Below, piece after piece: positions 1 to 64,000 of a DNA stretch of 64,000 nt. The notes beneath the pieces were generated by a model that saw only the letters and a list, made by a program, of their open reading frames with translations, was not told the origin of the DNA and did no database searches. The position numbers and the translations under genes are program-made. Within the stretch, counting starts at the first letter, position 1; each line of letters opens with the position of its first letter. Source of the DNA: Bradyrhizobium sp. WSM3983 (GTDB taxonomy: Bacteria; Pseudomonadota; Alphaproteobacteria; Rhizobiales; Xanthobacteraceae); NCBI RefSeq assembly GCF_000473045.1, contig NZ_KI421489.1, forward strand, positions 62,192 to 126,191, given 5' to 3'.

Positions 1-660
1 CTCGGCCATCGCGAACGGCTGCGCGAGCGCTTCTACAGCTCGGGCGCGGATGCGCTCAGCGACTACGAGCTCCTGGAGATGGCGCTGTTTCCGGCGCTGC
101 CGCGGCGCGACACCAAGCCGCTGGCGAAGACGCTGATCAAGATCTTCGGCTCGTTCGCCGAGGTCGTCCACGCGCCGGTGGCACGGTTGCGGGAGATCGA
201 CGGCGTCGGCGAAGCCGCCATCAACCAGCTCAAGCTGATTGCGGCGGCCGCGCACCGTGTCGCCAAGGGCGAGGTCAACAGCCGCAACGCGCTGTCGTCC
301 TGGAACGAGGTGATCGCCTATTGCCGCACCAGCATGGCCTTTGCCGACAAGGAGCAGTTTCGCCTGCTGTTCCTCGACAAGCGCAACCAGCTCATCGCCG
401 ACGAGGTGCAGCAGACTGGCACCGTCGACCACACGCCGGTCTATCCGCGCGAGGTGGTCAAGCGCGCGCTGGAGCTGTCGGCGACCGCGTTGATCCTGGT
501 GCACAACCATCCCTCAGGCGATCCCTCCCCCTCGCAGGCCGATATCCAGATGACCAAGGCGATCATCGACATCGCCAAGCCGCTCGGGATTGCCGTGCAT
601 GATCACATCATCGTCGGCAAGAACGGACATGCGAGTTTGCGGGGGATGCGGTTAATCTGA
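1..660 (+). CDS. radC: RadC family JAB-domain protein, 5' end missing
   Basis: The reading frame is open from base 1 ([11 protein letters not shown]..., then [10 protein letters not shown]), so the N-terminus lies outside the window; 219 residues are present. An N-terminal UPF0758 helix-hairpin-helix region is followed by a C-terminal JAB/MPN metalloprotease-like domain. Its metal-binding motif [14 protein letters not shown] is visible at about residues 167-180, followed by DHIIVG. The family is called DNA repair protein RadC, but its true role is unsettled. The last 28 codons are repeated, diverged, at 1841-1924 downstream of three inserted small genes, so this 3' end may be a replaced version. 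The ATG at 79 is internal, not the start. Confidence 0.95.
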
Positions 661-731
661 CCTGGAGCCGAATTGCGCTTCTCGGTTGTGCTAGGAATTT
701 GAAACAGCGTCGACACGTTGAGCGAAGATGC

Positions 732-1079
732 ATGCCACGGCTGTCTAATCTGGATCGTGCAGTCATCCCTGAGGCAAAGATCGCGGGTTATCTGTTGAGC
801 CTCCGGCACCCCGGCGGGCGCGCGAAAGCACGATTCCTTGAGGGCTTCGGGTTTCGTGCCAAGGATTGGCGCAAGCTGCGTGATGCCATCATCGTCCACG
901 CGACGGCAAACGACATCACTGCGTTGCACCAAACTCCATTCGGCACCGGATATGAGATCGACGGCCCGCTGCCGACACCAGACGGTCGTAACCCGATCGT
1001 TCGTGTGGTATGGTTTGTGGAGACGCAGGAAACTGCTCCTCGCCTGGTGACCTTGGTACCGAGGATTGTTGCTCGATGA
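732..1079 (+). CDS. DUF6883 domain protein
   Basis: A 115-residue protein whose whole length resembles the DUF6883 domain: a PEAKIAGYLL-type start, GRAKARFLEGFGF in the middle and a C-terminal IVRVVWFVE...APRLVTLVP strand pair. ATG at 732 was chosen; an in-frame TTG at 699 would add 11 residues with no better ribosome site. The stop overlaps the next ATG by four bases (ATGA), so translation is probably coupled. The domain also occurs, from memory, at the ends of larger phage-like or toxin-like proteins; its biochemistry is unknown to me. It is the first gene of a three-gene cassette behind radC. A toxin-antitoxin or defence role is inference only. Confidence 0.75.
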   Translation: MPRLSNLDRAVIPEAKIAGYLLSLRHPGGRAKARFLEGFGFRAKDWRKLRDAIIVHATANDITALHQTPFGTGYEIDGPLPTPDGRNPIVRVVWFVETQETAPRLVTLVPRIVAR

Positions 1080-1300
1080 TCGATGAACTGGACCTCGTCG
1101 TCTTGAAACGCGATTTGCCCGCGGAGCGGCTAGCTGCCGGTGATGTTGGGACCGTCGTCTTGGTGCATCGGCACGGTGAAGGCTATGAGGTTGAATTCAC
1201 GACGCTGTCGGGTGACACCGTTACGGTCGTGACCCTCGATGCGGCCGACGTGCGACCGGTCGAGCCACGCGAGATCGTTCATGCGCGTGCGGTGAGGTGA
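1076..1300 (+). CDS. DUF4926 domain protein
   Basis: A 74-residue protein matching DUF4926: LDLVVLKRDLP, then GDVGTVVLVH, GYEVEF and a VVTLDAADVRPV ending. This looks like a small SH3-like beta barrel. ATG at 1076 overlaps the DUF6883 stop by four bases and the next gene follows after six bases, so all three are one transcription unit. DUF4926 proteins often sit beside small proteins of unknown function and can be read as the partner of the DUF6883 protein. No enzyme residues are evident. Family call is fairly safe; function is unknown. Confidence 0.75.
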   Translation: MIDELDLVVLKRDLPAERLAAGDVGTVVLVHRHGEGYEVEFTTLSGDTVTVVTLDAADVRPVEPREIVHARAVR

Positions 1301-1306
1301 CTGCTG

Positions 1307-1753
1307 GTGGCTGGGCAAAGAGTCGAATTCTCTGTGACCGCGACCATCCCGTGCACAAATGCGGTTCGTGATGAAATCTGGGATCGGCAAACTGCGTACG
1401 GAGCAGTCGAATACGCGGGCAACCCTACCCTCGGTCAGTGTTATCCGACCTCGCGAGTGGTGCAACATTACTATCCGGCAACCGAAATCATCAAGGGTAA
1501 TGTCTGGACGGGTCAGAGAGAAGAAGTTCACTTTTGGAATGCTCTGCCTACTGGCGACTGCTGGTATCACATTGACTTCAGCTGGCAGCAATTTCCCGTA
1601 GGCTCAGTTGTCCGAGACTTCGTCGTGCTCGACCGTCAACAGTTGGTTGACAGTGAGGTCACGATCCAGCGTTGTTCTCTTTTGCTGAAGCGCGTCGAGA
1701 GTTACTTGCGAAATCTGAGTGCAACCGATCCTTGGCCAGATCAAAGCCCTTAA
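1307..1753 (+). CDS. YunG-like protein, possible papain-fold enzyme
   Basis: A 148-residue protein starting at GTG 1307, six bases after the DUF4926 stop. The pattern GQCYPTSRVVQ around Cys45, HFWNALP around His75 and HIDFSWQQFP around Asp90 resembles the YunG family, where a conserved GQC, an H-W-N and a D-x-T/S-x-x-QF motif recur. Cys45-His75-Asp90 would fit a papain/transglutaminase-like triad; this is inference from spacing and not shown. By eye its base composition is less GC-rich than radC or the DUF4239 gene, which suggests transfer. It is the last gene of the cassette inserted behind radC. An active cysteine enzyme working with the two upstream small proteins is one possibility. Confidence 0.6.
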   Translation: MAGQRVEFSVTATIPCTNAVRDEIWDRQTAYGAVEYAGNPTLGQCYPTSRVVQHYYPATEIIKGNVWTGQREEVHFWNALPTGDCWYHIDFSWQQFPVGSVVRDFVVLDRQQLVDSEVTIQRCSLLLKRVESYLRNLSATDPWPDQSP

Positions 1754-1840
1754 GTCACGCCTCGATCGCAATTGGCGCCCCTTCTGCCTGCAGCTAGTCT
1801 CGGGCTCGGGTTCACGAAACACGACATCTGCTGTTGGGCC

Positions 1841-1924
1841 CCAAGCCGCTCGGCATCGCCGTGCACGACCACATCATCGTCGGGAAGAGCGGACATGCCA
1901 GCCAGCGCAGGATGCGTTTGATCT
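1841..1924 (+). pseudogene. Second, diverged copy of the radC 3' end
   Basis: These 84 bases align without gaps to 575-658 of radC, with about 70 identities by hand count, mostly differing at third codon positions. They encode [20 protein letters not shown]..., 24 of 27 residues identical to RadC, but the TGA stop is replaced by TCG and the frame runs on to a stop at 1954. Nothing upstream of 1841 resembles radC. The fragment marks the right border of the 732-1753 cassette and suggests insertion into radC with a new 3' end supplied. Confidence 0.85.
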
Positions 1925-1952
1925 CGGGCTTCGAATCACGTCACAAGGGACC

Positions 1953-2774
1953 ATGAGCGATTGGCTGCACAACCAGCCGGTGCCCTTGATGGCGCTGGTG
2001 ATCTTCGGCTTCACCTATCTGCTGGCGGCAGTGGTGTTCGTCTCCGTCGCGTTGGTGGCGACGGGGGAGCGCGCGAAAGCGCTGAAGGCGATCTCGCCCG
2101 GCATGCTGCCGGTGCTCGGCATCATTTTCGGCCTGTTCGTCGCCTTCACCGCGGCCCAGGTCTGGGGTGACAGCGACCGCGCCGGCGCCGCGGTGAGCCG
2201 CGAGGCCAGCGCGCTTCGCAGCGCCGTGCTGCTCGCCGCCGGCCTGCCGGCGGAGCAGGAAGCCAAGCTGCGCGGGCTGGTGCGTGACTATGTCGAGCAG
2301 GCCGTCACGGTGGAATGGCCGGAGATGGCGCATCAGGAGGCCTCCCTGAAGGCGACGCCGCCGGCGCTCGCCGAAGCCCTGCAGCTCGTCGTCACCATGG
2401 CGCCGCAGGGTCGGGCACAGGAGACCACGCAGCACGAGATCGTCGCCGCGCTGGAGCAGGCGCTGGATGCGCGGCGGCAGCGGATCATCGTCAGCCTGGC
2501 CTCGGTCAACTCGGTGAAATGGTGGTGCCTGTATCTCCAGGCCCTGTGCGAGCTGCTGGTGATCGGCTTCGTTCATTGCGACAACCGCCTGGGATCGGCG
2601 ATCGCGATGGGCCTGTTTGCGACCGGCGTCGCCACCTCGGTGCTCCTGATCGCGGCGCATGACCGCCCGTTCACCGGCCAGATATCGATCTCGCCGGAGC
2701 CGCTGCGCCAGATCATGCCGGAGGCGCCCGGCGGGACGGAATTGACCGCGCCGGCAAACAGTCTTCGGCGCTAG
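1953..2774 (+). CDS. DUF4239 family (bestrophin-like) membrane protein
   Basis: 273 residues from ATG 1953, preceded by AAGGGA at 1945-1950; the frame extends upstream to 1719 but that part reads through the cassette border and is not coding. Four membrane segments are visible: residues about 10-35 (LMALVIFGFTYLLAAVVFVS), 47-68, 189-207 and 214-235, with a soluble helical region between the second and third. The HDRPFTG motif after the last segment is typical of DUF4239. The family resembles bestrophin-type channels, but no function is established. Its stop shares the CTAG palindrome with the convergent VOC gene. Confidence 0.8.
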   Translation: MSDWLHNQPVPLMALVIFGFTYLLAAVVFVSVALVATGERAKALKAISPGMLPVLGIIFGLFVAFTAAQVWGDSDRAGAAVSREASALRSAVLLAAGLPAEQEAKLRGLVRDYVEQAVTVEWPEMAHQEASLKATPPALAEALQLVVTMAPQGRAQETTQHEIVAALEQALDARRQRIIVSLASVNSVKWWCLYLQALCELLVIGFVHCDNRLGSAIAMGLFATGVATSVLLIAAHDRPFTGQISISPEPLRQIMPEAPGGTELTAPANSLRR

Positions 2775-3175
2775 GCGCGCGCCAGCGCGCAGTTCAGCAT
2801 CCATTGCACACCGAAGCGATCGGTGAGCTTGCCATAATAGTCGCCCCAGGGCTGGATGCCGAGCGGCGTGGTGATCGTGCCGCCTTCGGCGAGACGCGCG
2901 AACAGGTCCGTCGTTGCCTCCTGATCATCCATCGCGAGGATATGGGCAGAGCCGCGCATTGGCTCGGCGTCGTCATTGTCCGATGCATAGAAGCAGATGC
3001 CGGGGCCTTCGAACTTCGCGTGCATGATCTTGCCCCGCATCGCGGGACTCCGCAGCGGCATGCCGGGCTCGCCGTGGCGCATGATCTCGGTGACGTTGCC
3101 GAGACCGCAGGCAGCGTAGAAGGCAAGCGCCGGCTCGCACTGGGTCGTAAAAAAGAGATAGTTCGACAGGCGCAT
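2771..3175 (-). CDS. VOC family (PhnB-type) protein
   Basis: 134 residues from ATG 3175, with GAGGAG eight bases upstream; a GTG at 3184 lies too close to that site. The sequence has the beta-alpha-beta-beta-beta folds of a PhnB/3-demethylubiquinone-methyltransferase-like VOC protein: LSNYLFFTTQCEPALAFY at the start, GKIMHAKFEG and CFYASDN in the middle, GGTITTPLGIQPWGDYYGKLTDRFGVQWMLN at the end (given in fragments of the motif). These proteins are small cytoplasmic enzymes or binding proteins of mostly unknown substrate. The TetR regulator just upstream on the same strand may be co-transcribed with it. Confidence 0.85.
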   Translation of the reverse strand: MRLSNYLFFTTQCEPALAFYAACGLGNVTEIMRHGEPGMPLRSPAMRGKIMHAKFEGPGICFYASDNDDAEPMRGSAHILAMDDQEATTDLFARLAEGGTITTPLGIQPWGDYYGKLTDRFGVQWMLNCALARA

Positions 3176-3200
3176 ATTTCGCACTCCTCGCTTGAATTGA

Positions 3201-3785
3201 TCAGGTCTCTGCGCAGGCGTTGAGAGCGGCCACGCGGCAGGCGGATGCTATCGCGGCGCTGACGTCTCTGTCGGCGACCGCCCGGGCCATCGTGACACCG
3301 CCGGACAGGATCGAGAGCAGCGCCCAGGCGCGTGCGCGCCTCTCCTTGCGCGACCGGCCGGGGAGCCCGTCCGCAACCGCGGCCGCCACACGCTCGATCT
3401 CGGCCTCAAAAACCGATTTGATCCCGGCATCGGCGCGCTGGACCTCCGAGGTGAGACTCTGCAAGGCACAGCTCGATCCCAGCTCGCAGATCCGCTTTTG
3501 TCCGAGATAGAAGTCGACGAACACCTCGACCCATTTGGGACCGTGCTCGGCGCGCAAATTCTCGACTCCGATACGCAGCTCCTCAAGGCCCGCCACCAGC
3601 GCAGCCTTGAATGCCTCGCCCTTGGACGAGAAGTGCCCGTAGAATGCGCCGGAGGTGACCTCGGCCTCCTTGGCGAGACCGTCGACGCCGATGCCGCCAA
3701 AACCCTGGCGGCGGAAGCCACGGCCGGCAGCCGCGACCATGCGCGCGCGGGCCTCTTCCTTGTGACCGGACTTGTATCGCACCAC
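3201..3785 (-). CDS. TetR/AcrR family transcriptional regulator
   Basis: 194 residues from GTG 3785 (a second GTG follows at 3782). The N-terminal helix-turn-helix is clear at about residues 10-55 (ARARMVAAAGRGFRRQGFGG, then GAFYGHFSSKGEAF). The C-terminal ligand domain resembles TetR_C_6-type regulators of oxidoreductase or tautomerase genes. It is divergent from the tautomerase gene at 3943, and the gap holds CGATCG-centred palindromes at 3799-3812 and 3855-3874, the likely operators, so autoregulation and control of the tautomerase are expected. The VOC gene lies 25 bases downstream. Confidence 0.9.
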   Translation of the reverse strand: MVRYKSGHKEEARARMVAAAGRGFRRQGFGGIGVDGLAKEAEVTSGAFYGHFSSKGEAFKAALVAGLEELRIGVENLRAEHGPKWVEVFVDFYLGQKRICELGSSCALQSLTSEVQRADAGIKSVFEAEIERVAAAVADGLPGRSRKERRARAWALLSILSGGVTMARAVADRDVSAAIASACRVAALNACAET

Positions 3786-3798
3786 CGCACCTTTTTAC

Positions 3799-3812
3799 AT
3801 AACGATCGCTAT
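3799..3812. promoter_or_regulatory. Candidate TetR operator, proximal
   Basis: ATAACGATCGCTAT is palindromic around CGATCG with one mismatch. It lies 14 bases upstream of the TetR start codon, where binding would block its transcription or translation. It matches the half-sites of the perfect palindrome at 3855-3874. Confidence 0.6.
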
Positions 3813-3854
3813 TTTAATGTTGACGGCATCGCCCGCTCCGTGCGAATGCAGTCA

Positions 3855-3874
3855 CGATCGTTATATAACGATCG
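3855..3874. promoter_or_regulatory. Candidate TetR operator, 20-bp perfect palindrome
   Basis: CGATCGTTATATAACGATCG reads identically on both strands. It carries two CGATCG cores spaced by TTATATAA, with a further ATAACGATCGC repeat shared with 3799-3812. The AT-rich centre may also be part of a -10 element for the tautomerase gene that starts at 3943. Assignment to the adjacent TetR protein is inference from position. Confidence 0.7.
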
Positions 3875-3942
3875 CAATATTATCGCAAGCCGCGATCGCA
3901 GCCGGCGTTCGCGGCGCTCACATCACGAAGGGAGCTTCAATC

Positions 3943-4368
3943 ATGCCGATCACCGTCGTCGCCACGGATGGCATCTTCAGTGCCGCAGCCGAGAAAACCA
4001 TGTTCGCCGAGCTGACCGCCTCGTTTCTCAGGCATCACGATCTGGCAGGCAATGCGTTCATCACGCCGAACGTGATCGGCGAAATCAGCACTATCCCGAA
4101 AGGCCGGTCCTTCGCCGGCGGGACGTCGAACGACATCGTCGTGGTCGAATTGAAAGTCCCGTCCTTCGGGCTGGCGGCGCCTGCGCAAAAGGCGGGCTTC
4201 GTCAAAGAGGCCACCGATATCGCGTTCAGGGCCGCGGAGGGCCGTCATCCGCGCGAGCGTATTTTCGTCAACATGGTCTATGCGGTGGACGGCCTGTGGG
4301 GCATCGGCGGCAAGGCCTACACCAATGCCGAGCTCGGCGACGCAGTCAGCCGCGCCAGCGCTGCTTAA
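3943..4368 (+). CDS. Tautomerase family protein
   Basis: 141 residues from ATG 3943, preceded by AAGGGAG at 3928-3934. The protein begins MPITVV, so removal of Met would expose the N-terminal proline that serves as catalytic base in the 4-oxalocrotonate tautomerase superfamily. RIFVNMVYAVDGLWGIGGKAY in the C-terminal half fits a tautomerase strand and turn. Substrate is unknown. It is divergent from the TetR gene and shares its palindromic control region, so it is probably induced by a ligand of that regulator. The longer frame from 3772 crosses the operators and is not the start. Confidence 0.8.
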   Translation: MPITVVATDGIFSAAAEKTMFAELTASFLRHHDLAGNAFITPNVIGEISTIPKGRSFAGGTSNDIVVVELKVPSFGLAAPAQKAGFVKEATDIAFRAAEGRHPRERIFVNMVYAVDGLWGIGGKAYTNAELGDAVSRASAA

Positions 4369-4408
4369 GGCGCAGCGATCAGACATGCAGCGATCAGCAG
4401 ACATGGAG

Positions 4409-4438
4409 GCGCCGGCGCGTGCGAGACGGCGCCGGCGC
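4409..4438. terminator. GC-rich hairpin between convergent genes
   Basis: GCGCCGGCGC at 4409-4418 pairs with the same palindromic sequence at 4429-4438 across a 10-base loop. It lies between the convergent tautomerase (stop 4368) and glycine-zipper gene (stop 4448). There is no T-run, so it is only a possible bidirectional terminator. Confidence 0.4.
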
Positions 4439-4447
4439 GGTGTCGGT

Positions 4448-4753
4448 TCAGTAGCAGTATCGCGGATCGACCGGGACGTAGCGGCCGTCCGGGCGCTGCA
4501 TGTAGCAGCCGCGCTGATACGCGTAATAGCCGGACCGGCGGCGTTCGCCTTCCGAGGCGATCGCAGCACCCGTGCCGGCGCCGACGACTGCACCGATGGC
4601 CGCGCCGCGGCCACCGCCGAGCGCGCCGCCCAAGATCGCTCCGCCCACGCCACCGATGATGGCGCCGCCGACAGCGTCCTGCGCCATCGCGTCATGGACC
4701 GGGACAGCCATCGCGACCGAGAAACAAACTGCAATTCCAAGACGTCGAAGCAT
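4448..4753 (-). CDS. Glycine-zipper (YMGG-like) secreted small protein
   Basis: 101 residues from ATG 4753, with GGAGG eight bases upstream; the in-frame ATG at 4768 overlaps that site. A signal peptide (LRRLGIAVCFSVAMAVPVHDAMA, ending near AQD) is followed by a glycine zipper rich in GAIIGGVGGAILGGALGG. The C-terminus is Tyr/Cys-rich (GYYAYQRGCYMQRPDGRYV). Such proteins are usually exported and membrane-associated; the role is unknown. Two cysteines in the tail could form a disulfide. Confidence 0.8.
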   Translation of the reverse strand: MLRRLGIAVCFSVAMAVPVHDAMAQDAVGGAIIGGVGGAILGGALGGGRGAAIGAVVGAGTGAAIASEGERRRSGYYAYQRGCYMQRPDGRYVPVDPRYCY

Positions 4754-4906
4754 CCCGAATCCTCCCATCTGATGCGGCCAGTCATAGCGTTTGAAACGAT
4801 CCCGGGCCAGAATAATCGCGTGAATCCGGCTCGCTTCCGCCCTTTACGTCACAAGGCCAGCCTGTCGCGACAACCAGCTGATGCCTCAGATCGAGGGCAC
4901 GGCTGG

Positions 4907-5281
4907 TTACGGCTCGATCCAGCGCTGCACGGATTCTGCCGTATCTGCAGGTGTCGTGTTGAAGCAGATGGCCGCCTGCGGCGCCAGGCGGTGGACGAGG
5001 TTGAGCACCTTCTCGAACAGCAGCAGCCGCTCCTTCGGCTCGCGCAGGCCCGCACCGATGACGATGCAATCGAAGCGCTCGTCGCGCAGCGCCGCCGTCA
5101 CGGCAGCTTCAGCGGCCGCGTCGAGATCGATCAGGCAGCTCGTGACCTCGTAGCCGAGGCCGCGCAGGCGCAGGAGCTGCGCCTCGATATAATTGCGCAC
5201 GAGCGCCGGCGTGAGCTGCGGGAACGTGCTATAATCCGCATTGCCGGGTTCGATGCCGATCGCGAGGACGCGCTTGGCCAT
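4907..5281 (-). CDS. Hypothetical protein, Rossmann-like
   Basis: 124 residues from ATG 5281 (MAKRVLAIGIEPG); the frame upstream of it is open but lacks protein character. Alternating hydrophobic strands and helices (RVLAIGIEPG, YEVTSCLIDLD, FDCIVIGAGLREP, AAICFNTTPADT) suggest a small alpha/beta fold like a response-regulator or NAD-binding core, but the phosphorylation residues and a full GxGxxG are absent. I do not recognise a named family. It stands alone between a glycine-zipper gene and a divergent lysozyme-like gene. Confidence 0.6.
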   Translation of the reverse strand: MAKRVLAIGIEPGNADYSTFPQLTPALVRNYIEAQLLRLRGLGYEVTSCLIDLDAAAEAAVTAALRDERFDCIVIGAGLREPKERLLLFEKVLNLVHRLAPQAAICFNTTPADTAESVQRWIEP

Positions 5282-5564
5282 TGCAGAATCCCTGAGCCAG
5301 ACCGTCTCCGTTGCTAACGGACGGCCGCCCGGCCGGTTCCCGGATTGCGGCTGACGGCCGCGCACTCGCGCGTACATCACTGGTATTGCGTCCTTTGACC
5401 GCAATCTTTCGCGCCGCACCTGTAAGCCATTTCACATGCGCTCCGGCGATGGCCTGCCACATTTGCCGAACCACGCCCAAAGCCTGTGCCCGCAGATGGC
5501 GGCACGCGGCTCACGCCTGATTTGCACAACGAACCGATAGTTTATCAATTCGCGGGAGCGGGAG

Positions 5565-6962
5565 ATGGTGTCATACGAAAGCCTGAAGAGTGGGTATGAG
5601 AGGAACTGGGCCAATCTCGAGATCCGGCCCGTACGTCTTGGCGAGGCCAACGCGACGGCACGCAAGGCCATCAACGGCAAGGCAACCTATCAGCAGGTCG
5701 AACGGCTGACCGGTGTGCCCTGGTACTTCGTCGCGCTCTGCCACTATCGCGAGTCCAATTTCGATTTCGACACCTATCTCGGCAACGGCGAAACGCTGAA
5801 GCGCGTGACGTGCCTCGTCCCGAAAGGGCGCGGCCCGTTCGCCTCGTTCATCGACGGCGCCGTGGACGCGCTGAGGATCCAGCACTTCGTCGGCACGCAG
5901 GACTGGTGCATCGCGCGCACGCTGTACCGGCTCGAATGCTTCAACGGCCTCGGCTATCACGCCAAGGGCGTCAACTCGCCCTATCTCTACGGCGGCTCGA
6001 CCCTTTACGGACCGACCGAGGCGAGGGGCGGCAAATTCGTCGCGGACCACGTGTTCGACTCGAACCATGTCGATTCCCAGCTCGGCACCGCGGTCATCCT
6101 GCATGCGATGATGTCGCTGGATTCCTCGATCACGCTCGACGACAGCCCGTCCATTGTCCCCCGTTCCGAGCCCGACGAGGACGTGGCGTCGTCGGTGCTG
6201 CTGATGCAGCAGACCCTCAACAAGCTGGGCGCCAATCCGCCGCTCGACGAAGACGGCATCAGCGGCCCCAAGACCAAGGCGGCGGTCTCGCAATTTCAGC
6301 AACAACACGCTCTCGAGGATACCGGCCTGCTCGACGGGACCACGATCGCCGCCATCACACGCGCGGGTGTGCAGCCGGTCCAGACGGCAAACGTCGATCT
6401 CTCCCAGATCCTGAGAAGGCTGGAAGGTCTCGCGCAATTGTTGCAAGGCGCGGGCGCGTCACCAGGAGCCGCACCATCTGGCGGTACGACATCCGGTGGC
6501 ACGACGGTGGCCACCAACGATCCGATCGGACTGCTCGAACGGCTGTTCTCTCTCGTCAACAAGACAGCGCCCACACCCGGAACGACCGCTCCGACCAATC
6601 CCGCCCCCGTCGACCAGTTGAAGCCGGTGCTCGACCTGCTCGGCGTCCTGCTCAACAAGGACGGCAAGCCCGTGCTCGGCCAGGTCAACGGCGCGCTTGG
6701 CGAAACCATCGGCAATCTCCTGAACGGCAAGAAGACCGCGCTCGGTATCGGCGGCTCCCTCATCACCGCGCTGCTCTCCGCGGTGACGGCAAGCCCGAAC
6801 GCCGGAGGCCTTGCCGGACTGTTCGGAACGATCGCCTCCGCGGTGCCGGGCCTGAGCCAATTCGCGCTTCCGATCTCGCTGGCGCTCACGGCCTGGGGCG
6901 TGCTCGGCAAGATGGAGAAATGGGCGCAGGGCACCGCGCCGCCGCCCAAGGCGACGGCCTAG
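5565..6962 (+). CDS. Lysozyme-like, peptidoglycan-binding protein
   Basis: 465 residues. The N-terminal region (about 1-190) resembles phage/prophage lysozyme-like domains: a CHYRESNFDFDTYLGNG motif places a candidate catalytic glutamate at Glu63. A PG_binding_1 domain follows at about 207-268 (LLMQQTLNKLG...DGISGPKTKAAVSQFQ). A Gly/Thr/Pro-rich linker and a hydrophobic C-terminal segment (about 395-450) complete it. No signal peptide is present, so export would need another route such as lysis, a holin or the hydrophobic tail. No other phage genes are adjacent. Its stop shares CTAG with the convergent sigma gene. Cell-wall hydrolysis is inferred from domains. Confidence 0.75.
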   Translation: MVSYESLKSGYERNWANLEIRPVRLGEANATARKAINGKATYQQVERLTGVPWYFVALCHYRESNFDFDTYLGNGETLKRVTCLVPKGRGPFASFIDGAVDALRIQHFVGTQDWCIARTLYRLECFNGLGYHAKGVNSPYLYGGSTLYGPTEARGGKFVADHVFDSNHVDSQLGTAVILHAMMSLDSSITLDDSPSIVPRSEPDEDVASSVLLMQQTLNKLGANPPLDEDGISGPKTKAAVSQFQQQHALEDTGLLDGTTIAAITRAGVQPVQTANVDLSQILRRLEGLAQLLQGAGASPGAAPSGGTTSGGTTVATNDPIGLLERLFSLVNKTAPTPGTTAPTNPAPVDQLKPVLDLLGVLLNKDGKPVLGQVNGALGETIGNLLNGKKTALGIGGSLITALLSAVTASPNAGGLAGLFGTIASAVPGLSQFALPISLALTAWGVLGKMEKWAQGTAPPPKATA

Positions 6963-8239
6963 ACATCTTGAACCTGGAGCGCCGCGGCGCGGCGCTCCAT
7001 CAGCGCGCGTTCACGCCCATTGGTCGCAAGATGTGCGGCAGCCTCGAACGCCTGCCGCGCCTCTGCGAGCCGGCCGAGCTTTTGCAGGAAATCACCACGA
7101 ACCGCCGGCAGATGATGATAGGCCGCCAGCGCCGGCGCACCGGCGATCTCGTCCAGTACGTCAAGTCCGGCTTGCGGTCCCTCGGCCATCCCGACCGCCA
7201 CCGCGCGATTGAGCTCGATGATCGGCGAGCGCACCAGCCGCGCCAGCTCGGCGTAAAGCTGCGCGATGCGCGGCCAGTCGGTATCTGCGGCCGTCTCCGC
7301 CGTGGCGTGACACGCCGCGATCGCAGCCTGAAGGGCGTAAAACCGTCCCTCGCCGCCGAGCTCGCCGGCACGTCGGAGCGAGCGCAGGCCGCGCCGAATC
7401 TGCGATTGATCCCAGAGCGAGCGATCTTGGTCCATCAGCAGAATGGGGGCGCCATTCGCGTCGGTGCGCGCACGCGCCCGCCCGGCATTCAAATCCATCA
7501 GGGCGACGAGGCCGTGAACCTCGGGCTCGTCCGGGGCGAGGCCGGCGAGCACCCGGCCCATGCGCAGCGCCTCGTCGCAGAGCTGCGGCCGCAGCCATTC
7601 ATCGCCACGCGCCGCGAGGTAGCCTTCGTTGAAGATCAAATAGACCACCTCCAGCACCGAGGCGAGACGCTCCGACAGGGCCTCACCGGCCGGCGTCTCG
7701 TAGGCAAGGCCGGATCCCGACAACGTTCGCTTGGCGCGGACAATGCGCTGGGAGATGGTTGCTTCCGGCACGAGATAGGCGCGCGCGATTTCGGACGTGG
7801 TCAAGCCGCAGATCATGCACAGCGCCAGCGCCGCGCGCGCCTCGCGCGACAGGATCGGGTGGCAGGCGGTGAAGACCAGCCGCAACATTTCATCATCGAT
7901 GTCGTCGTCGAGGCCGGCATCGAAATCGGGCACGATCTCCTGCTCCTGCAACATGTCGCGCGCCAGCATGTCATGCTTGTCCGCAAGCATCTTGCCGCGG
8001 CGCAAGACATCGAGCGCACGGCGCCTTGCGGTCGTCATGAGCCAGGCGCCGGGATTGTCGGGCACGCCGATGCTGGGCCAGGCCTCGAGCGCCGCAACCA
8101 GCGCGTCCTGGGTCAGCTCTTCCGCAAGCGGCACGTCGCGCAGCATCCGCGACAGCGTCGCGATCAGTCGTGGCTGCACAACGCGCCAAGTTGCGTGAAT
8201 CGTAGCGCGGATGATCTGATCGATGTCGGCGGCCGTCAT
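6959..8239 (-). CDS. ECF42-type RNA polymerase sigma factor
   Basis: 426 residues from ATG 8239. Sigma-70 region 2 lies at about residues 20-95 (LAEELTQDALVAALEAW, GAWLMTTARRRALDVLRR), region 4 at about 130-185 (EARAALALCMICGLTTSEIARAYL, ISQRIVRAKRTL). A long C-terminal extension of about 230 residues with a DUF6596/TPR-like region (FNEGYLAARGDEWLRPQLCDEA) identifies the ECF42 group, which lacks a classical anti-sigma factor. The YciI/DGPF gene 31 bases upstream on the same strand is the hallmark ECF42 neighbour. Stress or secondary-metabolite signals are reported for the group; the signal here is unknown. Confidence 0.9.
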   Translation of the reverse strand: MTAADIDQIIRATIHATWRVVQPRLIATLSRMLRDVPLAEELTQDALVAALEAWPSIGVPDNPGAWLMTTARRRALDVLRRGKMLADKHDMLARDMLQEQEIVPDFDAGLDDDIDDEMLRLVFTACHPILSREARAALALCMICGLTTSEIARAYLVPEATISQRIVRAKRTLSGSGLAYETPAGEALSERLASVLEVVYLIFNEGYLAARGDEWLRPQLCDEALRMGRVLAGLAPDEPEVHGLVALMDLNAGRARARTDANGAPILLMDQDRSLWDQSQIRRGLRSLRRAGELGGEGRFYALQAAIAACHATAETAADTDWPRIAQLYAELARLVRSPIIELNRAVAVGMAEGPQAGLDVLDEIAGAPALAAYHHLPAVRGDFLQKLGRLAEARQAFEAAAHLATNGRERALMERRAAALQVQDV

Positions 8240-8270
8240 CGCCGCCGACCGGGACAAACTGTGCTGTCCA

Positions 8271-8678
8271 TCAGGCGTGGGCGGCCACTCCTGACCGCGA
8301 ATCGACCTCGCAGGCGGTGTCCACGCCCGGCGTGGCGAAGGCCCGCAGCTCGCAGGTCCCGTCCCAGCCCGGCATGTGATCGAGATGCAGCTGCATGAAT
8401 TCCTTGGCCATCGCCAGGGCTTCCACCTTGTCGCGCAGCTCGAAAATGGCGTAGCCGCCGACCACTTCCTTGGCCTCGATGAAGGGGCCATCGATGACGC
8501 TGAGCTCGCCGTCGACGATCCGCACGCGTGCGCCTGTCGCAAGCGGCATCAGGCCGCCATTGTCGATCATCCGCCCGGCCTTGATTTCCCGCTCGGATAT
8601 TTTCTGCATGGCCTCCATCAGCGCCGGAGACGGGCCCTTCATCGGCTGGCTGGAGGTGACGATGTACATGAAGCGCAT
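8271..8678 (-). CDS. YciI/DGPF family protein
   Basis: 135 residues. RFMYIVTSS at the start, a VIDGPFIEAKEVVGGYAIFEL core and a C-terminal LRAF segment match YCII-related proteins with the DGPF motif (DGPF here at residues 63-66). It is encoded upstream of, and in line with, the ECF42 sigma factor and is probably its regulon member or signalling partner. Related folds have dimeric ferredoxin-like barrels. Catalytic activity is unproven. Confidence 0.9.
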   Translation of the reverse strand: MRFMYIVTSSQPMKGPSPALMEAMQKISEREIKAGRMIDNGGLMPLATGARVRIVDGELSVIDGPFIEAKEVVGGYAIFELRDKVEALAMAKEFMQLHLDHMPGWDGTCELRAFATPGVDTACEVDSRSGVAAHA

Positions 8679-8819
8679 GCAAAACTCCTGTTGAGGCGAG
8701 ACGCGGCCGGTTCGGCCGCGCGATCAGCTCGCTATTGGGATGACGATCCAGCTGGGGCCGGATCGACATGGGTGCAGGAAAAATTGCGAGAGCAGAGAAT
8801 TAAGAGGCCTAATCCGCGC

Positions 8820-9512
8820 CTATTGGCGCAGCATGATCAGGGGATCGGCCGTATCGGGAACCCGCCGCCATTGCGCGTTGTCGTCGGCCTCGAACTGCCA
8901 GACGTCGCCCGATTTCGACATCAGGAGGATCTGGCCGCGCTCGAGCCGCCATTGCGTCGGGTTGAACTGGGCGATGGCCGCATCGCATTTCGGCTTGAGG
9001 AAGACCTGGAAATTGTCCTGCTCGGCTTCCGTATTGGTCAGCGTCAATCCGCAGATCGGCTGGCCGTTGCCGCGCACCATCGCCCAGTCGCCGATCATCT
9101 GGTCCATTGACTTGGCCATCGAGCGGGCGGCGGCGAGGTCCTGCAGGATGTAGACGCCCTCGCCCTGCCGCAGGCCTTCGAAGATGCCGGCCTCGACCTC
9201 GGTGAAGTCGATCACGGATTCACCGGTCGCATCCTGCAAGCGGACGATGTCGAGACCTTTGATGCTCCAGGCCACGATATCCTTGGTGAAGGGCAGCGCG
9301 GTCTTGCAGGCCGGCTCCAGCTCCAGCTTGAAACCCTGCGCCACGGGATCGCCCTTGATCGTGACGACGCAGGTCTTGCTGCGCTCGGTGGTCGAGAGCT
9401 CCCACTGCCCGAGCATTTCCTTCTTGAGGGTCGTCGCATCCTGCGCGCGCGCAGCGCCGATCGCAGCGACAGTGGCCACGATCAGCAATGCAACGACCCG
9501 AAGAGCGATCAT
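8820..9512 (-). CDS. AprI/Inh family metalloprotease inhibitor, tandem domains
   Basis: 230 residues with a signal peptide (LRVVALLIVATVAAIGAARAQ) and two copies of an Inh-like beta-barrel: residues about 33-115 (GQWELS...CVVTIKG...LELEPAC) and about 138-226 (GDWAMV...CGLTLTN...VFLKPKC). Each has a Cys pair that could form a disulfide. AprI/Inh proteins sit in the periplasm and protect against secreted serralysin-type proteases; no such protease is encoded here. The start codon overlaps the stop of the upstream dehydrogenase by one base (TGATG), so translation may be coupled. Confidence 0.8.
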   Translation of the reverse strand: MIALRVVALLIVATVAAIGAARAQDATTLKKEMLGQWELSTTERSKTCVVTIKGDPVAQGFKLELEPACKTALPFTKDIVAWSIKGLDIVRLQDATGESVIDFTEVEAGIFEGLRQGEGVYILQDLAAARSMAKSMDQMIGDWAMVRGNGQPICGLTLTNTEAEQDNFQVFLKPKCDAAIAQFNPTQWRLERGQILLMSKSGDVWQFEADDNAQWRRVPDTADPLIMLRQ

Positions 9513-10501
9513 CAGCGCCCCTTGAACGGCGTTTCCGCAACCGGCGTCAGCGGCGCCTTGCCGGCGAACCAGGATTTGAGGTTGTCGACCACGAGCTGGT
9601 CCATGGCGTTACGCGTCACCACGGAGGCCGAGCCGATATGCGGCAGCAGCACCACGTTCTGCATGGTCTTGAGCTCGTCCGGCACAGTGGGCTCGGCCGC
9701 GAACACGTCGAGACCGGCGGCGAGGATGGTGCCTGATTTCAGCGCCTGGACCAGCGCCGGCTCGTCGACCACCGAGCCGCGCGCCACATTGACCAGCACG
9801 CCGCGCGGGCCTAGCGCCTTGAACACCTCGGCATTGATCATCTTGTTGGTCGAGGCGCCGCCCGGCACGATCACCATCAGCGTGTCCACCGCCTTCGCCA
9901 TCTCGATCAGGTCAGGATAGTGCTTGTAGGAGACGTCCTTGGACGGATTGCGGGAGTGATAGACCACCGGCACCAGCGAGGCATCGAGCCGGCGCGCAAT
10001 GGCCTGGCCGATCCGGCCCATGCCGACGATGCCGACCTTGCGGTCGCGCAGCGAGCCGACGCTGAGCGGATAGTTCTGCGTCTGCCAGAGACCGGAGCGA
10101 ACGTAGCGATCGGCCTTGATGAATTCGCGCACGGTCGAAATCAGCAGGCCCATCGCGACGTCGGCGACCTCCTCGGTCAGCACATCAGGCGTGTTGGTGA
10201 CGATGATGTTGTGCTCGGCCGCGTATTTGGCATCGATGTGGTCGTAGCCGACCCCGAAGCTTGCCACCATCTCGATCTTGGGCAGCTGCGACAGCGAATC
10301 CTTGTCGGCGCGGACCGTGTGATAGGTCACGGCGACGCCGCGGATCTTTTCGCGGACCGCTGGCGTCAGGCGTTCGAGGTCGCCTCGCGTCTCGGCCTTG
10401 TGCACGACGAAATGATCGGAAAACCCGTTCTCGAGGATCGGCCGCACCGGCCCATAGATCAGAAGGTCGATCTTGTCGGACGAAATCGAACCGGTAGACA
10501 T
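9512..10501 (-). CDS. D-isomer-specific 2-hydroxyacid dehydrogenase
   Basis: 329 residues. The catalytic domain carries SFGVGYDHIDAKYAAEHNI, and the NAD(P)-binding domain GIVGMGRIGQAIARRL at about 156-171. NVARGSVVDEPAL contains the conserved Arg, and LLPHIGSAS the catalytic His with an upstream Glu in the AAEPTVPDE region. It most resembles glyoxylate/hydroxypyruvate reductases. It follows the ABC permease gene with a one-base overlap, so it probably forms an operon with the importer and may act on the imported compound or its product. Exact substrate is unknown. Confidence 0.9.
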   Translation of the reverse strand: MSTGSISSDKIDLLIYGPVRPILENGFSDHFVVHKAETRGDLERLTPAVREKIRGVAVTYHTVRADKDSLSQLPKIEMVASFGVGYDHIDAKYAAEHNIIVTNTPDVLTEEVADVAMGLLISTVREFIKADRYVRSGLWQTQNYPLSVGSLRDRKVGIVGMGRIGQAIARRLDASLVPVVYHSRNPSKDVSYKHYPDLIEMAKAVDTLMVIVPGGASTNKMINAEVFKALGPRGVLVNVARGSVVDEPALVQALKSGTILAAGLDVFAAEPTVPDELKTMQNVVLLPHIGSASVVTRNAMDQLVVDNLKSWFAGKAPLTPVAETPFKGR

Positions 10502-11319
10502 CAGTTTTCCTTTCCAAGCGCGCTTTCATGCCAGCGCCGTAAAACGAGGTGGGAAACTAGCGCCAGCACCCCATAGATGACAATCCCGGCCAGCGACAAC
10601 AAAAGCAGCGCTGCGAACATGCGGGGTATGTTCAATCGATAGCCGGATTCCGCGATCCGGTAGGCGAGCCCGGAGCCGGCGCCTGCCGTTCCCGCCGCGA
10701 TCTCGGCCACGACCGCGCCGATCAGCGACAGGCCGCCGGCGATGCGGAGGCCGCCGAGAATATAGGGCAGCGCCGCCGGCAGCTTCAGGAAGCGCAGGGT
10801 TTGCGGCGGCGAGGCGCCGTAGAGCTGGAACAGGCCAGCGAGGTTGCGGTCGACCGAATTCAGCCCGAGCGTGGTGTTGGACAGCACCGGGAAAAAGGCG
10901 ACGATGAAGGCGCAGACGACGACCGCGGTCTGCTGTTCCAGATAGATCAGGAGAAGCGGCGCGATCGCGATCACCGGCGTCACCTGCAGCACGACGGCAT
11001 AGGGAAACAGCGAATATTCCACCCATTTCGACTGATTGAACAGCAGCGCCAGCGCGATGCCGCCGATGCTGGCCGCGATAAAACCTTCCAGCGTCGTCAG
11101 AAGCGTGGTCGCGAGCGATTGTGACAGCACCGCCCAGTCCTTGATCAGCGTCAGAAAAATCACCGACGGCGCCGGCAGCACGTAAGGCGGGATCTCCCGG
11201 ATGCGGACAACGAGCTCCCAGGCGGCAAGGCCGGCCGCGAACACGACGACGGGCAGCACGAAGCGCACCGCGCTTTGCGCAGCTGACGGCTTTGCGGTGA
11301 CGGGGGCTTGCGCGTTCAT
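10501..11319 (-). CDS. ABC transporter permease (SsuC/ThiX type)
   Basis: 272 residues from ATG 11319, whose ATGA overlaps the ATPase stop. Six or so membrane helices are visible, and the EAA-type cytoplasmic loop is LFQLYGASPPQTLRFLKLPAALPYILGG. The PPYVLPAPSVIFLTL segment is characteristic of the nitrate/taurine/pyrimidine permease family. It works in the inner membrane with the ATPase at 11316 and the binding protein at 12342. Confidence 0.93.
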   Translation of the reverse strand: MNAQAPVTAKPSAAQSAVRFVLPVVVFAAGLAAWELVVRIREIPPYVLPAPSVIFLTLIKDWAVLSQSLATTLLTTLEGFIAASIGGIALALLFNQSKWVEYSLFPYAVVLQVTPVIAIAPLLLIYLEQQTAVVVCAFIVAFFPVLSNTTLGLNSVDRNLAGLFQLYGASPPQTLRFLKLPAALPYILGGLRIAGGLSLIGAVVAEIAAGTAGAGSGLAYRIAESGYRLNIPRMFAALLLLSLAGIVIYGVLALVSHLVLRRWHESALGKEN

Positions 11320-12131
11320 AGCATCGACTGTCCCGAATAGGACGGCGCCAGCGCGGCCGACACTTTCCTGCAATAATCGGAGTAAGCGGCCGAGGTACGA
11401 AACTCCTCGCCACGCGGCTCGACAGTCTCGATGCGGATATCCGCCTGGATGCGGCCGGGCCGCGCCGTCATGACCACGACGCGCTGCGATAGATAGACGG
11501 ATTCGAACACCGAATGGGTGACGAAGATGACAGTCTTGCGAAGGCTGCGCCACAGCGCGAGCAGATCGTTGTTGAGGCGAAAGCGCGTGATCTCGTCGAG
11601 CGCCGCGAACGGCTCATCCATCAGGAGGATATCAGGGTCGGTGACGAGCGCGCGCGCGAGCGACACCCGCATCTTCATCCCGCCAGACAATTCGCGTGGA
11701 AAGGCGTCGGCGAAATCGGCAAGCCCCACGCTCGCCAGCGCTGCATCGGCCCGCGCCCGCCCTTCGGCCTTCGGGACGCCGCCGAGCTTCAGGGGCAGCC
11801 GCACGTTTTCGCGCACATTGGTCCAGGGCATCAGGGTCGGCTCCTGGAACACGAAGCCGATGCCATGGCCGCTTTGCGCCGGGCCTCCATGACGTGACAT
11901 TCGCACTGTGCCGGATGACACTGCGCTGAGCCCCGCAATCAGTCTCAGCGCCGTCGACTTGCCGCAGCCGGACGGACCGAGCAGCGAGATGAACTCGCCT
12001 TTGCGGACCGCAAGGTCGAGCGGACCGAGCGCCATAACGCCATTGTCATAGGTCTTCGTTACGCCGCGCAGGCTGACGGCGAGAGCCGTCAGGCTGGCCT
12101 CGACCGTGGGCGAAGTTTTGCTCTCTACCAT
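11316..12131 (-). CDS. ABC transporter ATP-binding protein (SsuB/ThiZ type)
   Basis: 271 residues from ATG 12131. Walker A GPSGCGKST, Q-loop FVFQEPTLMPW, signature LSGGMKMRVSLARAL, Walker B ILLMDEPF and the H-loop VTHSVFE are all present. It overlaps the permease gene by four bases. The substrate-binding gene lies upstream after a 210-base gap that contains a palindromic repeat, so the first gene may be expressed at a higher level. The sequence is typical of nitrate/sulfonate/pyrimidine importers. Confidence 0.95.
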   Translation of the reverse strand: MVESKTSPTVEASLTALAVSLRGVTKTYDNGVMALGPLDLAVRKGEFISLLGPSGCGKSTALRLIAGLSAVSSGTVRMSRHGGPAQSGHGIGFVFQEPTLMPWTNVRENVRLPLKLGGVPKAEGRARADAALASVGLADFADAFPRELSGGMKMRVSLARALVTDPDILLMDEPFAALDEITRFRLNNDLLALWRSLRKTVIFVTHSVFESVYLSQRVVVMTARPGRIQADIRIETVEPRGEEFRTSAAYSDYCRKVSAALAPSYSGQSML

Positions 12132-12171
12132 CGATCGGTGGCTGTGATGTGGGGGGACCGAGCTGCAACCT

Positions 12172-12305
12172 GCACCTCTCCCCACCGGGGAGAGGTCGCG
12201 CCGAAGGCGCGGGTGAGGGGGCTCAGGTCCCACGAGGGTACACATCCCCTCACCCGGATCGCATCTGTCGATGCGATCCGATCTCTCCCTACGGGAGAGG
12301 TGAAC
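12172..12305. repeat. Palindromic intergenic repeat, CTCTCCC family
   Basis: Between the binding-protein and ATPase genes there is a compound inverted repeat. The outer arms contain CCTCTCCCC...GGGGAGAGG and CTCTCCCTACGGGAGAGG, the inner part GGTGAGGGG...CCCCTCACCC. Repeats of this form are common in Bradyrhizobium intergenic DNA. It may stabilise the upstream transcript end. Confidence 0.8.
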
Positions 12306-12341
12306 TGCGCCGCGGCATGGTGGTCTAACTCAAGCATACGG

Positions 12342-13364
12342 TTACGGCTTGGCGGGGCGCAGCTCGACACCGACGCCCTTGTTGACGAAGCGCAGCGTGT
12401 AGGACTTGCGGAAGTCGAGATCGCCCTTCACGACGCCGGCCTTCACCATCTTGTTGAAGAATGAGGTGTAGCGATCGTCGCTCATCGCGCCGATGCCGTT
12501 CTTCAGGCTGTCGCCGGAATCGACGATGCCGTATTCCTTCATCTTGGAGACGGAATAGGCGAGCAGCTCGTCGGTCATCTCCGGATTGAGCGTCTTGATC
12601 ATGGCATTGCCGGCGGAATTGTCGCCGTAGATGTAATTGTACCAGCCGATCATGGAGGCATCGACGAAGCGCTGCACCAGATCCGCCTTCTTCTCGACCA
12701 GGTCGCGGCGGGTCTCGATCAGGGTCGAATAGGTGTTGAAGCCGGCATCGGCGAGCAGGATGACGTTGGGCTTGAAGCCCGCCGCCTTCTCGACCGCGAA
12801 AGGCTCGGAGGTCAGATAGCCCTGCATCGCGCTCTTGGGGTTGGCGATGAAGGGCTGCGGATTGAAATTATACGGCCGGACGTTCTTCTCGCTGAAACCA
12901 TATTCGGACTTCAGCCACTGGAAGTAGCTTCCCATGCCCTCCTTGGAGACGAACAGCGTCAGCGGCTTGAGATCCTCGATCTTGCTGACCTTCGCATCCG
13001 GCTGCGTCAGCAACACCTGCGGGTCCTTCTGGAAGATCGCGGCGATGGTCACGACGGGAACGTTGTTGGCGACCGCGTCGAACGACATCAGGGTGTTCGC
13101 GGCCATGAAGAAATCGATCTTGCCGGCGATCAGCAGCATCCGGTTGTTCTCGTTGGGCCCGCCCGGAACGATGGTGACGTCGAGCCCATATTTCTTGTAA
13201 GTGCCGTCGGCGACCGCCTGGAAGAAGCCGCCATGCTCGGCCTCGGCGACCCAGTTGGTGCCGAAGGTGACCTTGTCCAGGGTTTCCGCGCGCGCCGGCA
13301 GGATCGACACGACCGCGGCCAGCAGGCCGATCGTTAACGCTCGCCGCAGATGGGAAGGGCTCAT
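12342..13364 (-). CDS. ABC transporter substrate-binding protein, NMT1/THI5-like
   Basis: 340 residues from ATG 13364. A signal peptide (LRRALTIGLLAAVVSILPARA) precedes an NMT1/THI5-like periplasmic domain: FGTNWVAEAEHGGFFQAVADG near the start, GLDVTIVPGGP and GKIDFFMAANTL follow. The W-x-AEHGG-F-A pattern is like binding proteins for thiamine-pyrimidine precursors (ThiY-type). The divergent creatininase-family gene fits amidohydrolase processing of such a compound. The pyrimidine substrate is an inference; taurine or other amines cannot be excluded. It heads the importer operon. Confidence 0.9.
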   Translation of the reverse strand: MSPSHLRRALTIGLLAAVVSILPARAETLDKVTFGTNWVAEAEHGGFFQAVADGTYKKYGLDVTIVPGGPNENNRMLLIAGKIDFFMAANTLMSFDAVANNVPVVTIAAIFQKDPQVLLTQPDAKVSKIEDLKPLTLFVSKEGMGSYFQWLKSEYGFSEKNVRPYNFNPQPFIANPKSAMQGYLTSEPFAVEKAAGFKPNVILLADAGFNTYSTLIETRRDLVEKKADLVQRFVDASMIGWYNYIYGDNSAGNAMIKTLNPEMTDELLAYSVSKMKEYGIVDSGDSLKNGIGAMSDDRYTSFFNKMVKAGVVKGDLDFRKSYTLRFVNKGVGVELRPAKP

Positions 13365-13503
13365 GATGCACTCCGTCGATCGAGTCTGGCCGATATGAAA
13401 ACAACGCGATAAAACCGCAAGACATTCGGGGACGCGAACCGGCCAGGCCCGCGTCCCCTTCATCGCACCAAACTACGTGACAAATTCGGGCAAAGAAACC
13501 TTG

Positions 13504-14310
13504 ATGACGCCTTCGCGCGACTGGACCGAGATCCGCTGGGCCGATGCCGCTCCCGCGGACGTATCGCGCTGGATCGCGGTGCTGCCGCTGGCGGCGACCG
13601 AGCAGCACGGCCCGCATCTGCCGCTCGAGACCGACGTGCTGATCGCAGACGCCTATCTTGCGCGCGTGCAGGAGGTGCTGCCCGCGACCATTCCCGCGAC
13701 GTTCCTGCCGGTCGAACCCATCGGCATTTCCACCGAGCATATCGACTATCCGGGCACGCAGACGCTACCGACCGAGGTGGCGCTGAAGCGCTGGACAGCG
13801 ATCGGCGAGGACGTCGCGCGACGCGGCATGAAAAAGCTCGTCATCATCACCAGCCATGGTGGCAACAGCGCGGCCATGATGCTAATCGCCCAGGATCTTC
13901 GCGCGCATCAAAAACTATTTGTGGTGACGACGTCATGGTCGCGCCTGTCTGGCGCGAAAAAACTGTTCCCGGCCGATGAAGTGCGCCACGGCATTCATGG
14001 TGGCGCGGTCGAGACCTCGATCATGCTGGCGCGCTATCCCGACCAGGTGCGCGCCAATGCGATCGCGGATTTCCCCGCGAGCAGCGTCGCGATGGAGAAA
14101 CAATATCGCTGGCTCTCGACGCAGCGGCCCGCGCCTTTTGCCTGGCAGGCGCAGGATCTCAACGTTAGCGGCGCCGTCGGTGACGCGACGTTGGCCGTAG
14201 CCGAGAAGGGCGAGCAGCTCATCGACCAGGGCGCGCGCGCCTTCTGTGAACTGCTGACTGAAGTCGATAACTTCGACGTGAACAGGCTCGCCAAAGGCCC
14301 CCTCGGCTAG
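13504..14310 (+). CDS. Creatininase family amidohydrolase
   Basis: 268 residues from ATG 13504; an in-frame GTG at 13477 would add nine residues. The metal-binding motif EQHGPHLPLETDVLIA and the SHGGNSAAM motif are typical of the creatininase/MftE/formamide-hydrolase family, which hydrolyses cyclic or linear amides with two metal ions. A Glu in the IHGGAVETS segment completes the ligand set. It is divergent from the ABC importer, 139 bases away, suggesting a shared control region and common substrate. Confidence 0.9.
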   Translation: MTPSRDWTEIRWADAAPADVSRWIAVLPLAATEQHGPHLPLETDVLIADAYLARVQEVLPATIPATFLPVEPIGISTEHIDYPGTQTLPTEVALKRWTAIGEDVARRGMKKLVIITSHGGNSAAMMLIAQDLRAHQKLFVVTTSWSRLSGAKKLFPADEVRHGIHGGAVETSIMLARYPDQVRANAIADFPASSVAMEKQYRWLSTQRPAPFAWQAQDLNVSGAVGDATLAVAEKGEQLIDQGARAFCELLTEVDNFDVNRLAKGPLG

Positions 14311-14449
14311 CTCACATCTATCTGAAATCATTCGGGAAAGCGCTAGATTCCCAGGCCGCCTGAGGCGCTTTCGAACCGGTTCCGGCAAGTCTCCGTCCAA
14401 TTGGGCACGCGGACCACAACGGACCGCCTCAACCCGGATGGAGTTTCAC

Positions 14450-14713
14450 ATGTCGATCAAGACCAAGATTGCCGCCGTCGCTCTCGCTGCCCTCACCGTC
14501 ACCGCCGGCGTCGCGTCCACCACGTCGACGGCTCAAGCCAAGCCGCTCGGCTGGGGCTGGGGTGTCGGCGCTGGCATCGCCACCGCCGCCATCGTCAGCA
14601 CCGCGATCGCTGCCGGCAACCAGCCCTATTACAACGGCTATCACCGCTGCGGCTGGGTCGCCCAGTACAACGCTTACGGCCAGTTCGTCGGCAACGTTCG
14701 TACTTGCTACTGA
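14450..14713 (+). CDS. Small secreted glycine-rich protein
   Basis: 87 residues from ATG 14450, with GGATGGAG just upstream; the ATG at 14438 is part of this ribosome site. A signal peptide (MSIKTKIAAVALAALTV to AQA) is followed by a Gly/Ala-rich segment (GWGWGVGAGIATAAIVSTAIAAG) and a C-terminal tail YYNGYHRCGWVAQYNAYGQF with two Cys. Similar short exported proteins are frequent in rhizobia and have no known function. A strong hairpin terminator follows at 14790. Confidence 0.7.
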   Translation: MSIKTKIAAVALAALTVTAGVASTTSTAQAKPLGWGWGVGAGIATAAIVSTAIAAGNQPYYNGYHRCGWVAQYNAYGQFVGNVRTCY

Positions 14714-14789
14714 TTTAAGGCTCTGAGGCCGATCTTACGTGGATCCTGCGTCCGACACGGGCGCCTCATCCACCCCGTGTCGTGCCCCC

Positions 14790-14830
14790 GACCCCGCCCG
14801 GCTGTCCCCCCGGGCGGGGTCATCCTTTTT
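14790..14830 (+). terminator. Rho-independent terminator
   Basis: GACCCCGCCCG at 14790-14800 pairs perfectly with CGGGCGGGGTC at 14811-14821, with a 10-base loop, then CATCCTTTTT. It ends the transcript of the small secreted protein gene. Confidence 0.85.
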
Positions 14831-15094
14831 GAAGACCGGGACTTTGTTGCAGTCGCGTCACATAACGGTGCGAACCAACCACTGCGACACTCTGCACTAG
14901 TTGCTATTGCGACTTATTAGCAATAAGGTTCGCAACAAGCGCAGGGGCTTGGCAAGACCTTGGGGTGAAACGCATCGAAACGAGCTCGTCTCGTCCGGTC
15001 GCATGAACAGCCAAGACTCTGATGACAAGAGCACCGCGAATCGGCAGGGATGTCGGCAGCGGTTGGGGCACAGTCGCGTCTGGGGGCGTAGGTT
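14831..15094 (+). promoter_or_regulatory. Upstream region of the porin gene with an imperfect palindrome
   Basis: Together with the terminator this makes a 381-base gap. No convincing gene is present. At 14901-14923 TTGCTA...TAGCAA form a 6-base inverted repeat around an AT-rich centre, followed by CAATAAGGTTCGCAAC. This looks like a regulator site in front of the outer-membrane protein gene; the factor (for example a Fur-family protein) is a guess. Confidence 0.4.
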
Positions 15095-17101
15095 TTGACG
15101 TTGAGAGGTCACCGACATCGGTATTTGCGGAGGGCCACGGCGCTCGTCTCGGGCGTGCTCGTGTTTCCGGGTGCCAGCTTCGCTGCCGACCTGCCACTGA
15201 AGGCGCGCACTGCGAAAACAGTCTACGAGTGGACCGGCTTCTATGTCGGCGGCCACTTCGGCTACGGCGACGCGAGCTTCGGACCCGGCACCAATCCGTT
15301 GCCCGAGCAAGGCGTCGTCCTGCCCCACAGCGCAACCGGGCTCAGCGGGGGCTATCAGCTCGGCTACAACCGCCAGCTCGCCAACCGAATCGTGCTTGGA
15401 ATCGAGGCGGACTCCACGTTCACCGGCACGCGCGATATCGTCGCGCATGAACGATCGCCGACTCCGTTCAACACCACACTCGACTATGTCGGCACCGTGC
15501 GCGGCCGCATCGGTTATGCCTTCGACCGCTTCATGCCCTTCGTCACCGGCGGCTTCACCTGGGGCCACACGCATATCAACGTCAACGATGCCGACGGAGT
15601 CTCCGAGCTATTTCCGGTCGGAAAGTATCAGACCGGGTGGACCGCAGGCCTCGGCCTTGAATTCGCTGTCAGCGGCAATTGGACCGCGAAGGCCGAGTAC
15701 GATTACGTCGCGCTGTCGCGGCGAACCTACGATCTCAGCGGCTTTGGCCTCGGCAATGTCGATGTCGAACCGCGCGCTCACCTGTTCAAGCTCGGCCTGA
15801 ACTACCAGTTTGGCGATACGCCCTGGATGGCGCCCATCAACGGCAAGACGAAGTTGCCGGAGTCCAGCGACTGGAACGTTCACGCGCAGACGACCGTGCT
15901 GCCGCAGGGCTACGGGCCGATCCACTCGCCCTATGCCACTCCTCAAAGCCTGCCGGGCAGTGGCCAGTTTCAGGCGACATGGACCACGACGGCTTTCCTG
16001 GGTGCGCGTTTGTGGGACGGCGGCGAGTTCTATTTCAATCCCGAGCTGGCGCAGGGTTTTGGCATCAATGGCACGCTCGGGCTCGCCGGTTTCCCCAACG
16101 GCGAGGCGCAGAAGGCCGGCGCGGCGTTCCCGAAAATCCGCGCGCAGCGCTACTACTTCAAGCAGACTTTTGGTCTTGGCGGCGAGCAGGAAGAAGTTCC
16201 CGACGCTCCGAACCAGCTGGCCGGCAAGCGCGATATCGACCGCGTCACGCTGATCGTTGGCCGCTTCGCCGTGGGCGATTTCTTCGACGGCAATTCCTAC
16301 GCCAAGGATCCGCGCGCGGACTTCATGAACTGGGCGATGTGGGCCTCGGCCGCCTATGATTTTCCCGCCGACCTGCCCGGCTATACGCGCGGTGCCGTGG
16401 TCGAGCTCAATCGCAAGGACTGGGCCGTCCGCGGCGGACTGTTCCAGGTCCCCGATGCACCCAACAGTGATACGCTGGTCTACAAGACGGGCGGCGCGGT
16501 CGTCGAGTTCGAGGAGCGCCATTCGATCTTCGAGCAGCCCGGCAAGCTGCGTGTCGGCGTCTTCGCCAACAGCGGCAATACCGCGAACTATCGCGACGTG
16601 GTGGCGCTGGCCGCGGCCAATCCCGCGCTGGACATCAACGACATCGCGGTTGCGAACCGGCGCGACCGCTCCAAATACGGCTTCTACGTCAATCTCGAGC
16701 AGCAGCTCGTCAACGACGTCGGACTGTTCGTCCGCGCCAGCTGGAACGACGGCCAGAACCAGATCCTCTCCTTCACCGACATCGACCGCTGCCTGTCGGG
16801 CGGCCTGTCGATCAAGGGCAGCCGCTGGGGACGTGCGGACGACACGGTCGGCATCGGCGGCGCCATCAACGGCCTGTCGGCCGCGCATCGCGACTTCCTC
16901 GCCGCCGGCGGCACGGGTCTGCTGATCGGCGACGGCCAGCTCAACTATCGCACCGAACGCATTCTCGAGGCCTACTACGCCTATTCGGTGATCAAGGGCG
17001 TGACGCTGACCGCCGACTATCAGCTCGTGGTCAATCCCGCCTACAACGCGGACCGCGGTCCGGTCTCGATTGTTTCCGGCCGTCTGCACGCCGAGTTCTG
17101 A
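15095..17101 (+). CDS. Outer-membrane protein: Omp25/RopB-like barrel fused to OprB-like porin
   Basis: 668 residues from TTG 15095; GGGGGCGTAGG just upstream may be the ribosome site, but the start is uncertain. A signal peptide ends near FAADLPLKA. Residues about 40-240 form an OmpA-type eight-strand barrel like Omp25/RopB (WTGFYVGGHFGYG, GTVRGRIGYAF, LFKLGLNYQFGD). Residues about 255-668 resemble the OprB carbohydrate porin family (DWNVHAQTTVLPQGYG, FQATWTTTAFLGARLW) and end with Phe, as outer-membrane proteins do. The two barrels in one chain are the notable point. Likely role: envelope structure and uptake of small solutes. Confidence 0.88.
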   Translation: MTLRGHRHRYLRRATALVSGVLVFPGASFAADLPLKARTAKTVYEWTGFYVGGHFGYGDASFGPGTNPLPEQGVVLPHSATGLSGGYQLGYNRQLANRIVLGIEADSTFTGTRDIVAHERSPTPFNTTLDYVGTVRGRIGYAFDRFMPFVTGGFTWGHTHINVNDADGVSELFPVGKYQTGWTAGLGLEFAVSGNWTAKAEYDYVALSRRTYDLSGFGLGNVDVEPRAHLFKLGLNYQFGDTPWMAPINGKTKLPESSDWNVHAQTTVLPQGYGPIHSPYATPQSLPGSGQFQATWTTTAFLGARLWDGGEFYFNPELAQGFGINGTLGLAGFPNGEAQKAGAAFPKIRAQRYYFKQTFGLGGEQEEVPDAPNQLAGKRDIDRVTLIVGRFAVGDFFDGNSYAKDPRADFMNWAMWASAAYDFPADLPGYTRGAVVELNRKDWAVRGGLFQVPDAPNSDTLVYKTGGAVVEFEERHSIFEQPGKLRVGVFANSGNTANYRDVVALAAANPALDINDIAVANRRDRSKYGFYVNLEQQLVNDVGLFVRASWNDGQNQILSFTDIDRCLSGGLSIKGSRWGRADDTVGIGGAINGLSAAHRDFLAAGGTGLLIGDGQLNYRTERILEAYYAYSVIKGVTLTADYQLVVNPAYNADRGPVSIVSGRLHAEF

Positions 17102-17226
17102 GCCTCAAGCCCAGTTCCAGCCCGGTGCGACAATTTGGGCGGAACCGGCAAATCGCGTGTCGAGTTCATATATGGTGCACTCGGGCCGGCGTCCGCCGGA
17201 CCCGATTCTCCATTTCATTGCGCAAA

Positions 17227-18525
17227 ATGCTGTCCGTCGAACTTCTCATCGTCGTCGTCCTGATCGTCATCAACGGTCTGCTCTCCATGTCGGAGCTCGC
17301 CGTGGTCTCGTCCCGCCCCGCCAGGCTGTCGCTGCTCGCCGCCAAGGGCGTGCGCGGTGCCGAGCGCGCGCTGCGGCTTGCGGCCGACCCCGGAAAATTC
17401 CTGTCGACGGTGCAGATCGGCATCACGCTGGTCGGCGTGCTCTCGGGTGCGTTCTCGGGCGCGACGCTTGGGCAGCGGCTGACGCAATGGCTGATGGAGC
17501 TCGGCCTGTCGTCGGGTGTCGCCGACATCGTCGGCGTCGGCATCGTCGTCACGCTCATCACCTATGCGACCCTGATCGTCGGCGAGCTGGTGCCGAAGCA
17601 GGTGGCGCTGCGCGACCCTGAAAGCATCGCGGTCAAGGTCGCGCCGGCGATGGACGTGCTTGCGAAGGTCTCGCTGCCGCTCGTCTTCCTGCTCGACGTC
17701 TCGGGCAAGCTGATCCTCACGCTGCTCGGCCGCGGCGGCAAGGCCGAGGAGAAGGTGTCGGAGGACGAGATCCATCATCTCGTCAGCGAAGCCGAGAGCG
17801 CGGGCGTGCTGGAGTCGGGCGAAAAGGAGATGATCGCGGGCGTGATGCGGCTCGGCGACCGGCCGGTCGGCGCGATCATGACGCCGCGTACGGAGGTCAA
17901 CGAGATCGACCTGCGCGATCCACCGGAGACCATTCAAGCGACCATCGCAAAGAGCCCGCATTCGCGCTTTCCTGTCTCGGACGGCGATCGCGACAAGCCG
18001 ATCGGCGTGCTTCAGGCCAAGGACCTGCTGGTCGCCTACATGAACGAACGCACGCCGGATCTGCGCGCGCTTGTTCGCGAGGCGCCGGGGATTCCCGCGT
18101 CAGCAGACGCCCGCGATGTGCTGGCGATCCTGAAAGCTGCTCCGGTTCATGTCGGCCTTGTCTATGACGAATACGGCGCCTTCGAGGGCGTGGTGACGAC
18201 GGCCGACATCCTCGAGTCGATCGTCGGCGCCTTCCATTCCGAAGAAGGCCCGCCGGAGCCGGCCTATGTCAGACGCGCGGACGACACACTCCTCGTCTCA
18301 GGCTGGATGCCCGTCGACGAGTTCGGCGAGCTTCTCAGCGTCGAGCTGCCGCCGCATCACCGCTACAACACGGTGGCAGGCCTCGTGCTGCAGCAATTCA
18401 CAGTGCTGCCCAATGTCGGCGACGCCTTCGACTTCGCCGGCTGGCACATCGAGGTGGTCGATCTCGACGGCAGGAGGATCGACAAGATTTTGGCGAGCCG
18501 GCTCGGTGAAGTCGTGACGGGGTGA
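17227..18525 (+). CDS. CNNM/CBS domain protein (CorC/HlyC-type hemolysin family)
   Basis: 432 residues from ATG 17227. A DUF21/CNNM membrane domain with about four segments occupies residues 1-185 (LLIVVVLIVINGLLSMSELA). A CBS pair follows at about 205-325 (GAIMTPRTEVNEIDL, GVVTTADILESIVG), then a CorC_HlyC domain at about 345-425 (WMPVDEFGELL, TVAGLVLQQF). The family is linked to magnesium and cobalt efflux or resistance rather than hemolysis. It is transcribed alone, 125 bases after the porin. Confidence 0.92.
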   Translation: MLSVELLIVVVLIVINGLLSMSELAVVSSRPARLSLLAAKGVRGAERALRLAADPGKFLSTVQIGITLVGVLSGAFSGATLGQRLTQWLMELGLSSGVADIVGVGIVVTLITYATLIVGELVPKQVALRDPESIAVKVAPAMDVLAKVSLPLVFLLDVSGKLILTLLGRGGKAEEKVSEDEIHHLVSEAESAGVLESGEKEMIAGVMRLGDRPVGAIMTPRTEVNEIDLRDPPETIQATIAKSPHSRFPVSDGDRDKPIGVLQAKDLLVAYMNERTPDLRALVREAPGIPASADARDVLAILKAAPVHVGLVYDEYGAFEGVVTTADILESIVGAFHSEEGPPEPAYVRRADDTLLVSGWMPVDEFGELLSVELPPHHRYNTVAGLVLQQFTVLPNVGDAFDFAGWHIEVVDLDGRRIDKILASRLGEVVTG

Positions 18526-18572
18526 GCGAACGGTGATGTGCTAGAACGCAGGACGGCGCATCAAGCTCCACT

Positions 18573-18705
18573 CGTCGTCCCGGCGAAGGCCGGGACCCAT
18601 AACCACAAAATTGAATTTTGCGAAGTCTGGTAGTTGCGCGGTACTGCTGCCTGCGCATGCTCGATAAATCACGCGGTATGGGTCCCGGCCTTCGCCGGGA
18701 CGACG
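18573..18705. repeat. Long inverted repeat, CCCGGCGAAGGCCGGG family, copy 1
   Basis: The left arm (18573-18601) and right arm (18677-18705) are reverse complements over 29 bases, both containing CCCGGCGAAGGCCGGGACCC on one strand. The 75-base centre is less conserved. The element fills the gap between the convergent CNNM and PilZ genes. It is the same family as 30981, 33466, 55521, 57991 and 62297. Confidence 0.95.
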
Positions 18706-18737
18706 CCGAATCTGTTGCGCGAGCTCGCGCCAAACCC

Positions 18738-18977
18738 TCACCCGAACCGCACCCCGATCCGCTTTTCCTTGCGCCACACCACGGTGCAGGGCAGATGCGC
18801 TCCGTCGGCCTTGACGGACAGGGTGAAGTGCTCGGGAATTCCGACCGGGCTGGTGACATCCAGCGCCGCGCCGATGTCCGAAAAATTGCGGACGGTGCAG
18901 TCGATCGCGCCGCCGCCGAACTTGATGGTTCCGGCTTTCAATACACGATGCCTAGTTTTGTCACGCCGTTCATCCAT
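18738..18977 (-). CDS. PilZ domain protein
   Basis: 79 residues forming a single PilZ domain. The N-terminal RDKTRHRVLKAG carries the RxxxR-type c-di-GMP-binding motif (RHRVLKAG region), followed by CTVRNFSDIGAALDV (the D/NxSxxG motif) and CTVVWRKEKRIGVRF at the end. It probably binds c-di-GMP and regulates motility or exopolysaccharide by protein contact. It is a single-gene unit. Confidence 0.88.
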   Translation of the reverse strand: MDERRDKTRHRVLKAGTIKFGGGAIDCTVRNFSDIGAALDVTSPVGIPEHFTLSVKADGAHLPCTVVWRKEKRIGVRFG

Positions 18978-19084
18978 GGGGCCAATTTACACCCAAAGCT
19001 GACACAGACGTTAAAGCGCTACCCTACCCTTCACAAATTTCGCGCCGCCGCAGGAGCAGGCGGATCATCCGGTGGGCCGGGCGC

Positions 19085-20794
19085 TCACAGCGCCGGCTGA
19101 AACGAATCCGTCCGCGCCATCCGCCAGGCGTCGCGAAACCGAGGGTCTTCCGTGCCTTCGAGCAGCTCGCCCCGGCGCAGCGGCGGATAGAGCTGAGCGA
19201 AGGATTGCACATGAGTCGTCGATGTCCGCTGGCTGAAGTGGATCGGGCGCAGTTGCTGCGGATGCTCGAGGCCCGCCGCGGCGATCAACTCGGTCAGCGA
19301 GTGCAACGTCGCGTGGTGATAATTGTGCACGCGGTCGATCTTGAGCGGCACATACAGCGCGCGCGCCCGCGTCGGGTCCTGGGTCGCAACCCCGGTCGGG
19401 CAGCGGTCGGTGTGGCAACTCAGCGACTGGATGCAGCCGAGCGAGAACATGAAGCCGCGCGCCGAATTGCACCAGTCGGCGCCGATCGCCATCGCGCGCG
19501 CCATGTCGAAAGCGGTGGCGATCTTGCCGGACGCACCGAGCTTGATGCGATCGCGCGCATTGATGCCGACCAGCGCGTTGTGGACGAAATTGACGCCTTC
19601 GCGCATCGGCATGCCCAGGTGATCCATGAACTCCAGCGGCGCGGCACCGGTGCCGCCCTCGTTGCCGTCGACGACGATGAAGTCCGGATAGATCCCGGTT
19701 TCCAGCATCGCCTTGCAGATCGCCAGAAACTCCCAGGGATGGCCGATGCAGAGCTTGAAGCCGGCCGGCTTGCCACCGGAGAGCTTTCGCATCTCGGCGA
19801 TGAACTGCATCATGCCTGTCGGCGTGGAGAAGGCGCGGTGCGAGGCCGGCGATATGCAGTCCTCGCCCATCGAGACGCCGCGGATCTTGGAGATCTCCTC
19901 GGAGACTTTCGCCGCCGGCAGCACGCCGCCATGACCGGGCTTGGCGCCCTGGCTGATCTTCAGCTCGACCATCTTGATCTGGTCCTGGCTCGCGACCCGC
20001 GCGAACGCATCGGGATCGAAGGTGCCGTCGAGATGGCGGCATCCGAAATAGCCGGAGCCGATTTCCCAGATGATGTCGCCGCCCATCTCGGCGTGATAGG
20101 GGCTGAAGCCGCCCTCGCCGGTGTCATGGGCGAAGCCGCCCTTCTTGGCGCCGGCATTGAGCGCCCGCACCGCGTTCGGGCTGAGCGCGCCAAAGCTCAT
20201 CGCCGAGATGTTGAACACCGAGGCCGAATAGGGCTTTGCGCAATCCGGCCCCCCGATGGTGACGCGAAACTTCTGCTCGGCATGCGCTTTCGGCGACACC
20301 GAGTGATGCATCCACTCATAGCCCTCGCGATAGACGTCCTCCTGGGTGCCGAACGGACGCTTGTCGAGCTGCATCTTGGCGCGCTGATAGACCACCGCGC
20401 GAATGTCGCGCGAGAACGGCATGCCGTCCTTCTCGCTCTCGAAGAAATACTGCCGCATCTCCGGCCTGATCTCTTCGAGCAGAAAGCGGATGTGCGCCGA
20501 GATCGGGTAGTTGCGCAGAACCGCATGGCCCTTTTGCATGAGATCGCGGACGCCGAGAACCGTCAGCGCGCCGAAGATCGCAATCGGGATCAGGAGGATG
20601 CCGAAGATCTTGCGGTCGGCGATGCCGATGCCGATCAGGAGCGCGGTGACGACCGCGCAGATCGTCAGGATGATGAAGCGCGGAGAGAAAGGAAGCAGCA
20701 GCGTTTCCATCATCCCCTCTTCCGCCAGCGGCAGGCGCTTGGGTGATGGGGGGTTGGGCGCTTCCTGCATGTTGTTGTCGGCCACGATTCCCAT
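19085..20794 (-). CDS. FMN-binding glutamate synthase family protein
   Basis: 569 residues. Two N-terminal membrane segments (about 37-58 and 62-85; FIILTICAVVTALLIGIGIA, then IFGILLIPIAIFGALTVLG) precede a glutamate-synthase central domain: SAMSFGALSPNAVRALNAGA, GGDIIWEIGSGYFGCR, KISQGAKPGHGGVLP, DGNEGGTGAAP. The CIQSLSCHTDRCPTG segment supplies the 3Fe-4S cysteines. The amidotransferase domain is missing, so it is not a complete glutamate synthase. The actual substrate is unknown. An ATG at 20713 is an alternative start. Confidence 0.92.
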   Translation of the reverse strand: MGIVADNNMQEAPNPPSPKRLPLAEEGMMETLLLPFSPRFIILTICAVVTALLIGIGIADRKIFGILLIPIAIFGALTVLGVRDLMQKGHAVLRNYPISAHIRFLLEEIRPEMRQYFFESEKDGMPFSRDIRAVVYQRAKMQLDKRPFGTQEDVYREGYEWMHHSVSPKAHAEQKFRVTIGGPDCAKPYSASVFNISAMSFGALSPNAVRALNAGAKKGGFAHDTGEGGFSPYHAEMGGDIIWEIGSGYFGCRHLDGTFDPDAFARVASQDQIKMVELKISQGAKPGHGGVLPAAKVSEEISKIRGVSMGEDCISPASHRAFSTPTGMMQFIAEMRKLSGGKPAGFKLCIGHPWEFLAICKAMLETGIYPDFIVVDGNEGGTGAAPLEFMDHLGMPMREGVNFVHNALVGINARDRIKLGASGKIATAFDMARAMAIGADWCNSARGFMFSLGCIQSLSCHTDRCPTGVATQDPTRARALYVPLKIDRVHNYHHATLHSLTELIAAAGLEHPQQLRPIHFSQRTSTTHVQSFAQLYPPLRRGELLEGTEDPRFRDAWRMARTDSFQPAL

Positions 20795-20957
20795 CCTCTC
20801 GCCAGCATGAGGCGATACGATACGCCTGCGCCTGTCATACGGATATGACGTGGCGCTTGTTTCAGGCTAGCGAATTTGACCGGGACAAATCAATCAGCCC
20901 GATGGGCGGGCTGCTGCAATGCAGCATAGGTAAGGATGGAAAGCGGCCGCAGTTGAC

Positions 20958-20999
20958 CTGTCCATCCCGGGCAAGCGTAAGCGCAGACCCGGGACCAAA
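20958..20999. repeat. Single arm of the long inverted-repeat family (fragment)
   Basis: The stretch around CCCGGGCAAGCGTAAGCGCAG followed by ACCCGGGACC (20965-20997) resembles the variant arm seen at 31081-31114 and 55524-55560. No partner arm is present, so it is a remnant in the 247-base gap between the flavoprotein and ferredoxin reductase genes. Confidence 0.55.
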
Positions 21000-21041
21000 G
21001 GACTCTGGGCTGGGAGAGCAGATGGTGGCAGCGAACCGCGC

Positions 21042-21815
21042 TTACCGCTCGACGAACGCCTTCTCGATCACGAAATGGCCGGGCTTGTTGCCGGAGCCTT
21101 CGATGAAATCGCGGCCTTCGAACATCACCTTGAGCTCTTCGAGCATCGCCGGGCTGCCGCACATCATGACGCGGTCGGTTGCGATGTCGAGCGGGCCCTG
21201 GCCGATGTCGTTGAAGATCTGCCCGGAGTTGATGAGGTCGGTAATGCGGCCGCGATTGCGGAACGGCTCGCGGGTCACGGTCGGATAATAGATCAGCTTG
21301 TCCGCGAGCAGCTCGCCGAACAGCTCGTCCTCGCGCAAATTCGCGACGAGCTTCTCGCCGTAAGCGAGCTCGGAGACCTGGCGGCAGCCGTGGACCAGCA
21401 CGATGCTCTCGAACTGGTCATAGACCTCGGGGTCCTTGATCAGGCTCGCGAACGGCGCGAGGCCGGTGCCGGTCGAGAGCAGCATCAGCCGCTTGCCGGG
21501 AATGAGGTTGTCGGTGATCAACGTGCCGGTCGCCTTGCGCCCGACCAGGATGATGTCGCCTTCCTTGATCTTCTGCAGGCGCGAGGTCAGCGGACCGTCC
21601 TGCACCTTGATCGAGAAGAACTCGAGCTCTTCCTCGTGATTGGCGCTGGCCATGCTGTAGGCACGCAACAGCGGCCGGCCGTCGACCTCGAGGCCGATCA
21701 TCGCGAACTGGCCGTTCTGGAAGCGGAAGCCGGTGTCGCGCGTGGCGCGGAAGCTGAACAGCGTGTCGGTCCAGTGCTGGACGGAAAGAACCTTCTCTCG
21801 GTAAAACGCGCTCAT
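21042..21815 (-). CDS. fpr: Ferredoxin--NADP reductase
   Basis: 257 residues from ATG 21815; the upstream frame to 21944 lacks protein character. FAD binding RAYSMAS at about residues 50-56, NADP-binding TGTGLAPF at about 115-122 and a C-terminal KPGHFVIEKAFVER are diagnostic of the bacterial Fpr subclass. It exchanges electrons between NADPH and ferredoxin or flavodoxin in the cytoplasm, for biosynthesis or oxidative defence. Transcribed alone; the 386-base gap upstream separates it from a divergent gene. Confidence 0.95.
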   Translation of the reverse strand: MSAFYREKVLSVQHWTDTLFSFRATRDTGFRFQNGQFAMIGLEVDGRPLLRAYSMASANHEEELEFFSIKVQDGPLTSRLQKIKEGDIILVGRKATGTLITDNLIPGKRLMLLSTGTGLAPFASLIKDPEVYDQFESIVLVHGCRQVSELAYGEKLVANLREDELFGELLADKLIYYPTVTREPFRNRGRITDLINSGQIFNDIGQGPLDIATDRVMMCGSPAMLEELKVMFEGRDFIEGSGNKPGHFVIEKAFVER

Positions 21816-22201
21816 GATTTTCGATATTCCGAATAATTGCGGTTTTAGGGCAAAAGCGTTGCCCGGCCCTGAAAACGGGCGGACACCATTGCCATGGCGG
21901 AGGATTTCGCGTGTGTGATCTACGCCATTGAGACCAATAATCAACCTCGTTCCGGATACAATTGATGCCGGTCAAAGCGGCATTTGCGGCGGAAATGGCC
22001 ACATCATTAACGGATCTGCTGTTCGAGGCGTGTAGAGGGCAATTTCTTTTCCCTTTCAGGCGCGAAAGCAGCACTTAATTTCCATCCAGCTCGCGAGAAT
22101 TTCATTAAGAATAGCTCTGACTTTCATCCCCGGTTTGGCGCCGTTTCCCGCATTTTTGCGGCTTTTGGCGACAGGAACGATCAGGACAAGCGACTGAACA
22201 C
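21816..22201. other. 386-base divergent intergenic region
   Basis: No convincing gene lies here. It must hold promoters for fpr (leftward) and the ATP-grasp gene (rightward). It is AT-richer than the flanks in patches such as 22070-22115. A short hairpin CCGGTCAAAGCGGC near 21967 is unremarkable. I see no recognisable operator. Confidence 0.5.
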
Positions 22202-23005
22202 ATGGCGGCAAGCGGCGAGCGGATATTCGTCCAGTCGATCAGGAGCTATGGCGGCCGCCATGGCATCGACGTCGATGTCCGCGCCGGCGGCTGGCTGATC
22301 GCGATGCGCCGTGGCGAGATGCGCCGCTTCGCCTTCGGCTACGACATCGGCCTCAACGGCGCGATCGCGCATCGCCTCGCCAACGACAAATCGGCAACCG
22401 CCGAGGCGCTGTCGCTTCAGGGCGTGCCCTGCATTCCGCATCACCTCTTCCTCAACCCGAAGCTGGGCGAGAAGGTTGTTGGCGTCGCCTGGCGAGAGAC
22501 CATGCTGGGGCTGCTTCACGACAATCCGCAAGGCGTGGTGGTGAAGCCCAACGAGGGGACGTCAGGACGATCGGTCTTCAGGGTGACGACGGAGATGGAG
22601 CTCGACCACGCGGCTGGCGAAGTCTTCTCGATGAGCACAGGGCTGGTGATCTCGCCTTATGTCGAGATCGAGGACGAGGTCCGCGTGATCCTGCTCGATG
22701 AGGTGCCCTTCGTCGTCTACAGCAAGCAGCGCGGCTCGGATTGGCGTCACAATCTCGATGCCGGCGCAAAGCCCGTGCTGCTGGAGGACGGCGAGGTCCG
22801 CACGGCGTGCGTGAAGCTCGCGACCAGCGCGGCGAGCGCTATCGGAATCGTCTTTGCGTCAATTGACGTGGTGCGCGTGGATGGCGCCTGGCGCGTGCTG
22901 GAGATCAATTCCGGCGTGATGATGGAGGCGCTGGCGAAGCTGCATCCGGAACTGGTGCAGGCGACATATGACTCGGCGCTGGACCGGGTGTTTGGAAGAA
23001 AATAG
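22202..23005 (+). CDS. ATP-grasp domain protein
   Basis: 267 residues. The fold reads as an ATP-grasp ligase: VVVKPNEGTSGRSVFRV at about 112-128 gives the ATP-binding lysine and the loop, VISPYVEIEDEVRVILLDEVP the central strand and VLEINSGVMME the metal-binding acidic residue and Asn. It resembles RimK or cyanophycin-synthetase-type enzymes that join an amino acid to a carboxylate. The N-terminal half has no carbamoyl or biotin region. The substrate is unknown. The gene stands alone. Confidence 0.8.
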   Translation: MAASGERIFVQSIRSYGGRHGIDVDVRAGGWLIAMRRGEMRRFAFGYDIGLNGAIAHRLANDKSATAEALSLQGVPCIPHHLFLNPKLGEKVVGVAWRETMLGLLHDNPQGVVVKPNEGTSGRSVFRVTTEMELDHAAGEVFSMSTGLVISPYVEIEDEVRVILLDEVPFVVYSKQRGSDWRHNLDAGAKPVLLEDGEVRTACVKLATSAASAIGIVFASIDVVRVDGAWRVLEINSGVMMEALAKLHPELVQATYDSALDRVFGRK

Positions 23006-23022
23006 TAGCCGCGAACTCGCTG

Positions 23023-23183
23023 CACCCTCCCCTGGAGGGGGAGGGTCGGCTCACGTTGAGCGCAGCGAAATGTGCGACGGGGTGGAGTGACGGTCTCGCC
23101 GCATCCAACAGTGCCCGTGGGGAGAGATCATCCCACCCCGCCCGCGCTTCGCGCGAGCGACCCTCCCCCTCCAGGGGAGGGTG
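23023..23183. repeat. Palindromic intergenic repeat, CCCTCCCC family
   Basis: The 26-base arms 23023-23048 and 23158-23183 are perfect reverse complements (containing CACCCTCCCCTGGAGGGGG). It lies between the convergent ATP-grasp and binding-protein genes and could serve as a bidirectional terminator. Confidence 0.9.
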
Positions 23184-23195
23184 AGAAGATCGCCG

Positions 23196-24116
23196 CTAGT
23201 TATTCGCGCTCGCCGAATCGTCCATCGCTTTAAACGCTTCTTCCAGTTGCAGCGAGATCGGCACGTTCATTTTCTCGCCGGTCGGCATGCGTGCGATGAA
23301 CCATTTGTTGTAGAGCGGCACGAGGTCATGGTTGGAGCCGAGCTTGCGGAAGGTGCGGTCGACGACGGCCGCGAGTTGCGGATCGCCCTTGCGGAACATG
23401 ATGCCGTAGGGATCGTAGGACAGATAGTCGCCGGTGACGCGGAATTTGTCTTGCGATTTGTGGCGCACGATCAGGCCCGACAGCAAGATGTCGTCGGTCG
23501 CGAACGCGTCGGCCTTGCCGTCGACCAGCATCTGGTATGACTGCTCGTGATCGGCGCCGACGACGATGTTCAACCCGAGCGACGACTTCTTGTCGGCCGC
23601 CTGGACCGCCTGCTCGTTGGTGGTGCCCTTCGTCACCACGATGGTCTTGCCCTTCAGGTCCGTCAGCGACTGGACCTTGGAGGCCTTCGGCACCATCAAC
23701 TTGGTGCCGGCAACGAACATCAGCGGCGAGAAGGCAACACGTTTGCCGCGCTCGGAATTGGCCGTGGTCGAGCCGCATTCCAGATCGATCTTGTTCTGAA
23801 GCACGGCGTCGATGCGGTCGTCCGAGGTAACCTTGACGTAGTCGATCTTCAGATTGGCGTCGTCGACCTCGACGCCGATCTCCTCGACGATGGCCTCGCA
23901 CAATTCGAGGCTGTACCCGATCGGGCGGTTGGCCTGGTCGAGGAAGGAGAACGGCGGCGAGCTCTCGCGATAGCCGAGCCGCACGGTGTGACTGCTCTTG
24001 ATGGCTGACAGCGTCGGGCTAAGCCCTTCGCTGCCGCCGGTCTGGGCGGAGGCGCTGGTTGCCAGCAAACACGCTGCCAGCAACAGACCGCCCGAAATCG
24101 CTGTCAAAGGGCGCAT
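23196..24116 (-). CDS. Amino-acid-type periplasmic binding protein (family 3)
   Basis: 306 residues with a signal peptide (AISGGLLLAACLLATSASA). The family 3 pattern is clear: VRLGYRESSPPFSFLDQANRPIGYSLELCEAI, then DLECGSTTANSERGKRVAFS and DLKGKTIVVTKGTTNEQ. It most resembles glutamate/aspartate-binding proteins of the GltI type. No ABC permease or ATPase is nearby. Instead it follows a DAACS symporter gene on the same strand by 12 bases, so the two are probably one operon. See findings. Confidence 0.9.
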   Translation of the reverse strand: MRPLTAISGGLLLAACLLATSASAQTGGSEGLSPTLSAIKSSHTVRLGYRESSPPFSFLDQANRPIGYSLELCEAIVEEIGVEVDDANLKIDYVKVTSDDRIDAVLQNKIDLECGSTTANSERGKRVAFSPLMFVAGTKLMVPKASKVQSLTDLKGKTIVVTKGTTNEQAVQAADKKSSLGLNIVVGADHEQSYQMLVDGKADAFATDDILLSGLIVRHKSQDKFRVTGDYLSYDPYGIMFRKGDPQLAAVVDRTFRKLGSNHDLVPLYNKWFIARMPTGEKMNVPISLQLEEAFKAMDDSASANN

Positions 24117-24128
24117 GACCCACTCCCG

Positions 24129-25424
24129 TCAGTGGCCGGCCATCGCGGGCACTTCGCCAGGCACCATGTCGCCCGGCACGACATCGCCCGGCCCCATCGC
24201 ATGCTCGGGCCCGAGCTCGCCTTCCCATTTCGCGACCACGGCGGTGGCGAGCGAGTTGCCGATCACGTTGGTTGCGCTGCGGCCCATGTCGAGGAAGGTG
24301 TCGATTCCCATGATCATCAACAACCCAGCCTCGGGGATGCCGAACTGCGACAGCGTCGAGGCGATCACCACGAGGGAGGCGCGCGGCACGCCCGCGACGC
24401 CCTTGGACGTGATCATCAACGTCGCGAGCATCGCAAGCTGGGTCGAGAGCGACATCTCGATGTGATAGGTCTGCGCGATGAAGATGCTGGCGAAGGTGCA
24501 GTACATCATCGTGCCGTCGAGATTGAAGGAATAACCGAGCGGCAGCACGAAGCTCGAGATCCGCGACGAGGCGCCGAAGCGGTTGAGGCCTTCGAGCGTC
24601 TTGGGATAGGCCGCTTCCGAGCTCGCGGTGGAGAACGCGATCATCAACGGCTCGCGGATCAGCCTCAGGAGATGGCCGTAGCGCGGCCCGATCACGACGA
24701 AGCCGACGATCACCAGGATGCCCCAGAGGATGAACAGCGACAGATAGAAGCCGCCCATGAAGACGATGAGCTTCCAGAGCACCAGCAGGCCGTTCTTGGC
24801 AACCGTCGCGGTGATGGCGGCCCAGACCGCGATCGGCGCGAACAGCATGACGTAGCTCGTCACCTTCAGCATGATGTGGCCGAGATCGTCGATCAACGCC
24901 AGGATCTGCTTGGAGCGCTCGGGCAACGCGCCCATCGCCACCGAGAAGAAGACCGCGAAGATCACGATCTGGAGGATTTCATTCTGGGCCATCGCGTCCG
25001 CGATCGAGGTCGGGATCAGATGGGTGAGGAATTTTTCGATCGAGAAGGCCGAGACCGGCAAGCCCGTCGACTGAGCCTTGTCCGGTAACGTGCCGGGGAA
25101 GTTGGCGCCGGGCTGGAGCAGATTGACCATCACGAGGCCGAGCAGCAGCGAAACGAAGGAGGCGCTGACGAACCAGCCCATGGTCTTGGCAAAGATCCGC
25201 CCGAGCCTTGAGCCACTGCCCATATGCGCGATGCCGCCGACCAGGGTCGCAAACACCAGCGGCGCGATGATCATTTTGATCAGGCGCAGGAAGATCACGG
25301 CGATCAGGTTGATGGACGAGGCCAAGTCGCCCCGCGTGTCGGGCAGGAAGTTATAGATCGCCGAGCCCATGATGATGCCGAGCACCATCGCCGCCAGAAT
25401 GTATTGCGTAAATCTATTCGACAT
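24129..25424 (-). CDS. Dicarboxylate/amino acid:cation symporter (DAACS family)
   Basis: 431 residues from ATG 25424, preceded by GGGGG; upstream in-frame ATGs are not needed. Eight helices and two hairpins of the GltPh/DctA fold are apparent. The substrate and ion motifs are present: a serine-rich AFSTASSEAAYPKTLEGL, SFNLDGTMMY and the conserved MGIDTFLDMGRSATNVIGN. It imports C4-dicarboxylates or acidic amino acids with protons or sodium. Followed after 12 bases by a family 3 binding protein. The C-terminal tail is Met/Gly/Pro/Asp-rich (PGDVVPGDMVPGEVP). Confidence 0.93.
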   Translation of the reverse strand: MSNRFTQYILAAMVLGIIMGSAIYNFLPDTRGDLASSINLIAVIFLRLIKMIIAPLVFATLVGGIAHMGSGSRLGRIFAKTMGWFVSASFVSLLLGLVMVNLLQPGANFPGTLPDKAQSTGLPVSAFSIEKFLTHLIPTSIADAMAQNEILQIVIFAVFFSVAMGALPERSKQILALIDDLGHIMLKVTSYVMLFAPIAVWAAITATVAKNGLLVLWKLIVFMGGFYLSLFILWGILVIVGFVVIGPRYGHLLRLIREPLMIAFSTASSEAAYPKTLEGLNRFGASSRISSFVLPLGYSFNLDGTMMYCTFASIFIAQTYHIEMSLSTQLAMLATLMITSKGVAGVPRASLVVIASTLSQFGIPEAGLLMIMGIDTFLDMGRSATNVIGNSLATAVVAKWEGELGPEHAMGPGDVVPGDMVPGEVPAMAGH

Positions 25425-25633
25425 TGAATACCCCCACGACATCGGCTGGTTCATGATGTCGCAGATATGACGACTACGCAACACGCTTTGCGTGCGGTCG
25501 CTTGGGGCGATGTTCCCGTTGCGAAACTGAACGCGGCGATCTAGCCTTCATGCAGCGCACAACGAATGCGGCCTGCATGTTTTGTTTGCGGCAACTGCAT
25601 CAATAATCGTCAAACAATCGGAGAGGGAACGCC

Positions 25634-26635
25634 ATGACCGGCAGCATCAATCGCCAAATTCTTCTGGTTGAAAAGCCCAGCGGCAAGCTCGGCCTCGAGC
25701 ATTTCAAGATGGTCGAGAGCGCGCTTCCGGATACGAAGGACGGCGAGGCCTTGCTGCGCGTGCGTTACATCTCGCTCGATGCCGCCAACCGCGCCTGGAT
25801 GCACGGGGCGACTTATCGTTCAGCCGTGGAGGCGAACAGCGTAATGGCCGGCGGCGCCATTGCCGAGGTCGTCAGCTCGAAGGCGCCGGAGCTTGCGCCC
25901 GGCGACATCGTGTTCGGCGACACCGGCTGGCAGGAGTTTGCTGCAGTGCCCGCAAAGCATTTGACGAAGATGCCGAAGCTCGAGCCGATGACGCATCTGC
26001 TCAGCGTGTTCGGCATCGCCGGCCTCACCGCCTATTTCGGCCTGCTGGAGATCGGCAAGCCCAAGGACGGCGAGACCGTCGTGGTCTCGGCGGCTGCGGG
26101 CTCGGTCGGTTCGATCGTCGGACAGATCGCCAAGATCAAAGGATGCCGCGTCATCGGCATCGCCGGCGGCGCGGACAAGTGCCACTGGCTGACCTCCGAG
26201 CTCGGCTTCGATGCCGCCGTCGACTACAAGGACGGCGCGGTGTTCAAGGCGCTGCGCGCCGCCGCGCCGAAGGGCATCGACGTCTATTTCGATAATGTCG
26301 GCGGCGACATTCTCGAGGCCTGCATCCCGCAGATGAACAATTACGGCCGCATCGCCTGTTGCGGTGCGATCTCGCAATATGATGGCGCGCCGTCGGCGCA
26401 TGGCCCGCGCGGCGTGCCTGGCCTGATCGTCGTGAAGCGGCTCGTCATGCAGGGCTTCATCGTGATGGACTACATGAAGGAGAGCCAGCGCGCGCTCGCC
26501 GATCTCCAGGCCTGGGTCAAGTCTGGCAAGTTGAAGGTGCAGGAAGATATCATCGATGGATTGCAGAACACGCCGAACGCGCTGATCGGATTGCTTGCGG
26601 GCGAGAACCGTGGCAAGCGCATGGTGGAACTCTGA
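25634..26635 (+). CDS. Zinc-free NADP-dependent oxidoreductase (MDR, CurA/LTB4DH type)
   Basis: 333 residues, preceded by GGAGAGGGAACGCC. The N-terminal GroES-like part lacks the zinc Cys/His set. The cofactor motif AAAGSVGSIVGQIAKIKGCRVIGIAGG is followed by GIDVYFDNVGGDILEA and RIACCGAISQY, as in prostaglandin reductase/leukotriene B4 12-hydroxydehydrogenase relatives and CurA. These reduce the C=C bond of alpha,beta-unsaturated ketones with NADPH. The gene is a single unit. Confidence 0.93.
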   Translation: MTGSINRQILLVEKPSGKLGLEHFKMVESALPDTKDGEALLRVRYISLDAANRAWMHGATYRSAVEANSVMAGGAIAEVVSSKAPELAPGDIVFGDTGWQEFAAVPAKHLTKMPKLEPMTHLLSVFGIAGLTAYFGLLEIGKPKDGETVVVSAAAGSVGSIVGQIAKIKGCRVIGIAGGADKCHWLTSELGFDAAVDYKDGAVFKALRAAAPKGIDVYFDNVGGDILEACIPQMNNYGRIACCGAISQYDGAPSAHGPRGVPGLIVVKRLVMQGFIVMDYMKESQRALADLQAWVKSGKLKVQEDIIDGLQNTPNALIGLLAGENRGKRMVEL

Positions 26636-26648
26636 CGACGTCTTGTTT

Positions 26649-26697
26649 GAGCATGATCCTTTCGGAAAACCGCTGCACACTTTTCCGGATCATGCTC
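26649..26697. repeat. Palindromic intergenic repeat, GAGCATGATCC family
   Basis: GAGCATGATCC at 26649-26659 and GGATCATGCTC at 26687-26697 are perfect arms, with inner CTTTCGGAAAA...TTTTCC pairing. It starts 14 bases after the MDR stop and may act as its terminator. Confidence 0.85.
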
Positions 26698-26845
26698 TAA
26701 GTTACGTCGCAATTTCACGCGTATTATCTACTTGCGGTAGTGGCCAAAGCGGCCAAGGATGCTGCACGCGACATCACCCGCGACGATTGTTTGCATCACT
26801 TTTATGAAAGCGTCGGCGTTACGGACAGGGCAGGAATTCACTCAA

Positions 26846-27691
26846 ATGTTCAACTCGTTGAAACATGCATCAACGCGTCACGCGTTGTTCGCCGCAGCAC
26901 TCTTCGCAACTGCAACAAGCGCGTTCGCGCAAGCACCGACCGAGGCTCAGAAGAGCGCCATACGCTCCGCATGCCGCTCGGATTTCATCGCCCACTGCTC
27001 GAGCGTGACGCCCGGCGGCGTCGAAGCGTATCAATGTTTGCAGAGCCACATGTCGAGCCTGTCGTCGGGATGCCAGACGGCAGTTCGCGCGGTCGAGCCG
27101 GCTGCAACCCCGAAGACCGAGGCGGCGCCCGCCAAATCTGAGCCGGCTAGATCTGAACCTGCCAAATCTGAACCTGCAAAGACTGAGGCAGCGCCAGCAG
27201 CCGAGCCTGCGGCGAAGCCGGCTGCAGGATCCGCTCCGAAGGCGGCGGCGGCAAAGCAGCCGAGCAGCACACAAGTTGCTGCGGTCAAGGGCGCGTGCCG
27301 CGCCGATTATCCCAAGGTTTGCGCCAGCGTGCCGCCGGGCGGCGCTCCCGCGCTCGAATGCCTGGAGAAGAACAAGGCCAAGGTTTCGGCGGCTTGCGCG
27401 AAAGCCGTGACCGCTGCGGCCGGTGGCGGCGGCGCGACGGCGGCGCCAGCAGGCGGTGCCGCACCCGCTGCCGGAGCAGCGCCGGCGGCCGCTCCCGCCG
27501 CGATCGTTCTGCGTCCGCTGCGGCCGCGCGAAGAGCTGTTCATCGTCCGCTCCGCCTGCGGCGCCGACATCCGCACGCTCTGCGCCGGCGTCCAGCCCGG
27601 TGGCGGCCGCATCGTGCAGTGTATCACCAGCAACGCGGCGTCGCTGTCGCCGGGCTGCAAGGACGTGCTTGCGCCGTTCGCCGCACGATAA
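26846..27691 (+). CDS. Secreted cysteine-rich repeat protein (three Cys_rich repeats)
   Basis: 281 residues from ATG 26846, with a signal peptide (HALFAAALFATATSAFAQA). Three four-Cys repeats follow the pattern C-x7-C-x4-PGG-x-C-L-x-C, at about residues 43-76 (CRSDFIAHC...CLQ...C), 152-185 (CRADYPKVC) and 238-271 (CGADIRTLC). They match the Cys-rich repeat of Golgi glycoprotein GLG1 (PF00839-like). The linkers are Ala/Pro/Lys/Glu-rich with several SEPAK units. Twelve Cys suggest disulfides in the periplasm. Function is unknown in bacteria. Confidence 0.75.
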   Translation: MFNSLKHASTRHALFAAALFATATSAFAQAPTEAQKSAIRSACRSDFIAHCSSVTPGGVEAYQCLQSHMSSLSSGCQTAVRAVEPAATPKTEAAPAKSEPARSEPAKSEPAKTEAAPAAEPAAKPAAGSAPKAAAAKQPSSTQVAAVKGACRADYPKVCASVPPGGAPALECLEKNKAKVSAACAKAVTAAAGGGGATAAPAGGAAPAAGAAPAAAPAAIVLRPLRPREELFIVRSACGADIRTLCAGVQPGGGRIVQCITSNAASLSPGCKDVLAPFAAR

Positions 27692-27800
27692 GCAGCACGC
27701 AGCCATCGATAGTGGCGGCGCGCGTGAATTTTCGCGCGCCTCTCGCGACTAACCTTTTGAGGACAACTGATTTCAATCACGACAAGACCGGGAGAAAGAC

Positions 27801-28016
27801 ATGCGTGCATTCCTGCTCATCGCTTCCGCGCTGCTCGCCTTCGCGGCAACCATGACCTTTGAGGCCTCCGATGCCAACGCGGTGGTGTGCGCCCGCGGCG
27901 TCTACCGCGCCGGTTGCGCCGGACCGAACGCGGCCGTCGTCGTTCGCAAGCCCGCGCCGGTAGTCCGTTGTACCAGGGTGCTGGTGAACGGGGTCTATGT
28001 GAAGCGCTGCGTCTGA
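27801..28016 (+). CDS. Small secreted Cys-containing protein
   Basis: 71 residues with a signal peptide (RAFLLIASALLAFAATMTFEASDA), a short CARGVYRAGCAGPNAAVVV segment and a VVRCTRVLVNGVYVKRCV tail, four Cys in all. GGGAGAAAGAC sits just upstream. It resembles short rhizobial exported proteins of unknown function. It may be co-transcribed with the Cys-rich gene 109 bases upstream, but this is not certain. Confidence 0.65.
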   Translation: MRAFLLIASALLAFAATMTFEASDANAVVCARGVYRAGCAGPNAAVVVRKPAPVVRCTRVLVNGVYVKRCV

Positions 28017-28171
28017 TGCGCGGGTAGTCAATCCGGCGCAGTTTGGCTATGGTTCGCAACTGACGGTTTCGGGCACGCGCAAAGCGGGTGCCCGCAGCCG
28101 TGCTGCGGCGCACCTCGCTTGCCGATAATTCCGCTGGCATGGGAGACCGGAGCCCATTAGTCTACCCTGAG

Positions 28172-28191
28172 ATAGTAAGTATACTGTCAAT
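28172..28191. promoter_or_regulatory. Candidate MarR operator upstream of aryl-CoA hydroxylase
   Basis: ATAGTAAGTATACTGTCAAT shares its core with the palindrome at 32349-32368 (15 of 20 bases identical by hand count). It lies 14 bases before the TTG start and next to the ribosome site AGGGAGG, so bound repressor would block expression. The cognate regulator is probably the MarR gene at 31152, by context. Confidence 0.65.
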
Positions 28192-28205
28192 TAGGGAGGC
28201 AGAAT

Positions 28206-29345
28206 TTGCGGATCGCCGTGATTGGCGGGGGGCCCGGTGGGCTCTACTTCGCCTATCTCTGGAAGAAGCGTCACCCCGAGGATCAAGTCGACCTGTTCGA
28301 ACAGAACCCGGCCGACGCGACCTGGGGCTTTGGCGTCGTGTTCTCCGACCAGGCCCTCGAGTTCCTGCGCGCCGACGACCCTGAGACTGTCGATGCGATC
28401 GCGCCGCATATGGAGAGCTGGGAGAACATCACGCTGAACCAAGGCGGCGACAGCGTCGCCATCGATGGCGTCGGCTTTTCCTCGATCGGACGGCTCGAGC
28501 TCCTGCAATTCCTGCAGCAGCGCGCGCTCGATGCTGGCGTCACCCCGCGTTTCGACAGCCAGATCCACGCGATCGACCAGCTCAACGGCCACGATCTGAT
28601 CGTCGCCGCCGACGGTTTGAACTCGCTGGTGCGCCGCGCCTATGAGGGTGATTTCGGCACCTCGCTGTCCTACTCCTCCAACAAATTCGTCTGGTACGGC
28701 ACCTCAAAACGCTTCGACACGTTGTCGCAGACGTTTGTGAAGACCGACCGCGGCGCGTTCAATGCGCACCATTACCGCTACTCGCCGACCATGAGCACCT
28801 TCCTGGTCGAATGCGATCACGCGACCTGGCAGGCCTATGGCTTCGCCTACAAGGACGTCGAGCAGTCCAAGGGCGTCTGCGAGGAGGTGTTCGCCGACAC
28901 GCTCGGCGGCCATTGCCTGGTCTCCAACAAATCGGTCTGGCGCAACTTTCCCTGGGTCTGGAACGAGCACTGGTCGTTCAAGAACATGGTGCTGATCGGC
29001 GACGCGCTGCACTCGGCGCATTTCTCGATCGGCTCGGGCACGCGGCTCGCGATCGAGGATGCGATCGCGCTGGTGAAGGCGCTGGAATCGGATGCGCATC
29101 TGACGACCGCACTGCATCGCTACCAGGCCGCCCGCAAGCCCGTGGTGCAGAAGCTCGTCAATGCCGCGCGCACCTCGGCTTTCTGGTACGAACACTTTGC
29201 CCAGCACATGCAGCTTGGTCTGATGGACTTTGCCTACAGCTACATCACCCGCTCCGGCCGCATCGACGATTCCCGGCTGCGCGCAATGTCGCCGGCCTTC
29301 ATGGCCCGCTACGAGGCCGAGAAGAACGGCGGAGACGCGGCATGA
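28206..29345 (+). CDS. FAD-dependent aryl-CoA hydroxylase (salicylyl-CoA 5-hydroxylase type)
   Basis: 379 residues from TTG 28206 with AGGGAGG seven bases upstream. The N-terminal MRIAVIGGGPGGLYFAYLWKK is an FAD Rossmann motif, DLIVAADGLNSLVR the DG motif and VLIGDALHSAHFSIGSGTRLAIEDA the GD motif of class A flavin monooxygenases. It resembles the hydroxylase half of 2-aminobenzoyl-CoA monooxygenase and stand-alone salicylyl-CoA 5-hydroxylase. The four-base overlap with an aryl-CoA ligase supports a CoA-ester substrate. With the gentisate dioxygenase downstream, hydroxylation of salicylyl-CoA to gentisyl-CoA is the best reading. Confidence 0.85.
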   Translation: MRIAVIGGGPGGLYFAYLWKKRHPEDQVDLFEQNPADATWGFGVVFSDQALEFLRADDPETVDAIAPHMESWENITLNQGGDSVAIDGVGFSSIGRLELLQFLQQRALDAGVTPRFDSQIHAIDQLNGHDLIVAADGLNSLVRRAYEGDFGTSLSYSSNKFVWYGTSKRFDTLSQTFVKTDRGAFNAHHYRYSPTMSTFLVECDHATWQAYGFAYKDVEQSKGVCEEVFADTLGGHCLVSNKSVWRNFPWVWNEHWSFKNMVLIGDALHSAHFSIGSGTRLAIEDAIALVKALESDAHLTTALHRYQAARKPVVQKLVNAARTSAFWYEHFAQHMQLGLMDFAYSYITRSGRIDDSRLRAMSPAFMARYEAEKNGGDAA

Positions 29346-30955
29346 GCAACGAGATACGCGACCAGGTACCCGCGGACAGCGCGGGCGCCCGCGAGATCGG
29401 CTTTGCCGTTCCGCATATCTACAATGCCAGCCGCGTGCTGTTCGACAATCTCGCCAAAGGCCGTAGCGACAAGCTCGCACTGATTGGCCCGGCGGGCACG
29501 CGGACCTATGCCGAGCTCTGTGGTGAGGCTTGCCGCTGGGGCCACGGCTTTGCGTCGCTCGGCCTGAAGCGCGGCGACCGCGTGCTGCTGTTCCTCGACG
29601 ACACGCCGGCCTATCCCGCCGCCTTCTTCGGCGCGGTACGCGCAGGCTTCGTGCCGCTCTTGATTAACACGCTGACGCCGCCGGACCTGCTGCAATTCTA
29701 TCTCGCCGATTCCGGCGCGACCGTTGCGGTCGCGGACGCCGAGTTCTGCGCACGTTTCAATGCTGAAGCCTGCAAGGACACGGAGCTGCGCGCGCTGATC
29801 ATCGTCAGTGGCGATGTGGGCGATCACGCCGCACCGAAGGCGATGGCCGCCGCGGACTGGCTTCTGCAATTCCCGGCCGAGCTGGAGGAAGCCCCGACGC
29901 ATCGCAACGAGATGGCGTTCTGGATGTACTCCTCCGGCTCGACCGGCCGGCCCAAGGGCATCGTGCATCTTCAGCACGACATGGCCTATAGCGAGGCCGC
30001 TTTTGCCCAGAACGTGCTGAAGCTGACGCCGGACGATATTTGCTTCTCCGTGCCAAAGATCTTCTTCGCCTACGGCTTTGGCAACTCCATCACGTTTCCG
30101 TTCTCCGCGGGCGCGGCGACGCTGCTGCTTCCGGGGCAGCCGAAGCCGGCGTCGATCTTCGCGGCGATCGAGCAGTACAAGCCGACGGTCTTCTTCGGGC
30201 TGCCGACGCTCTACACCTCGCTGACCAAGGCTGAAGGCGCGAACAAGACCGACTTCTCGTCGCTGCGCATGGCGCTCTCCGCGGCCGAAGTGCTCTCGGC
30301 CGAAGTCTTCAATGGCTGGAAGACGCTCGCGGGGCTGGAGATCGTCGAAGGCCTCGGCTCGACCGAGGTGCTGCACATCTATCTCTCCAACCGTCCCGAG
30401 CAGAAGAAGCTCGGCGCCGCGGGCTTGCGCGTGCCCGGCTACGAGGTCGCGCTGCGCGACAAGGAGGGGCGCGACGTCGGCGACAATGAGGAAGGCATCT
30501 TGTGGGTGCGTGGCGATTCCAACACGCCGCTCTACTGGAACCGGCCGGACAAATCCGCCGAGACCATCCGCGACAACGGCTGGATCTACACCGGCGACCG
30601 TTTTGTTCGCGACAGCGACGGTTTTCACTTCTTCCGCGGCCGCGCCGACGATCTCATCAAGATCTCGGGCCAGTGGGTCTACCCGCTGGAGGTCGAGTTG
30701 TGCCTCGCCGATCACCCCGAGATCCGCGAATGCGCGGTGTTTGCCGCCGAACTGCCGGATCGCCGCATGACGCTGAAGGCGGTGGTGGTAATGAACAACC
30801 GTGCCACCGACCAGAGCGAGGCGACACGGCGGCTGCAGGACTACGTCAAGGGCAAGCTGCTGCCCTACAAATATCCGCGCGAGGTGATCTTCATCGACGA
30901 ATTGCCGAAGACGGGCACGGGGAAGATCGACCGGCAGGCGTTGTTGCGGATGTAA
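29342..30955 (+). CDS. Aryl-CoA ligase (benzoate-CoA ligase family)
   Basis: 537 residues starting within the hydroxylase stop (ATGA). AMP-binding motifs are YSSGSTGRPKGIVHL at about 197-211, GSTEVLHIY at about 339, YTGDRF, and the C-terminal lysine in PKTGTGKIDRQALL. The N-terminal NASRVLFDNLAKGRSDKLAL is typical of benzoate/2-aminobenzoate-CoA ligases. It would activate salicylate or anthranilate with ATP and CoA for the hydroxylase. Exact substrate is inferred from the gentisate context. Confidence 0.9.
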   Translation: MSNEIRDQVPADSAGAREIGFAVPHIYNASRVLFDNLAKGRSDKLALIGPAGTRTYAELCGEACRWGHGFASLGLKRGDRVLLFLDDTPAYPAAFFGAVRAGFVPLLINTLTPPDLLQFYLADSGATVAVADAEFCARFNAEACKDTELRALIIVSGDVGDHAAPKAMAAADWLLQFPAELEEAPTHRNEMAFWMYSSGSTGRPKGIVHLQHDMAYSEAAFAQNVLKLTPDDICFSVPKIFFAYGFGNSITFPFSAGAATLLLPGQPKPASIFAAIEQYKPTVFFGLPTLYTSLTKAEGANKTDFSSLRMALSAAEVLSAEVFNGWKTLAGLEIVEGLGSTEVLHIYLSNRPEQKKLGAAGLRVPGYEVALRDKEGRDVGDNEEGILWVRGDSNTPLYWNRPDKSAETIRDNGWIYTGDRFVRDSDGFHFFRGRADDLIKISGQWVYPLEVELCLADHPEIRECAVFAAELPDRRMTLKAVVVMNNRATDQSEATRRLQDYVKGKLLPYKYPREVIFIDELPKTGTGKIDRQALLRM

Positions 30956-30980
30956 GGGGAGGTCGTCGCCACACCCTCGC

Positions 30981-31114
30981 CGTCGTCCCGGCGAAGGCCG
31001 GGACCCAAACGCCGCAGCAGCAATTGTTGTGCGAGACGGTCATTGCCAGTCTTCGCCAAACTACTGCTGCGGTGTATGGGTCCCGGATCTGCGCTTCGCT
31101 TGTCCGGGATGACA
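30981..31114. repeat. Long inverted repeat, mosaic copy 2
   Basis: The left arm is the common CCCGGCGAAGGCCGGGACCC form, while the right arm is the other form (GGGTCCCGGATCTGCGCTTC to TGTCCGGGATGAC). The outermost and inner bases still pair, so the element looks recombined between two subfamilies. It lies between convergent ligase and MarR genes. Confidence 0.85.
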
Positions 31115-31151
31115 GCGGAGATCGAGGCGACGGCGTCGCCTCAATCCCCCC

Positions 31152-31664
31152 TCACCCCGCCTTCCCCAAACGCTCCAGCGCATCCTCCGCCCGCAGCGGC
31201 ACCCGCGACGCCTCGTTGTTGAGATCGACGAGCTGCGCCATAAGCCCCATCAGCGCCTTGCGCTCGGTGGGCTTGAGCGGCTCCAGCATGCGGGCCTGGG
31301 CGCGCTCGACCGCGGGGATGATCTCGCGCAGGATCGCTGCGCCTTGCTTGGTCAGGTACAGCAGCTTGATCCGCTTGTCCTCCGGTGCCGGCTTCCGCTC
31401 GACAAAATCCTTGGCCTGGAGCCGCTCGATCACGCTGCCGAGCGTGGAGCGGTCGAAGGCGATCACGGCCGACAGCCGCGTCGCGTCGATGCCGGGATGG
31501 GTGTGGATCGCGATCAGCGCCGCATATTGCACCGGGGTCAGATCGAACGCCTGGCACTCCTCCATGAAGATCGAGACCGCGATCTGCTGCATGCGCCGGA
31601 ACAGATAGCCCGGTGCGGCATAGACCGCCTCCATCGTGATCGGAGGAAGAGGCTTACTCGGCAT
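31152..31664 (-). CDS. MarR family transcriptional regulator
   Basis: 170 residues from ATG 31664. The winged helix is at about residues 40-110: LTPVQYAALIAIHTHPGIDATRLSAVIAFDRSTLGSVIERLQAKDFVERKPAPEDKR, read in segments. It overlaps the isomerase gene upstream by 11 bases and so belongs to its operon. It probably binds the 20-bp palindromes at 28172 and 32349 and responds to an aromatic acid or its CoA ester, as in other gentisate-type clusters. Binding is inferred, not shown. Confidence 0.92.
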   Translation of the reverse strand: MPSKPLPPITMEAVYAAPGYLFRRMQQIAVSIFMEECQAFDLTPVQYAALIAIHTHPGIDATRLSAVIAFDRSTLGSVIERLQAKDFVERKPAPEDKRIKLLYLTKQGAAILREIIPAVERAQARMLEPLKPTERKALMGLMAQLVDLNNEASRVPLRAEDALERLGKAG

Positions 31665-32286
31665 CGGGCTGCTTCTCCGGTGCGGCGTTGGCGAAAGCCG
31701 GGAGTGCCTTGGCGGCCGCTTCCGCCTTGAGCAGGTGCGGATACGCCGCGACATCGACGCCGAAGCGGCGCGCATTGGCAAGCTGCGGCACCAGGCAGAG
31801 ATCGGCAAGCGTCGGCACATCGCCGAAGCAGAACGGTCCCGGCTCGTCCTTGATCAGCGTCTCGCAGGCTGACAGCCCCTCGCGGTTGACCCACGCCGCC
31901 CATTCCTGGACCTTCTCTTCGGCCAGACCAAGCTCGCGCAGCCGCGCCAGCACCTTCAGGTTCTGAACCGGATGGGTGTCGCAGGCGATCGCCAGCGCGA
32001 ACGCCCGCACCTTGGCGCGCTGCAGCGCATCCTTTGGCAGCAGCGGCGGATTCGGGTGCGTTTCATCGAGCCACTCGATGATCGCGACCGATTGGGTCAG
32101 CACTGCGCCGGTATCGTTCTCCAGCGCCGGCACCAGGCCTTGCGGGTTGATGGCGAGATAGGCCGGCGCGCACTGCTCGCCCTTGCGAAGATGATGCGGC
32201 AGGTGCTCGGCTCCGAGGCCCTTCAGATTCAGCGCGATCCGCACGCGGTAGGCCGCGCTGGAGCGGAAATAGCCGTGCAGCTTCAT
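31654..32286 (-). CDS. maiA: Zeta-class GST: maleylpyruvate/maleylacetoacetate isomerase
   Basis: 210 residues from ATG 32286 (MKLHGYFRSSAAYRVRIALN). The zeta-class GST motif SSAAYRVRIALNLKG carries the catalytic Ser region (SSCSYRVR in the classic form; here Ala replaces Cys), and NPQGLVPALENDTG is the glutathione-binding loop. Next to gentisate 1,2-dioxygenase the substrate is most likely maleylpyruvate, with fumarylpyruvate as product. The hydrolase for the next step is not in the window. It is divergent from the dioxygenase. Confidence 0.88.
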   Translation of the reverse strand: MKLHGYFRSSAAYRVRIALNLKGLGAEHLPHHLRKGEQCAPAYLAINPQGLVPALENDTGAVLTQSVAIIEWLDETHPNPPLLPKDALQRAKVRAFALAIACDTHPVQNLKVLARLRELGLAEEKVQEWAAWVNREGLSACETLIKDEPGPFCFGDVPTLADLCLVPQLANARRFGVDVAAYPHLLKAEAAAKALPAFANAAPEKQPDAE

Positions 32287-32348
32287 CGGAACCCTCCCGT
32301 GAATTTTCTCGTTACTTAGCAAGAGTGGCCGCCATTGACGCTACAAAG

Positions 32349-32368
32349 ATTGTCAGTATGCTGTCAAT
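32349..32368. promoter_or_regulatory. Candidate MarR operator between isomerase and gentisate dioxygenase
   Basis: ATTGTCAGTATGCTGTCAAT is an almost complete dyad of the form ATTG-x-CAG-x-AT-x-CTG-x-CAAT. It lies in the 110-base divergent control region and matches the site at 28172-28191. It can control both directions at once. Confidence 0.7.
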
Positions 32369-32396
32369 CTACAGAAAAACGACAAGGGGGCGCCCC

Positions 32397-33437
32397 GTGG
32401 AAGCCGTGACCAAGACGCCGGAACGCGAGGCGTTCTACAAGAAGATCGACGGCGAGAATCTCACCGCGCTGTGGACGGTGATGAGCGATTTGATCACGCC
32501 GGAGCCGAAGAGCGCCTGCCGTCCGCACCTTTGGAAGTTCGATGTCATCCGCGACTACATGACCGAGGCCGGCAAGCTGATCACCGCCAAGGAAGCCGAA
32601 CGGCGGGTGCTGGTGCTGGAGAATCCGGGCCTGCGCGGACAATCCAAGATCACGACATCGCTCTATGCCGGCGTGCAGATGGTGGTGCCCGGCGACGTCG
32701 CGCCCGCGCACCGTCACAGCCAGTCGGCGCTGCGCTTCGTGCTCGAAGGCAAAGGCGCCCACACGGCTGTCGACGGCGAGCGCACGGCAATGGAGCCCGG
32801 CGATTTCATCATCACGCCGTCGATGACCTGGCACGATCATTCCAACGAAACTGATGAGCCGATGTTCTGGCTCGACGGTCTCGATATTCCGCTGGTGCAG
32901 TTTTTCGATTGCTCGTTTGCCGAAGGCTCCAAGGACGACCAGCAGAAGATCACAAAGCCCGCCGGCGACAGCTTTGCCCGCTACGGCCACAATCTGCTGC
33001 CGGTTGATGTGAAGCGGTCATCGAAGACCTCGCCGATTTTCAGCTATCCCTATGCCTACACCCGCGAAGCGCTTGAGAAGGCCAGGACGAGCCAGGAGTG
33101 GGACGCCTGCCACGGGCTAAAGCTCAAGTTCAGCAACCCCGAGACCGGCGACTTTGCGATGCCGACCATCGGCACGTTCATTCAGTTGCTGCCCAAGGGG
33201 TTCAAAACCGCACGCTACCGCGCGACCGATGCGACCGTGTTCTGTCCGATCGAAGGCCGAGGCCGCAGCCGCATCGGCGATACCATTTTCGAGTGGGGCC
33301 CGCGCGATCTGTTCGTGGTGCCCAGCTGGCAGTGGGTGACTCACGAGGCGGATGAGGATGCCGTGCTGTTCAGCTTCTCGGACCGGCCGGTGCAGCAGAA
33401 GCTCGATCTGTTTCGCGAGGATCGCGGGAACGCGTGA
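32397..33437 (+). CDS. Gentisate 1,2-dioxygenase
   Basis: 346 residues from GTG 32397, preceded by AAGGGGG; the frame upstream to 32325 crosses the operator. The bicupin fold is clear: PAHRHSQSALRFVLEGKGAHT and TPSMTWHDHSN give the three-His iron site (HRH and HDH) of the first cupin; a second degenerate cupin covers about 250-330 (ATDATVFCPIEGRGRSRIG, FVVPSWQWVTHE). It cleaves gentisate to maleylpyruvate with oxygen and Fe(II). It completes the aryl-CoA hydroxylase and isomerase genes around it. Confidence 0.95.
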   Translation: MEAVTKTPEREAFYKKIDGENLTALWTVMSDLITPEPKSACRPHLWKFDVIRDYMTEAGKLITAKEAERRVLVLENPGLRGQSKITTSLYAGVQMVVPGDVAPAHRHSQSALRFVLEGKGAHTAVDGERTAMEPGDFIITPSMTWHDHSNETDEPMFWLDGLDIPLVQFFDCSFAEGSKDDQQKITKPAGDSFARYGHNLLPVDVKRSSKTSPIFSYPYAYTREALEKARTSQEWDACHGLKLKFSNPETGDFAMPTIGTFIQLLPKGFKTARYRATDATVFCPIEGRGRSRIGDTIFEWGPRDLFVVPSWQWVTHEADEDAVLFSFSDRPVQQKLDLFREDRGNA

Positions 33438-33465
33438 GGCGGAGTGCGCGCGCCTCACATTCAGT

Positions 33466-33604
33466 GTCGTCCCGGCGAAGGCCGGGACCCATAACCCCAG
33501 GCAGAAGTTTTGGCGAAGATTCGTAGTTAGGTCTTCGTCGGTACAGGGACTGCCCTTCCTCGATAGATCACGCGGTATGGGTCCCGGCCTTCGCCGGGAC
33601 GACG
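33466..33604. repeat. Long inverted repeat, CCCGGCGAAGGCCGGG family, copy 3
   Basis: GTCGTCCCGGCGAAGGCCGG at the left and its reverse complement at the right end bracket a centre that begins ATAACCCCAGGCAGAAGTTT. The centre resembles copies 4 and 6. It lies between the convergent dioxygenase and permease genes. Confidence 0.95.
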
Positions 33605-33610
33605 GTTTGG

Positions 33611-34424
33611 CTACCGCCAGTGCAACAACCGCGTCTCCAGCAAATTAATCACCTTCCCCACCACAAGCCCGAACACCGACAGGATCACCACGCCCGCGAG
33701 CAGCTGATCCGTCTGCATGAGATTGCCGGCCTGGAGCACGAAGGCGCCGATGCCGTATTGCGCGCCAATCATCTCGGCGCTGACGACGAGCAGCAGCGCG
33801 ACGGAGGCGGTGATGCGGAAGCCGGCGAGGATCGCGGGTAGTGCGCCGGGCCAGACCACCTTGCGCACGATGGTGGCGAAGGGAACGTTGAAGCTTTGCG
33901 CCATGCGGATCAGGTTGCGCGGCACGGCGTCGACGCCGCTATAGACCGAGATCGCGGTCGAGAAGAACACCCCGAGTGCAATCGTCGCGATCTTCGGCTC
34001 TTCGCCGATGCCGAGCCAGAGGATCAAGAGCGGCAATAGCGCGATCTTCGGGATCGGGAACAGCGCCGAGATGAAGGTGATGCCGACGCTGCGCGCAAGC
34101 CGCGACAAGCCGATGGCGAAGCCGACCGCAATGCCGGCCGCGGTGCCGAGCAGCCAGCCGACGCCGATGCGCAGCAGCGACGCCGAGAGGTGCTGCCAGA
34201 GCGCGCCCGACATTGCGAGCTGGTAGATCGCCCGCACGATGGCCGACGGCGCCGGCAGGAACAACGGATTGACGAGGCCGGTGCTGCCGGCTGCCTGCCA
34301 GATCGCAATGACGATCGCGAGCGCGATCCAGCCGCCGAAACGACTGCTCGCGGGCACGAAGCCCGCGCCGCGAAAGCGGACACGCCGCGTCGTGTCGTCC
34401 TTGGCTGATATATCCGTCGCGCGA

Positions 34425-34432
<8 letters not shown>
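33611..34432 (-). CDS. ABC transporter permease (SsuC/TauC type)
   Basis: 273 residues from ATG 34432, overlapping the ATPase by eight bases; an in-frame start at 34453 is further inside it. Six membrane helices and the EAA loop (FNVPFATIVRKVVWPGALPAILAGF) are present. PLFLPAPSAIVRAIY is the usual N-terminal mark of this family. It is the last gene of the four-gene importer unit. Confidence 0.93.
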
Positions 34433-35198
<766 letters not shown>

Positions 35199-35216
35199 GC
35201 GTTGCCTTCCACTCTC

Positions 35217-35345
35217 GACCCGTCATCCTGAGGTGCTCGCGAAGCGAGCCTCGAAGGATGCATGGCCCGGATGCAGCGGGGCCGCTCATCCTTCGAGGCT
35301 CGCCTTGCGGAAGACCGCAAGTCGAGCACCTCAGGATGACGGGTC
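35217..35345. repeat. Palindromic intergenic repeat, CGTCATCCTGAGG family
   Basis: GACCCGTCATCCTGAGGTGC... at 35217-35239 and its 23-base perfect reverse complement at 35323-35345 bracket inner arms CATCCTTCGAGGCTCG and the reverse. It sits inside an importer operon, between ATPase and binding-protein genes, so may lower downstream expression. Confidence 0.9.
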
Positions 35346-35364
35346 TGGAAAGGTGCGCGCAGCA

Positions 35365-36369
35365 TCAATCCGCCTTCACAAAATCCTTGGCAATGATCGC
35401 ACTCGCATCAAAGCCCTTGTCGGCAAAGCCCTGCTCCTGCAGCCATTTGATCTGGTTGTCGACGTTCTTCACGTCGAGCTTGCCGTCCGGATCGATATAG
35501 GCGCAGTTGCCGACCACCTGCTCGACCGGCAGGTTAGTGTATTTGGCGATGATCTCCAGCAGCGGCCTGGTCTTGTCGTTGATCGGCGCAACGCCGTCCT
35601 TCATCGAAGCGAGAATGACGTCGTGATATTCGCGATCGGCCTTGGCCAGCGCGCCGAGCAGTTTCGTCACCAGCACCTTGTTGGTCAGCGTCTTCGGCGA
35701 GGCGAACACCGCGCCCAATTGCCAGGGCGTCTCGTCGCCGACCCAGCCCAGGAATTTTGCGCCGCCTTCGTCCATCAGCTTCCGCGCGGTGGAGATGGGA
35801 AGCAGCGCCGCATCGACGGTCTCGCCCTTCAGCGCGGCGGCTGCGTTCGACAATGACTGCAGCGGCACGATCTTCACCTCAGCGAGCTTGAAGCCGTATT
35901 TGTCGGCGAGCAGGCCGAGCGAATAATGGAAGGATGATCCGACCTGGGTCATCGCGATGCGCTTGCCCGCGAGATCCTTCGGCGTCTTGAGCCCGGCGGC
36001 GTAGGCGTTGTTGCTGGCGAAATAGCCGATCAGGGGATAGCCGGCCTTCTCGCGGCTCATGCCGCCGATCACCTTCAGCACACCCTTGCCGGCGAGATTG
36101 TAGAGGCCTGCGGTGAAAGCCGTGACACCGAAATCGACATCACCCGAGGTGGTGGCGACCGCGATCGGCTGCGCCGCATCGAAGAATTTCAGCTCGACGT
36201 CGAGGCCGGCCTCGCGGAAATAGCCCTTGTCCTGCGCGATGAAGACCGGCGCGGAGGACGACAGGCGGAGCACGCCGATCTTGGCCTTCAGTGCGTCGTC
36301 GGCCCTGGCCGTGCCCATCGCCATCATCGCCAAAAGGCCAGCTGCCGCGAGCCGCGCAATCCCGATCAT
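35365..36369 (-). CDS. ABC transporter substrate-binding protein, NMT1-like
   Basis: 334 residues with a signal peptide (IARLAAAGLLAMMAMGTARA). The NMT1/SsuA-like pattern APVFIAQDKGYFREAGLDVELKFFDAAQPI, GDVDFGVTAF, KDLAGKRIAMTQVGSSFHYSLGLLADKYG is clear. The ligand is unknown; the family takes sulfonates, nitrate, pyrimidines or aromatic acids. Transcribed after an FAD oxidoreductase gene (33-base gap). Confidence 0.9.
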   Translation of the reverse strand: MIGIARLAAAGLLAMMAMGTARADDALKAKIGVLRLSSSAPVFIAQDKGYFREAGLDVELKFFDAAQPIAVATTSGDVDFGVTAFTAGLYNLAGKGVLKVIGGMSREKAGYPLIGYFASNNAYAAGLKTPKDLAGKRIAMTQVGSSFHYSLGLLADKYGFKLAEVKIVPLQSLSNAAAALKGETVDAALLPISTARKLMDEGGAKFLGWVGDETPWQLGAVFASPKTLTNKVLVTKLLGALAKADREYHDVILASMKDGVAPINDKTRPLLEIIAKYTNLPVEQVVGNCAYIDPDGKLDVKNVDNQIKWLQEQGFADKGFDASAIIAKDFVKAD

Positions 36370-36402
36370 CCCGCTTCCTCCAATGGTTCTTCTTGCAGTC
36401 CG

Positions 36403-37767
36403 TTACAGGCCCTCGGGCACCGGCTGGTTCCGCCCGATGAAGGCGCCCTGTTGTTTCAACGTTTCCTGCAATTTTTCAATGGGTAAGTCACGCGGGATCC
36501 GGTTTCCGGACAGCGCCAGGGCGGCTGCGGAACCGGCCGCCTCCCCCATCACGAAACAGGCCCCGGAGACCCGCGCCGCCGACTGGCCCTCATGGGTCAT
36601 CGAGGCACAGCGGCCGGCGACCAGGAGGTTATCGACGCCCTCTGGCACCAGCATCCGGTACGGCAGCTCGTTATAGCCGCGCGATTCCGGGATCGGCGGG
36701 AAGGTGAAGACGACATCGCCTGGAACGTGGGCCTCGATCGGCCAGCCATTGACGCCGATGGAATCCTCGAACGAGGCGCAGCCGAGCACGTCCTCGCCGC
36801 TGAGTTGGTAGCCGCCCCTGATGCGGCGGGTCTCGCGGATGCCGAGTTGCGGCGGCAGATCGACGATATAGGACTTTTCAAAACCGGGGACGGTGCGCAG
36901 GAATTCAAAGGCGGCGAGCGCCTGCTTGCGGCCCTCGATCTCGCCGCGGGTGAGATCGTCGGGCTCGACGCCGTTGATGGCGTGGCCGTCCTCGCGCGCC
37001 ACTTGCGTAAAATTCACCCGCCATTCGATGCCGGATTTTTGCGGCCGCACGATCGCGCTCTTGCGCGGAAATTCGTGGGTGCCGGCAGCGAGCGCCTGCT
37101 CCATCAATTGCGGGATGGTCCGCCAGGCATCGCCCGCCCTTGCGGGATCGATGCCGTTGAGGCGGAGCATCATCGACGGGTACATCGGATGACCGTGCTC
37201 ATCGCCAATGTCGAACGGCGCACCGGCCCAGACGGCGAGATCGCCATCGCCGGAGCAGTCGATGAAGATCTCTGAGCGCACCGCCTGCCGACCGGCCTTG
37301 GTCTCCACCATCAGCGCATCGATGCGGCGGTTACCGCCCATCACCACGCCGGCACCAAGCGCGTGGAAGAGAATGTGCACCTTGTGGCTGGCCAGCAATT
37401 CGTCGGCCGCGATCTTGTAGGCCGCGGTGTCATAGGCCTGGGCAAAGACCTTGCCGAGGATCAGATGCGGCGCGTTGAGGCCGTTGAGATGATCGATCCG
37501 CGCCAGCAGATCGGACGCCATGCCCTGCACCAGCCGATGGGCCTGGCCATAGACATTGCCATGCAGGCCACAAAAATTGGTGACGCCGGCCGCCGTACCC
37601 ATGCCGCCGAGAAAACCGTAACGCTCGACCAGCAGCGTCTTGCGGCCAGCGCGCGCGGCCGAGGCCGCAGCGACGATGCCGGCCGGGCCGCCGCCGAGCA
37701 CGACAACTTCATATTCGCCGTAAAGCGGCACCTGGCGCGCCGGTTCTTCGATCGTCGTGGCCCGCAT
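36403..37767 (-). CDS. FAD-dependent oxidoreductase (FAD_oxidored family)
   Basis: 454 residues. The N-terminal VVVLGGGPAGIVAAASAARAG and KTLLVERYGFLGGMGTAAGV are the FAD-binding marks of the PF12831 family, IDCSGDGDLAVWAGAPF the second FAD segment, and NLLVAGRCASMTHEGQSAARVSGACFVMGEAAG the C-terminal one (given in parts). It is the first gene of a unit with an NMT1-type importer, so it probably oxidises the imported compound. A LysR gene is divergent 109 bases away and likely controls the unit. Confidence 0.88.
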   Translation of the reverse strand: MRATTIEEPARQVPLYGEYEVVVLGGGPAGIVAAASAARAGRKTLLVERYGFLGGMGTAAGVTNFCGLHGNVYGQAHRLVQGMASDLLARIDHLNGLNAPHLILGKVFAQAYDTAAYKIAADELLASHKVHILFHALGAGVVMGGNRRIDALMVETKAGRQAVRSEIFIDCSGDGDLAVWAGAPFDIGDEHGHPMYPSMMLRLNGIDPARAGDAWRTIPQLMEQALAAGTHEFPRKSAIVRPQKSGIEWRVNFTQVAREDGHAINGVEPDDLTRGEIEGRKQALAAFEFLRTVPGFEKSYIVDLPPQLGIRETRRIRGGYQLSGEDVLGCASFEDSIGVNGWPIEAHVPGDVVFTFPPIPESRGYNELPYRMLVPEGVDNLLVAGRCASMTHEGQSAARVSGACFVMGEAAGSAAALALSGNRIPRDLPIEKLQETLKQQGAFIGRNQPVPEGL

Positions 37768-37876
37768 GGCGCGTCCTTCCCAAATCTCTTGCTTGAGGCC
37801 GACTATGAATTAACGCAGCTCACGCTACAATCCACCAAAATATGCGATCAGCTTTCTCGAATCGCGAAAGGTCGAG

Positions 37877-38761
37877 ATGGACATTCTGGTGAACTTGCAG
37901 GCTTTTCTCGCCACCGCGGACGCAGCCGGCTTCTCCGCCGCCGCGCGAAAACTCGGTGTCTCGACCTCGGTGGTGGCAAAACGCGTCACCCAGCTGGAGG
38001 CGCGGATCGGCACGCCGCTGTTTCACCGCTCGACCCGGCAATTGCGGCTGACCGACGCTGGTCAACGCTATGTGCATCGCGCGCGCAGTGTGGTCACCGA
38101 CGCCACCGATTTGCTCTCGCGCATGGGCGAGAAAGGCCACGATCTCGTCGACCACCTCCGCATCAAGGCGCCGACCTCGCTGACGGTGGCGCGACTTGCG
38201 GACGCGTTCAGCGCGTTTCAGACCCAGAATCCACGGCTGAAGCTCGAGATCGTGCTGATCGATCGTCCGGTCGATCCGGTGACCGAGGGATTCGACATTG
38301 CCATCGGCGCCTTCCCGCATTCTTTCGGCGGTGTGGTCGACGAACCGCTGTGCGCGCTGAAGCGGCTGCTCTGCGCTTCGCCAGCCTATTTGAAAAAGCA
38401 CGGCACGCCAAAACATCCGCGCGATCTCGTCGAGCATCGCTGCCTCAGCTTCCTGCCGACCGGCCCGGAATGGATCTTTGACGGACCGCGCGGCCGCATC
38501 AGCATTCAGGTCAGCCCGCTACTCTCGTCCAACGAGGGACATGTGCTGGCGCGCAGCGCCATCGCCGGCAACGGCATCGCGCTGATGTCACATTATCTGG
38601 TCGCCGACGCCTTGCGTGACGGCACACTGAAGCCGGTGCTGCTCGACTTTCCGATTCCGGAATTGTGGGTGAAGGCCGCCATCCCCGAGCGTCGGCGCAA
38701 CGCCGCCGCGGTGCAGGCGCTGCTGACTTTGCTGAAAACGTCACTCGCACCTTCGCTGTAA
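37877..38761 (+). CDS. LysR family transcriptional regulator
   Basis: 294 residues from ATG 37877. The helix-turn-helix is at about residues 1-60: VNLQAFLATADAAGFSAAARKLGVSTSVVAKRVTQLEARIG. The ligand domain is LTVARLADAFSAFQTQNPRLKLEIVL and following. It is divergent from the FAD oxidoreductase and ABC genes and is their probable activator. The spacer contains AT-rich sequence but no clear T-N11-A pair that I can assign with confidence. Confidence 0.93.
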   Translation: MDILVNLQAFLATADAAGFSAAARKLGVSTSVVAKRVTQLEARIGTPLFHRSTRQLRLTDAGQRYVHRARSVVTDATDLLSRMGEKGHDLVDHLRIKAPTSLTVARLADAFSAFQTQNPRLKLEIVLIDRPVDPVTEGFDIAIGAFPHSFGGVVDEPLCALKRLLCASPAYLKKHGTPKHPRDLVEHRCLSFLPTGPEWIFDGPRGRISIQVSPLLSSNEGHVLARSAIAGNGIALMSHYLVADALRDGTLKPVLLDFPIPELWVKAAIPERRRNAAAVQALLTLLKTSLAPSL

Positions 38762-38790
38762 GCCTTGTCAAATATGCAGCAGCCGTAGCC

Positions 38791-39594
38791 TCAGCCTTTC
38801 CCGCCGCCCCAATTCGCCGCCCGCTTCTCGGCAAACGACGCCAGGCCCTCCGCCGCCTCCGCGCTCTGGCGCTTGAGCGAATGCAGTTGGACGAGCCGCG
38901 CGTACGCCGCATCGTCCACCGCCATTCCGCCGAATGAGCTCTCCAGCGCGAGCCGCTTGGTCTCCGCCATCGCCTCCGGGCCGTTGGCGAGCAGCTGTTC
39001 GACCACCTTGGCGCCGGCGGCTTCGAGATCGGCGAGCGGCACGACGTCGTGGACAAGGCCGACGCGGCGGGCGTCCTCGGCGCCAAAACGTTCGCCGGTC
39101 AGCGCGTAACGGCGGACTTGCCGTACACTCATGGCGTCGCAGAGCTGGGGGATGATGATGGCGGCGGTCAGGCCCCAGCGCACCTCGGTGATCGAGAACA
39201 AGGCGTTGTCGGCGGCGATCACGACATCGCAGGCTGCAATCACGCCAGTTCCGCCGCCGAAACAGCCGCCTTGCACCAGCGCCACGGTCGGGATCGGCAA
39301 TGTGTTGAGCCGCTGCACCACCTCGAACGTCGCCCGCGACGCCGCCTCGTTGGCCTCAGGCGATTGCGGCCGCACGCCGTTGATCCATTTGAGGTCGGCG
39401 CCGGCCTGGAAGTGCTTGCCATTGCCCCTGAGCACGACAACACGAAGGTTGGGCTTCTTGCCGAGTTCGTCCATGGCCGCGAGGACGCCGGCGATCAGGG
39501 CGCCGTCATAGGCGTTGTTGACCTCCGGGCGGTTGAGCTTGACGGTCGCAACCCCACGCTCGTCGAGGGTCCACAGGACAGGGCTGGCAGTCAT
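38791..39594 (-). CDS. Enoyl-CoA hydratase/isomerase family protein
   Basis: 267 residues from ATG 39594, with GGAGG well placed; a TTG at 39612 is a less likely start. Crotonase motifs: NGKHFQAGADLKWI and GGCFGGGTGVIAACDVVIAADNALFSITEVRWGL, which hold the oxyanion-hole backbone and the Glu near TEVRWGL. The exact substrate is unknown; leucine or isoleucine catabolic hydratases are similar. Transcribed alone between divergent and convergent neighbours. Confidence 0.9.
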   Translation of the reverse strand: MTASPVLWTLDERGVATVKLNRPEVNNAYDGALIAGVLAAMDELGKKPNLRVVVLRGNGKHFQAGADLKWINGVRPQSPEANEAASRATFEVVQRLNTLPIPTVALVQGGCFGGGTGVIAACDVVIAADNALFSITEVRWGLTAAIIIPQLCDAMSVRQVRRYALTGERFGAEDARRVGLVHDVVPLADLEAAGAKVVEQLLANGPEAMAETKRLALESSFGGMAVDDAAYARLVQLHSLKRQSAEAAEGLASFAEKRAANWGGGKG

Positions 39595-39752
39595 CGGCGA
39601 TCCTCCGATCAACTTGATTGCCGCGCACTATGGACGAGGCAACGCATCCGGATCCATATCTTTCCAGCGTGGGGCAGCCGCGCCCATCGCATGGCGGGTT
39701 GTGTCATGCTGCCGCCGGGCGACGACCAAGAGATTAGGGACGGGACATATTT

Positions 39753-40727
39753 ATGCGCATCTGCATTTTCGGCTCGGGCGCCGTCGGAAGCCATCTCGCG
39801 GTCAGGCTTGCGCGCGCCGGCCACGAGGTCTCATGCGTGATGCGCGGCGCGCATCTAGAGGCGGTGCGGGCCAACGGCCTCAAGCTGCGCGTCGGCGATT
39901 CCGAGGTCTCGGCCAAGGTGAGCGCCTCCGGCGACCCGGCCCAGCTCGGCCCGCAGGACGTGGTGATCTCGACGCTGAAGGCCACGGCACTCACCGGACT
40001 GGTCTCCAGCATCAAACCGCTGCTCCAGGACGATACCGCGATCGTGTTCGCCCAGAACGGCATTCCCTGGTGGTACGGTATCGGCCTGCCGCCGCGACAC
40101 CCGACGCCGCCGGACATTTCCTTCCTCGATCCTGGCGGACGCCTGCGCGCCTGCATCCCGAAGGAGCGGATCATCGGTGGGGTGATCTTCTCCTCCAACG
40201 AGGTGACCGCGCCCGGCGTAGTGCAGAACCTGACGCCGGACCGCAATCGCCTCTTGATTGGCGAATGCGACGACCGCAATTGCGAGCGCATCACCAAACT
40301 CCGCAGCGTGTTCAACGACGCGCGGCTGGAATCGCCGTCAGTGGCCGAGATCCGCGAGGCGATCTGGTCAAAGCTGCTGACCAACATGTCGCTGTCGGTG
40401 CTGTGCCTGCTCACCGGACAGACCGCGCGCGGCGTGCGCGACGATCCCGCCTTCGCCGAGCTCATTCCGCGCATGCTGAACGAGGCCAACGACATCGCCC
40501 ACCATTTCATCCCCGAGGTCAAGCGCGTGACGCGCAGCGGTCCCGCCCCAAACCACAAGCCGTCGCTGCTGCAGGATTACGAGCTCGGGCGCGCCATGGA
40601 GATCGACGTGCTGGTGAAGGCGCCCGCCGCCTTCGCGCGCACCGCCGGCCTATCGACACCGACGCTTGATCTCATTGCAGCGCTCGCGATCCAGAAGGCG
40701 CGCGACAAGGGGCTTTATTCGGCCTGA
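39753..40727 (+). CDS. 2-dehydropantoate 2-reductase family protein (PanE/ApbA), first copy
   Basis: 324 residues. GSGAVGSHLAVRLARAGHEV is the NADP-binding fold, KATALTGLVSSIKPLL and AQNGIPWW the usual middle motifs, and KLLTNMSLSVLCLLTG the catalytic Lys-Asn region. PanE reduces ketopantoate for pantothenate synthesis, but panB and panC are absent and the genome has a second copy at 55927, so the substrate may differ. Stop three bases before the convergent hydrolase. Confidence 0.85.
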   Translation: MRICIFGSGAVGSHLAVRLARAGHEVSCVMRGAHLEAVRANGLKLRVGDSEVSAKVSASGDPAQLGPQDVVISTLKATALTGLVSSIKPLLQDDTAIVFAQNGIPWWYGIGLPPRHPTPPDISFLDPGGRLRACIPKERIIGGVIFSSNEVTAPGVVQNLTPDRNRLLIGECDDRNCERITKLRSVFNDARLESPSVAEIREAIWSKLLTNMSLSVLCLLTGQTARGVRDDPAFAELIPRMLNEANDIAHHFIPEVKRVTRSGPAPNHKPSLLQDYELGRAMEIDVLVKAPAAFARTAGLSTPTLDLIAALAIQKARDKGLYSA

Positions 40728-40730
40728 GCT

Positions 40731-41405
40731 TCAAGCGAGTTTATCGATCCAGGCCGCGAGCGCGTCGAGCACCTCTGTCAGCGCTTCCTCGTTGGTGCGG
40801 CCGGACTTCTTCAGCACCGCGAAGGAATGATCGGCGCCTTCGATCTCATGCAGCGTCGCCTTCGCCCCGAGCGCCACGACGACGGGCCTGAGAAGGCCGA
40901 GATCGGCGAGCCCATCTCGCGTGCCCTGAAGAAACAGCATGGGAATGGCGACGCCACCAAGATGCTCGGCGCGCTCGGTCGATGGCTTCTTGTCGGCATG
41001 CAGGGGGAAGCCGAGGAAGGCGAGCCCCTTTACGCCCGGCAGCGGAGTCTTCGATTGCGCCTGCGAGGTCATGCGTCCGCCGAAGGATTTTCCGCCGGCG
41101 ACGAGCTTCAATCCGGGGCAGAGCCGCGCCGCCTCCTCGACCGCCGCGCGGACGGCGGCTTGCGCGACGGCTGGCTGGTCGGGACGGCCCTGCTTGTTTT
41201 CCATGTAGGGAAAATTGAAGCGGAATGTCGCGATGCCGCGCTCGGCGAGCCCCTGCGCAATTTTGTCCATCGACGCATGCCGCATCCCCGCGCCCGCGCC
41301 GTGCGCCAGAACGTAGCAGGCGCGCGCATTGCCCGGCTGCATCAGAATCGCGGAGACCGCGCCGATGCGATCGATGTCAAGCTTGAGCTCTGTTGTGTTC
41401 GTCAT
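40731..41405 (-). CDS. Alpha/beta hydrolase, KANL3/Tex30-like
   Basis: 224 residues. VLAHGAGAGMRHASMD gives the oxyanion loop, GGKSFGGRMTSQAQS the nucleophile elbow (Ser at about residue 107), with GTRDGLADLGLL and EIEGADHSF as candidate Asp and His. This matches the KANL3/Tex30 dienelactone-hydrolase-like family. Substrate unknown. A TetR gene lies 19 bases upstream on the same strand, so the two may be one operon. Confidence 0.88.
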   Translation of the reverse strand: MTNTTELKLDIDRIGAVSAILMQPGNARACYVLAHGAGAGMRHASMDKIAQGLAERGIATFRFNFPYMENKQGRPDQPAVAQAAVRAAVEEAARLCPGLKLVAGGKSFGGRMTSQAQSKTPLPGVKGLAFLGFPLHADKKPSTERAEHLGGVAIPMLFLQGTRDGLADLGLLRPVVVALGAKATLHEIEGADHSFAVLKKSGRTNEEALTEVLDALAAWIDKLA

Positions 41406-41424
41406 GGCGCCTTGCAGCCTCGAC

Positions 41425-42075
41425 CTATGCGCCGCTCGCGGGCCAAAGATAGTTCAAGATCCGATCGAGCGTGATCGTGATCTCGCGACGTCCGGCCTCG
41501 TTCGACACAGAGCCGAATTTCTCTTCGAGCGCAAGCTTGGCAAACCCGTGAACGGTGGACCACGCCGCCGCAGCCGCCGTCTTCGCCTGCTTTGGCGTCC
41601 CGCCGACCAGTTCAGCAACGACCATTTCGAATTCGGCGCCAGCGGCTCTGCTCGCCTGCCGGAGACGTGCATCGTCGGCAAGAAGGCGCTTGTTCGCAAA
41701 CATCATCTGGAAACGGCCGGGATGCCTGAGCGCAAACCCGACATAGGCCATACCTTGTGCATGAAGCTTTTCGCGCGCGCTCCGCTTGTCGGATACCGCC
41801 TTCCTCAGGGCGTCCGCAAGCGCATCGTAACCGCGGATGGCCACTTCGGTCAAAAGGCCCTGCGCATTGCCGAAATGGTGCGACGGAGCAGCCGGCGAGA
41901 CGCCGGCGCGGCGCGCAGCTTCGCGCAACGTAAAGCCTTCAGCACCCTGCTCTGCCAGAATGGCTTCGCTAGCGGCGATCAGCGCCTCCTGCAACTCTCC
42001 GTGATGATAACCGGGCTCCGGCCTTGGCCGCGTGACCCCGGCGCTGCGCTTTGCGGAAGGGATAGGCTTCTTCAT
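41425..42075 (-). CDS. TetR family regulator with WHG-type C-terminal domain
   Basis: 216 residues from ATG 42075 (a GTG-like start at 42087 is also in frame). The HTH is at about 25-70: YHHGELQEALIAASEAILAEQG, FTLREAARRAGVSPAAPSHHF. The C-terminal AAAAAWSTVHGFAKLAL holds the WHG-type signature. It is divergent from the SDR at 42147, and ACACTGTT/AACAGTGT inverted sites lie in the gap. It probably represses both itself and the SDR. Confidence 0.92.
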   Translation of the reverse strand: MKKPIPSAKRSAGVTRPRPEPGYHHGELQEALIAASEAILAEQGAEGFTLREAARRAGVSPAAPSHHFGNAQGLLTEVAIRGYDALADALRKAVSDKRSAREKLHAQGMAYVGFALRHPGRFQMMFANKRLLADDARLRQASRAAGAEFEMVVAELVGGTPKQAKTAAAAAWSTVHGFAKLALEEKFGSVSNEAGRREITITLDRILNYLWPASGA

Positions 42076-42083
42076 GTAACTTG

Positions 42084-42131
42084 ACACTGTTCAGATTGCG
42101 ACATATCTATCTTAACAGTGTTTAGATAGAT
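42084..42131. promoter_or_regulatory. Candidate TetR operators between regulator and SDR
   Basis: ACACTGTT at 42084-42091 and AACAGTGT at 42114-42121 are inverted with their starts 30 bp apart. The second lies inside a larger dyad from 42105 to 42131 (ATCTATCTTAA and TTTAGATAGAT arms with one mismatch). The region is only 71 bases, so all of it is likely occupied by regulator and promoter. Confidence 0.65.
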
Positions 42132-42146
42132 CGGACGGAGTTCGAA

Positions 42147-43091
42147 ATGACCGAAATCCAGGATATCACCACGACGCCTCCCGTAAAGCGTCGTCATCTG
42201 GTCGGAGGCGCAGCCCTCGGCATGCTCGCAGGCGCCCTGGGCGGCCTCGCAGGCGGCGTGGCGCTCGGCCAGGGCGCGACGCTGCCCCAGCAGAAGGCCA
42301 GCGGCAAGCGCCGGTTTGCCGACAGGGTCGTCATCGTCACCGGCGGCACCTCCGGCATCGGCCGTGCCGCGACGCTTATGTTTGCTGCCGAGGGCGGCCG
42401 GGTCGCCTTCTGCGGGCGCAACACCGATCGTGGCAAACAGGTGGAGGACGAGGTTCGCGAGGCCGGCGGCGAGGCAGCCTTCATTCGCGCCGACGTGCGC
42501 AACGAGATCGAGGTGAAGGCCCTGGTCGAGAAGACCATCGATCGCTACGGCCATCTCGACGTCGCCTTCAACAACGCCGGTATTTCCATCGAGAAGCCCC
42601 TGCATCAGCTGAGCGCCGCGGAATTTGACGACGTGATCGGCACCGACCTGCGCGGCGTATTCCTGTCGATGAAGTACCAGATCCCCCACATGTTGCAGAA
42701 GGGTGGATCGATCGTCGTTACCTCTTCATCCAACGCCATCGCCACCACGGCCAACCGTTCCTCCTATTCGGCAGCCAAGCGCGGGCTCGTCGGCTTGGTC
42801 CAGGCTGCAGCGCTGGAATATGCCCAGCACGGCATCCGCATAAACACGCTGATCCCCGGCACGACGGACACGCCGTTCATCCGCCGCCTGGCCGGCATGG
42901 AGAATCTCCCCGATGCCGCCTGGCATGTCGCCATTGCGCAATGGGCCAAGTCACATGTTCCAGGTCTGCAACGCGTTGCAACGCCGGAGGAGATCGCGGC
43001 CTTCGCCCTGGTGCTGGCCTCGGACGATCATCCCTACACCACCGGGGGCCAATTCGTCATCGACGGCGGCAAGACCGCGCAGGCCGGATAA
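42147..43091 (+). CDS. SDR family oxidoreductase with N-terminal hydrophobic leader
   Basis: 314 residues. Residues 13-45 (VKRRHLVGGAALGMLAGALG and GLAGGVALG) make an unusual hydrophobic leader with a KRRH motif; it resembles a Tat-type or anchor sequence. The SDR core follows: VTGGTSGIGRAATLM at about 64-78, NNAGIS, a catalytic Ser in VTSSSNA, and YSAAKRG for Tyr/Lys. Export of an NAD(P)-enzyme is possible if the leader is a Tat signal. It is controlled by the divergent TetR gene by position. Confidence 0.88.
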   Translation: MTEIQDITTTPPVKRRHLVGGAALGMLAGALGGLAGGVALGQGATLPQQKASGKRRFADRVVIVTGGTSGIGRAATLMFAAEGGRVAFCGRNTDRGKQVEDEVREAGGEAAFIRADVRNEIEVKALVEKTIDRYGHLDVAFNNAGISIEKPLHQLSAAEFDDVIGTDLRGVFLSMKYQIPHMLQKGGSIVVTSSSNAIATTANRSSYSAAKRGLVGLVQAAALEYAQHGIRINTLIPGTTDTPFIRRLAGMENLPDAAWHVAIAQWAKSHVPGLQRVATPEEIAAFALVLASDDHPYTTGGQFVIDGGKTAQAG

Positions 43092-43147
43092 CGGCAGCGC
43101 CAGCAGCCTGAAAACACAATTATCGGCACCAGGGGTTGGCGTACCAC

Positions 43148-43172
43148 GGCGGGCGGGCTTGCGCCCGCCTTG
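43148..43172. other. Hairpin in the gap before the acyl-CoA dehydrogenase
   Basis: GGCGGGC at about 43149-43155 can pair with GCCCGCC at about 43165-43171, with a further G/C run between. It lies in the 140-base gap after the SDR. No T-run follows, so its terminator role is only possible. Confidence 0.35.
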
Positions 43173-43231
43173 GCCGTTGTGGCACGCGTGATCTGCACGC
43201 GCCGTTGACGAGAAGATCAACCGAGGTGACC

Positions 43232-44377
43232 ATGTCCTACCGCTCCTCCTGGATGACCGAAGAGCTCGACGTCTTCCGCGACCAGTTCCGCAAATATCTC
43301 GCCAAGGATCTGGCGCCGCATGCCGAGAAATGGCGCGAGCAGAAGATGGTCGATCGCTTCGCCTGGCGCGGCCTCGGCGAGATGGGTGCGCTGCTGGCGA
43401 GCGTGCCGGAGGCATATGGCGGGCTGGGCGCGACCTTCGCCTACGACGCAGCGGTGCTGGACGACCTCGAAAGCACGGTGCCGGAGCTGACGACCGGCGT
43501 CTCCGTGCACAGCGCCATCGTCGCGCACTACATTCTCAACTACGGCTCGGAGGAGCAGAAGAAGCGCTGGCTGCCGAAGATGGCCTCGGGCGAGATGGTC
43601 GGCGCTGTCGCCATGACCGAGCCCGGCACTGGCTCAGACCTGCAAGCCGTGAAGACGACAGCGAAGAAGCAGGGCAATTCCTACGTCATCAACGGGCAGA
43701 AGACGTTCATCACCAACGGACAGGCCGCCGATCTCGTCATCGTGGTCGCGCGCACCGGCGACGTCGGCGCCAAAGGCATTTCTCTGATCGTGGTCGAGAC
43801 CGCAGGCGCGGACGGTTACAAGCGCGGGCGCAACCTCGACAAGATCGGCCTGCACGCCTCCGACACGTCAGAGCTGTTCTTCGACAATGTTCAGGTCGCC
43901 CCGGAAAACCTGCTCGGCAAGGAAGAGGGCCAGGGCTTTGCCCAGCTGATGCAGCAGCTGCCGCAGGAGCGCCTCGCGCTCGCGGTCGGCGCCGTGGCCT
44001 CGATGGAGCGCGCCGTCAAGCTCACCACCGAGTACACCAAGGAGCGGAAAGCGTTCGGCAAGCCGCTGATGGACTTCCAGAACACCGCCTTCACGCTCGC
44101 CGAGCGCAAGACGGAGGCGATGATCGCGCGCGTCTTCGTCGACTGGTGCATCGAGCGCCTGGTCGCCGGGGATCTCGACACCGTCACGGCGTCGATGGCG
44201 AAATACTGGTGCTCGGACAAGCAGGTCCAGACCGCCGACGAATGCCTCCAGCTGTTCGGCGGTTACGGCTACATGCAGGAATATCCGATCTCGCGCATCT
44301 TCATCGATTCCCGCATCCAGAAGATCTATGGCGGCACCAACGAGATTATGAAACTGCTGATCGCCAGGTCGTTGTAG
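43232..44377 (+). CDS. Acyl-CoA dehydrogenase
   Basis: 381 residues from ATG 43232 (CCGAGGTGACC upstream). The three-domain fold is complete: N-terminal helices, AVAMTEPGTGSDLQAVKTTA at about 130-149 with the FAD-binding strand, FITNGQAADLVIVVARTG, and a C-terminal helical domain ending YGGTNEIMKLLIAR. The segment reads YGGT rather than the YEGT of medium-chain enzymes, so the catalytic Glu is probably elsewhere, as in isovaleryl-type enzymes. Convergent with an AraC gene seven bases away. Confidence 0.93.
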   Translation: MSYRSSWMTEELDVFRDQFRKYLAKDLAPHAEKWREQKMVDRFAWRGLGEMGALLASVPEAYGGLGATFAYDAAVLDDLESTVPELTTGVSVHSAIVAHYILNYGSEEQKKRWLPKMASGEMVGAVAMTEPGTGSDLQAVKTTAKKQGNSYVINGQKTFITNGQAADLVIVVARTGDVGAKGISLIVVETAGADGYKRGRNLDKIGLHASDTSELFFDNVQVAPENLLGKEEGQGFAQLMQQLPQERLALAVGAVASMERAVKLTTEYTKERKAFGKPLMDFQNTAFTLAERKTEAMIARVFVDWCIERLVAGDLDTVTASMAKYWCSDKQVQTADECLQLFGGYGYMQEYPISRIFIDSRIQKIYGGTNEIMKLLIARSL

Positions 44378-44384
44378 GACGGCG

Positions 44385-45365
44385 CTAACGCGCTCTCCAA
44401 TCACGCGGGCGGCAGCCAAAGCGCTGCTTGAAGCGCCGCGTGAAATGGGAGAGGTCCGAAAAGCCCCAGTCGAACGCAATGGCGCCGATCGCGCGGTCCG
44501 CCATCGCGGGATCCACGAGGTCCCTAGCGATGCCATCGAGACGACGGTCGATCACATAATTAGTGAAGCCGGAGCCCGACCGCGCCAGAAGCTTGTGCAC
44601 ATAGCGCTCGCTGATCCCCACCGCCTCGGCGATATCGGCAACCGCAAGGCCGGGCTCGCGCAGCCGCCGGTGAATGGCCCGCTTCAGCGCCAGCATGGTC
44701 GCATGAGTCAGGCTCTCGGCCTCTGCGGTGCGCGCGCGGGCCCGCCGTGACAGGCTCATCGCGACCAGCTCAATCAACGCCCGGAACAGACGTACGCCCT
44801 CATCTTCGGTCATGCGCAGCGCACCGTCGCTGAGCGTGCGCGCCGTCTCGGCGATGAGGTGACCAATAAATGGATCGTCGGAGACGCGGGCCGCCGTGAC
44901 GTCGAACGAGGCCGGCAACCGCTCGCGCAAGGCCTCCGCCGGCACCCAGAACGAGGCGACCTGTAATTGCGGACCACGATCATGCAGGAGCGCAAACTGC
45001 CGATCGCTATCGAAGATGCCGACCTGTCCGGGCGACAGGCTGATCTCGCGGTCGTTCTGCCGGATGCGGCAGCGGCCGGCCAGTTTGAGGTTGAGATAGA
45101 AGCAGCTGCGGTCTGACGCCGCTATGTCGGCCGCAGAGCGGCGCACCACATGCGCGGGAAAGCTGACCCGGTTGATCGCGGCATCGCCGAGACGGATGCT
45201 TTGAACACTGGCCGCGAAGCCGGCTTCTGCCATCGGCTCCGGCGTTAGCTTCATGAAAGCCTGGCAGATCGCCTCACGATAATAGGCGAATTGCTCATTC
45301 GGACGCACGCCTGCGGTGTTCCAGGCGGATTGGCGTGACGGAGCGGCGCGCTCGATCTGCTGCAT
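44385..45365 (-). CDS. AraC family transcriptional regulator
   Basis: 326 residues from ATG 45365 (CGGAG upstream). The N-terminal part resembles the AraC-binding-like domain of AraC/XylS regulators (SFPAHVVRRSAADIAASDRSCFYLNLKLAG). The C-terminal two HTHs are LAVADIAEAVGISERYVHKLLARSG and IGAIAFDWGFSDLSHFTRRFKQRFG, ending RPRDWR. It is divergent from the hydrolase at 45524, and three GGTTCAC repeats in the gap are its likely binding sites. The frame extends upstream to 45488, so the start is not fully certain. Confidence 0.93.
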   Translation of the reverse strand: MQQIERAAPSRQSAWNTAGVRPNEQFAYYREAICQAFMKLTPEPMAEAGFAASVQSIRLGDAAINRVSFPAHVVRRSAADIAASDRSCFYLNLKLAGRCRIRQNDREISLSPGQVGIFDSDRQFALLHDRGPQLQVASFWVPAEALRERLPASFDVTAARVSDDPFIGHLIAETARTLSDGALRMTEDEGVRLFRALIELVAMSLSRRARARTAEAESLTHATMLALKRAIHRRLREPGLAVADIAEAVGISERYVHKLLARSGSGFTNYVIDRRLDGIARDLVDPAMADRAIGAIAFDWGFSDLSHFTRRFKQRFGCRPRDWRAR

Positions 45366-45428
45366 CGGTTCACTCCGAGACCAATCCGGTTCACTCCCAG
45401 CCAAGCGAACAATGGCCAGTTGGTTCAC
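45366..45428. promoter_or_regulatory. GGTTCAC direct repeats, candidate AraC sites
   Basis: GGTTCAC occurs at 45367-45373, 45388-45394 and 45422-45428. The first two are in CGGTTCACTCC-x-AG-x-CCAA repeats exactly 21 bp apart, two helical turns, as preferred by AraC-type dimers or monomers. The first overlaps the AraC ribosome site, which would allow autoregulation. Confidence 0.65.
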
Positions 45429-45523
45429 ACTTCGCACAACAAGAGTTGTCCACGGCGCCTCGCCAGCGCCGCAAAGGACCCAGTTCATGCCGATCTAACC
45501 ACATCCTGAGGAGGAGCCACAAC

Positions 45524-46249
45524 ATGTCGACCTACGTTCTCGTCCATGGCGCCTGGCACACCGGTGCCGAATTCGAGCCTGTGGCGGCCCCGATCCGCGC
45601 GGCCGGTCATCAGGTCTACCTCCCGACGATCAAAGGCAACCGCCCGGGCGATGCCAAGACGACAGGGCTGAAGGAAGCGATCCAGTCGATCGCCGACTAC
45701 CTCGCAGAGAACAATCTCAAGGACGTCATTCTGGTCGGCCATTCCTATGGCGGCATGATCATCACCGGCGTCGCCGACCTCGCGCCCGAGCGCATCCGCC
45801 GCCTGGTCTATTGGAACGCCTTCGTGCCCAACAACGGCGAATGCCTCAACGACATGGTGCCGCCGCACTATATCGGGCTGTTCGACGCCATCGCGGCCGA
45901 GCGCGGCGACGGCTCGGTGGTGTTGCCATTCCCGGTCTGGCGCGAAGCCTTCATCAACGATGCGGATCTCGCCACGGCTCAGCGCGCCTATGATGTGCTC
46001 AATCCGCATCCGCTGGCGACCTTCACCGACAAGATCGCGCTCAGGGCCAACCCGGCGGAGATGCAACTGGCCAAATCGTATATCAACTGTACTGAGGACA
46101 CCGCGATGCCGCACAGCTATGGCTGGCATCCGCGGCTGTCAGAGAAGCTCGGCCTGTTCCGCCTGGTGCAGGTGCCGGGCAGCCACGAATTGTGCTTCTC
46201 CGATCCGGCACGCCTCGCCAAAGCGATCATCGAGGCGGGACGCGACTAG
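45524..46249 (+). CDS. Alpha/beta hydrolase (EstC-like)
   Basis: 241 residues from ATG 45524 with GAGGAGG upstream. YVLVHGAWHTGAEFEPVAAPI and GHSYGGMIITGVADL give the HG oxyanion loop and the Ser nucleophile elbow; the late GSHELCFSDPARLAKAI holds the catalytic His. Members act on esters or as hydroxynitrile lyase relatives. It is probably controlled by the divergent AraC gene through the GGTTCAC repeats. No signal peptide. Confidence 0.9.
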   Translation: MSTYVLVHGAWHTGAEFEPVAAPIRAAGHQVYLPTIKGNRPGDAKTTGLKEAIQSIADYLAENNLKDVILVGHSYGGMIITGVADLAPERIRRLVYWNAFVPNNGECLNDMVPPHYIGLFDAIAAERGDGSVVLPFPVWREAFINDADLATAQRAYDVLNPHPLATFTDKIALRANPAEMQLAKSYINCTEDTAMPHSYGWHPRLSEKLGLFRLVQVPGSHELCFSDPARLAKAIIEAGRD

Positions 46250-46445
46250 CGCGCGTCCGTCAAAAGCGAGACGACTTTCGGCATTGCTGCGGCGCCCGCT
46301 TGGGCGGTACAGCCTTTGCCTGGTCACCAATGAGTTCAGATCGGTCGAAGCAACCCCGCTTGTCAGGTGTGGCTCCCCGCCATACGCTCCCTGTCGTCGG
46401 CAGCCGCCGTCTGGTCTCGTTTGCCTCAAGTCGGGAGAATTGCGA

Positions 46446-48056
46446 ATGATTCACGTCTCGCGACGGAAACTGCTTCAGCTTGCGGCTGTTGCACCATCGG
46501 TCCTTCCTGCGGCCTGGACATCGGTTGCGTCTGCCGCGGGCGGAAAGAAGATCCTGATTGCGGTGATGCAATCGGATCTTCGCGTTACCGATCCCGGCTT
46601 CACGACGGCCATCATCACTCGGGACCATGGCTACATGGTCTACGATACGCTGCTCGGCATCGATTCCAGCTTCAAGGTGCGGCCGCAAATGGCCGACTGG
46701 ACGGTATCCGCAGACAAGCTGACCTATACCTTCACCCTGCGCGACGGCCTGAAATGGCATGATGGCGCTCCGGTGACGGCGGAGGATTGCGTCACCTCGC
46801 TGAAGCGCTGGGGCACGAGCGTCGACGGCATGGCGCGCAAGCTGATGGACTTCACGGCAGGCATTGAAGCCGCAGACGCCAAAACAATCGTCCTCAAGCT
46901 GAAGGAGCCCTATGGCCTTGTGCTGGAGACGATCGCCAAGCCATCGTCGATCTGCGCCTTCATGATGCCCAAGCGGCTCGCGGAGACGCCGATCAGCAAA
47001 CAGATTCCGGAGCAGATCGGCTCCGGCCCGTTCAAGTTCGTGGCTGCCGAATTCCAGCCTGGCGTGAAAGCCGTTTACGAGAAGAACATCGACTATTTGC
47101 CGCGCAAGGAGCCGGCCGAATGGACATCGGGCGGCAAGGTGGTCAAGGTCGACCGTGTCGAGTGGCTGACGATGCCGGACGCGCAAACCGCGCTCAACGC
47201 GCTGCAATCCGGTGATGTTGATTTCGTCGAGACGCCGCCGTTCGACCTGCTGCCCACGCTCGAGTCCAATCCGGACATCAACGTGGCAATCCTGAACAAG
47301 TTCGGCTTCCAGTCGTTCGGCCGGATGAACTTCCTGCATCCGCCGTTCGATAATGTGAAGGTCCGTCGCGCCGCGTTGCTCGCGATCAACCAGAAGGACG
47401 TGCTCGACGCGCAGATCGGCAATCCCAAATATTACAAGTTCTGCGGCGCATTCTTCATCTGCGACACGCCGCTGGCCAGCGACGCCGGCGGCGAGACCCT
47501 GATCAAGGGCAACGGCATGGCGGACGCGAAGAAGGCGCTGGTCGAGTCCGGCTATGACGGCACGCCCGTGGTGATCCTGGCGCCGACCGATCAGATCCTG
47601 CTGAAAGCGCAGCCGGTCGTGGTCGCGCAGCTTTTGCGCGAGGCCGGCTTCAAAGTCGACCTTCAGGCGATGGACTGGCAGACCGTGGTCACCCGCCGCG
47701 CCAACCAGAAGCCCCCGAAGGAAGGCGGCTGGAGCATGTTCTTCACCTACCAGGGCGCCGCCGACTCGATGAACCCGCTCGTCAATGGCGCGATGGTCGG
47801 CAAGGGCAAGGAGGGCGGCTGGTTCGGCTGGTCCGACGACCCCAAGCTCGAGCAGCTGCGCGACGCCTTTGCCCGCGCCACCTCACCGGAAGAGCAGAAG
47901 AAGATCGCCCTCGACGTGCAGAAGGAAGCGTACGATCAGGTAATCTACGTCCCGCTCGGCCAATTCCAGGCGCCGAGCGCATGGCGCAAATCGCTCACCG
48001 GCGTGATCGACGGTCCGGCGACGCCGATGTTCTGGAACGTGGACAAGAACGAGTGA
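46446..48056 (+). CDS. Peptide/nickel-type ABC substrate-binding protein (orphan)
   Basis: 536 residues from ATG 46446. A Tat-like SRRKLLQLAAVAPSVLPAAW leader precedes an SBP_bac_5 domain: DTLLGIDSSFKVRPQMADW, YTFTLRDGLKWHDGAPVTAEDCVTSLKRW, GSGPFKF and a C-terminal YDQVIYVPLGQF. It belongs to the dipeptide/oligopeptide/nickel binding class. No permease or ATPase genes follow, so it must work with components elsewhere. The 3' neighbour is a convergent amidohydrolase. Confidence 0.93.
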   Translation: MIHVSRRKLLQLAAVAPSVLPAAWTSVASAAGGKKILIAVMQSDLRVTDPGFTTAIITRDHGYMVYDTLLGIDSSFKVRPQMADWTVSADKLTYTFTLRDGLKWHDGAPVTAEDCVTSLKRWGTSVDGMARKLMDFTAGIEAADAKTIVLKLKEPYGLVLETIAKPSSICAFMMPKRLAETPISKQIPEQIGSGPFKFVAAEFQPGVKAVYEKNIDYLPRKEPAEWTSGGKVVKVDRVEWLTMPDAQTALNALQSGDVDFVETPPFDLLPTLESNPDINVAILNKFGFQSFGRMNFLHPPFDNVKVRRAALLAINQKDVLDAQIGNPKYYKFCGAFFICDTPLASDAGGETLIKGNGMADAKKALVESGYDGTPVVILAPTDQILLKAQPVVVAQLLREAGFKVDLQAMDWQTVVTRRANQKPPKEGGWSMFFTYQGAADSMNPLVNGAMVGKGKEGGWFGWSDDPKLEQLRDAFARATSPEEQKKIALDVQKEAYDQVIYVPLGQFQAPSAWRKSLTGVIDGPATPMFWNVDKNE

Positions 48057-48093
48057 GCTGCGGTTCAAGCGCAGCAAACCGCCGCGTGGAAGG

Positions 48094-48123
48094 CGCCTCT
48101 CTCCGCTGTTGCGGAGAAAGGCG
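48094..48123. terminator. Bidirectional hairpin between convergent genes
   Basis: A 13-base stem with one mismatch pairs 48094-48106 (CGCC-T-C-TCTCCGC) with 48111-48123 (GCGGAGA-A-A-GGCG), loop TGTT. It lies between the binding protein (stop 48056) and amidohydrolase (stop 48129). Confidence 0.65.
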
Positions 48124-48128
48124 AAACC

Positions 48129-49268
48129 CTAGTTCGGGTGCCACCAGCGGCCGCCGATGACGACACCCTCCGACACGATCTTGCGATCACCTATGAGGTG
48201 CTCGCCGACGACGTCCTCATAGTCGAACTGGCCTTGCTTCACCGAGATCAGCGTGGCGTCGCCGACGCTGCCCGGCTTGAGGCTGCCGAGCTCGGGCCGC
48301 CGCAGCGCCATCGCGGCATTCTCCGTCGACGCCGCGATCACGTCCGACAGCTCCATGCCCATGCACAAAAACTTCGACATGGTCGTCACCTGGTCGAACG
48401 CCGGGCCGTCGATGCAGAGCTGATGGATATCGGACGAAATGGTGTCCGGATAGAAGGCGTTGGCGAGCATGGCGCGCGCCGTCCTGAACGCAAACGAGCC
48501 CTTGCCGTGGCCGATATCGAACAGAACGCCGCGCTCGCGCGCGTCCAGCACCGCCTTCTTCACCGTACCCTGCGCGGTCGCCGGCGTGTTCGGGAACGGG
48601 CGGAACGCGTGGGTCAGCACGTCGCCGGGGCGCAGGCGGGCCAGCACCTCCTCGTAGCTCGGCGGCGGATGATCGATATGCGCCATCAGGGGCATGCCAA
48701 CCTCGTTCGCGACCTCGAGCGCGATGTCGAGCGGCACGGCTCCCGACGTACCCGAGGAATGCAGCCCGACGCGCACCTTGATGCCGACGATGAGGTCACG
48801 GTTGGCATCGGCGACCTTGGCCGCGTCGACCGGATTCATCAGCCGCAATTCTTCGCTCTCGCCGACCATGATCCGGTGCGAGAAGCCGAAAATGCCGGCG
48901 TGGGAGACGTGGAGATAAGCGAGGATGCGGACCTGGCTCGGCTCGATCACATGCTTGCGGAATCCGGCGAAATTGCCGGGGCCGGCGCTGCCGGTGTCGA
49001 CCGAGGTGGTGACGCCGGAGGCGCGGCAGAACTCCTCGGCATCGATACCGAGCGAGGTGCCGCCCCAATAGACGTGGGTATGGAGATCGATCAGCCCCGG
49101 CGTGACGATGAGCTGCGAAACGTCGCGGACCTCGGTGCCGGGATCCGCCTTGAGCCCGCTGCCGACGGCGGCTATTTTGCCGCCGGCAAAGGCGACATCG
49201 GTCACGGCATCGAGCTTCTGGGACGGGTCGATCACCCGCCCGCCGCGCAGAATCAAGTCGAAAGGCAT
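48129..49268 (-). CDS. Amidohydrolase/deacetylase family metallohydrolase
   Basis: 379 residues from ATG 49268. The dihydroorotase/D-aminoacylase-like core has TPGLIDLHTHVYWGG for the metal HxH, a lysine in NRDLIVGIKVRVG that could be carboxylated, HIDHPPPSYEEVLARL and TISSDIHQLC for the final Asp. Similar enzymes (EF_0837/AHA_3915 group) act on acetyl-R-mandelate or D-lactate-type esters, so the true substrate is unknown. Convergent with the orphan binding protein. Confidence 0.88.
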   Translation of the reverse strand: MPFDLILRGGRVIDPSQKLDAVTDVAFAGGKIAAVGSGLKADPGTEVRDVSQLIVTPGLIDLHTHVYWGGTSLGIDAEEFCRASGVTTSVDTGSAGPGNFAGFRKHVIEPSQVRILAYLHVSHAGIFGFSHRIMVGESEELRLMNPVDAAKVADANRDLIVGIKVRVGLHSSGTSGAVPLDIALEVANEVGMPLMAHIDHPPPSYEEVLARLRPGDVLTHAFRPFPNTPATAQGTVKKAVLDARERGVLFDIGHGKGSFAFRTARAMLANAFYPDTISSDIHQLCIDGPAFDQVTTMSKFLCMGMELSDVIAASTENAAMALRRPELGSLKPGSVGDATLISVKQGQFDYEDVVGEHLIGDRKIVSEGVVIGGRWWHPN

Positions 49269-49426
49269 TCTGGTCTCCGGATGTCGCACTGAAGCGGCTG
49301 GCCGCCAGTCAGCCAAAGGGAAGGAAGCCTCCCACTCTAGCAACTTTTGCGCCGGAGAGCTTGGCAAACGGAGACGATGACCCATGACAAACTATCAATC
49401 CCAGGAAGACCCAGGCGAGAGACCCC

Positions 49427-50068
49427 TCAGCCGTGCCAATGCGAACCGCGGATGACGCTGCAGAAATTGCCGCGATGGAAATGCGGCTCCTTGTCGGCGA
49501 TGACGTCGGCCTTGACGTTGCCGAACGTGGTATCCGGCCTGTGCTTGATGCCATCGTAGAAGGCCTGGATGATGTCCTCCTTGAAGTGCGGCGTTCGCGG
49601 AAACGCCTTCACGACGGCCTCGCGTTCCGCGTCGGAATAGTCCTTGTAGGTCAGTCCGAGGACGTCCATCTCGACACCCGCAGTCACCAGAGCGACGACC
49701 GGATGCATATGCTGCGGCACGCCCGGCGTGGTGTGCAGCGCGATCGCGGTCCAGACCGTGTAGGCATCCTGCTCCGAGATGCCGTGGCTGCGCAGGAAAT
49801 CGCGCGCGGCATGCGCGCCGTCGACTTCGAACCGTTCGTGCTTGCTGCCATAGCCAGGCATCAGGCCGAGGTCGTGAAACATGGCGCCGGCATAGAGCAG
49901 TTCGCGATCGAATTTGAGCCCGCGGCGAATGCCGGCCAGCGCGCCGAAATGATAGACGCGACTGGAATGGTTGAAGAGCAAATCCGTCTCGGTATCGCGG
50001 ATGTAGTCGGTAATCGCGCGCGCCAGTCTGCTGTCGGGAATCGCGGCGGCTTCGGTAATCTCTTGCAT
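49427..50068 (-). CDS. HD domain protein (cyanamide-hydratase-like)
   Basis: 213 residues. The HD motif is in order: NHSSRVYHFGALAG, AGAMFHDLGLMPGYGS (the His-Asp pair), and AIALHTTPGVPQH. The length and FEVDGAHAARDFLRSHG context fit the cyanamide hydratase/urea-type HD group, which is often mis-named phosphohydrolase. Activity is unproven. It is divergent from a GlxA-type regulator 86 bases away, which may control it. Confidence 0.85.
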   Translation of the reverse strand: MQEITEAAAIPDSRLARAITDYIRDTETDLLFNHSSRVYHFGALAGIRRGLKFDRELLYAGAMFHDLGLMPGYGSKHERFEVDGAHAARDFLRSHGISEQDAYTVWTAIALHTTPGVPQHMHPVVALVTAGVEMDVLGLTYKDYSDAEREAVVKAFPRTPHFKEDIIQAFYDGIKHRPDTTFGNVKADVIADKEPHFHRGNFCSVIRGSHWHG

Positions 50069-50117
50069 GACGTCCTCCTGAAATCTCCGGTGGCCGCCAA
50101 GCTAGGTCCAGGCTAAC

Positions 50118-50154
50118 TTGTCCTCAATTGATGTAATACGTCTAAAACGGACAA
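50118..50154. promoter_or_regulatory. TTGTCC/GGACAA dyad between HD protein and GlxA regulator
   Basis: TTGTCC at 50118-50123 and GGACAA at 50149-50154 are inverted with a 25-base spacer in the short divergent gap. The arms are short and chance is possible. It abuts the GlxA start codon at 50155. Confidence 0.35.
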
Positions 50155-51165
50155 ATGCGGACCGAGGCGGACATGGGCACGAGGCCGAAACCGAGGACGA
50201 TCGTGATCCTTGCGCTGGCAGGGGCGCAGCTTCTCGACGTTGCCGGACCTCTCGACGTGTTTGCCGAGGCGAACGTGCAGGCCGGCCACGAGGCCTATGC
50301 GCTGCTGGTGGCGGCGGCGGAGGCGGGTCCGATCCGCAGTTCCTCAGGCGTGCGGCTGATGCCCGACCGCGTCATCGATCGCGGCTTCCAGGACAACATC
50401 GACACCTTGTTGATCGCTGGATGCCCGAACGCCGCAGACGTGCCGGCAGACAGCGTGGTGATCGATTGGCTCCGCCGACGTGCCTCCAGGACCCGACGCT
50501 TCGGATCGGTGTGCTCAGGCGCCTTCTTCCTTGCAGCGGCGGGGCTCCTCGACGGCAGACGGGTCACGACGCATTGGGCGGTCGCCGACCGGCTCGCCGA
50601 AAAATTCCCGTCGGTCAGCGTCGACAAGGACGCAATCTACGTCACCGACGGCAAGCTGCGCACGGCCGCCGGCGTGACCGCGGGGCTCGATCTCGCGCTC
50701 GCGCTCGTCGAGGAAGATCTCGGACGCGAGACGGCGATGAAGGTTGCGAGCCAGCTCGTGATGTTCTTCAAGCGCCCGGGCGGACAAATGCAGTTCACCC
50801 GCAAGGGCGAGACCGTCCCCACCGGCCGCGCCGCGCTGCAGGAGCTGCAGCGCTGGGTCGCCGCCAATCCGGGATTCGACCACAGCGTCGCGAGCCTTGC
50901 AGCGCGCATGGACATCAGCCCGCGTCACTTTGCGCGGCTGTTTCGCGCCGAAGTCGGAATTACGCCTGCGACCTGGGTCGAAGAAGCCCGCGTGAATGCT
51001 GCCCGGCGCCTGCTGGAGCTCGGAAACGAAGCTCCCAAGCAAGTAGCCATCCATTGCGGCTTTGCCGACGCGGATACGTTGCGCCGAGCTTTCGCCCGCC
51101 ATGTCGGCGTGACACCTGCCGAATATCGCAAGCGCTTTGCGCGAATCTCAGCGACAGCGATCTGA
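50155..51165 (+). CDS. GlxA family (DJ-1/PfpI plus AraC HTH) transcriptional regulator
   Basis: 336 residues from ATG 50155 (another ATG at 50173). The DJ-1/PfpI domain is at about 15-185: IVILALAGAQLLDVAGPLDVFAEA, a nucleophile-elbow-like GSVCSGAFFLAAAGLLDGRRVTTHWA with Cys at about residue 121. The AraC HTH pair is at about 225-325 (SLAARMDISPRHFARLFRAEVG, VAIHCGFADADTLRRAFARHVGVTP). Similar regulators sense amides or quaternary amines. Probably controls the divergent HD gene. Confidence 0.92.
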   Translation: MRTEADMGTRPKPRTIVILALAGAQLLDVAGPLDVFAEANVQAGHEAYALLVAAAEAGPIRSSSGVRLMPDRVIDRGFQDNIDTLLIAGCPNAADVPADSVVIDWLRRRASRTRRFGSVCSGAFFLAAAGLLDGRRVTTHWAVADRLAEKFPSVSVDKDAIYVTDGKLRTAAGVTAGLDLALALVEEDLGRETAMKVASQLVMFFKRPGGQMQFTRKGETVPTGRAALQELQRWVAANPGFDHSVASLAARMDISPRHFARLFRAEVGITPATWVEEARVNAARRLLELGNEAPKQVAIHCGFADADTLRRAFARHVGVTPAEYRKRFARISATAI

Positions 51166-51178
51166 AAGAATACGAGAA

Positions 51179-51255
<77 letters not shown>

Positions 51256-51358
51256 GCGGAACCCGCAGGTAGGGCGGGTTGCCTGGAGGTGTACATATCA
51301 AAGCGAGGGCGGAATCGGAAGCCCTCTGCCTCACCAAATGAGGAGGCCAGCTACCCGA

Positions 51359-51997
51359 TCAGGATTTGCCGTAGGCGCCCTGATAGCGGCCCTCGCGGAT
51401 CGCCTTCAGCGTCTCATCCTCGCGCCTGATCTGGACACGGACTGCCTCCAGCAGCGCCGCGGCACCCGCGGCGGGAAACGACACGACGCCGTCCTCGTCA
51501 CCGACCACGATGTCGCCAGGCGAGACCACGCTGCCGCCGATCGTCACAGGCACGTTGATCTCACCGGGACCGTTCTTGTAAGGGCCGCGATGAATCACTG
51601 CGCGGGCGAAGCAGGGGAAGTCGTCGGCGGCGAAGGCCGCGACATCGCGGATGGCGCCGTCGATCACGTAACCTTCCGCCTTGCGCCACTGCGCGATGTT
51701 TTTCATGATTTCGCCGACCAGCGCCCGGGTTTCGTCGCCGCCGCCATCGACCACGATGACATCGCCGGGACCGACCAGCTCGAGCGCACGGTGGATGGCG
51801 AGATTGTCGCCGGGCCGGGTACGCACCGTGAAGGCCGTACCGATCAGCCTGCCGCTGCGGTGATAGGGCTTGAGCCCGACCGCTCCCGGCAGCCGGCTGA
51901 GATTGTCCGATATGATCGAGGTCGGTGCATTCCTGAAGCCCTCGATGATATCGGCGGGCGGTTTCGGCACGCTGTTCGCTGCAATGGTGATGGTCAT
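51359..51997 (-). CDS. RraA family protein
   Basis: 212 residues from ATG 51997. GDVIVVDGGGDETRALVGEI (the conserved Gly-rich loop), GYVIDGAIRDVAAF with the arginine and Asp that bind the metal/substrate, and SPGDIVVGDEDGVVSFP are diagnostic of the RraA/HMG-aldolase fold. Members are either RNase E regulators or aldolases/decarboxylases such as 4-carboxy-4-hydroxy-2-oxoadipate aldolase. It follows an acyl-CoA synthetase gene by 23 bases, so a catabolic role is more likely. Confidence 0.92.
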   Translation of the reverse strand: MTITIAANSVPKPPADIIEGFRNAPTSIISDNLSRLPGAVGLKPYHRSGRLIGTAFTVRTRPGDNLAIHRALELVGPGDVIVVDGGGDETRALVGEIMKNIAQWRKAEGYVIDGAIRDVAAFAADDFPCFARAVIHRGPYKNGPGEINVPVTIGGSVVSPGDIVVGDEDGVVSFPAAGAAALLEAVRVQIRREDETLKAIREGRYQGAYGKS

Positions 51998-52020
51998 GGA
52001 ATTCAGTCCCTCTCTATGTC

Positions 52021-53538
52021 TTATTCGGCGTGCGCCCGCGCCTTCGCAGGCGTGATGCGAAACGCGCGTCCTTCTTTCATCCACGCCGCACGCTCGTCGC
52101 GCAGCAACGTCCGGCGAACCTTTCCGGAATCATCGCGCGGCGGCGTGCTGACGATCTCGAAACTCTCGGGATGCTTGTAGCGGCTGAGTCTGTCTTTCAA
52201 GAAGTCCGCCATGCCATCTGCGATCGCCTGGCCCTCCGCATTCACCTCTGGTTCGATGATGGCGTGCACACGCTGGCCCAGTTCCGGATCTGGCAAGCCC
52301 ACCACCACGCAGGACCGCACCCCGGGGCACTCGGAGACGGCGGCTTCGACCTCGGCCGGATAGATGTTGGCGCCGCCGCGCAGCACCATGTCGGCGAGGC
52401 GGTCGCCGAGATAGAGATAGCCTTCGGCATCCAGCCTGCCGATATCGCCGAGCGATTCCCAGCCGTCGGCGCAACGCTTCGGCTCGGCGCCGAGATAGTG
52501 ATAGGTGGCGTCCTTGCCGTCATTGTTGAGGAAGTAGATTTCGCCGGTCTCGCCCGGCGCGACGTCGTTGCCGTCCTCCCCGATGATGCGGAGCTTCGCC
52601 GTCTCGCCGATCTTGCCGACCGAGCCCTTGTGCGCCAGCCACTCCGTGCCGGAGATGATGCAGGCGCCCTGCCGCTCGGTGCCGCCATAGAGCTCCCAGA
52701 CCCGCTCCGGCCCGAGCCAGGCGATCCAGTTCTCCTTGAGCCATGGCGGCATCGGAGCGGCCATGTGGAAGACGGTCTGCAGGCTCGACACATCGTAAGC
52801 ATTGCGCACGTTCTCCGGCAGCGCCCAGATCCGATGCATCATGGTCGGCACGAAATTGACCCATTGCACGCGCTCGCGCTCGATCTGCCGCAGCGTCTCT
52901 TCGGCGTCGAACTTGACGAGGCCGGTGAGCTTGCCGCCGCCGAACAGCGCATAGTGCGACACGATGAACGGCGCATTGTGATAGAGCGGTCCCGGATTCA
53001 GCAGCGAGGCGCCAAAGGGCATGTTGAGCGGCGGTGGCGTGACGGTGTCGACGACTGCGGGATTGTGATCGAGGATCACCTTTGGACGGCCGGTCGAGCC
53101 GCCGCTGGTCATGGCCTTCCAGTAGCGCGCCACCGGCGGATGGATCTGCTCGTCGGAAAACCCTTCCGGCACGAAATCCGCCGGCAGCCGGTTCGGCGCA
53201 TTCCAGTCGGCCTCGCCGCCGACCACCAGCGCCGGCTTGAGAATCTCGAGCACGGCTGCGGCTTCACCGCGCGGCAGCCGCCATGACAGCGAGGTCGGCG
53301 TCGCGCCGCATTTCCACACCGCAAACGTGGTCTCGAAGAACGCATTGCCGTTGGGCAATCCGATCGCGACGAAATCGCCGGGCCTGACGCCCTTCGCCGC
53401 AAACGCCCGTGCGCGCCGATTGGCGCCGCGCTCGAGCTGGTCCCAGGTCAGTCTATCCTGCCCATGCTGGACGGCGATGGTGCCTTCGGGTTTGCGTTGA
53501 GCGTACCAGCGCGGCACATCGGACAGGGGCAGTAGCAT
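52021..53538 (-). CDS. AMP-dependent acyl-CoA synthetase
   Basis: 505 residues. AMP-binding motifs: MTSGGSTGRPKVILDHNP at about 167-184, ELYGGTERQG at about 283, GDIGRLDAEGYLYLGDRLADMVLRGG, and the C-terminal DDSGKVRRTLL with the catalytic Lys. It is the first gene of a unit with RraA. It resembles short- or aryl-carboxylate ligases such as feruloyl- or cyclohexanecarboxylate-CoA types; the acid is unknown. Confidence 0.92.
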   Translation of the reverse strand: MLLPLSDVPRWYAQRKPEGTIAVQHGQDRLTWDQLERGANRRARAFAAKGVRPGDFVAIGLPNGNAFFETTFAVWKCGATPTSLSWRLPRGEAAAVLEILKPALVVGGEADWNAPNRLPADFVPEGFSDEQIHPPVARYWKAMTSGGSTGRPKVILDHNPAVVDTVTPPPLNMPFGASLLNPGPLYHNAPFIVSHYALFGGGKLTGLVKFDAEETLRQIERERVQWVNFVPTMMHRIWALPENVRNAYDVSSLQTVFHMAAPMPPWLKENWIAWLGPERVWELYGGTERQGACIISGTEWLAHKGSVGKIGETAKLRIIGEDGNDVAPGETGEIYFLNNDGKDATYHYLGAEPKRCADGWESLGDIGRLDAEGYLYLGDRLADMVLRGGANIYPAEVEAAVSECPGVRSCVVVGLPDPELGQRVHAIIEPEVNAEGQAIADGMADFLKDRLSRYKHPESFEIVSTPPRDDSGKVRRTLLRDERAAWMKEGRAFRITPAKARAHAE

Positions 53539-53649
53539 CAGGTGTTTCCACTTCGTCTTCTTGGCGTCGCCTCAGGATAAGGCGCCCGCGGGACGAAGTG
53601 TAACAGCCGGAGCTGGACCTTCAAGGCGCAAGCCTTGAAAGCGCTGGCA

Positions 53650-54678
53650 TCAGCGCTCCCCGCCGCAGCCCGGGCTATCGAACAGCGCTGCTAGGCCGCA
53701 TTTCGAAGTCAGCATCTTGTCGCCGTCATGGCCGACGCCGGCGACGTCCCACACCCGGTGATTGGGCGTACCACGATTGCGCTTCGCCATCGCGTCCGCA
53801 TAGGCGTGGCCGCGCGCGTAGCGATAGGGGCCTTGCGCCTTCGCCATGCAGCTCTTGTCGAGCGCAGGATGCTCTGGATTGGTGTCGAGCGTGCCGAGCA
53901 AATAGATCACCTCGCGTTCGACATAGCGCTGCTCGAGCGCGGCCGGCGTTGCGTCCGCAAGATAAGGCGGCCGCTTGTCCATGCCATATTTCCAATTGTT
54001 GTAGCCCGGGCAGGACGCCGCAATCGCCGACACTGGACGCTCATTGCTGAAATATGCATAGGACGAGGGATTGGCGACGACATAGCGAATTTCGATGTGC
54101 TGGCGCGACAGCATCGCCTCGCCCTTGCCCGCGATGGCGTAGCGCTGCGCGACCTGGCCGCCGCCGGAATGACCGGCGACCACGACTTGCTTCAGGTTCG
54201 GGAAGACGCGGCGATCGGAGAGTTTTGCGAGGATCGCATCGAGCGCCTCGAAGGAGGAGACGGGGTTCGGCGCAAGCGCGGCCTCGCCGCCCTCCCATCC
54301 TTCCAACGACCAGCGCAGCGTGTCCGCGGGCAGCTTGTGTGCTTCCACGTCGACCTCTGCCAGGAACTGCGGCACGATCATGAGCGCGCCCTTGCCGTCG
54401 TCGCCGGCTGCGACCTGCGCGGTGTGGGCTGAAATGTAATATTCGTCGGCATTGCGCAGGCGTCCGTGCAGCACGATGATGGCGCGCGAGATCGCCGGCA
54501 GCGGCATCGACCAGTCGCTTGAGAGATAGAGCGGCAATAGTCCGTGGCTGCTGACCGACAGCCGCGCATCAGCCACGATCTTCACCGGCTTGTTGTTGGG
54601 GGCATCGTCCTCTGCGGCGAGCGCGCGGCCGCAAACCAGCGCCAACGCGATTGCGGCGAAACACCTCAGCGCTCTCAT
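53650..54678 (-). CDS. Secreted alpha/beta hydrolase
   Basis: 342 residues with a signal peptide (LRCFAAIALALVCGRALAAE). The nucleophile elbow is QVVVAGHSGGGQVAQRY (Ser at about 173); IIVLHGRLRNADEYY gives the HG loop and DVAGVGHDGDKML the His. The C-terminal CGLAALFDSPGCGG supplies a possible disulfide. It is periplasmic or secreted. Substrate unknown, poly(3-hydroxyalkanoate) depolymerase-like or esterase-like. Confidence 0.82.
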   Translation of the reverse strand: MRALRCFAAIALALVCGRALAAEDDAPNNKPVKIVADARLSVSSHGLLPLYLSSDWSMPLPAISRAIIVLHGRLRNADEYYISAHTAQVAAGDDGKGALMIVPQFLAEVDVEAHKLPADTLRWSLEGWEGGEAALAPNPVSSFEALDAILAKLSDRRVFPNLKQVVVAGHSGGGQVAQRYAIAGKGEAMLSRQHIEIRYVVANPSSYAYFSNERPVSAIAASCPGYNNWKYGMDKRPPYLADATPAALEQRYVEREVIYLLGTLDTNPEHPALDKSCMAKAQGPYRYARGHAYADAMAKRNRGTPNHRVWDVAGVGHDGDKMLTSKCGLAALFDSPGCGGER

Positions 54679-54887
54679 GATGAATATTCCCCCTCACATT
54701 CGAACCGATAAAACTCTAAACGCATCATGTGGCGCGCGGCTGTGACTCCCGCGCCACGTCAAGCAAAAAATGTCAGCACACCAGCCATGAAATTCCCGGG
54801 TTCCACGGGTGACAAGTTGGCCATAATGGAGCAAAAATCAGGCCCGACTCAGTTCGAGTTGAGTTTTGCAGGGAATGCTCTCGTAGA

Positions 54888-55502
54888 ATGTCGACCGTGT
54901 TTGCATCGCGTCGTGCGGCGCCGCTTCTCATTGCCGCAGCAGGAGTTTTTCTGCTGACGTTGTCGCATGCCCACGCGCAATGGTGGAAGCGCGCGCCGGT
55001 CGATTTCGAGGAATGCGCTGACGCTGCCGAAAAATCCTCGAACAAGGCTGAAAAGACCGCAGCGCTAGCGGACTGCAACGCCAAATTCGCCGGCCGGCGC
55101 AAGGCGGGCGGCGGCTACACCTATTACGACTTCCTGCAGGATCGCACCTTCGACATCGCCGGGCCGAACCCGACGCCGGAAGAGCAGAGGAAAATCGACG
55201 AATCCTACACCGCCTATCTCGCCAATCAGCGCCGCAGCAATGAAGCGGCCCAGGCCGCCGCGCGGCAGCAGCGCGAGCAGCAGGAAGCGCAGCAACTTCA
55301 GCAGGTCGCGATGCGAACCGACGTCGAGCGTGTGCCCGTGCCGGTGGAACGGCCGAAGGTGCAGCAGGCCGCGGGCCAGCGGAAGGGCGCGCCCTGCACC
55401 AAGGGCTCATTCTCTTGCGAATGGCCGCGGCTGTCGGAGAGCCTGAGCGATCTGAAGAGGCTGTTCAGCCCGACGCCGAGCAAGCCTGCGAAGAAGGGGT
55501 GA
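54888..55502 (+). CDS. Hypothetical secreted protein
   Basis: 204 residues with a signal peptide (RAAPLLIAAAGVFLLTLSHAHA). A Cys-containing region follows (FEECADAAEKSS...ALADCNAKFAGRRKAGGGYTYYDFLQDR), then a helical Gln/Ala/Arg-rich coiled-coil-like stretch (about 115-140, ARQQREQQEAQQLQQ). The end carries a short CTKGSFSCEWPRLSE motif with two Cys. I do not recognise a family. It is convergent with the small gene at 55694. Confidence 0.7.
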   Translation: MSTVFASRRAAPLLIAAAGVFLLTLSHAHAQWWKRAPVDFEECADAAEKSSNKAEKTAALADCNAKFAGRRKAGGGYTYYDFLQDRTFDIAGPNPTPEEQRKIDESYTAYLANQRRSNEAAQAAARQQREQQEAQQLQQVAMRTDVERVPVPVERPKVQQAAGQRKGAPCTKGSFSCEWPRLSESLSDLKRLFSPTPSKPAKKG

Positions 55503-55520
55503 GCTGCGACCGCAAACTCC

Positions 55521-55680
55521 GCTGTCGTCCCGGACAAGCATAGCGAAGCGGAGCGCTGATCCGGGACCCATAACCCCAGGGAGTGGTTATGGTGCGAGCT
55601 GCCAACTACGATTCTTCGCCAAACTTCTCCCTGTGGCTATGGGTCCCGGATCTGCGCTTACGCTTGTCCGGGACGACAGC
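55521..55680. repeat. Long inverted repeat, CCCGGACAAGC variant, copy 4
   Basis: GCTGTCGTCC at 55521-55530 and GGACGACAGC at 55671-55680 are perfect outer arms; the inner arms carry the other subfamily (CCCGGACAAGC ... GATCCGGGACCC). The centre begins ATAACCCCAGGGAG as in copy 6. It lies between convergent genes. Confidence 0.92.
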
Positions 55681-55693
55681 GGAGGGCGTGGCA

Positions 55694-55909
55694 TCAGTTC
55701 GGATGCTTCTTCTTGCTGTGCTTGGGTCCCGGTACTGTCGGATTCACGGGCGCCGCTGGCGTCGGCGAGTTGCCCAACGCCTTGCGGCTCTCCTGCAATC
55801 GCGCGTCATAGCCGGGAGAGTTCATGACGGTCGGGGGCCTGGCATAGGCGAGCGTCGAACCGCCGCAGAGAGCGGCGAGCGCGAGCCCGATCATTAGACA
55901 ACGCCTCAT
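55694..55909 (-). CDS. Small secreted hypothetical protein
   Basis: 71 residues from ATG 55909, with GGAGG just upstream; the ATG at 55921 overlaps that site. A signal peptide (MRRCLMIGLALAALCGGSTLAYA) precedes a short Pro/Lys-rich tail (PPTVMNSPGYDARLQESRK, KHSKKKHPN end). No family known. It follows the second PanE-family gene by 17 bases, so it is probably co-transcribed. Confidence 0.6.
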   Translation of the reverse strand: MRRCLMIGLALAALCGGSTLAYARPPTVMNSPGYDARLQESRKALGNSPTPAAPVNPTVPGPKHSKKKHPN

Positions 55910-55926
55910 CGGCTCCTCCATCGAGC

Positions 55927-56934
55927 TCAAGCCACGCCACGAATTTGCTGTGGCAAAAGCCCCGGCGGGCCCTTGCCGGCCGCCTCGGCCTGCTTGATCA
56001 GCGCAACAATGCGGCGCATCAGCGGCACATCGACATTGTTCTGCTCGGCGAGCGCAATGACCGCGCCCTGGAGATAGTCGATCTCGGTCTTGCGGCCCTG
56101 CTTCAGATCCTGCCACATCGAGGAGCGCGCCTCGGGATCGATCTTCATCGTCCGCCCCAGGATTGCGTTGAAGATCATGTCGGGCAATCTCAGCAGGGTC
56201 GGCGTCCAGTTCGGCGGGATCGGCGTTGCCGAGGCTGGCGTGATGCCGGCGGCCTTCAGCGCGGCCAGACCCTCCGCCATCTGGTCGGCGAATAGTCTTC
56301 GCCAGTTGCGGTTCGCCAATTGGGCGGCGAGCGGCATGTCGGACAATGCGCTGAGTGCGTTGTTCAGGTTGATGATCAGCTTGCCCCATTGCACGCCGGC
56401 GATGTCGCGACTGGCGCGCAGGTAAAGTCCCGGCACCGAGAGCGCCGCCGCCGTGTTGTCAGCGTCTTCGCCGACATGGATGTCGCCGGAGGTCGAACGG
56501 TGGAAGCGCCCCTCGCCCATTGCGACCACATTGAACGGCACCATACCGGCGAGCACGCGTCGGCTGCCGAGCCGCTCTTGCAGCACGGCGACATTGCCGA
56601 CACCGTTCTGCAACGACACGATGACGGCATCCTGCGGCGCGTGCTGCGCGATCTGGTCCGCGACATCTGCCGTGTCGGCACTCTTGACCGTGACCAGCAC
56701 GATTCCAGCGCTGTGGAAGATTGCGGGATCTTCCGACAGCGCGAGCCGGCCCGCATCCAGCTTCTTCTCAGCGCCGTCGAAATCCGTGAGCCGCAGGCCG
56801 AACCGCTCGATCTCGGTCTTCACCCGCGGCCGCACCAGCAGTGCGACACGCCGGTCGGCGGCCGCCAGCTGGCCTCCGATAAAACAGCCGATGGCGCCCG
56901 CACCGGCCACCACGATCGATCGATCCGTCGCCAA
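55927..56934 (-). CDS. 2-dehydropantoate 2-reductase family protein (PanE/ApbA), second copy
   Basis: 335 residues. VVAGAGAIGCFIGGQLAAADR is the NADP fold, VTVKSADTADVADQIA and SLQNGVGNVAVL the middle motifs, and WGKLIINLNNALSALS the catalytic Lys-Asn segment. TEIDYLQGAVIALAEQNNVDVPL is the typical end. It shares the family with the gene at 39753 but is clearly different in sequence. Absence of panB and panC means either copy could serve pantothenate synthesis or another ketoacid. Confidence 0.88.
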   Translation of the reverse strand: MATDRSIVVAGAGAIGCFIGGQLAAADRRVALLVRPRVKTEIERFGLRLTDFDGAEKKLDAGRLALSEDPAIFHSAGIVLVTVKSADTADVADQIAQHAPQDAVIVSLQNGVGNVAVLQERLGSRRVLAGMVPFNVVAMGEGRFHRSTSGDIHVGEDADNTAAALSVPGLYLRASRDIAGVQWGKLIINLNNALSALSDMPLAAQLANRNWRRLFADQMAEGLAALKAAGITPASATPIPPNWTPTLLRLPDMIFNAILGRTMKIDPEARSSMWQDLKQGRKTEIDYLQGAVIALAEQNNVDVPLMRRIVALIKQAEAAGKGPPGLLPQQIRGVA

Positions 56935-57073
56935 CTGACTTGCTCCCTGAACAACCGCCTCGATAGCAGAACCGAAGCTGGCTGCCCATCGCGGTTGCGG
57001 CGCAATCGCCTTGTAACCGTCATGAGAGCCTCATATGTTTTGAGACGGGGCTTTTTACCGGCAGGAGAGCGCC

Positions 57074-57649
57074 ATGGGTCTACTCGACGTCCTCAACGGC
57101 ATGCAGAACGGCCCGCGCGGCCCGAGCACGCCGAGCTCACAATCCTCCTCCAGCGGCGGCATGTCGCCCATGACCATGGCGATCCTGGGCTTGCTCGCCT
57201 GGAAGACATTCAAGCATTTGACGGCAGGCCAACCCGGCGCGGCGCCGCAGCCGTCCCCGACACCGACGCACCTGCCCCCGCCGGTGAATGCGGGCGCCGG
57301 CGGCGGCCTCGGTGACCTGCTGAAGGGCGGCCTCGGCGGCCTGCTCGCGGGCGGCGCGGCCGGCAGCGTGCTGAGCGGCGGGCTCGGCGATCTCCTCAAC
57401 CAGCTCCAGCAGGGCGGCCACGGCGACACCGCGAGCACCTGGGTCGGCAAGGGCGAGAACAAGGCGATCGCGCCCGGCGATCTCGCCAACGCGCTCGGCG
57501 CCGACCAGATCCAGAGCCTGTCCGCCCAGAGCGGGCTGTCGCGCGATGAGCTGCTCTCCGGCCTCAGCCAGTATCTGCCGCAGGTGATCGACCATCTGAC
57601 GCCGGATGGACGGTTGCCGACCGAGAACGAGATCTCGGGCAGGATCTGA
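57074..57649 (+). CDS. YidB family (DUF937) protein
   Basis: 191 residues. LLDVLNGMQNG at the start and GGGLGDLLKGGLGGLLAGG repeats lead to a C-terminal YidB/DUF937 core: WVGKGENKAIAPGDLANALG, IQSLSAQSGLSRDELLSGLSQYLPQVIDHLTPDGRLP. The Gly/Leu-rich repeats may form a flexible or membrane-associated region. Often found with stress-response membrane proteins, as here with the GlsB-type gene 28 bases downstream. Confidence 0.9.
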   Translation: MGLLDVLNGMQNGPRGPSTPSSQSSSSGGMSPMTMAILGLLAWKTFKHLTAGQPGAAPQPSPTPTHLPPPVNAGAGGGLGDLLKGGLGGLLAGGAAGSVLSGGLGDLLNQLQQGGHGDTASTWVGKGENKAIAPGDLANALGADQIQSLSAQSGLSRDELLSGLSQYLPQVIDHLTPDGRLPTENEISGRI

Positions 57650-57677
57650 TTTTAGTCAAAACGAGGGGAGCACTGAC

Positions 57678-57950
57678 ATGAGCATGGGCGGCCTGTTGTG
57701 GATCATCGTCGTCGGTTTCGTCGCCGGCCTCATCGCGCGTTTCCTGGCGCCGGGGCCGAACAACCCGAGCGGCTTCATCCTCACCACCATCCTCGGCATC
57801 GTCGGCGCGTTCCTGGCCACCTTTATCGGCCAGGCCATCGGACACTACGGTCCGGACCAGGGCGCCGGCTTCATCATGGCCACGATCGGTGCCGTGGTGG
57901 TGCTATTCATCTGGCACCGGCTGGTCGCGAGCGGCGTGATCAAGGGGTGA
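57678..57950 (+). CDS. GlsB/YeaQ/YmgE family stress-response membrane protein
   Basis: 90 residues from ATG 57678 with GAGGGGAG upstream. Three hydrophobic segments (LLWIIVVGFVAGLIARFLA, GFILTTILGIVGAFLATFIG, GFIMATIGAVVVLFIWHRL) match the transglycosylase-associated family of small inner-membrane proteins. It is 28 bases after the YidB gene and probably co-transcribed. The role in envelope stress is suggested only by family. Confidence 0.92.
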   Translation: MSMGGLLWIIVVGFVAGLIARFLAPGPNNPSGFILTTILGIVGAFLATFIGQAIGHYGPDQGAGFIMATIGAVVVLFIWHRLVASGVIKG

Positions 57951-57990
57951 CGGCGGTTGTTCTGCGGTATGGCCTGTCAACAAATTCAGT

Positions 57991-58113
57991 GTCGTCCCGG
58001 CGAAGGCCGGGACCCATAGCCACCGAATTTGATTTGGCGAAGACTCGGAGTTGTCAGTCTTGAGTTCCCAACAGTCAGTCGTGGTTATGGGTCCCGGCCT
58101 ACGCCGGGACGAC
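57991..58113. repeat. Long inverted repeat, CCCGGCGAAGGCCGGG family, copy 5
   Basis: GTCGTCCCGGCGAAGGCCGG at the left pairs with CCGGCCTACGCCGGGACGAC at the right with one mismatch. It fills the gap between convergent GlsB-type and SDR genes. Confidence 0.93.
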
Positions 58114-58141
58114 GGCAGCGTTTGACGCAAGGAACGCGATC

Positions 58142-58927
58142 TCACGTAATCAAATGCATCCCCGCATCCATGCGCACGACCTCGCCGGTCATGTTGCTGG
58201 AGGCAGGCATCGCCAGGAAGCAGACGAGCTGCGCGATGTCATCGGCGGATGAGGCGACCTTGAGCGGCACCTTCGCCACCACGCTGTCGCGCACCTGCTT
58301 GGCGCCGGCCTCGCCGCGGCCCTTGGTGAACCAGGGCGTATCGATATAGCCGGGGCACACCGTGTTGACGCGGATCAGCGGCGCCAGCGCGCGCGACAGC
58401 GACAGCGTCATGGTGTTGAGCGCGCCCTTGCTCGCGGCATAGGCGATCGACGAACCGACGCCGCTGATGCCGGCGACGGAGGAAATGTTGACGACGGCGG
58501 ACGCACGCCCAGTTGCCTTCGATCCGGCTTCCAGTAGGCTGCGCGCGGCGCGCACCATCTGGAACGGGCCGATCGTGTTCACGCCGTAGAGACGCTGGAA
58601 ATCTTCAGCCGACAATCCGTCGAGATCGGCGTGAGCGACGTGCTTGGTGGTGCCGGCATTGTTGACGAGGATGTCGAGCCGGCCCCAGCCGGTCGCGGCC
58701 GCAACGATCTTGCGGCAATCGTCGTCCTTCGAGACGTCGCCCTGCGCGACCAGCACTTCCGCCGCGCCCGCCTTGCGGCAGAGCTCTGCCGTGGCCTCGG
58801 CTTCCTTCTGGCTCGACGAATAGTTGATGACGAGTCGCGCCCCGCTCCGTGCGAGAATTTCCGCGGTCGCAGCACCAAGGCCGGATGCGGACCCCGTCAC
58901 GATTGCGCACAAACTGTCCTTGGCCAT
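58142..58927 (-). CDS. SDR family oxidoreductase
   Basis: 261 residues from ATG 58927 (GGAAGGAAATCC upstream). VTGSASGLGAATAEIL is the NADP fold (TGxxxGxG), NNAGTTKH the next motif, ISSVAGISG the Ser and YAASKGALNTM the Tyr/Lys. It resembles 3-oxoacyl-ACP/CoA reductases. It is divergent from the acyl-CoA dehydrogenase unit and may serve the same fatty-acid or ring pathway; this is inference. Confidence 0.92.
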   Translation of the reverse strand: MAKDSLCAIVTGSASGLGAATAEILARSGARLVINYSSSQKEAEATAELCRKAGAAEVLVAQGDVSKDDDCRKIVAAATGWGRLDILVNNAGTTKHVAHADLDGLSAEDFQRLYGVNTIGPFQMVRAARSLLEAGSKATGRASAVVNISSVAGISGVGSSIAYAASKGALNTMTLSLSRALAPLIRVNTVCPGYIDTPWFTKGRGEAGAKQVRDSVVAKVPLKVASSADDIAQLVCFLAMPASSNMTGEVVRMDAGMHLIT

Positions 58928-59174
58928 CCGGATTTCCTTCCCCGTGATTGAATGTGTCGCCCTGTTTAGCGAGTTTGCCGCGCGCTGCAAATCGAACAAA
59001 CTCCGCTAAGCGGAATTAGCCCAGACCGGGTCTTACCCCCATGCCGGTGTCGCAGATAGGCCTGCGATCAACGCTTGTCAGGGCCATGGCTTTTTCCGAT
59101 CATCGGGCGCAAGAAGAGACCGCGCGCCGCACCGACCAGGCAGGACGCGCCAATGGAAAAACACGGGGAACGCT

Positions 59175-60239
59175 GTGGCGGAGAGTGACAATATCGTCGT
59201 CGAGACCGCGGAGAAGATCTTCGCCGATCTCGCCGATCCGCAGACCATCAACAATGACAAGAAGAATTCGTGGCAGGCGCCGCTGTGGCAGGCGCTGAGC
59301 GAAGCCGGCTTGCCCTTGTCCTGGGTGCTCGACGATCTCGGCGGCTCCGGTGCGAGCCTTGCCGACGGTTTTGCCTTGCTGAATGCTGCCGGCCGTTTCG
59401 CGGTCGCGGTTCCCCTGGCCGAGACCATGCTCGCGGGTTGGCTGCTGGCGCAGGCGAAGATCGCTTCGCCCGAAGGCGAGATGACGATGCTGCCGGCCTC
59501 GCCAAAGGATCGCATCACGCTTGATGCCGACGGCGCGCTCTCGGGCCGCTGCCGCGGCGTGCCCTTTGCCAAAGCGGCGAAGCACTTTTCGGTGCTGGCG
59601 CACGGCAAGGACGGCGTCTCGATCGCGCTGGTCGACGCGAGCAAGGGCCGGATCGAATCCGGGCTCAATGTCGGCTACGACCACAGCGATACCGTGACGC
59701 TCGACAAGGTTCAGCCCAACACCATCAAGGCCGCGCCCAAGGGCGTTGACCAGACCACGCTGATGCTGATGGGCGGCGTCACGCGCAGCCTGCAGATCGC
59801 CGGCGCGCTGGAATCCATGCTCGACATCTCCGTGCGTTACTCCAACGAGCGCGTCGCCTTCGAGAAGAAGATCTCGAAATTCCAGGCGGTGCAGCACAAT
59901 CTCGCGCGCCTCGCCGGCGAGTCTGCCGCAGCACTTGCGGCCGCGACGTCGGCCGCCGATGCCATCGCGAACGCCACGTCGTTCAATGACGAGGTCTACC
60001 TCGAAGCCGCCTCGGCAAAGATCCGCTGCGCGGAAGCCGCGGAAAAAGGCGGCGCCATCGCACACCAGGTTCACGGCGCGATCGGCTTCACGATCGAGCA
60101 CATCCTGCACCGCTATTCGCTGCGGGCGCTGGCCTGGCGCGACGATTTCGGTTCGGAAAGCTATTGGGCGGTCGAGCTCGGCAAGCTCGTCGCCAGGCGC
60201 GGCGCCGACGAATTGTGGCCGCTCGTGGCTTCGCGCTGA
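59175..60239 (+). CDS. Acyl-CoA dehydrogenase family protein (small-subunit type)
   Basis: 354 residues from GTG 59175. The N-terminal region is short and variable; the C-terminal helical domain (ISVRYSNERVAFEKKISKFQAVQHNLARLA) and AIAHQVHGAIGFTIEHILHRYSLRALAWRDDFGSESYW fit the non-catalytic or small subunits of heteromeric acyl-CoA dehydrogenases. It is followed after 16 bases by a full-length dehydrogenase gene, so the two probably form one complex, like PimC/PimD or steroid-type enzymes. Substrate unknown. Confidence 0.85.
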   Translation: MAESDNIVVETAEKIFADLADPQTINNDKKNSWQAPLWQALSEAGLPLSWVLDDLGGSGASLADGFALLNAAGRFAVAVPLAETMLAGWLLAQAKIASPEGEMTMLPASPKDRITLDADGALSGRCRGVPFAKAAKHFSVLAHGKDGVSIALVDASKGRIESGLNVGYDHSDTVTLDKVQPNTIKAAPKGVDQTTLMLMGGVTRSLQIAGALESMLDISVRYSNERVAFEKKISKFQAVQHNLARLAGESAAALAAATSAADAIANATSFNDEVYLEAASAKIRCAEAAEKGGAIAHQVHGAIGFTIEHILHRYSLRALAWRDDFGSESYWAVELGKLVARRGADELWPLVASR

Positions 60240-60255
60240 TCGGGAGACGAAACAC

Positions 60256-61416
60256 ATGACCGCAGCCCTCCGTTTCGATCCGATCCGTCTGCCGCCCGAG
60301 TGCGAACAATTGCGCAAGGAAGTACGCGCCTTCCTCGCCGAAGAAATTGCCGCAGGCACCTTCAGTCCATTCAAGCCCAACCGCGAAGACACCGACGTGC
60401 CGGAATTTTCTCGCAAAGTTGGCGCCAAGGGCTGGCTCGGCATGACCTGGCCGAAGAAATATGGCGGCCAGGAGCGCTCCTTCCTCGAGCGTTACGTCGT
60501 GACCGAGGAGATGCGCGTCGCCAACGCTCCGACGCGGCGCTTCTTCGTCGCCGACCGCCAGAGCGGTCCGGTGCTGCTGAAATACGCCCCTGAAAACATC
60601 AAGATGGACATCCTGCCGCGCATCTGCCGCGGCGAGATCTGCTTCGCCATTGGCATGAGCGAGCCTAACTCCGGCTCGGACCTGTTCGCCGCGAAGACGC
60701 GCGCGACCAAGACCGACGGCGGCTATCTCATCAACGGCACCAAGATCTGGACCTCGTCGGCGCATATCGCCGACTACATGATCGCAATCTTCCGGACCTC
60801 GCCGCCGACCAAGGAGAACCGCCGTCACGGCCTGACGCAATTTCTGGTCAAGATGAAGCAGCCGGGCATCAAGGTGAACCCGATCGGCCAGATCACCGGC
60901 CAGTACGAGTTCAACGAGGTGGTCTTCACCGACTTCTTCGTGCCAGAGGATCACGTGCTCGGCGAAGTCGACGGCGCGTGGAAGCAGGCGACATCGGAAC
61001 TCGCCTATGAGCGTTCTGGTCCCGAGCGCTTCCTCGAGACTTATTACGTGCTGACCGAGCTGGTCCGCGCGGTCGGTCCCAATCCGGACACGCGTAGCGC
61101 CGAGGGCATCGGGCGACTCGTGGCGCAGCTTCACACCATGCGGCGCATGTCAGTCTCGGTTGCCGGCATGCTGCAGGCCGGCAAGGAACCCGTGGTGGAG
61201 GCCTCCATCGTCAAGGACATCGGCACGGTCTGGGAGCAGCAGCTTCCGCACCGCGTGCGCGATCTCGCGGCCTTCGTCGAGGAGACCGCGACCAACCGCG
61301 AGACGCTGGAGCGGCAGCTCGACTTCGCCATCAAGACCGCACCGAAACTCACCATCCAGGGCGGCACCACCGAGGTGCTGCGCGGCATCATCGCGCGCGG
61401 ATTGGGCTTGCGCTAA
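60256..61416 (+). CDS. Acyl-CoA dehydrogenase (large-subunit type)
   Basis: 386 residues from ATG 60256. AIGMSEPNSGSDLFAAKTRATK and YLINGTKIWTSSAHIADYMI are the FAD- and substrate-binding segments; QGGTTEVLRGIIARGLGLR is the C-terminal end. Residues and gene order suggest the catalytic partner of the gene at 59175. An enoyl-CoA hydratase gene follows after 15 bases, giving the next beta-oxidation step. Confidence 0.92.
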   Translation: MTAALRFDPIRLPPECEQLRKEVRAFLAEEIAAGTFSPFKPNREDTDVPEFSRKVGAKGWLGMTWPKKYGGQERSFLERYVVTEEMRVANAPTRRFFVADRQSGPVLLKYAPENIKMDILPRICRGEICFAIGMSEPNSGSDLFAAKTRATKTDGGYLINGTKIWTSSAHIADYMIAIFRTSPPTKENRRHGLTQFLVKMKQPGIKVNPIGQITGQYEFNEVVFTDFFVPEDHVLGEVDGAWKQATSELAYERSGPERFLETYYVLTELVRAVGPNPDTRSAEGIGRLVAQLHTMRRMSVSVAGMLQAGKEPVVEASIVKDIGTVWEQQLPHRVRDLAAFVEETATNRETLERQLDFAIKTAPKLTIQGGTTEVLRGIIARGLGLR

Positions 61417-61431
61417 GTTTTCGAGGACATC

Positions 61432-62250
61432 ATGAGCACTTACAAGGATATCGGCGTCGAGAAGGTCGGACACGTCGGCACGATCGAGATCCGCAGGCCG
61501 CCGCTCAACTTCTTCGACATCTCGCTGATCAACCAGATCGCAGACGCGCTCGACGAATTCGACCGCGACATCGAGATTCGCGCCTCGGTTCTCTCGGCGC
61601 AGGGCAAGGCGTTCTGCGCCGGCGCCAATTTCGGCGATCCGGCCCGGCAGGCGCAGGAAGCACGCGAGGCCGAAAAAACGGCCAAGGGCGATCCGGCCGA
61701 CAGCCTCGGCGCGATCAACCATCTCTATATCCAGGCCGTGCGCATCTTCCGCGCCAAGAAGCCGATCGTGGCCGCCGTGCAGGGCGCCGCCATCGGTGGC
61801 GGCCTCGGGCTTGCCGTGTCGGCGGATTTCCGCGTCACTTGCCCCGAGGCACGCTTCTCCGCGAATTTCACAAAACTCGGCTTCCATCCCGGCTTCGGCC
61901 TGACGACAACGCTGCCCGAGTTAATCGGCAAGAACAACGCCGAGCTGATGTTCTACACCAGCCGCCGCGTCACCGGCGAAGAGGCGGTGAAGTGGGGCCT
62001 CGCCAACGTGCTGGTGCCGCAGGATCAGGTCAAGGCGGGCGCGATGAAGCTCGCTGCCGAGATCGCCGAATGCTCCCCGCTCGGCCTGCTCTCCACCCGC
62101 GCCACGATGCGCGCCGGCCTCGCCGATCGCGTGATGGCGGCGACCAATCACGAGCTCGCCGAGCAGACCCGACTGCGCGCCACGGAAGATTTCAAGGAAG
62201 GCGTGAAGGCCACCGAAGAGCGGCGCGCGGCGAATTTCAGGGGGCGGTAG
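61432..62250 (+). CDS. Enoyl-CoA hydratase/isomerase family protein
   Basis: 272 residues. AQGKAFCAGANFGDP is the oxyanion loop, and VQGAAIGGGLGLAVSADFRV with FTKLGFHPGFGLTTTLPEL the second helix region, where the Glu of hydratases is replaced by other residues, so an isomerase or hydrolase role is possible. It ends the acyl-CoA dehydrogenase unit and is followed by an inverted repeat. Confidence 0.88.
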   Translation: MSTYKDIGVEKVGHVGTIEIRRPPLNFFDISLINQIADALDEFDRDIEIRASVLSAQGKAFCAGANFGDPARQAQEAREAEKTAKGDPADSLGAINHLYIQAVRIFRAKKPIVAAVQGAAIGGGLGLAVSADFRVTCPEARFSANFTKLGFHPGFGLTTTLPELIGKNNAELMFYTSRRVTGEEAVKWGLANVLVPQDQVKAGAMKLAAEIAECSPLGLLSTRATMRAGLADRVMAATNHELAEQTRLRATEDFKEGVKATEERRAANFRGR

Positions 62251-62296
62251 TTCGCTCTTCTCGTCGTATCGCTCAGGCAGCTCCACAACTTCCCTT

Positions 62297-62417
62297 GTCG
62301 TCCCGGCGAAGGCCGGGACCCATAACCCCAGGGAGAAGTTCTGACGCAAACAGGTAACCAAGAGTCATCGTCAAATTGCTTCCTGTGGCTATGGGTCCCG
62401 GCCTTCGCCGGGACGAC
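62297..62417. repeat. Long inverted repeat, CCCGGCGAAGGCCGGG family, copy 6
   Basis: TGTCGTCCCGGCGAAGGCCG near 62296 and its reverse complement ending near 62417 bracket a centre starting ATAACCCCAGGGAGAAGTTC. It lies between the convergent hydratase and VOC genes. Confidence 0.93.
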
Positions 62418-62438
62418 AGTGGTGTTTGCGGCAACAGC

Positions 62439-63194
62439 TTAGGCAGAAAGCCGAAACGTCACCCCGCCCAGCAGAAACTCGTTCCCCGCAACCGCGAGCC
62501 CCTTTGACCTCGCGACATGCAGCACATGCGCGGCATCGGCCACCCGAAACTCCAGCGCGCTCATGATCTCGCTGGCGCCCTTCACGAAGCGGAAAGTCGC
62601 GTTGGGCAGCTTCAGCTCAGAGCCATCAGCCGCGACTCCGATGATCTTACCCCAGTGCTCCGCCAATCCTTGCGGGTCCGGGCTCTGCATCTCCACAGCC
62701 GTCAGCGCCTGCGTCACATCCTTGCGGATGAATTTCTGCCAGTCAGGACCTGCGGGCGGATACGGACCCAAAATATCGTCGCTGCCTTCGGTGTGGTTGA
62801 ACTCGATGAAGGCGGCGCGGCAATCGCGGGGATGAAGCTGGACGCCATGATAGGGCGCGTGGTCGATCACGTTGGCGGTGCGCACGCCCAGCGCATTGGC
62901 GTTGCGGCCGCGCTCGTCCGGGTCGTTGCAGCAGAAGATCGCCATATAGCCGCCGCGACCGCCGGTCTTCTCGATGAAGCGGCCGGCCGTGGTGCCGTCC
63001 TTGAAGGGTGCGACGACCTCGAGCATGATCGTGTCGACCGGGAGCAGCGCGTTCTCCAGGCCGTATTTCGCGACATTGCCGTCGCGGTAGCAGACAACGA
63101 GGCCCATGATCTCGGCGATATCGGAGATGACAGGCGGAAGCTGCGGCGCGACCAGACAAATCTGCCGCAGCCGCATATAGGGCGCCATCGTCAT
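62439..63194 (-). CDS. VOC family protein (glyoxalase-like domain)
   Basis: 251 residues from ATG 63194, overlapping the stop of the upstream enoyl-CoA hydratase by four bases (ATGA). MAPYMRLRQICLVAPQLPPV and ISDIAEIMGLVVCYRD start the first VOC half; VTQALTAVEMQSPDPQGLAEHW and IIGVAADGSELKLPNATFRF start the second. This suggests a dehydratase, dioxygenase or isomerase-like fold. Its coupling with a hydratase suggests a role in the same acyl-CoA pathway; the reaction is unknown. Confidence 0.85.
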   Translation of the reverse strand: MTMAPYMRLRQICLVAPQLPPVISDIAEIMGLVVCYRDGNVAKYGLENALLPVDTIMLEVVAPFKDGTTAGRFIEKTGGRGGYMAIFCCNDPDERGRNANALGVRTANVIDHAPYHGVQLHPRDCRAAFIEFNHTEGSDDILGPYPPAGPDWQKFIRKDVTQALTAVEMQSPDPQGLAEHWGKIIGVAADGSELKLPNATFRFVKGASEIMSALEFRVADAAHVLHVARSKGLAVAGNEFLLGGVTFRLSA

Positions 63195-63979
63195 GCGCCC
63201 ATGAAGGCCGGCTTGCGCTTCTCGACGAAGGCCTTCGCGGCCTCCTTGTGATCCTCGGTGTCGCTGCAACGGGTGTGGTGGATGGCTTCACCGTCGAAGC
63301 AATCTTCCAGCGGCAGGTGCTCGGCATTGTTGATGTTACGCTTGATGTAGCCGAGCGCGATCGACGGCCCCTGCGCCAGCGATAGCGCCAGCTCGTGCGC
63401 GGCGGCATCGATCTCGGCATCGGGCACGACCTTCGTCACCATGCCGATCGCATGTGCTTCCTTGGCGGTGAGCACCGGCGACATCAGATACGGCTCGCGC
63501 GCCCGCGCGCTGCCGAGCAGCTGGGTGAGAAAATAGGTGCCGCCATAATCGCCGGAGAAGCCGACCTTGGCGAAGGCGGTCGTGATCTTGCAGGATTCGG
63601 AGGCGATGCGGAGGTCGCACGACAGCGCCATCGAGAGGCCGGCACCGGCCGCGGCGCCATCGAGCTGCGCCACCACAGGCTTCGGCATCTGATGCAGGAT
63701 GCGCGAGACCTCCATGCCGCGGCGGAGGTTCGCCATCTTCACTTCGAAAGGCAGCGGCGCGCGGCCGGCTGCCATCGACTTGACGTCGCCGCCGACGCAG
63801 AACGAGCCGCCGGCGCCCTTGAACAGCACCGCGCGCACCTCGGGATCGTCGGCCGCGCGCCGCGCCGCCTCGACTAATCCTGCGACCATCTCCGGGTTGA
63901 GCGCGTTCTTTCGCTCGGGACGGTTCATCGTGATGGTGAGCAGCGCGCCTTCGAGCTTTTGCAGGACCATGTCGTTCAT
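63191..63979 (-). CDS. Enoyl-CoA hydratase
   Basis: 262 residues from ATG 63979. Crotonase motifs: NRPERKNALNPEM, GAGGSFCVGGDVKSM for the oxyanion hole, and AQLDGAAAGAGLSMALSCDLRIASESCKITTAF with a following VGFSGDYGGTYFLTQLLG. The Glu of the GDYGGTYF region is replaced by Asp or Gly, so its hydratase activity should be checked. It is coupled to the VOC gene by a four-base overlap. The start is inside the window; the upstream gene would be beyond 64000. Confidence 0.9.
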   Translation of the reverse strand: MNDMVLQKLEGALLTITMNRPERKNALNPEMVAGLVEAARRAADDPEVRAVLFKGAGGSFCVGGDVKSMAAGRAPLPFEVKMANLRRGMEVSRILHQMPKPVVAQLDGAAAGAGLSMALSCDLRIASESCKITTAFAKVGFSGDYGGTYFLTQLLGSARAREPYLMSPVLTAKEAHAIGMVTKVVPDAEIDAAAHELALSLAQGPSIALGYIKRNINNAEHLPLEDCFDGEAIHHTRCSDTEDHKEAAKAFVEKRKPAFMGA

Positions 63980-64000
63980 GGGACGTCTCCCTTGTTGTTT

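Follow-up and report, generated by a model that had tools for sequence, protein, structure and literature searches.

Why would an intact radC gene be followed, little more than a kilobase downstream, by a second and diverged copy of its own 3' end, and what do the genes caught between the two ends do? We addressed these questions in a window of 64,000 nucleotides (the whole stretch of DNA analysed, from Bradyrhizobium sp. WSM3983), in which all features described below lie on the plus strand. The window opens inside radC (1-660, with the 5' end outside the window), which encodes an intact JAMM-domain RadC (Pfam PF04002, 2.3e-44) and has its stop codon at 658-660. In a repeat comparison, the functional 3' end of this gene (575-658) matched a copy at 1841-1924, 1266 bp downstream, at 70/84 bases (83%) without gaps, and each of the two codes for the RadC C-terminus. 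The downstream copy is displaced and truncated; it covers residues 192-219 (window numbering) and has TCG in place of the stop codon found in 11/11 uninserted relatives. Just beyond it, 1925-1952 resembles the older radC-to-DUF4239 junction of uninserted relatives (alignment by eye), and a Bestrophin-like gene (PF14023, formerly DUF4239; 1953-2774, Pfam 8e-56) forms the right flank. The remaining direct repeats within 1-4500 are just 20-27 nt long, with 74-90% identity. There is also a weak 24-nt repeat (75%) between 1798-1821 and 1922-1945, the bases just past the displaced radC end, which is possibly a trace of a further duplication, or chance.

Three small genes lie between the two ends, all above the Pfam cut-offs: DUF6883 (732-1079, Pfam 3e-34), DUF4926 (1076-1300, Pfam 4e-19), whose start overlaps the end of DUF6883 by ATGA, and a YunG-family ORF (1307-1753, with a GTG start at 1307 or 1334; PF24585, 2.6e-12, 47.4 bits against a cut-off of 27). 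The diverged repeat and the three genes between its copies, as described in the initial annotation, were thus recovered. The G+C content is 59% for DUF6883, 61% for DUF4926 and 53% for YunG, against 65% for radC, 69% for the Bestrophin-like gene and 64% for the window. Nothing else was recognised between the ends, neither an integrase nor conjugation genes, in agreement with the annotation's remark that no integrase is visible; in relatives, as shown below, an integrase does sit at radC. A scan of 1-3000 against Rfam gave nothing at gathering scores, and the cassette has no second copy elsewhere in its own genome.

That the genes were inserted at radC is supported by a comparison with relatives. 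A search of 265 genomes of the genus returned 264 matches to a query of 1-2774 and 13 to the cassette query, of which only six were longer than about 76 bp: the window's own genome and those of G208, G033, G153, G242 and G258. We then compared the radC regions of 73 genomes (74 chosen among the strongest matches, and hence no random sample, with G096 left out). An intact radC with at least one extra radC end in the stretch studied was present in 15/73 genomes, a split radC in 3/73, an intact radC with the DUF4239 gene and no extra end in 18/73 (11 of which abut directly, with no cassette) and an intact radC with other neighbours in 36/73. The last genome (G148) has only a radC 3' remnant (C1:710989-711144) that begins near the attachment core described below, and no 5' part was detected there. 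By eye, the sequence 3' of the downstream copy in the window lines up with the abutting radC-DUF4239 junction of relatives. Since this junction resembles that of uninserted relatives, the downstream end is the older one by position, and the cassette lies between the old and the working end.

The window's locus is one of a series. In loci with extra ends, the inserts ahead of DUF4239 range from about 0.7 to 11 kb, and the six loci that we read from end to end differ in their cargo, in which we noted by eye regulators, metabolic genes and an autotransporter-like ORF, among other genes; no integrase was recognised by eye in any of these six. In one genome (G055), three displaced radC 3' ends lie in tandem, each behind different cargo, and this arrangement is a readable history of insertions.

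The cassette itself is best regarded as two genes rather than the three-gene unit proposed at first. Relatives carry DUF6883-DUF4926, or DUF4926 alone, and the part of the query past window position 1380, which covers YunG, matched none of the other 264 genomes at E<=0.001, save for 37 bp in G151. The body held in common with G208 (667-1380, 86% DNA identity) runs from just past the radC stop codon to just inside the start of the YunG ORF. YunG was also absent from the viral contigs and plasmids searched, and is probably a separate addition to the cassette.

What, then, might the two remaining proteins do? An AlphaFold2 model of DUF6883 (7 sequences, pLDDT 94.2) matched the CdiA-CT toxin of Kp342 (6cp9) with Z 11.1 and an rmsd of 2.1 A over 100 residues. 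Lower matches were BrnT (Z 7.1), CdiA-CT EC3006 (7.0), RelE (5.4) and a MqsR-MqsA entry (5.0); only the 6cp9 chains exceed Z 8, and below that value a common arrangement may mean little. Foldseek also ranked 6cp9 best, at an E-value of 3e-3 only, and in a library of viral structures it placed phage minor capsid proteins at the top (8e-8). A sequence search of the PDB with the three cassette proteins and a DUF6883 profile gave no credible match. For Kp342, an active site of K157, Y160, H170, R252 and T255 and uncharged tRNA-Ile(GAU) as the substrate are given in PMC9086364. The end points of our structural alignment (10 to 151 and 111 to 259) place K16 at 157, T107 at 255 and Y20 at 161, one position from the listed Y160, the residue match being read from these end points. 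K16 and Y20 are invariant in 16/16 sequences and T107 is a threonine in 15/16; the listed histidine and arginine of the Kp342/EC3006 site are not conserved in the DUF6883 family. In the model, K16, Y20 and T107 likely occupy the lysine, tyrosine and threonine places of Kp342/EC3006. The most likely role of DUF6883 is that of a BECR-fold RNase, with tRNA as its probable substrate.

DUF4926 is predicted to fold into a five-stranded barrel of the SH3/KOW-like type (pLDDT 88.0), with NusG leading the Foldseek list (E 8.5e-3). Its likely role as the antitoxin or immunity protein of DUF6883 is suggested by this predicted fold and by the company it keeps. DUF6883 occurs in 7 and DUF4926 in 8 of 299 genomes of the phylum, and 11/12 DUF6883 places adjoin DUF4926 or a DUF4926-like stretch; the twelfth fell below the cut-off and was left out. 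Among plasmid records with DUF6883, 11/14 have a separate, adjacent DUF4926 gene, in either order. These are two adjacent, co-directional small genes kept together, and the predicted BECR fold combined with this pairing supports the toxin-antitoxin role suggested for the cassette. In the literature searched, DUF6883 is absent and DUF4926 appears in a single paper.

The pair could instead be a house-keeping or RNA-modifying two-subunit enzyme that uses the BECR fold, which would suit the copy found just after a gyrB-like ORF (L193, by eye) as well as the results of two database searches: neither protein matched in NCBIfam, nor in PADLOC (2023 library), where YunG also gave no match at E<=1. The defence role that the initial annotation offered as an alternative thus has no counterpart among the PADLOC models. 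We consider such a two-subunit enzyme unlikely, as the distribution is patchy (7/299 genomes) and the neighbourhoods include plasmids, restriction genes and an integrase, after which the pair sits in G544. The remaining plasmid records bear on this as well. One of the 14 (L214:1439-3038, from an Anoxybacillus plasmid) encodes a MuF minor capsid protein with DUF6883 at its C-terminus, followed by an overlapping 56-aa ORF that is similar to DUF4926 by eye, with no Pfam match to it. According to PMC5576092, the C-terminus of MuF proteins is a known toxin position, with small ORFs downstream. A search of a phage collection for DUF6883 itself returned none at E<=0.001. In a Thermus brockianus plasmid (L227), the interval between cas3'' and cas6 contains a DUF4926 gene together with a short match to DUF6883.

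Some copies are linked to restriction enzymes. In G413 (L194, 2-1821), the ORF of a type I restriction R-subunit ends in a fused DUF4926 domain that scores above the cut-off, and DUF6883 follows. Two of the 14 plasmid records encode a restriction-type enzyme with a DUF4926-like C-terminal tail (weak, tblastn E 0.002), and the near-identical tail in G512 matches DUF4926 with a Pfam E-value of 0.003, under the cut-off. Weak DUF4926 tails on restriction-enzyme ORFs, each with DUF6883 encoded immediately downstream, were seen at L196 (G512, 33-1830), L217 and L224. The fused arrangement resembles a toxin standing guard over a restriction system. PrrC offers a precedent, as this anticodon nuclease is kept in check in such a manner by a type I restriction system, and if the guard reading is true, a damaged restriction enzyme would set the toxin free, as with PrrC. 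More tentatively, we entertain the possibility that DUF6883 and DUF4926 form a BECR-RNase toxin module, as yet undescribed, which may have been recruited in three ways: as att-site cassettes, as a MuF phage warhead and as a restriction-enzyme guard.

How the cassette came to lie at radC is best approached through the three genomes with a split gene (G194, G198 and G057). In these, the 5' part of radC stops at 513 and the 3' part begins at 499-500, with a long distance between the two (69 kb in G194), and a tyrosine integrase starts roughly 200 bp past the truncated radC (PF13356, PF00589, and PF22022 over or near its cut-off). The island in G194 has domains of a relaxase, a TraG-type coupling protein, a T2SSE-type ATPase, TrbL, TrbI, an S26 peptidase and DUF736. 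In G198, the two radC halves (C1:1147877-1148389 and 8919183-8919341) are on opposite strands and separated by 1.5 Mb or more, which suggests a large rearrangement after integration.

Relatives of this integrase at E<=1e-100 were found in 29/257 genomes, and none at this threshold in the window's own genome. Of 31 integrase places listed, we left out the partial copies in G257 and G044 and the second copy in G211. A truncated radC lies beside the integrase at 21/25 further loci, in addition to the three split genes; no radC was found at the other four (L170, L174, L179 and L180). The core CAYAAYCAYCC (502-512 in the window), with the reading HNHPT, is present at 20/25 integrase loci and is what the observed attL sites have in common; its commonest form is TGCACAACCAYCC (500-512). 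From the overlap of the split radC halves and the attL/attR boundaries, we place the putative att core of the window's own radC at 500-512 (TGCACAACCATCC). The core encodes the HNHP of the JAMM motif, and ICEs inserting there therefore truncate RadC. We conclude that, in this genus, a family of ICEs with a tyrosine integrase uses radC as its attachment site. Its use by ICEs and IMEs is known from Mesorhizobium (PMC8627217); for Bradyrhizobium symbiosis ICEs, the main text of PMC9174649 names tRNA genes and ybgC as sites and does not mention radC. We found no report of radC as an integration site in Bradyrhizobium in the literature, judged by titles and the starts of abstracts.

The extra radC ends point to the same site. 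After removal of G096 from 25 rows, 13 of the 24 ends begin at radC 495-502, that is, at the core, and 11/24 begin elsewhere. In G208, the DUF6883-DUF4926 cassette ends exactly at the core, both att cores are present, and the stretch before the right-border core resembles by eye the border of the G194 ICE (the attR arm). The window's own copy departs from this pattern. The window contains a single exact copy of TGCACAAYCAYCC, the right border of the insert has no core (a one-mismatch copy at 1966-1978 falls inside the DUF4239 gene), and its downstream end begins at radC 575, 75 bp later than the start of the core (~500).

Taken together, we think it reasonably probable that 500-1924 is a decayed, CIME-like scar of site-specific integration at radC, with DUF6883-DUF4926 as an RNase toxin-antitoxin cassette. 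On this account, a tyrosine integrase specific for radC, which ICEs carry in relatives, would recombine at the core inside radC (TGCACAACCAYCC in most). Insertion of the ICE would split radC and leave a 3' end of 54 codons at the ICE right border. If the core of an intact radC then recombined with that of a downstream scar, a circle could be released, a cassette bringing a complete radC 3' end, and because such a cassette carries the full end, radC would stay whole on its insertion and the older end would be pushed downstream. In the window, the cassette would have been DUF6883-DUF4926, with YunG DNA gained later and the right border lost, leaving only residues 192-219 of the old radC end, without a stop codon. 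The RNase would be held in check by DUF4926, and the pair may favour retention of its own locus. Given the single core in the window, the downstream end at 575 and the 11/24 ends that begin off the core, a deletion or some other mechanism must be added to this scheme; the ICE borders that we saw carry no complete radC end. The sister genome G033, moreover, has part of the cassette but no second radC end.

Could the arrangement have arisen without an integrase? A foreign radC with its downstream genes might have recombined within the resident radC by homology, with an illegitimate joint before the resident end, whose remains would be left as a stump. Such an import would account for the lack of an integrase between the ends and of a second core in the window, as well as for the 11/24 extra ends that begin away from the core. 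A ready donor arrangement also exists: in G153, G242 and G258, radC is immediately followed by DUF6883 and/or DUF4926, and there is no second end. Moreover, in some pairs of genomes, radC is far more diverged at its 3' end than at its 5' end, such as the window's genome (G000) and G033 (18/137 vs 19/499). Against import, 13/24 ends fall within one 8-bp start window, which is unlikely for random joints (3.6e-11 under a uniform 460-620 model, calculated on 25 rows, some from related genomes and so not all independent), and the G208 border looks by eye like an ICE attR arm. We therefore regard import as unlikely, and continue to favour integration at the core.

The window's intact end is 130/137 identical to that of its close relative G024 and the rest of the gene 471/499; similarity to G024 thus stays level along radC, and nothing in the window marks the intact end as foreign. 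Among close relatives the odd one is instead the end of G033 (119/137 vs 480/499 with the window's genome; Fisher 2e-4). The replacement of the radC end is hence a step that is not visible in the window, where the intact 3' end is close to those of near relatives. The initial annotation had proposed that the cassette supplied radC with a new 3' end; the position of the older end and the tandem ends in G055 speak for this part, though the unremarkable intact end of the window does not show it.

Comparing the two 84-bp ends with those of 11 uninserted relatives, we found six nearer the intact end, four nearer the downstream end and one tied, a comparison with no power to judge ancestry, which we discarded as a criterion; the close relatives G024, G094, G224 and G176 are all nearer the intact end. 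A 3-kb marker located 57 kb from radC showed no correlation with either part of the gene, 5' or 3' (rho 0.07-0.12, 51 genomes). Where two genomes have downstream DNA in common, their radC 3' ends are more similar (0.903 vs 0.886), but so are their 5' ends (0.926 vs 0.918), and the 3' end is therefore not singled out. Divergence at radC 514-650 hardly follows that at 1-499 (r 0.11); as the 5' control (1-250 vs 251-499) is also weak (r 0.21), we make no claim of genus-wide exchange of 3' ends. One could also suppose that the radC 3' end was duplicated in tandem on the spot and that the three genes later entered between the two copies in an unrelated event. The shared stretch of only 84 bp would fit this, but we rejected it as very improbable, since the ends differ at 14/84 sites, both have a closer match in another genome (0.929 in each case) than in one another (0.833), and intact radC with extra ends recurs in 15/73 genomes, with differing cargo in those read.

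These results reach beyond the history of one locus. They provide a concrete att site for Bradyrhizobium ICEs inside the catalytic JAMM motif of radC, and because of this position the loss of RadC can be the footprint of an ICE. Displaced gene ends can be read as a record of past islands, and two protein families gain a candidate function, DUF6883 as a predicted RNase toxin and DUF4926 as its putative antitoxin.

Several known systems resemble parts of this picture. BrnT-BrnA is a type II toxin-antitoxin pair of two short overlapping genes, one with an RNase fold (predicted here); unlike that pair, the toxin gene comes first in the cassette, DUF4926 models as a lone barrel, and DUF4926 also occurs as a domain on a restriction subunit. 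The CdiA-CT tRNase toxins of Kp342 and EC3006 (6cp9, 6cp8) share the predicted fold and likely the same lysine, tyrosine and threonine places, although DUF6883 is a free-standing protein of 115 aa without the CdiA delivery part, and its partner is a predicted 74-aa SH3-like barrel. With the radC ICEs and IMEs described for Mesorhizobium (PMC8627217), the common element is the target gene; the G194 island, with its trb-type conjugation genes, DUF736 and relaxase, is similar to them, whereas the window's insert is about 1.2 kb and has neither integrase nor conjugation genes. A further parallel is the CIME, a cis-mobilizable element without an integrase that keeps its att borders, described together with ICE decay and tandem accretion in PMC5704250. 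Like CIMEs, the inserts at radC are integrase-less DNA stacked at one gene end, with att cores on both sides in G208 and tandem displaced ends in G055, and the window's insert shares the loss of integration and transfer genes. It differs in having no right att core, so that attL and attR are not both retained, and in that the target is a protein gene, entered inside its catalytic motif.
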